NCBI GenBank assembly: GCA_029560815.1
Contig: JAKQKF010000227.1
Span: 1 to 10,610 of the forward strand
DNA length: 10,610 bases
Direction of reading: 5' to 3'
DNA from: a bacterium
GTDB lineage: Bacteria > KSB1 > UBA2214
The position numbers and the translations under genes were made by a program. Below, piece after piece: positions 1 to 10,610 of this stretch. Positions within the stretch are counted from its first letter, which is position 1, and every line of letters begins with the position of its first letter. The notes beneath the pieces were generated by a model, which saw only the letters and a program-made list of their open reading frames with translations, was not told the origin of the DNA and searched no databases.

Positions 1-1193
1 TCATTCCGGATCAGCGCGGGATCGACATAGGGCTCCTCAAAGAGGCCAAGTTTGAATTTGTAATAGAGAAGCGGACGCACCAGGCCGTCGATGACCTTCT
101 CCTCGAGCCGTCCCGAACGGACCAGCTCAACCAGAAGGGGATAGCAGTCGCCGTCAGGCAGCTCAATATTGACCCCGGCCTGAACGGCGAGCAGGGCCGC
201 TTCGCTCTTGTTCTCCGCCAGTCCGTAGCCGACCGTGTCCTCCTTGTAGTGGAGCTCGGTGATGGCGCAATAGTCGGAGACCAGCATGCCGGTGTAGCCA
301 TACTCCTCGCGCAGAACGCGCTGCAGCAGCCAGGCATTGGCGTGGGAGGGGATGCCGTCGATCTCGTTATAGGAGGGCATGATCGCGGCCGGATCGGCCT
401 GCTTGATCACCTGCCGGAAGGGATAGAAAAAGATATCGCGCAGGACGCGCTCTGAAATATTGGCCGGGCCGATATTCGAGCCGGACTCGGGTTCGCCGTG
501 ACCGGTGAAGTGCTTGAGGGTGGCGAGGAGGTGCTCCTTGTCCTTGAACTCGCCGTCTCCCTGCAATCCCTTCACCGCCGCGATGCCCATGCGGGCGGCT
601 ACATAGGGGTCTTCACCAAAGGTCTCCTCGGCACGGCCCCAGCGCGGCTCGCGCATGACATCGATGACCGGCGTCAGGGCGAGGTGGGTTCCCCGGCTGC
701 GGGCGTCAGAGGCGATGGCACTGTAGATTTCCTGGACGAGTTCGGGATCGAAGGTGGAGGCAAGGCCGATAGGCTGGGGATAGCTGGTGGCATTTTTGGC
801 GGCGAGTCCATGCAGACACTCTTCGTGAAAGATCACCGGAATGCCGAGACGGGTCTTCTCAATGAAAAATTTCTGCAGTTTGTTGCTTACCTCGGCGAGG
901 GCTTCGGGTGCGAGGCCGCCGGTGAGATCGCTCGGCCGCGCGATCTGTCCCATGCCGTGGCCGCAGTAACGTTCCATTCCGTCGGTGTCGATCTCGGTTG
1001 TGCCGGGTTTGAAGATATGCTCGCGCAATCGCCAGAGGCTGATCATCTGGGCTACCTTCTCCTCGAGAGTCATGCGGCCGAGGAGATCGGCCACCCGCTG
1101 CTCGATCGGGAGCTGCGGATTTTTATATTCAGGGTGATGCGCTGACGGGGCCGGGGCGGCGGGTGCAGCGGCGCCCCTTTTGTGACTGTCCAT
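1..1193 (-). CDS. Glycoside hydrolase family 3 beta-xylosidase/beta-glucosidase, C-terminus cut by window edge
   Basis: I translated this frame by hand. It is open for 397 codons and runs off the left edge. It is the N-terminal (beta/alpha)8 domain of GH3: the start of the domain reads RMTLEEKVAQM (40-50), the GH3 signature RWGRAEETFGEDPY is at 184-197, the substrate-binding KHF is at 227-229, and the catalytic aspartate lies in LVSDY (D307). The acid/base glutamate of GH3 sits in the second domain, outside the window. Start is ATG at 1193, preceded by a weak AGAGAG; no other in-frame ATG lies upstream before a stop near 1267. The N-terminus is an Ala/Pro-rich stretch (residues 7-17) without a hydrophobic segment, so I see no signal peptide and infer a cytoplasmic enzyme that splits short imported xylo-oligosaccharides. 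Family assignment is firm. The choice of xylosidase over glucosidase comes only from the neighbours. It has its own LacI-operator promoter, so it is a separate transcription unit in the same regulon. Confidence 0.93.
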   Translation of the reverse strand, partial: MDSHKRGAAAPAAPAPSAHHPEYKNPQLPIEQRVADLLGRMTLEEKVAQMISLWRLREHIFKPGTTEIDTDGMERYCGHGMGQIARPSDLTGGLAPEALAEVSNKLQKFFIEKTRLGIPVIFHEECLHGLAAKNATSYPQPIGLASTFDPELVQEIYSAIASDARSRGTHLALTPVIDVMREPRWGRAEETFGEDPYVAARMGIAAVKGLQGDGEFKDKEHLLATLKHFTGHGEPESGSNIGPANISERVLRDIFFYPFRQVIKQADPAAIMPSYNEIDGIPSHANAWLLQRVLREEYGYTGMLVSDYCAITELHYKEDTVGYGLAENKSEAALLAVQAGVNIELPDGDCYPLLVELVRSGRLEEKVIDGLVRPLLYYKFKLGLFEEPYVDPALIRN

Positions 1194-1255
1194 GGCGAGC
1201 TCTCTACGGTATGATGAAAGGCGAGTGGCGGACAATTTAACGGGTTTTAATTTGA

Positions 1256-1269
1256 TTGAACCGTTTCAA
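1256..1269. promoter_or_regulatory. LacI-family operator in front of the GH3 gene
   Basis: The 14-mer TTGAACCGTTTCAA is an imperfect palindrome of the form TTGAA-N-CG-N-TTCAA with the central CG typical of LacI-family operators. It overlaps the -10 element of the GH3 promoter by one base and covers the expected start point near 1262. The same motif occurs at 8281-8294 and, with one change, at 8443-8456 in front of the lacI-type gene. Repression by the regulator encoded at 8499-9524 is inferred from this repetition. Confidence 0.85.
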
Positions 1270-1297
1270 ATATAAATAGTAGCCATTTCAAAGTCAA
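1262..1297 (-). promoter_or_regulatory. Promoter of the GH3 gene
   Basis: Reading the minus strand, a -35 TTGACT (plus 1292-1297) is followed by exactly 17 bp and a -10 TATATT (plus 1269-1274). This would start transcription near 1262 and leave a leader of about 69 nt. An A/T tract just upstream (1301-1313) could act as an UP element. The -10 continues into TTTGAA, so the same site also fits the Bacteroidota -7 pattern TAnnTTTG, although TTTGAA is at the same time the operator half-site. The GH8 promoter has the identical layout. Confidence 0.78.
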
Positions 1298-1300
1298 GCA

Positions 1301-1325
1301 AAAAAAGAAAAAATTGCAGCGCAAT
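1301..1325 (-). terminator. Possible weak intrinsic terminator after the UroD-like gene
   Basis: On the minus strand ATTGC-GCT-GCAAT (plus 1313-1325) forms a 5-bp stem with a 3-nt loop, directly followed by TTTTTTCTTTTTTT (plus 1300-1313). A second, GC-rich stem (CGCCG 1333-1337 with CGGCG 1353-1357) lies just upstream. The position between the UroD-like gene and the GH3 promoter suits a terminator, but the stem is short and the T-tract may instead be the UP element of the GH3 promoter. Confidence 0.35.
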
Positions 1326-1380
1326 GTTCTGCCGCCGGCCGATGTGGCGCCACGGCGTTCTCCCTCTGTATCCCGCCTTG

Positions 1381-2412
1381 TCAGCCGCGGCCCTGCGCCG
1401 CCCGCACAAAGGCCGCGATGTTGGCCGAACTTACTCCGGGGGGCATCCCTCCGCCGCAGGAGAGAATGATCCGGCTGTTATCCTGGAGGGAGGCCGCGAG
1501 CTCCCGGGTGGCCGTTTCCACGCTCTCCGGTGTCCCGGCCGCCAGCACGTCGCGCGGGGGCAGGTTGCCAAGCAGGGTCACCCGGTTTCCGGTCAGCTCC
1601 TTGAGAGTGTCGAGGGTGATATCAAAACCCATGTTGAAGAGGTTGACGCCGATCTCCGGCAGGAAGGGGGCCGAAACCTTGCAGGGGGCGTCGTTGTGGA
1701 GAAATTTGACCGAGACCGGCAGGGCATAGAGTTCCTTGAAGTAGGGCAGTCCGAAGGTCCTGAACTCGTTCTCGCCGATGAAGCCGATGATATCATCGAG
1801 GAGGAAAATGCCGTCAATGGAGGGGAAGGTCTTCATCTGCAGGAGCAGCCACGACTTGAGGAAAGCGGTGATTTTTTTCATCAGGGCTTCGGCCTTTTCG
1901 GGCTCGAGCATCATCGCCATGAGGAACTCGGTTGAGCCCATCAGGTAACTGGCGATGTTGAGCGGACCGCGCGCGACGGCGAAGCGGATCTTGTGGCCGG
2001 CGCTCTCGATGGCCGGCTGGGCGAGCCTGAGCCGGTTGAGCACGAAGGGGAGGAGGCCATCAGTGGCGGGATCGGGCAGCGGCAGGTCATCGATTTCGGC
2101 CGTTGAGCGGATCACACGATGTGCGTGGGGAAATTCGTTGGCCGGGAAGTAGGTGCGCGCGCCAAAGGCGGAGGGCTCGGTGCACATGCCGAATTCGGAC
2201 CAGAATCCGGGCAAAAAGATCACTTCCGGAAAATCAGCAAGTGCCTTGAGGTTGGCTTTGAGCCAGAGCTCGTCGTTGGAAAAATAATCGAGGATGCGGA
2301 TGCCGTACCAGTTCGGCAGCCAGGGGCAGTCGATGATAAAGCCCACCGGCAGGGGATCGACGCGCTCGCCCCTGATGACCCGCTGGACAATTTCCCATTG
2401 TTGATCCGTCAT
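1381..2412 (-). CDS. Uroporphyrinogen decarboxylase (UroD) family protein, probably a methyltransferase-like member
   Basis: 343 aa, ATG at 2412 with a good AAGGAA Shine-Dalgarno 8 nt upstream; it follows the GH115-GH43 gene after 23 nt, so the two are probably co-transcribed. The C-terminal half shows the UroD/cobalamin-methyltransferase fold pattern: FLHNDAP (237-243), a GLFN-type strand (IGVNLFNMGFD, 254-264), TLLGNLPPRDVL (279-290) and LSCGGGMPPG near 317-326. In MtaA/MtbA-type methyltransferases zinc is held by a His-X-Cys pair and a distal Cys. Here H239 and C319 line up with the His and distal Cys, but the middle position is Asp (D241). It lacks the N-terminal arginine-rich motif expected of true heme-pathway HemE, so I do not call it hemE. 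No signal peptide: cytoplasmic. Substrate unknown. Position next to an alpha-glucuronidase suggests, as inference, action on the O-methyl group of 4-O-methylglucuronate; no corrinoid protein is visible in the window. Confidence 0.85.
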   Translation of the reverse strand: MTDQQWEIVQRVIRGERVDPLPVGFIIDCPWLPNWYGIRILDYFSNDELWLKANLKALADFPEVIFLPGFWSEFGMCTEPSAFGARTYFPANEFPHAHRVIRSTAEIDDLPLPDPATDGLLPFVLNRLRLAQPAIESAGHKIRFAVARGPLNIASYLMGSTEFLMAMMLEPEKAEALMKKITAFLKSWLLLQMKTFPSIDGIFLLDDIIGFIGENEFRTFGLPYFKELYALPVSVKFLHNDAPCKVSAPFLPEIGVNLFNMGFDITLDTLKELTGNRVTLLGNLPPRDVLAAGTPESVETATRELAASLQDNSRIILSCGGGMPPGVSSANIAAFVRAAQGRG

Positions 2413-2435
2413 GGCTCAATTCCTTTCCATTTGCT

Positions 2436-5400
2436 TCAGTTTTTGCTGTATTCAAACCAGTGATAGATGGCGCTGCTGCCGCTGCTCTGGCCGAGAGAGG
2501 TCGCGTGGAGGGCGAAGAATGAGCCGACAAATCCGCCGGCGATGCGGGTGCTCAGGAAAGGTCCATCGACCCGGTCGAGCAGCAGTTTCCACTTCCCTCT
2601 TTTTTCTGCATAGTAAAAAGCGTAGCTGCCGCCGGCGGCAGTGATCCTCAAACCGAACTCGCCGTTGAAGGCCGACCTTTTGAGCGGGATCGATTTGAGC
2701 AGGAGCAGCGAGCGTGCCGGCGTTTTCGAGTCGGTGGATTTCCAGAGCTGAAGCGCCGGTTTTTCCTTTTCCAGAGCGAGGCAGAGAAAGTAGTAGTGGC
2801 TCTCGTTCTGAAAGATGGTCAGGCCCGCTTTTTCGTTCTCCGCCCTGGGCTCGAAGGTCAGCGCGGTTGAGGCCGTGCAGAAGGCGTGCTGCTGGCGGTG
2901 GCCGAGAAAGGCGGGATGGCCCGTGCCCGACAGGGTCTCAGGCATCAGCCGGATCTGCAGGGTTCCGCCGCTCAATGCGTGCCACGGCTGCTGCGGCGTG
3001 CGCAGAAACTGCCAGGTGGGGGCGAGCGAGCCGGTATCGAATTCATCACGGAGAGGAAAGTGGCCGCTCGCCGGGAAGGGGGACCAGGCCGGCACTGTGG
3101 GCAGCGGGGCGGGATAGGTGGGCTGTACTTCGGCATGGTCAGGATTGATGACCGGCCAGCCCTCGTTCCAGCGCACCGGCGCCAGGAAGGTCTCACGCCC
3201 GGTATTGTAATAATTCTGCTCCACCGGAGGATAGGGCCGGCAGCCGAGAAAAACGGCCCACCAATCGCCCGCCGGCGTCTCGACAAAATCGGCATGGCCG
3301 GTGCTGGTGACCGGCGAGGGCCGGCCCGGATCGAGATGACGCTGGGTCAGAATCGGATTTTTCTGCCACGGCAGATAGGGACCGTCGATTTGCCGGCTGC
3401 GGAATACCACCACGGAGTGGTTCTCGGCCGTGCCCCCCTCGGCGGCGATGAGATAGTACCAGCCCTCCCTGCGGAAGAGGTGCGGAGCCTCGATCCAGAC
3501 CGGTTTTTGGCTCAGGTCGACCCCGCCGTTGACGAGGATCTTTTCCTCGCCGGTGACCTGCAGCTTGCCGCAGTCGAAGGCGCGCAGGCGGATGGTGCGA
3601 TGGCCGTCATAAAGGGGCTTGCCCTGCGGCGCAATGCTGTTGTAGACGAGCCAGGCTTGCCCGTCCTCGTCGAAGAAGAGAGAGGGATCGATCCCGTCCA
3701 CCTCCGGCAGCCAGACCGGATTGCTCCAGGGACCCTCCGCCGCGGGGGCGGTGACGACGAAATTGCCGCCGCGGTCGACCAGTGTGCAGACCACATAAAA
3801 GCAGCCGTCATGATGACGGATGGCCGGTGCGAAGAGCCCGCGCGAGACTCCGTGTCCTTCAAGGTCGAGCTGATCCGGACGATCCAAAACATGGCCGATC
3901 TGCTGCCAGTTGACCAGGTCCCGGCTTTTGAAGATCGGAATGCCGGGAAAATAGGCGAAAGAGGAGGTGACCAGATAATAATATTCGCCGACCCGGCAGA
4001 TGCTCGGATCGGGATAAAAACCGCTGAGGATCGGATTGTGCACAGCGGTGAGTTCTCTGCGCACAAAGGTCTCGGGCGGCCCCAGATAGGAGGCCCTGGC
4101 TTCGCCGGTTTCGACCACCAGCCGCTGCAGCACGACCCCCGGATCGACCGCCCAGAACTTGAGCACCTGCAGCCCCGCTCTGGCGATGGTATGGGTCGTG
4201 GATTTGACCACGATGTTGTCGCCCACCCATTTTTCCCAATCCATGCCCTTGTGCATATCGACGATCTGCGGGGTCTCGTCATTGAAGGAGACGGCGAAGC
4301 GCAGCCCCCCGGCGTGGTGATAATCGAGCGTCGGCGAGAGCATGGCCTTGACAGTCACTTTGCCACTGCTGAAGAGATGGAGCAGATACTCCAGGCGCGG
4401 GCTCTCCCCGCCCGGCGCTGCCGCCGGCGCGGTGACCGGAAACGGAGTCATCCCGGAGAGGGTGCGGCCCAGTTCGGGGATGTTCTGCCAATGGATCGTC
4501 CCGCTGTTCAGAGCACGGGTGTAGTGCTCCGCCTCGATGGCGACTGCGCTGCCGGACTCGAGAAAGAGCCCGGCGAGCATGGGCTCCGGCTCAGCGGGTT
4601 TGAACAGCGGTACCGTGACCACCACTATGCGGCCACCGGGGCCGCTGATGGTGAGGGGGACCCGGTGGCGCCCGGCGGGCACCTGATCCCACGCCACTGT
4701 GACGGCGATGCGTTTTTCATCCTCGATGAACGAGCGCTCATCACTCAGACGCAGCCACTTCCTGCCCGGCTGGATGGCGTAGTTGAAGGGGGCTTGCCCC
4801 CGGTTGAAGAGCTCGATATGGGTCGACTGTTTGATGAAGGGGTCGAGTTCGGGGAGCACAGCTTCGCCCTGTGAATCGGGCCACCACTGGGAGGAACCTT
4901 CGATCGCCACACCCATTTCGGCGGCGGCCGGCACACTCCTCCGCTTCACCTCCGGCATCGCGTTCGAGTCCGGCTGCTGCCAGTAGGTGTAGCCGATGTG
5001 GGTCTGGTCCATCATATGGCTCCATTTGCCCCCGGCCAGCTCGTGGTTGTAGTAAGCGCTGATCTCGGCATCCCGTGCAAAAAGCGCTTCTGCTCTTTCG
5101 GCCAGGGTGTTGGTCGCGGCGCGGCCCTGGCTGGCATAAACCCGGTTTACAGCCACCGTGTAATAGAGCTCGTAGAGGTTGGCGCAGGCGGTGACGGGGT
5201 GGAGGACGAGCTGATAAAAGGCGTCACGCTGCGCCGGCGGGAGGAGATCATTGAGGCGCTGCGCTCTCTCCGCCAGCCCTTTATAGTCGGAGACCACCTT
5301 CTCCCACTCGCCATAATTGTTGAGGCTGAAGGTGACGGGCTCGAGCAGCTCGGGCTTGCGCCGGCTGTTGAAGCGGGTATAGCCTTCGAGCAGGCCGGCG

Positions 5401-6920
5401 ATTTCGGCGGCGTGCCCGGCGCCGAACTGCCGCGCAGCCCACTGCCGGGTGTATTCGGGAATGCGCTCGGCCGGCCAGGCTTCGGGGTTCCACGCATAGT
5501 CGAGAAAGAATTCGGTCGGCAGTTCCATCGGTTTGATATCGCCGACATTTACAATCCAGATCCGCCGCGCGCCCATTTCGTAGGCGAGGTGCATCTGTTC
5601 CCAGGTGCGCGCGACCTGATTGGTATTGAGCCACTTGTAGTTGCGCGGGCCGCCGACATAGTCGAAATGGTAATAGATGCCATAGCCGCCGCTGCGCGGG
5701 GCTTCGCCCGGCCGCGGCAGCTTGCGGATGTTGCCCCAATTGTCATCGCAGAGGAGGAGGGTGACATCATCGGGCACCCGCATCCCCTTGTCATAATACT
5801 CCTGCACCTCCTTGTAGAGGGCCCAGACCTGCGGGGTTTTTGCGGCCGGTTGGCCGGTCACCTCGGCGATGATCTGGCGCTGGTCTCTGACGATGCGTTC
5901 GAGCAGGGCGATATTGGCCTCTTCGCTCATGGGTTCGTCGCCGTCGCCGCGCATGCCGATGGTGACGACGCTCTCATACGCCCCCATGCGTTCGATCCCT
6001 TCCCGCCAGAAATTTTGCAGGGTCTCCTCATTGGACTCATAGCTCCATTTTCCCCGGCCGAATCGGGCCCACTCCTCGTGGGCGCGCATCATCGGTTCAT
6101 GGTGCGAGGTGGCGATGACGATGCCGTATTCATCGGCCAGCTTGGGATTGAGGGTATCCTCGACGTAGAACATCCGGCCCCACATCGCCGGCCAGAGATA
6201 GTTGCCCTTCATGCGCAGGATCAGTTCGAAGACGTGCTCGTACATGCGGGCATTGAAACCGCCGAATTTGGCAAAGGCCCAGCCCGAGAGGGCGGGGGCT
6301 TCGTCGTTGATGAAGATGCCGCGGTATCTGACTTTGGGCTCGCCCAGGGTGTGGCGGCCGGGCGAGACATAGAGTTTCTGCTGCTGCGGGGGCGGGACGT
6401 CGCTCCAGAAATGCCAGGCCGAAACCCCGATCTGGCTGGAGAGATCGAACAGGCCGTAGATGGTGCCGCGTTTGTCGCTGCCGGCGATGACGAGGGCGCG
6501 CGGGACCCCGGGCAGGGGATTTTCAATGATCTGGGTGGCAAAACATTCCCATCGGCCCGCCAGGCCCGCCGTGTCCAGCTTTCCTTCGGAGGCCAGCCGG
6601 TCGATCAGGGGGCTGACGCCGAGCGTTCCGATGAGGATGATATCCCCGGCCGCCGGCGGAGCATCGAGTAAAAGCTCCGGAGCGGTTCCGGTCACCCGGG
6701 CCAGATCCTTCTGCAGATGGCCGGCCACGCGCAGCACGCCGGGATACTCCCGGCTGCTCGCCACCAGGAAAGCGCTGCGGCCCGGTTCGGCGAGGACGAA
6801 AGAGCCGGGCTGAGGCGTCTCGGTGACATAAGTGGCGGCAGCGGTCGATAGCCCGGCCGGCAGGAGCGCAGCCAGCGCAAGGATCAGGCAGGTACGGATT
6901 TTGGCGGGGGAGAAGATCAT
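2436..6920 (-). CDS. Secreted bifunctional GH115 alpha-glucuronidase / GH43 beta-xylosidase-arabinofuranosidase fusion
   Basis: 1494 aa from ATG 6920. Signal peptide at 1-29 (MIFSPAKIRT, hydrophobic core, AAA), so exported. Residues ~31-945 are a full-length GH115: IFINDEAP (202-209), SHHEPM (272-277), MRGDGDEP (323-330), CDDNWGN (391-397) and NVGDIKP (458-464). D206, D328, E371, N394 and N458 match, as I recall, the essential residues of characterised GH115 enzymes. SYLGPPETF (944-952) looks like a GH115 C-terminus. After about ten residues a GH43 five-bladed propeller begins (~962-1275), with all three catalytic acids: D971 (YPDPS), D1078 (GIDPS) and E1144 (WIEAP). A GH43_C2 beta-sandwich (~1287-1494) follows, as in XynB-type subfamily 11/12-like enzymes. 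Expected substrates are 4-O-methylglucuronic acid branches (GH115) and xylose or arabinose (GH43). An in-frame GTG at 6962 with GAGAGG upstream is an alternative start, but ATG 6920 has GAGG 5 nt upstream and gives the normal signal peptide. Confidence 0.95.
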   Translation of the reverse strand: MIFSPAKIRTCLILALAALLPAGLSTAAATYVTETPQPGSFVLAEPGRSAFLVASSREYPGVLRVAGHLQKDLARVTGTAPELLLDAPPAAGDIILIGTLGVSPLIDRLASEGKLDTAGLAGRWECFATQIIENPLPGVPRALVIAGSDKRGTIYGLFDLSSQIGVSAWHFWSDVPPPQQQKLYVSPGRHTLGEPKVRYRGIFINDEAPALSGWAFAKFGGFNARMYEHVFELILRMKGNYLWPAMWGRMFYVEDTLNPKLADEYGIVIATSHHEPMMRAHEEWARFGRGKWSYESNEETLQNFWREGIERMGAYESVVTIGMRGDGDEPMSEEANIALLERIVRDQRQIIAEVTGQPAAKTPQVWALYKEVQEYYDKGMRVPDDVTLLLCDDNWGNIRKLPRPGEAPRSGGYGIYYHFDYVGGPRNYKWLNTNQVARTWEQMHLAYEMGARRIWIVNVGDIKPMELPTEFFLDYAWNPEAWPAERIPEYTRQWAARQFGAGHAAEIAGLLEGYTRFNSRRKPELLEPVTFSLNNYGEWEKVVSDYKGLAERAQRLNDLLPPAQRDAFYQLVLHPVTACANLYELYYTVAVNRVYASQGRAATNTLAERAEALFARDAEISAYYNHELAGGKWSHMMDQTHIGYTYWQQPDSNAMPEVKRRSVPAAAEMGVAIEGSSQWWPDSQGEAVLPELDPFIKQSTHIELFNRGQAPFNYAIQPGRKWLRLSDERSFIEDEKRIAVTVAWDQVPAGRHRVPLTISGPGGRIVVVTVPLFKPAEPEPMLAGLFLESGSAVAIEAEHYTRALNSGTIHWQNIPELGRTLSGMTPFPVTAPAAAPGGESPRLEYLLHLFSSGKVTVKAMLSPTLDYHHAGGLRFAVSFNDETPQIVDMHKGMDWEKWVGDNIVVKSTTHTIARAGLQVLKFWAVDPGVVLQRLVVETGEARASYLGPPETFVRRELTAVHNPILSGFYPDPSICRVGEYYYLVTSSFAYFPGIPIFKSRDLVNWQQIGHVLDRPDQLDLEGHGVSRGLFAPAIRHHDGCFYVVCTLVDRGGNFVVTAPAAEGPWSNPVWLPEVDGIDPSLFFDEDGQAWLVYNSIAPQGKPLYDGHRTIRLRAFDCGKLQVTGEEKILVNGGVDLSQKPVWIEAPHLFRREGWYYLIAAEGGTAENHSVVVFRSRQIDGPYLPWQKNPILTQRHLDPGRPSPVTSTGHADFVETPAGDWWAVFLGCRPYPPVEQNYYNTGRETFLAPVRWNEGWPVINPDHAEVQPTYPAPLPTVPAWSPFPASGHFPLRDEFDTGSLAPTWQFLRTPQQPWHALSGGTLQIRLMPETLSGTGHPAFLGHRQQHAFCTASTALTFEPRAENEKAGLTIFQNESHYYFLCLALEKEKPALQLWKSTDSKTPARSLLLLKSIPLKRSAFNGEFGLRITAAGGSYAFYYAEKRGKWKLLLDRVDGPFLSTRIAGGFVGSFFALHATSLGQSSGSSAIYHWFEYSKN

Positions 6921-6984
6921 GACGGCCTCGAGGATAGTATGTTTTTCAAGCATGCGCGGCACCTGCGCCTCTCAAGCGGGAGAG

Positions 6985-7005
6985 CGGCCGGTCCGGTTCC
7001 GGCCG
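6985..7005 (-). other. GC-only hairpin between the GH8 and GH115-GH43 genes
   Basis: CGGCCGG (6985-6991) and CCGGCCG (6999-7005) form a perfect 7-bp GC stem with a 7-nt loop, starting 6 nt after the GH8 stop. There is no U-tract, so it is not a classical terminator. It could be an mRNA-stabilising or processing element that sets GH8 level against the downstream gene. The rest of the gap (6921-7011) shows only Shine-Dalgarno-like GAGAGG and GAGG. Confidence 0.4.
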
Positions 7006-7011
7006 GCGGTC

Positions 7012-8250
7012 TCAGGGCGCGTAGATCCGGAAATTGCCGCTGAGCTGGAGCAGGGCCAGCATATGGAGCAATCCATCATAGTAGCGGCCGGGCCCGTCGG
7101 GAACCGGCTGCTCCCAGACCGCCCGGACAAATTCAGTGCGCAGGGGGGTGGTCGCCGCCAGCGCGGCGACGCTGTTCATGGCGATCAGGCCGGGGCTGCG
7201 CTCGGCGGAGAGCGGCTTGCCGTCGAGGGTATACTGGTTGGCGTAGCGCTCCAGCCCCTCGGAGTGGAAGAAGTCGAGCAGGCGGTTGGACTGTTCGATG
7301 GCCCATTCATCGCGGGCAAACCAGATCCAGTCGACGGCGACATTCATCGCCGTGCGCCAGGCGTCGAAGCGGAAGGCGTCATGGCCGCCACCCCAGGGGG
7401 CGTCGGTGGCGGTGCCGTCAAAGTTTGCATAGTCTGGGGTGAGGCCGGTCCCGGGATGGGCCGCTTTTTTGAGAAATGCGCGGCTGATGATTGCAGCTTC
7501 GCGCCAGAATTCGTTCTCCTTGTCCGCCCAGCGCGCCCAGAGCTCGTAATAGTGGGGCAGATGATAGGAGGGATCGGTAAAGCCATCGGCCTCCCCGTTG
7601 GGCACAAAGACCACCTGTTTATGCTCACGGCTGAACATGTTGGTGATGACCGCCTGGAGATCGGATTCGGGCTCCTTGCTGAGCATGGCGTCGAGGATGG
7701 CCTGGGCTTCAGCCCGGTAGTTGAGAATGCCGGGGCCGTCGCCCCAGCGGTGGGAGGCGAAGAAAAGGGCGGTGACGATCCACTCCTCGCCGTCGGAGGC
7801 GGCGCTGACGCTGAGCTTTTCGCCTTCCGGCGTGCAGTGCCAGGCGAAAAAGCCCTTGCTCGGCCCCTCCTGGTGCTGCATAAAGGTTTTGGCCCATCTC
7901 CAGAGGCGGTCGAACTCGGCCTTCTTGTCCAGCTGCACAGCGATCATCATGCCGTAGGAGATGCCCTCGGTGCGCACATCGTTGTGGAGGATATCCTCAA
8001 TATAGGCCATATCGGGACCGGCGGGATAGCAGATGCGCTGGGTGCTGTCGTCGCCGTAAAAGAGCTGCTGAAAAGCGTTTTCGATTCGCTCCTGGACGAG
8101 GTTCTGCTCGATGCCGAGCAGACCGGAGAGAAGATTCGGGTAGAGGCCGGAGGCCCCGGCGCCCTGACGTGGCAATGGATGGCGGCAGGAGAGGAGGAGG
8201 GCGAGGCAGAGCAGGCAAAGAAGCGGAGTGGAACGACTCGTCTTTTTCAT
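7012..8250 (-). CDS. GH8 lipoprotein, probable reducing-end xylose-releasing exo-oligoxylanase or xylanase
   Basis: 412 aa from ATG 8250, which has GAGG 5 nt upstream; the TTG one codon earlier is too close to that site. The N-terminus is a lipoprotein signal: KK, a Leu/Cys-rich core and the lipobox LLSC with C22 as the lipidated residue, so the enzyme is membrane-anchored outside the cytoplasm. The rest is a GH8 (alpha/alpha)6 barrel of usual length. VRTEGISYGMM carries the catalytic acid E95, ASDGEEW gives D153, and FRFDAWRTAMNVAVDW gives D296, the position of the catalytic base in the Rex-type (reducing-end xylose-releasing, EC 3.2.1.156) subgroup. PWGGGHDAFRFDAWR resembles Rex enzymes more than GH8 cellulases or chitosanases, but exo versus endo action depends on a loop I cannot judge. 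First gene of the minus-strand operon, expressed from a LacI-operator promoter 37 nt upstream. Confidence 0.92.
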   Translation of the reverse strand: MKKTSRSTPLLCLLCLALLLSCRHPLPRQGAGASGLYPNLLSGLLGIEQNLVQERIENAFQQLFYGDDSTQRICYPAGPDMAYIEDILHNDVRTEGISYGMMIAVQLDKKAEFDRLWRWAKTFMQHQEGPSKGFFAWHCTPEGEKLSVSAASDGEEWIVTALFFASHRWGDGPGILNYRAEAQAILDAMLSKEPESDLQAVITNMFSREHKQVVFVPNGEADGFTDPSYHLPHYYELWARWADKENEFWREAAIISRAFLKKAAHPGTGLTPDYANFDGTATDAPWGGGHDAFRFDAWRTAMNVAVDWIWFARDEWAIEQSNRLLDFFHSEGLERYANQYTLDGKPLSAERSPGLIAMNSVAALAATTPLRTEFVRAVWEQPVPDGPGRYYDGLLHMLALLQLSGNFRIYAP

Positions 8251-8278
8251 CAACGCCTCGCAAAAAGAGTGTTAAATA

Positions 8279-8296
8279 ATTTGAACCGATTCAAAT
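8279..8296. promoter_or_regulatory. LacI-family operator in front of the GH8 operon
   Basis: ATTTGAACCGATTCAAAT is an 18-bp palindrome with a central CG and only the two bases flanking it not symmetrical. It overlaps the -10 element (8294-8299) and the expected start point (~8287) of the GH8 promoter, a classical place for repression. It shares TTGAACCG-TTCAA with the sites at 1256 and 8441. Confidence 0.87.
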
Positions 8297-8322
8297 ATAG
8301 GGATGAGGGGCAAAAAAGTCAA
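8287..8322 (-). promoter_or_regulatory. Promoter of the GH8 / GH115-GH43 / UroD-like operon
   Basis: On the minus strand TTGACT (plus 8317-8322), 17 bp, then TATATT (plus 8294-8299), giving a start near 8287 and a leader of about 37 nt. The block AAGTCAAGCAAAAAA (8316-8330) around the -35 is identical to 1291-1305 at the GH3 promoter. As there, the -10 also reads TAnnTTTG. Confidence 0.8.
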
Positions 8323-8350
8323 GCAAAAAACAAACCGCTGTGCGCGCAGG

Positions 8351-8370
8351 ACCCCGGCCATGCCCGGGGT
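8351..8370. promoter_or_regulatory. 20-bp dyad midway between two divergent promoters
   Basis: ACCCCGG (8351-8357) and CCGGGGT (8364-8370) are perfect 7-bp arms separated by 6 bp. The dyad lies upstream of both -35 elements (8317-8322 leftward and 8402-8407 rightward), so neither promoter transcribes it. This favours a protein-binding site for a second regulator over a terminator. Its centre is about 73 bp upstream of the GH8 start point and about 77 bp upstream of the regulator's. No factor can be named. Confidence 0.45.
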
Positions 8371-8401
8371 GTAATATTCCTGAAAACAGGGAAGAAAGTA
8401 G

Positions 8402-8430
8402 TTGTTTTTACACTTTAAAAAAATTATATT
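8402..8430 (+). promoter_or_regulatory. Likely promoter of the LacI-type gene
   Basis: TTGTTT (8402-8407), 17 bp, TATATT (8425-8430) in an A/T-rich stretch; the expected start is near 8437, just before the operator at 8441-8458. The -35 matches the consensus only in TTG, so it is weaker than the GH8 and GH3 promoters, as is usual for a regulator gene. Confidence 0.55.
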
Positions 8431-8440
8431 CATCAATAAA

Positions 8441-8458
8441 AATCGAACCGTTTCAATT
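8441..8458. promoter_or_regulatory. LacI-family operator at the regulator's own promoter
   Basis: AATCGAACCGTTTCAATT: identical to the GH3 operator over 14 bases except one T-to-C (TCGAACCGTTTCAA at 8443-8456). It sits directly downstream of the predicted start point and 41 bp before the start codon, consistent with autorepression. The mismatch may make it weaker than the two target sites. Confidence 0.8.
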
Positions 8459-8498
8459 CCTGGGATTGAGTCATGCGGCCGCAGAGGCCGGGGATGAT

Positions 8499-9524
8499 AT
8501 GAAAAGAATAACCATAGAGGATGTTGCCCTCAAGGCCGGGGTTTCCAAGGGCACGGTCTCGGCTGTACTCAACGGCAAGAATTCCGTCAAGCCGCATACG
8601 CGCGAACGCATTCTCGATGTCATGAAGGAACTTAATTTCCGCCCGCGCGGCATGGCCCGGAACCTGAAAAACGGCAGCGAAGACCGTTCCATCGGCATCA
8701 TCATCAAGGATTTGAACTATCCTTTCTATACCTCGATCGCCACCGGCGTGCGTGAATATGCCATCCAGCGGGGTTATCAGGTCATCGTCACCAGTTCGGA
8801 AAACGACCACGAGTGCGAAAAAAAGTTCACCCATCTTTTCTCGACCAAGGATATCAAGGGCGCCATCATTGCCCCGATTGTCGAGGGCCAGGCGGAGATC
8901 GAACATCTTTTCAAGCTGAAAATGATCAACTACCCCTTTGTCCTGCTCGAGGAGGTCAAGGGCATTCAGGCCAATGCGGTGGTCATCGATAACCTCAAGG
9001 CCATTCGTCAGGCGGTCAAATACCTCATTGATGGCGGTCACCGCCGCATTGTACATTTTGCCGGCCCCCCGCAATCCTCCCATACCCAGGAACGCATTGA
9101 GGGTTTCCGCTATGCTTTCAGCGAGAGCACGCTCGCTTTCACCGGGGAGATGATCATTTCGATCGGTTCGCGGCATGAGGAGAGCTATCGCAATACGCTC
9201 ACCTGGTTCAAAAGCCTGGCGAGGGCGGACTATCCTACCGCGATACTCTGCTTCAATGACCAGCAGGCGCTGGCGGTGATGTCGGCCCTGCGCGAGCTCA
9301 ATATCCGTGTACCTGATGATATCTCGGTCATCGGCAACGATGACATCGATTACGCCCAGCTCTATCCGGTGCCGTTGACGACAATCCGCGCGCCGCAAAA
9401 GGAGATCGGCCGACGCGCCGCGGAGATCCTTATCCGCAATATCGAATCCCCGGTCCTGCTGCCGCAGGAGCGGGTTCTGCTCGAGACGGAGCTGATCGTC
9501 CGGGACTCTTCGCGAACCCTCTAA
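8499..9524 (+). CDS. LacI-family transcriptional regulator of the xylan locus
   Basis: 341 aa, usual LacI/GalR length. The start is ATG 8499, chosen because ITIEDVALKAGVSKGTVSAV must begin at residue 4; the open frame extends upstream to 8340 but that part covers the promoter and operator and is not coding. Residues 1-47 are the helix-turn-helix (recognition helix SKGTVSAVLN), and RPRGMARNLK (47-56) is the hinge helix whose Leu inserts at a central CG step, which matches the CG in the operators. SIGIIIKDLNYPFY begins the periplasmic-binding-protein-like sensor domain (~62-335), with ILCFNDQQALAVM and ISVIGNDDIDYAQ as typical family blocks. The probable effector is a xylan-derived sugar, not readable from sequence. 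Divergent from the GH8 operon; three matching operators in the window point to control of GH8, GH3 and itself. Confidence 0.95.
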   Translation: MKRITIEDVALKAGVSKGTVSAVLNGKNSVKPHTRERILDVMKELNFRPRGMARNLKNGSEDRSIGIIIKDLNYPFYTSIATGVREYAIQRGYQVIVTSSENDHECEKKFTHLFSTKDIKGAIIAPIVEGQAEIEHLFKLKMINYPFVLLEEVKGIQANAVVIDNLKAIRQAVKYLIDGGHRRIVHFAGPPQSSHTQERIEGFRYAFSESTLAFTGEMIISIGSRHEESYRNTLTWFKSLARADYPTAILCFNDQQALAVMSALRELNIRVPDDISVIGNDDIDYAQLYPVPLTTIRAPQKEIGRRAAEILIRNIESPVLLPQERVLLETELIVRDSSRTL

Positions 9525-9533
9525 ACCTCCCCC

Positions 9534-9586
9534 TGCCGGCCGCACCAGGCCGCCCTCCAGCGAGAACATCGTCAGTGCGGCCGGTA
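9534..9586 (+). terminator. Long stem-loop after the LacI-type gene, possible terminator or attenuator
   Basis: CCGGCCGCAC (9536-9545) and GTGCGGCCGG (9575-9584) are perfect 10-bp inverted repeats, extendable by a G-U and a U-A pair to 12 bp, around a 29-nt loop. The stem begins 10 nt after the regulator's stop. It is not followed by a U-tract, so Rho-independent termination is unproven; an attenuator or a DNA-level site is also possible. Confidence 0.45.
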
Positions 9587-9598
9587 TTCATATCACCC

Positions 9599-9613
9599 GG
9601 GGCGCAGTGCCCC
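9599..9613 (+). other. Short leader hairpin before the CotH-family gene
   Basis: GGGGC (9599-9603) pairs with GCCCC (9609-9613), extendable by a G-U pair. It ends 7 nt before the AGGAA Shine-Dalgarno (9620-9624). It is followed by AATTTC, too few U residues for a firm terminator. It may affect translation initiation of the gene at 9631 or end transcripts from the regulator. Confidence 0.35.
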
Positions 9614-9630
9614 AATTTCAGGAACAGATC

Positions 9631-10610
9631 ATGCCGCGATTCGAGATCAACAGAACCCTCCCCGCCGGGGCCGGCCTATTGGCGGGGCGAAGGCTGCACC
9701 GGGCTCTCCTGCTCTTTTTTTTACTGTCCGGTCTGCACTCCCTGGCGGCCCAGACCACGGGAGTGGTGCTGCGGGATTCCAATCTGCCCATCCTCATCAT
9801 CGATACCGGCGGGAGGGAGATCGTCGACCTGGTCCGCATCCGCGCCAGCATGAAGATCATCTATAACGGCCAGGGCAAACGCAACGCCATCACCGATCCC
9901 CCCAACAACTATGACGGCCTGATCGATATCGAGCTGCGTGGCAGCTCCTCCATGGCCTATCCCAAGAAGGGCTTCCGCCTCGAGACGGTCACCTCTTCCG
10001 GCGACAACCGCAACGTCTCCCTGCTCGGCATGCCGAAGGAGAATGACTGGATCCTCTACGCCTCGTACGACGATCAGTCGCTGATGCGCAATACCCTCGC
10101 CTACCGCATCTCCAACGAGATCGGCCGTTACGCCCCCCGCGTCAAGTACTGCGAGCTGGTGCTCAACAACAACTATCGCGGGGTCTATCTCTTCATGGAA
10201 AAGATCAAGCAGGACAAGAACCGGGTCAACGTCACAGAGCTGGAGAGCGGCGATGTGAGCGGAGACGCGGTCACCGGCGGCTATATCTGGAAATTCGACA
10301 AGGAGGAGGGTGAGCAGACGGCCGGGTGGGTCTCCATGCAAGGGCTGTACTATCAATATCACGATCCCAAGGCGGACGATCTGGTCGCCGCCCAGAAGAA
10401 CTATCTGAGGGGGGTGATGAACGTCTTTGAGTCGGTTATGCTCATGCCCAACCGCGGCGATACCACGTTCGGCTATCCCCGCTACATCGACGTCGCCTCC
10501 TTCGTTGACCACTTCATCCTCAATGAATTCTGTAAAAACATCGACGCCTACCGCATCAGCTTTTTCATGCACAAAGACCGCGACAGCAAAGGGGGCAAGC
10601 TCATCGCTGG
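9631..10610 (+). CDS. Secreted CotH-kinase family protein, C-terminus cut by window edge
   Basis: I translated 326 codons by hand; the frame is open to the right edge. Start ATG 9631 has AGGAA 6 nt upstream. Residues 1-40 form a long signal peptide: a basic n-region with GRRLHR, then ALLLFFLLSGL and LAA before Q41. The mature part has the CotH block order: ELRGSSSMAYPKKGFRLE (101-118), NDWILYASYDDQSLMRNTLA (138-157), ELVLNNNYRGVYLFMEKI (175-192), GGYIWKFDK (216-224) and FILNEFCKNIDAYRISFFMH (295-314), the last with the N-x-D pair of the kinase-like active site. Bacillus CotH phosphorylates spore-coat proteins; in non-spore-formers these exported proteins have mostly unknown targets. No copy of the LacI operator precedes it, so membership in the xylan regulon is not supported; it could be read through from the regulator gene. 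Confidence 0.9.
   Translation, partial: MPRFEINRTLPAGAGLLAGRRLHRALLLFFLLSGLHSLAAQTTGVVLRDSNLPILIIDTGGREIVDLVRIRASMKIIYNGQGKRNAITDPPNNYDGLIDIELRGSSSMAYPKKGFRLETVTSSGDNRNVSLLGMPKENDWILYASYDDQSLMRNTLAYRISNEIGRYAPRVKYCELVLNNNYRGVYLFMEKIKQDKNRVNVTELESGDVSGDAVTGGYIWKFDKEEGEQTAGWVSMQGLYYQYHDPKADDLVAAQKNYLRGVMNVFESVMLMPNRGDTTFGYPRYIDVASFVDHFILNEFCKNIDAYRISFFMHKDRDSKGGKLIA

Follow-up and report, generated by a model that had tools for sequence, protein, structure and literature searches.

The uroporphyrinogen decarboxylase (UroD) superfamily includes, according to excerpts of PMC13222342, aromatic O-demethylases and the chloromethane methyltransferase CdmB, with zinc in some of these enzymes only; MtoB is described in excerpts of PMC8630106. 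A preprint survey of the superfamily (PMC10418091, in excerpt) distinguishes S-methyltransferases, which have a His-Cys-Cys site, from O-methyltransferases, which carry carboxylates or non-ligands in place of one or both cysteines. Demethylation of a sugar is represented by a cytochrome P450 of marine bacteria that acts oxidatively on 6-O-methyl-D-galactose (PMC10033563, in excerpt). Across the titles and abstract openings of the open-access papers that searches for a sugar or xylan link brought up, with subscription papers outside this scope, neither B12-dependent sugar demethylation nor a pathway for removing the methyl group of 4-O-methylglucuronate is described.

The stretch of DNA analyzed here (the window; 10,610 nt) comes from a bacterium of the KSB1 phylum and contains, at 1381-2412 on the minus strand, an intact ORF of 343 aa that codes for a UroD-fold protein. 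Its most probable role is that of the methyltransferase specific for the substrate (MT1) in a corrinoid-dependent O-demethylase acting on 4-O-methyl-D-glucuronate, either free or on a short aldouronate; the protein is provisionally assigned to the corrinoid O-demethylases of the UroD superfamily, with a sugar as the proposed new substrate. 4-O-methylglucuronate is a main side group of hardwood xylan, and its methyl groups therefore represent a large one-carbon pool.

Window layout and family assignment

Pfam typing was applied to six ORF products of the window (GH3, UroD, GH115-GH43, GH8, LacI, and CotH). On the minus strand, the gene for a GH8 enzyme (7012-8253), the first of the proposed operon, precedes that for a 1508-aa GH115 alpha-glucuronidase fused to GH43 (with GH43_C2; 2436-6962), whose stop is separated from the UroD ATG by a 23-nt spacer (2413-2435) containing GGAAAGGA, ribosome-binding-like by eye. 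The first-pass annotation had set the gene 23 nt behind a GH115 gene; the spacing is correct, but the upstream product is the fusion rather than a plain GH115. Also on this strand is the N-terminal part of a GH3 gene (3-1235), cut by the window end. The plus strand encodes a divergent LacI-family regulator (8499-9524) and a CotH protein (from 9607 on); the ORF tool delimits the LacI frame as 8340-9524, and we chose 8499 as the start because the LacI domain begins shortly after it, at residue 58 of that frame. In both the window and its nearest relative (L001, 2-4360), the GH115-GH43 fusion has an N-terminus that by eye resembles a signal sequence, and genomes G035 and G112 contain long GH115 frames as well (1368 and 1742 aa).

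A LacI-type operator-like palindrome (TTGAA-N-CG-N-TTCAA) is located before GH8 (8281-8294), before the LacI gene (8443-8456), and before GH3 (1256-1269), where it touches a promoter-like site at 1297-1269 of the minus strand. By pattern count, the window has six matches (three sites, both strands) versus 0.52 expected from shuffles. With at most one mismatch, the palindrome lies no more than about 210 nt from the LacI gene in 9 of the 11 relatives where such a gene is seen (L002, L004, L006, L017, L044, L048, L049, L053, and L064), the chance level having been calculated for the window alone; it was not found beside the LacI genes of L008 and L010. In L001 it stands behind the UroD gene, the same placement as in the window. 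Given this gene layout and the LacI-type palindromes, the UroD gene is most simply read as the last of a LacI-controlled GH8 / GH115-GH43 / UroD unit, and the three palindromes (1256, 8281, and 8443) suggest a small xylan regulon.

The window protein matches Pfam URO-D (PF01208) over residues 9-340 with an E-value of 3e-35 and 122.3 bits versus a gathering score of 23.9, and the structure matches agree. The family is large, with E <= 1e-3 for 7993 of 8000 scored candidates. The best NCBIfam rows are of the MtaA/CmuA type, far under their cut-offs; TIGR01463 gives 61.4 versus 235.4 bits and the hemE model TIGR01464 gives 48.8 versus 302.95 bits, which rejects both identities. The label “UroD/methyltransferase-like” in the first-pass annotation is therefore sound as a resemblance, but the protein scores below the thresholds of MtaA/CmuA and HemE proper. 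Foldseek ranks HemE structures first, VIA-align gives 4ay7, of the MtaA/MtbA type, as the closest solved structure, and a sequence search of solved structures matches HemE, with 4ay7 at just E 0.023.

In the phylogeny, six HemE proteins from related genomes, all of which pass the hemE cut-off, form a clade of their own (100/100) outside that of the subfamily (100/99). The tree comprises 52 rows, namely 21 of the 81 subfamily members, eight copies of a second UroD gene (UROD2), and 23 of 39 other ORFs, excluding rows of at most 280 aa after trimming and including no MtvB, OdmB, VdmB, or MtoB sequences; its branches are long, and the grouping of the subfamily with L109 and L111 is unreliable. 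The separation from genuine HemE that the first-pass annotation presupposed is upheld by both the clade and the cut-off.

Metal-site residues

His239-Asn240-Asp241 is present in 81/81 subfamily members and Cys319 in 79/81, while position 321, the place of the second cysteine in thiol enzymes, is glycine in 81/81. The His-x-Cys … Cys site of MtaA/MtbA-type S-methyltransferases is thus absent. UROD2 proteins have His-x-Cys plus a cysteine at 321 (8/8), and HemE proteins have neither (6/6). At the residue level, a carboxylate (Asp241, 81/81) replaces a cysteine as in O-demethylases of the MT1 type, and the His-Asn-Asp motif is a predicted site of the O-methyltransferase kind distinguished in PMC10418091 (in excerpt). 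The pairing of Asp241 with that cysteine is a judgement, in which the ungapped alignment is preferred because of the equal spacing from His to the next Gly-Val and because of MAFFT; a profile comparison with UROD2, which counts against the MT1 assignment, instead pairs Cys244 with the zinc cysteine via a gap. Cys319 may perhaps replace the missing second cysteine (Gly321), making H239, D241, and C319 the metal-site candidates.

Since His-Asn-Asp stands in place of the His-x-Cys site, the superfamily's O-demethylases are a better comparison than MtaA/MtbA. The MtaA/MtbA-type parallel drawn in the first-pass annotation stands for the UroD fold and the link to corrinoid but fails at the site.

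Six of 33 other UroD paralogs (L106, L107, L109, L111, L112, and L114) carry H-S-D or H-T-D at the place equivalent to H-N-D, and HxD alone is therefore no guide to substrate; these paralogs may be O-demethylases for other methoxyl compounds. UROD2 is found downstream of the UroD gene in 11 loci (L005, L007, L009, L014, L023, L024, L027, L028, L039, L045, and L056) and, with its His-x-Cys … Cys site in the eight full-length copies compared, is perhaps thiol-directed.

Genomic neighborhoods

The neighborhood set consists of the best 80 of 288 loci with close homologs; flanks reach no more than 10 kb, and many of the contigs are short. The subfamily gene is present in 80/80 (six-frame count), and the neighbor profiles (E <= 1e-15) derive from these same loci. 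Lineages of the homologs include Bacteroidetes, Ignavibacteria, KSB1, Calditrichaeota, Spirochaetes, Fibrobacteres, Lentisphaerae, Opitutales, and Neomarinimicrobiota. Within 10 kb in these best 80 of 288 loci, GH115 is found in 24, GH67 in 10, and either in 33; the remaining 47, with neither in their flanks, count against the MT1 assignment. GH115, GH67, GH43, or GH8 occurs in 40/80, and any xylan gene, including GH3 and a XylA-like profile that is unconfirmed by Pfam, in 43/80. GH10 was excluded from these counts because its home-made profile also matched secretion-tail domains. GH115 shares the strand of UroD in 24/24 cases and is upstream of it in 23/24, and GH43 is on the same strand and upstream in 22/22.

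The same best 80 of 288 loci encode, within 10 kb, a corrinoid protein (CORR; 33/80), a homocysteine S-methyltransferase (SMT; 29/80), a MetH-activation-domain protein (ACT; 29/80), or any of the three (34/80). The usual gene order is corrinoid protein, SMT, ACT, UroD, with the corrinoid-protein gene upstream of UroD in 33/33 and on the same strand in 32/33. Pfam typing of one member each yields B12-binding_2 plus B12-binding for the corrinoid protein, S-methyl_trans for SMT, and Met_synt_B12 for ACT; the respective conserved residues are DLHDIG, three cysteines, and R-x-S-P-G-Y, which we take to be a cobalamin motif, zinc ligands, and a SAM motif. The arrangement is a predicted split methionine synthase in which UroD replaces the folate part. 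The separate ACT proteins (e.g., L013 7678) also have in common a C-terminal Cys226, Cys229, and Cys234, a trio that is not known from MetH and that is perhaps an iron-sulfur site.

A corrinoid/SMT/ACT gene or a xylan gene (GH115, GH67, GH43, GH8, GH3, or XylA-like) is present in 59/80 loci and neither in 21/80 (best 80 of 288); by identity, the proportion is 17/19 at 74% or above, 31/37 at 70-73%, and 11/24 below 70%. The first-pass annotation had proposed a check of flanking sequence for a corrinoid protein, an activase, or a methyl-THF-type enzyme. As expected for an MT1, relatives have a linked corrinoid protein (33/80, best 80 of 288 loci) as well as linked MTII and activase genes (SMT in 29/80, a methyl-THF-type enzyme beside the L052 copy, and RACo in 5/5 relatives of 34-37% identity), but the window has no gene for a corrinoid protein, MT2, or corrinoid activase, which counts against the assignment.

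Linkage to alpha-glucuronidases was compared with that of other UroD genes in 32 genomes, chosen by us from the 80 mostly for long flanks and leaning to better contigs and higher identity. The subfamily gene is within 20 kb of GH115/GH67 in 28/32 of these chosen genomes, versus 7/118 for other UroD rows of the same genomes (among the matches listed, 150 of 203), and five of those seven are UROD2 genes in the subfamily's own cluster. The four chosen genomes with no GH115/GH67 within 20 kb on the same contig count against the MT1 assignment. Conversely, 23 of the 34 GH115 matches over the cut-off in the 32 genomes are within 20 kb of a subfamily gene. A second survey covered, with no genome selection, all 82 available genomes of the KSB1 phylum, to which G018 (the genome of L030) belongs, G001 included. 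The subfamily (at least 66% identity) occurs in 22/82, and GH115 in 17/22 of these versus 14/60 others; the identity limits of this survey (66% and 53%) were fixed once the tables had been inspected and drop five genomes with a methyl-THF-type enzyme at 34-39% and 10 with only lower-identity UroD (54-57% or 36-37%). The co-occurrence with GH115/GH67, which the first-pass annotation proposed to survey, is supported by the chosen genomes and by 33 of the 80 best loci.

Genes for sugar-acid use are also found nearby. UxuA or a short-chain dehydrogenase (SDR) lies near the main-subfamily gene in 18/80 loci (best 80 of 288); the SDR of L027 is a D-mannonate oxidoreductase by cut-off (365.8 versus 281 bits), and the UxuA of L039 passes its own family cut-off. 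An MFS gene is within 10 kb in 14/80 (best 80 of 288), with a D-galactonate-type match below cut-off. A PF07470 (GH88-type) gene is near UroD in 12 loci (L007, L010, L017, L018, L020-L022, L029, L033, L039, L045, and L064). Below 70% identity, GH115/GH67 is present at just 6/24 loci (best 80 of 288), which counts against the MT1 assignment. Five copies of 63-64% identity from Bacteroidales or Bacteroidota (L066-L069 and L073) adjoin DUF6807 and oxidoreductase genes, with no GH115, GH67, GH43, GH8, or module genes. This setting of some Bacteroidales copies and the scarcity of GH115/GH67 below 70% mean that the substrate may differ there, and these five homologs probably act on another one.

A methyl-THF:corrinoid-type (pterin-binding) methyltransferase (METR) is encoded in 15/33 searched genomes without a local module versus 4/34 with any local module part; the 33 were taken from 46 module-less genomes, leaving out L059, L060, L063, L065-L069, L073, L075, L076, L078, and L079. 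METR is directly 3' of the UroD gene in L052. Its neighbors in L122-L125 and L128-L130 are MetV, MetF, and a corrinoid protein; in L131 they are MetF and a corrinoid protein, and in L119 and L127 the corrinoid protein alone. Some of these names were given by eye from sequence starts (MetV in L122, L124, and L128-L130; MetF in L124 and L129-L131); Pfam typing covered MetV and MetF of L125 as well as MetF of L122 and L128. The L120 cluster combines METR with genes for a GntR regulator, SMT, FolD, and a corrinoid protein. In L123, METR neighbors FolD and formate-THF ligase, and a gene between FolD and METR (8942-10042) codes for a GntR regulator whose sugar-binding domain is of the LacI type, a hint that C1 genes may be under sugar control.

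The four best matches to the window in its phylum (G001, G111, G002, and G035; 92, 80, 79, and 80% identity) all come with METR, the G111 match being partial, and no METR was found in the genome of the fifth-best (G013). Among the 82 KSB1-phylum genomes, 11 have both the subfamily and METR, 11 the subfamily only, six METR only (one partial), and 54 neither (p 2.4e-4). Three observations count against the MT1 assignment: (i) METR is absent from 11/22 subfamily genomes of the phylum, (ii) the G001 METR is on a 3.6-kb contig without cluster genes downstream, and (iii) the free corrinoid protein of G001 (L117), which shares up to 55% identity with the module type, is unlinked.

Deeper relatives add a second picture of the partner genes. 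Five UroD proteins of 34-37% identity (L134-L138) keep the H-N-D motif and have a RACo-type activase (Pfam, 5/5) and a corrinoid protein nearby. All five loci also encode a protein that matches the ACT profile at 74-88 bits and has no Pfam match where tested, which counts against the MT1 assignment. In L134 and L136, a MetF-MetV protein, METR, SDR, and UxuA are clustered with UroD; L138, on a cut contig, has an SDR, and L137 has SMT in place of METR. L135 has GH115 and GH43 on the same stretch, which also encodes a kinase of the ribulokinase type and gives a weak match to the XylA profile; MetF, METR, SDR, and UxuA were not seen on it. The L134 SDR is named as a glucose 1-dehydrogenase (224.9 versus 215 bits) and not a mannonate oxidoreductase, which also counts against the assignment. 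The linked UxuA/SDR genes presumably represent the bacterial glucuronate route, which with the predicted methyl-removing gene set is what 4-O-methylglucuronate needs.

Proposed function and comparison with known systems

Family, linkage, partner genes in relatives, gene order, metal-site residues, and operator-like sites are read from sequence, and from them we infer every reaction of the scheme, including substrate, direction, metal, import, and the acceptor of the window's organism. GH115 would release 4-O-methylglucuronate, and the freed sugar acid would be imported. The UroD protein would then activate the ether oxygen by a metal, probably zinc on His239/Asp241 and perhaps Cys319, and move the methyl group onto Co(I) of a small corrinoid protein. 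In the closest relatives of the window, METR would pass it from the corrinoid to THF, which is probably also the acceptor in the window's own organism, and methyl-THF could be oxidized by MetVF, FolD, and formate-THF ligase; in other genomes, SMT would transfer it to homocysteine, giving methionine. RACo or the ACT protein would re-reduce the corrinoid, and the leftover glucuronate would enter the usual fructuronate/mannonate route. The idea of O-methyl removal from 4-O-methylglucuronate put forward in the first-pass annotation appears right in outline, judging by linkage, clade, and partner genes, with that compound as the presumed substrate.

Two alternatives, both improbable, retain the chemistry and change the substrate. 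A methoxylated aromatic of the ferulate type, freed from xylan, would be handled much as by MtvB/OdmB, and the superfamily O-demethylases named in the excerpts of PMC13222342 do act on methoxylated aromatics; Pfam-Esterase genes, typed on one member, adjoin seven of the best 80 of 288 loci. Among the gene families covered in those loci, however, the linked ones are alpha-glucuronidases (33/80) and UxuA or SDR (18/80). Demethylation of another methyl sugar, or of a methylated aldouronate oligosaccharide rather than the free sugar, is equally unlikely for the window protein: 18/24 loci below 70% identity are without GH115, GH67, GH43, and GH8 nearby, but 34/56 loci at 70% or above have one of them (best 80 of 288), and the window has three of the four.

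Departures from this chemistry are less likely still. Methyl transfer from the corrinoid protein to a thiol by an acceptor-side MT2, as in MtaA/MtbA, would suit the best structural match and the best NCBIfam rows, yet it is very improbable given the absence of the thiol-type His-Cys-Cys site, the scores below the NCBIfam cut-offs, and the dedicated acceptor-type enzymes beside UroD in many loci (SMT in 29/80, with UROD2, in 11 loci, as the other possible MT1 gene covered). HemE or another decarboxylase, to which the Pfam family name and the Foldseek ranking point, has next to no likelihood, since the protein falls below the hemE cut-off and in a clade apart from the six passing HemE proteins, and separate HemE-like rows (417-485 bits) exist in 17/32 chosen genomes (among the matches listed, 150 of 203).

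With the preferred assignment as an MT1 for 4-O-methyl-D-glucuronate, it is likely that bacteria of several phyla possess a cobalamin O-demethylase dedicated to the methylated sugar acid of wood xylan, a non-aromatic ether, and that two interchangeable outfits serve it, one based on THF and leading to oxidation and the other on homocysteine, where a split methionine synthase yields methionine. Such an enzyme would help explain the fate of a common wood methyl group during wood digestion. If the assignment is true, B12 chemistry serves to cleave a sugar ether, the breakdown of glycans is connected with methionine or C1 metabolism, and “uroporphyrinogen decarboxylase” is the wrong name for many of the genes so annotated near glycoside hydrolases.

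The proposed system resembles MtvB, OdmB, VdmB, and MtoB, which, from the descriptions excerpted from PMC13222342 and PMC8630106, are UroD-fold MT1 enzymes with a corrinoid protein, a methyl-H4folate enzyme, and an activase; those enzymes act on methoxylated aromatics, whereas the genes described here belong to xylan/glucuronate operons and homocysteine is the end point of one outfit. CdmB is likewise a UroD-superfamily MT1 with a corrinoid protein and MTII, but it has a haloalkane substrate and no zinc (PMC13222342, in excerpt). MtaA, MtbA, and the Mlp clusters (PMC10418091, in excerpt) share the UroD fold and corrinoid methyl transfer, 4ay7 being the closest solved structure by VIA-align, and differ in their His-Cys-Cys site for sulfur/selenium as opposed to His-Asn-Asp. 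The P450 route for 6-O-methyl-D-galactose, as excerpted above, also removes a sugar methyl ether in polysaccharide use, but it is oxidative, produces formaldehyde, and employs unrelated proteins. Within methionine synthesis, SMT, CORR, and ACT are separate-gene counterparts of the homocysteine, corrinoid, and activation parts of MetH, and PF02965 also occurs in frames of at least 1100 aa, likely MetH itself, in 22/32 chosen genomes; the difference is that the UroD gene occupies the operon place of the methyl-THF part of MetH.
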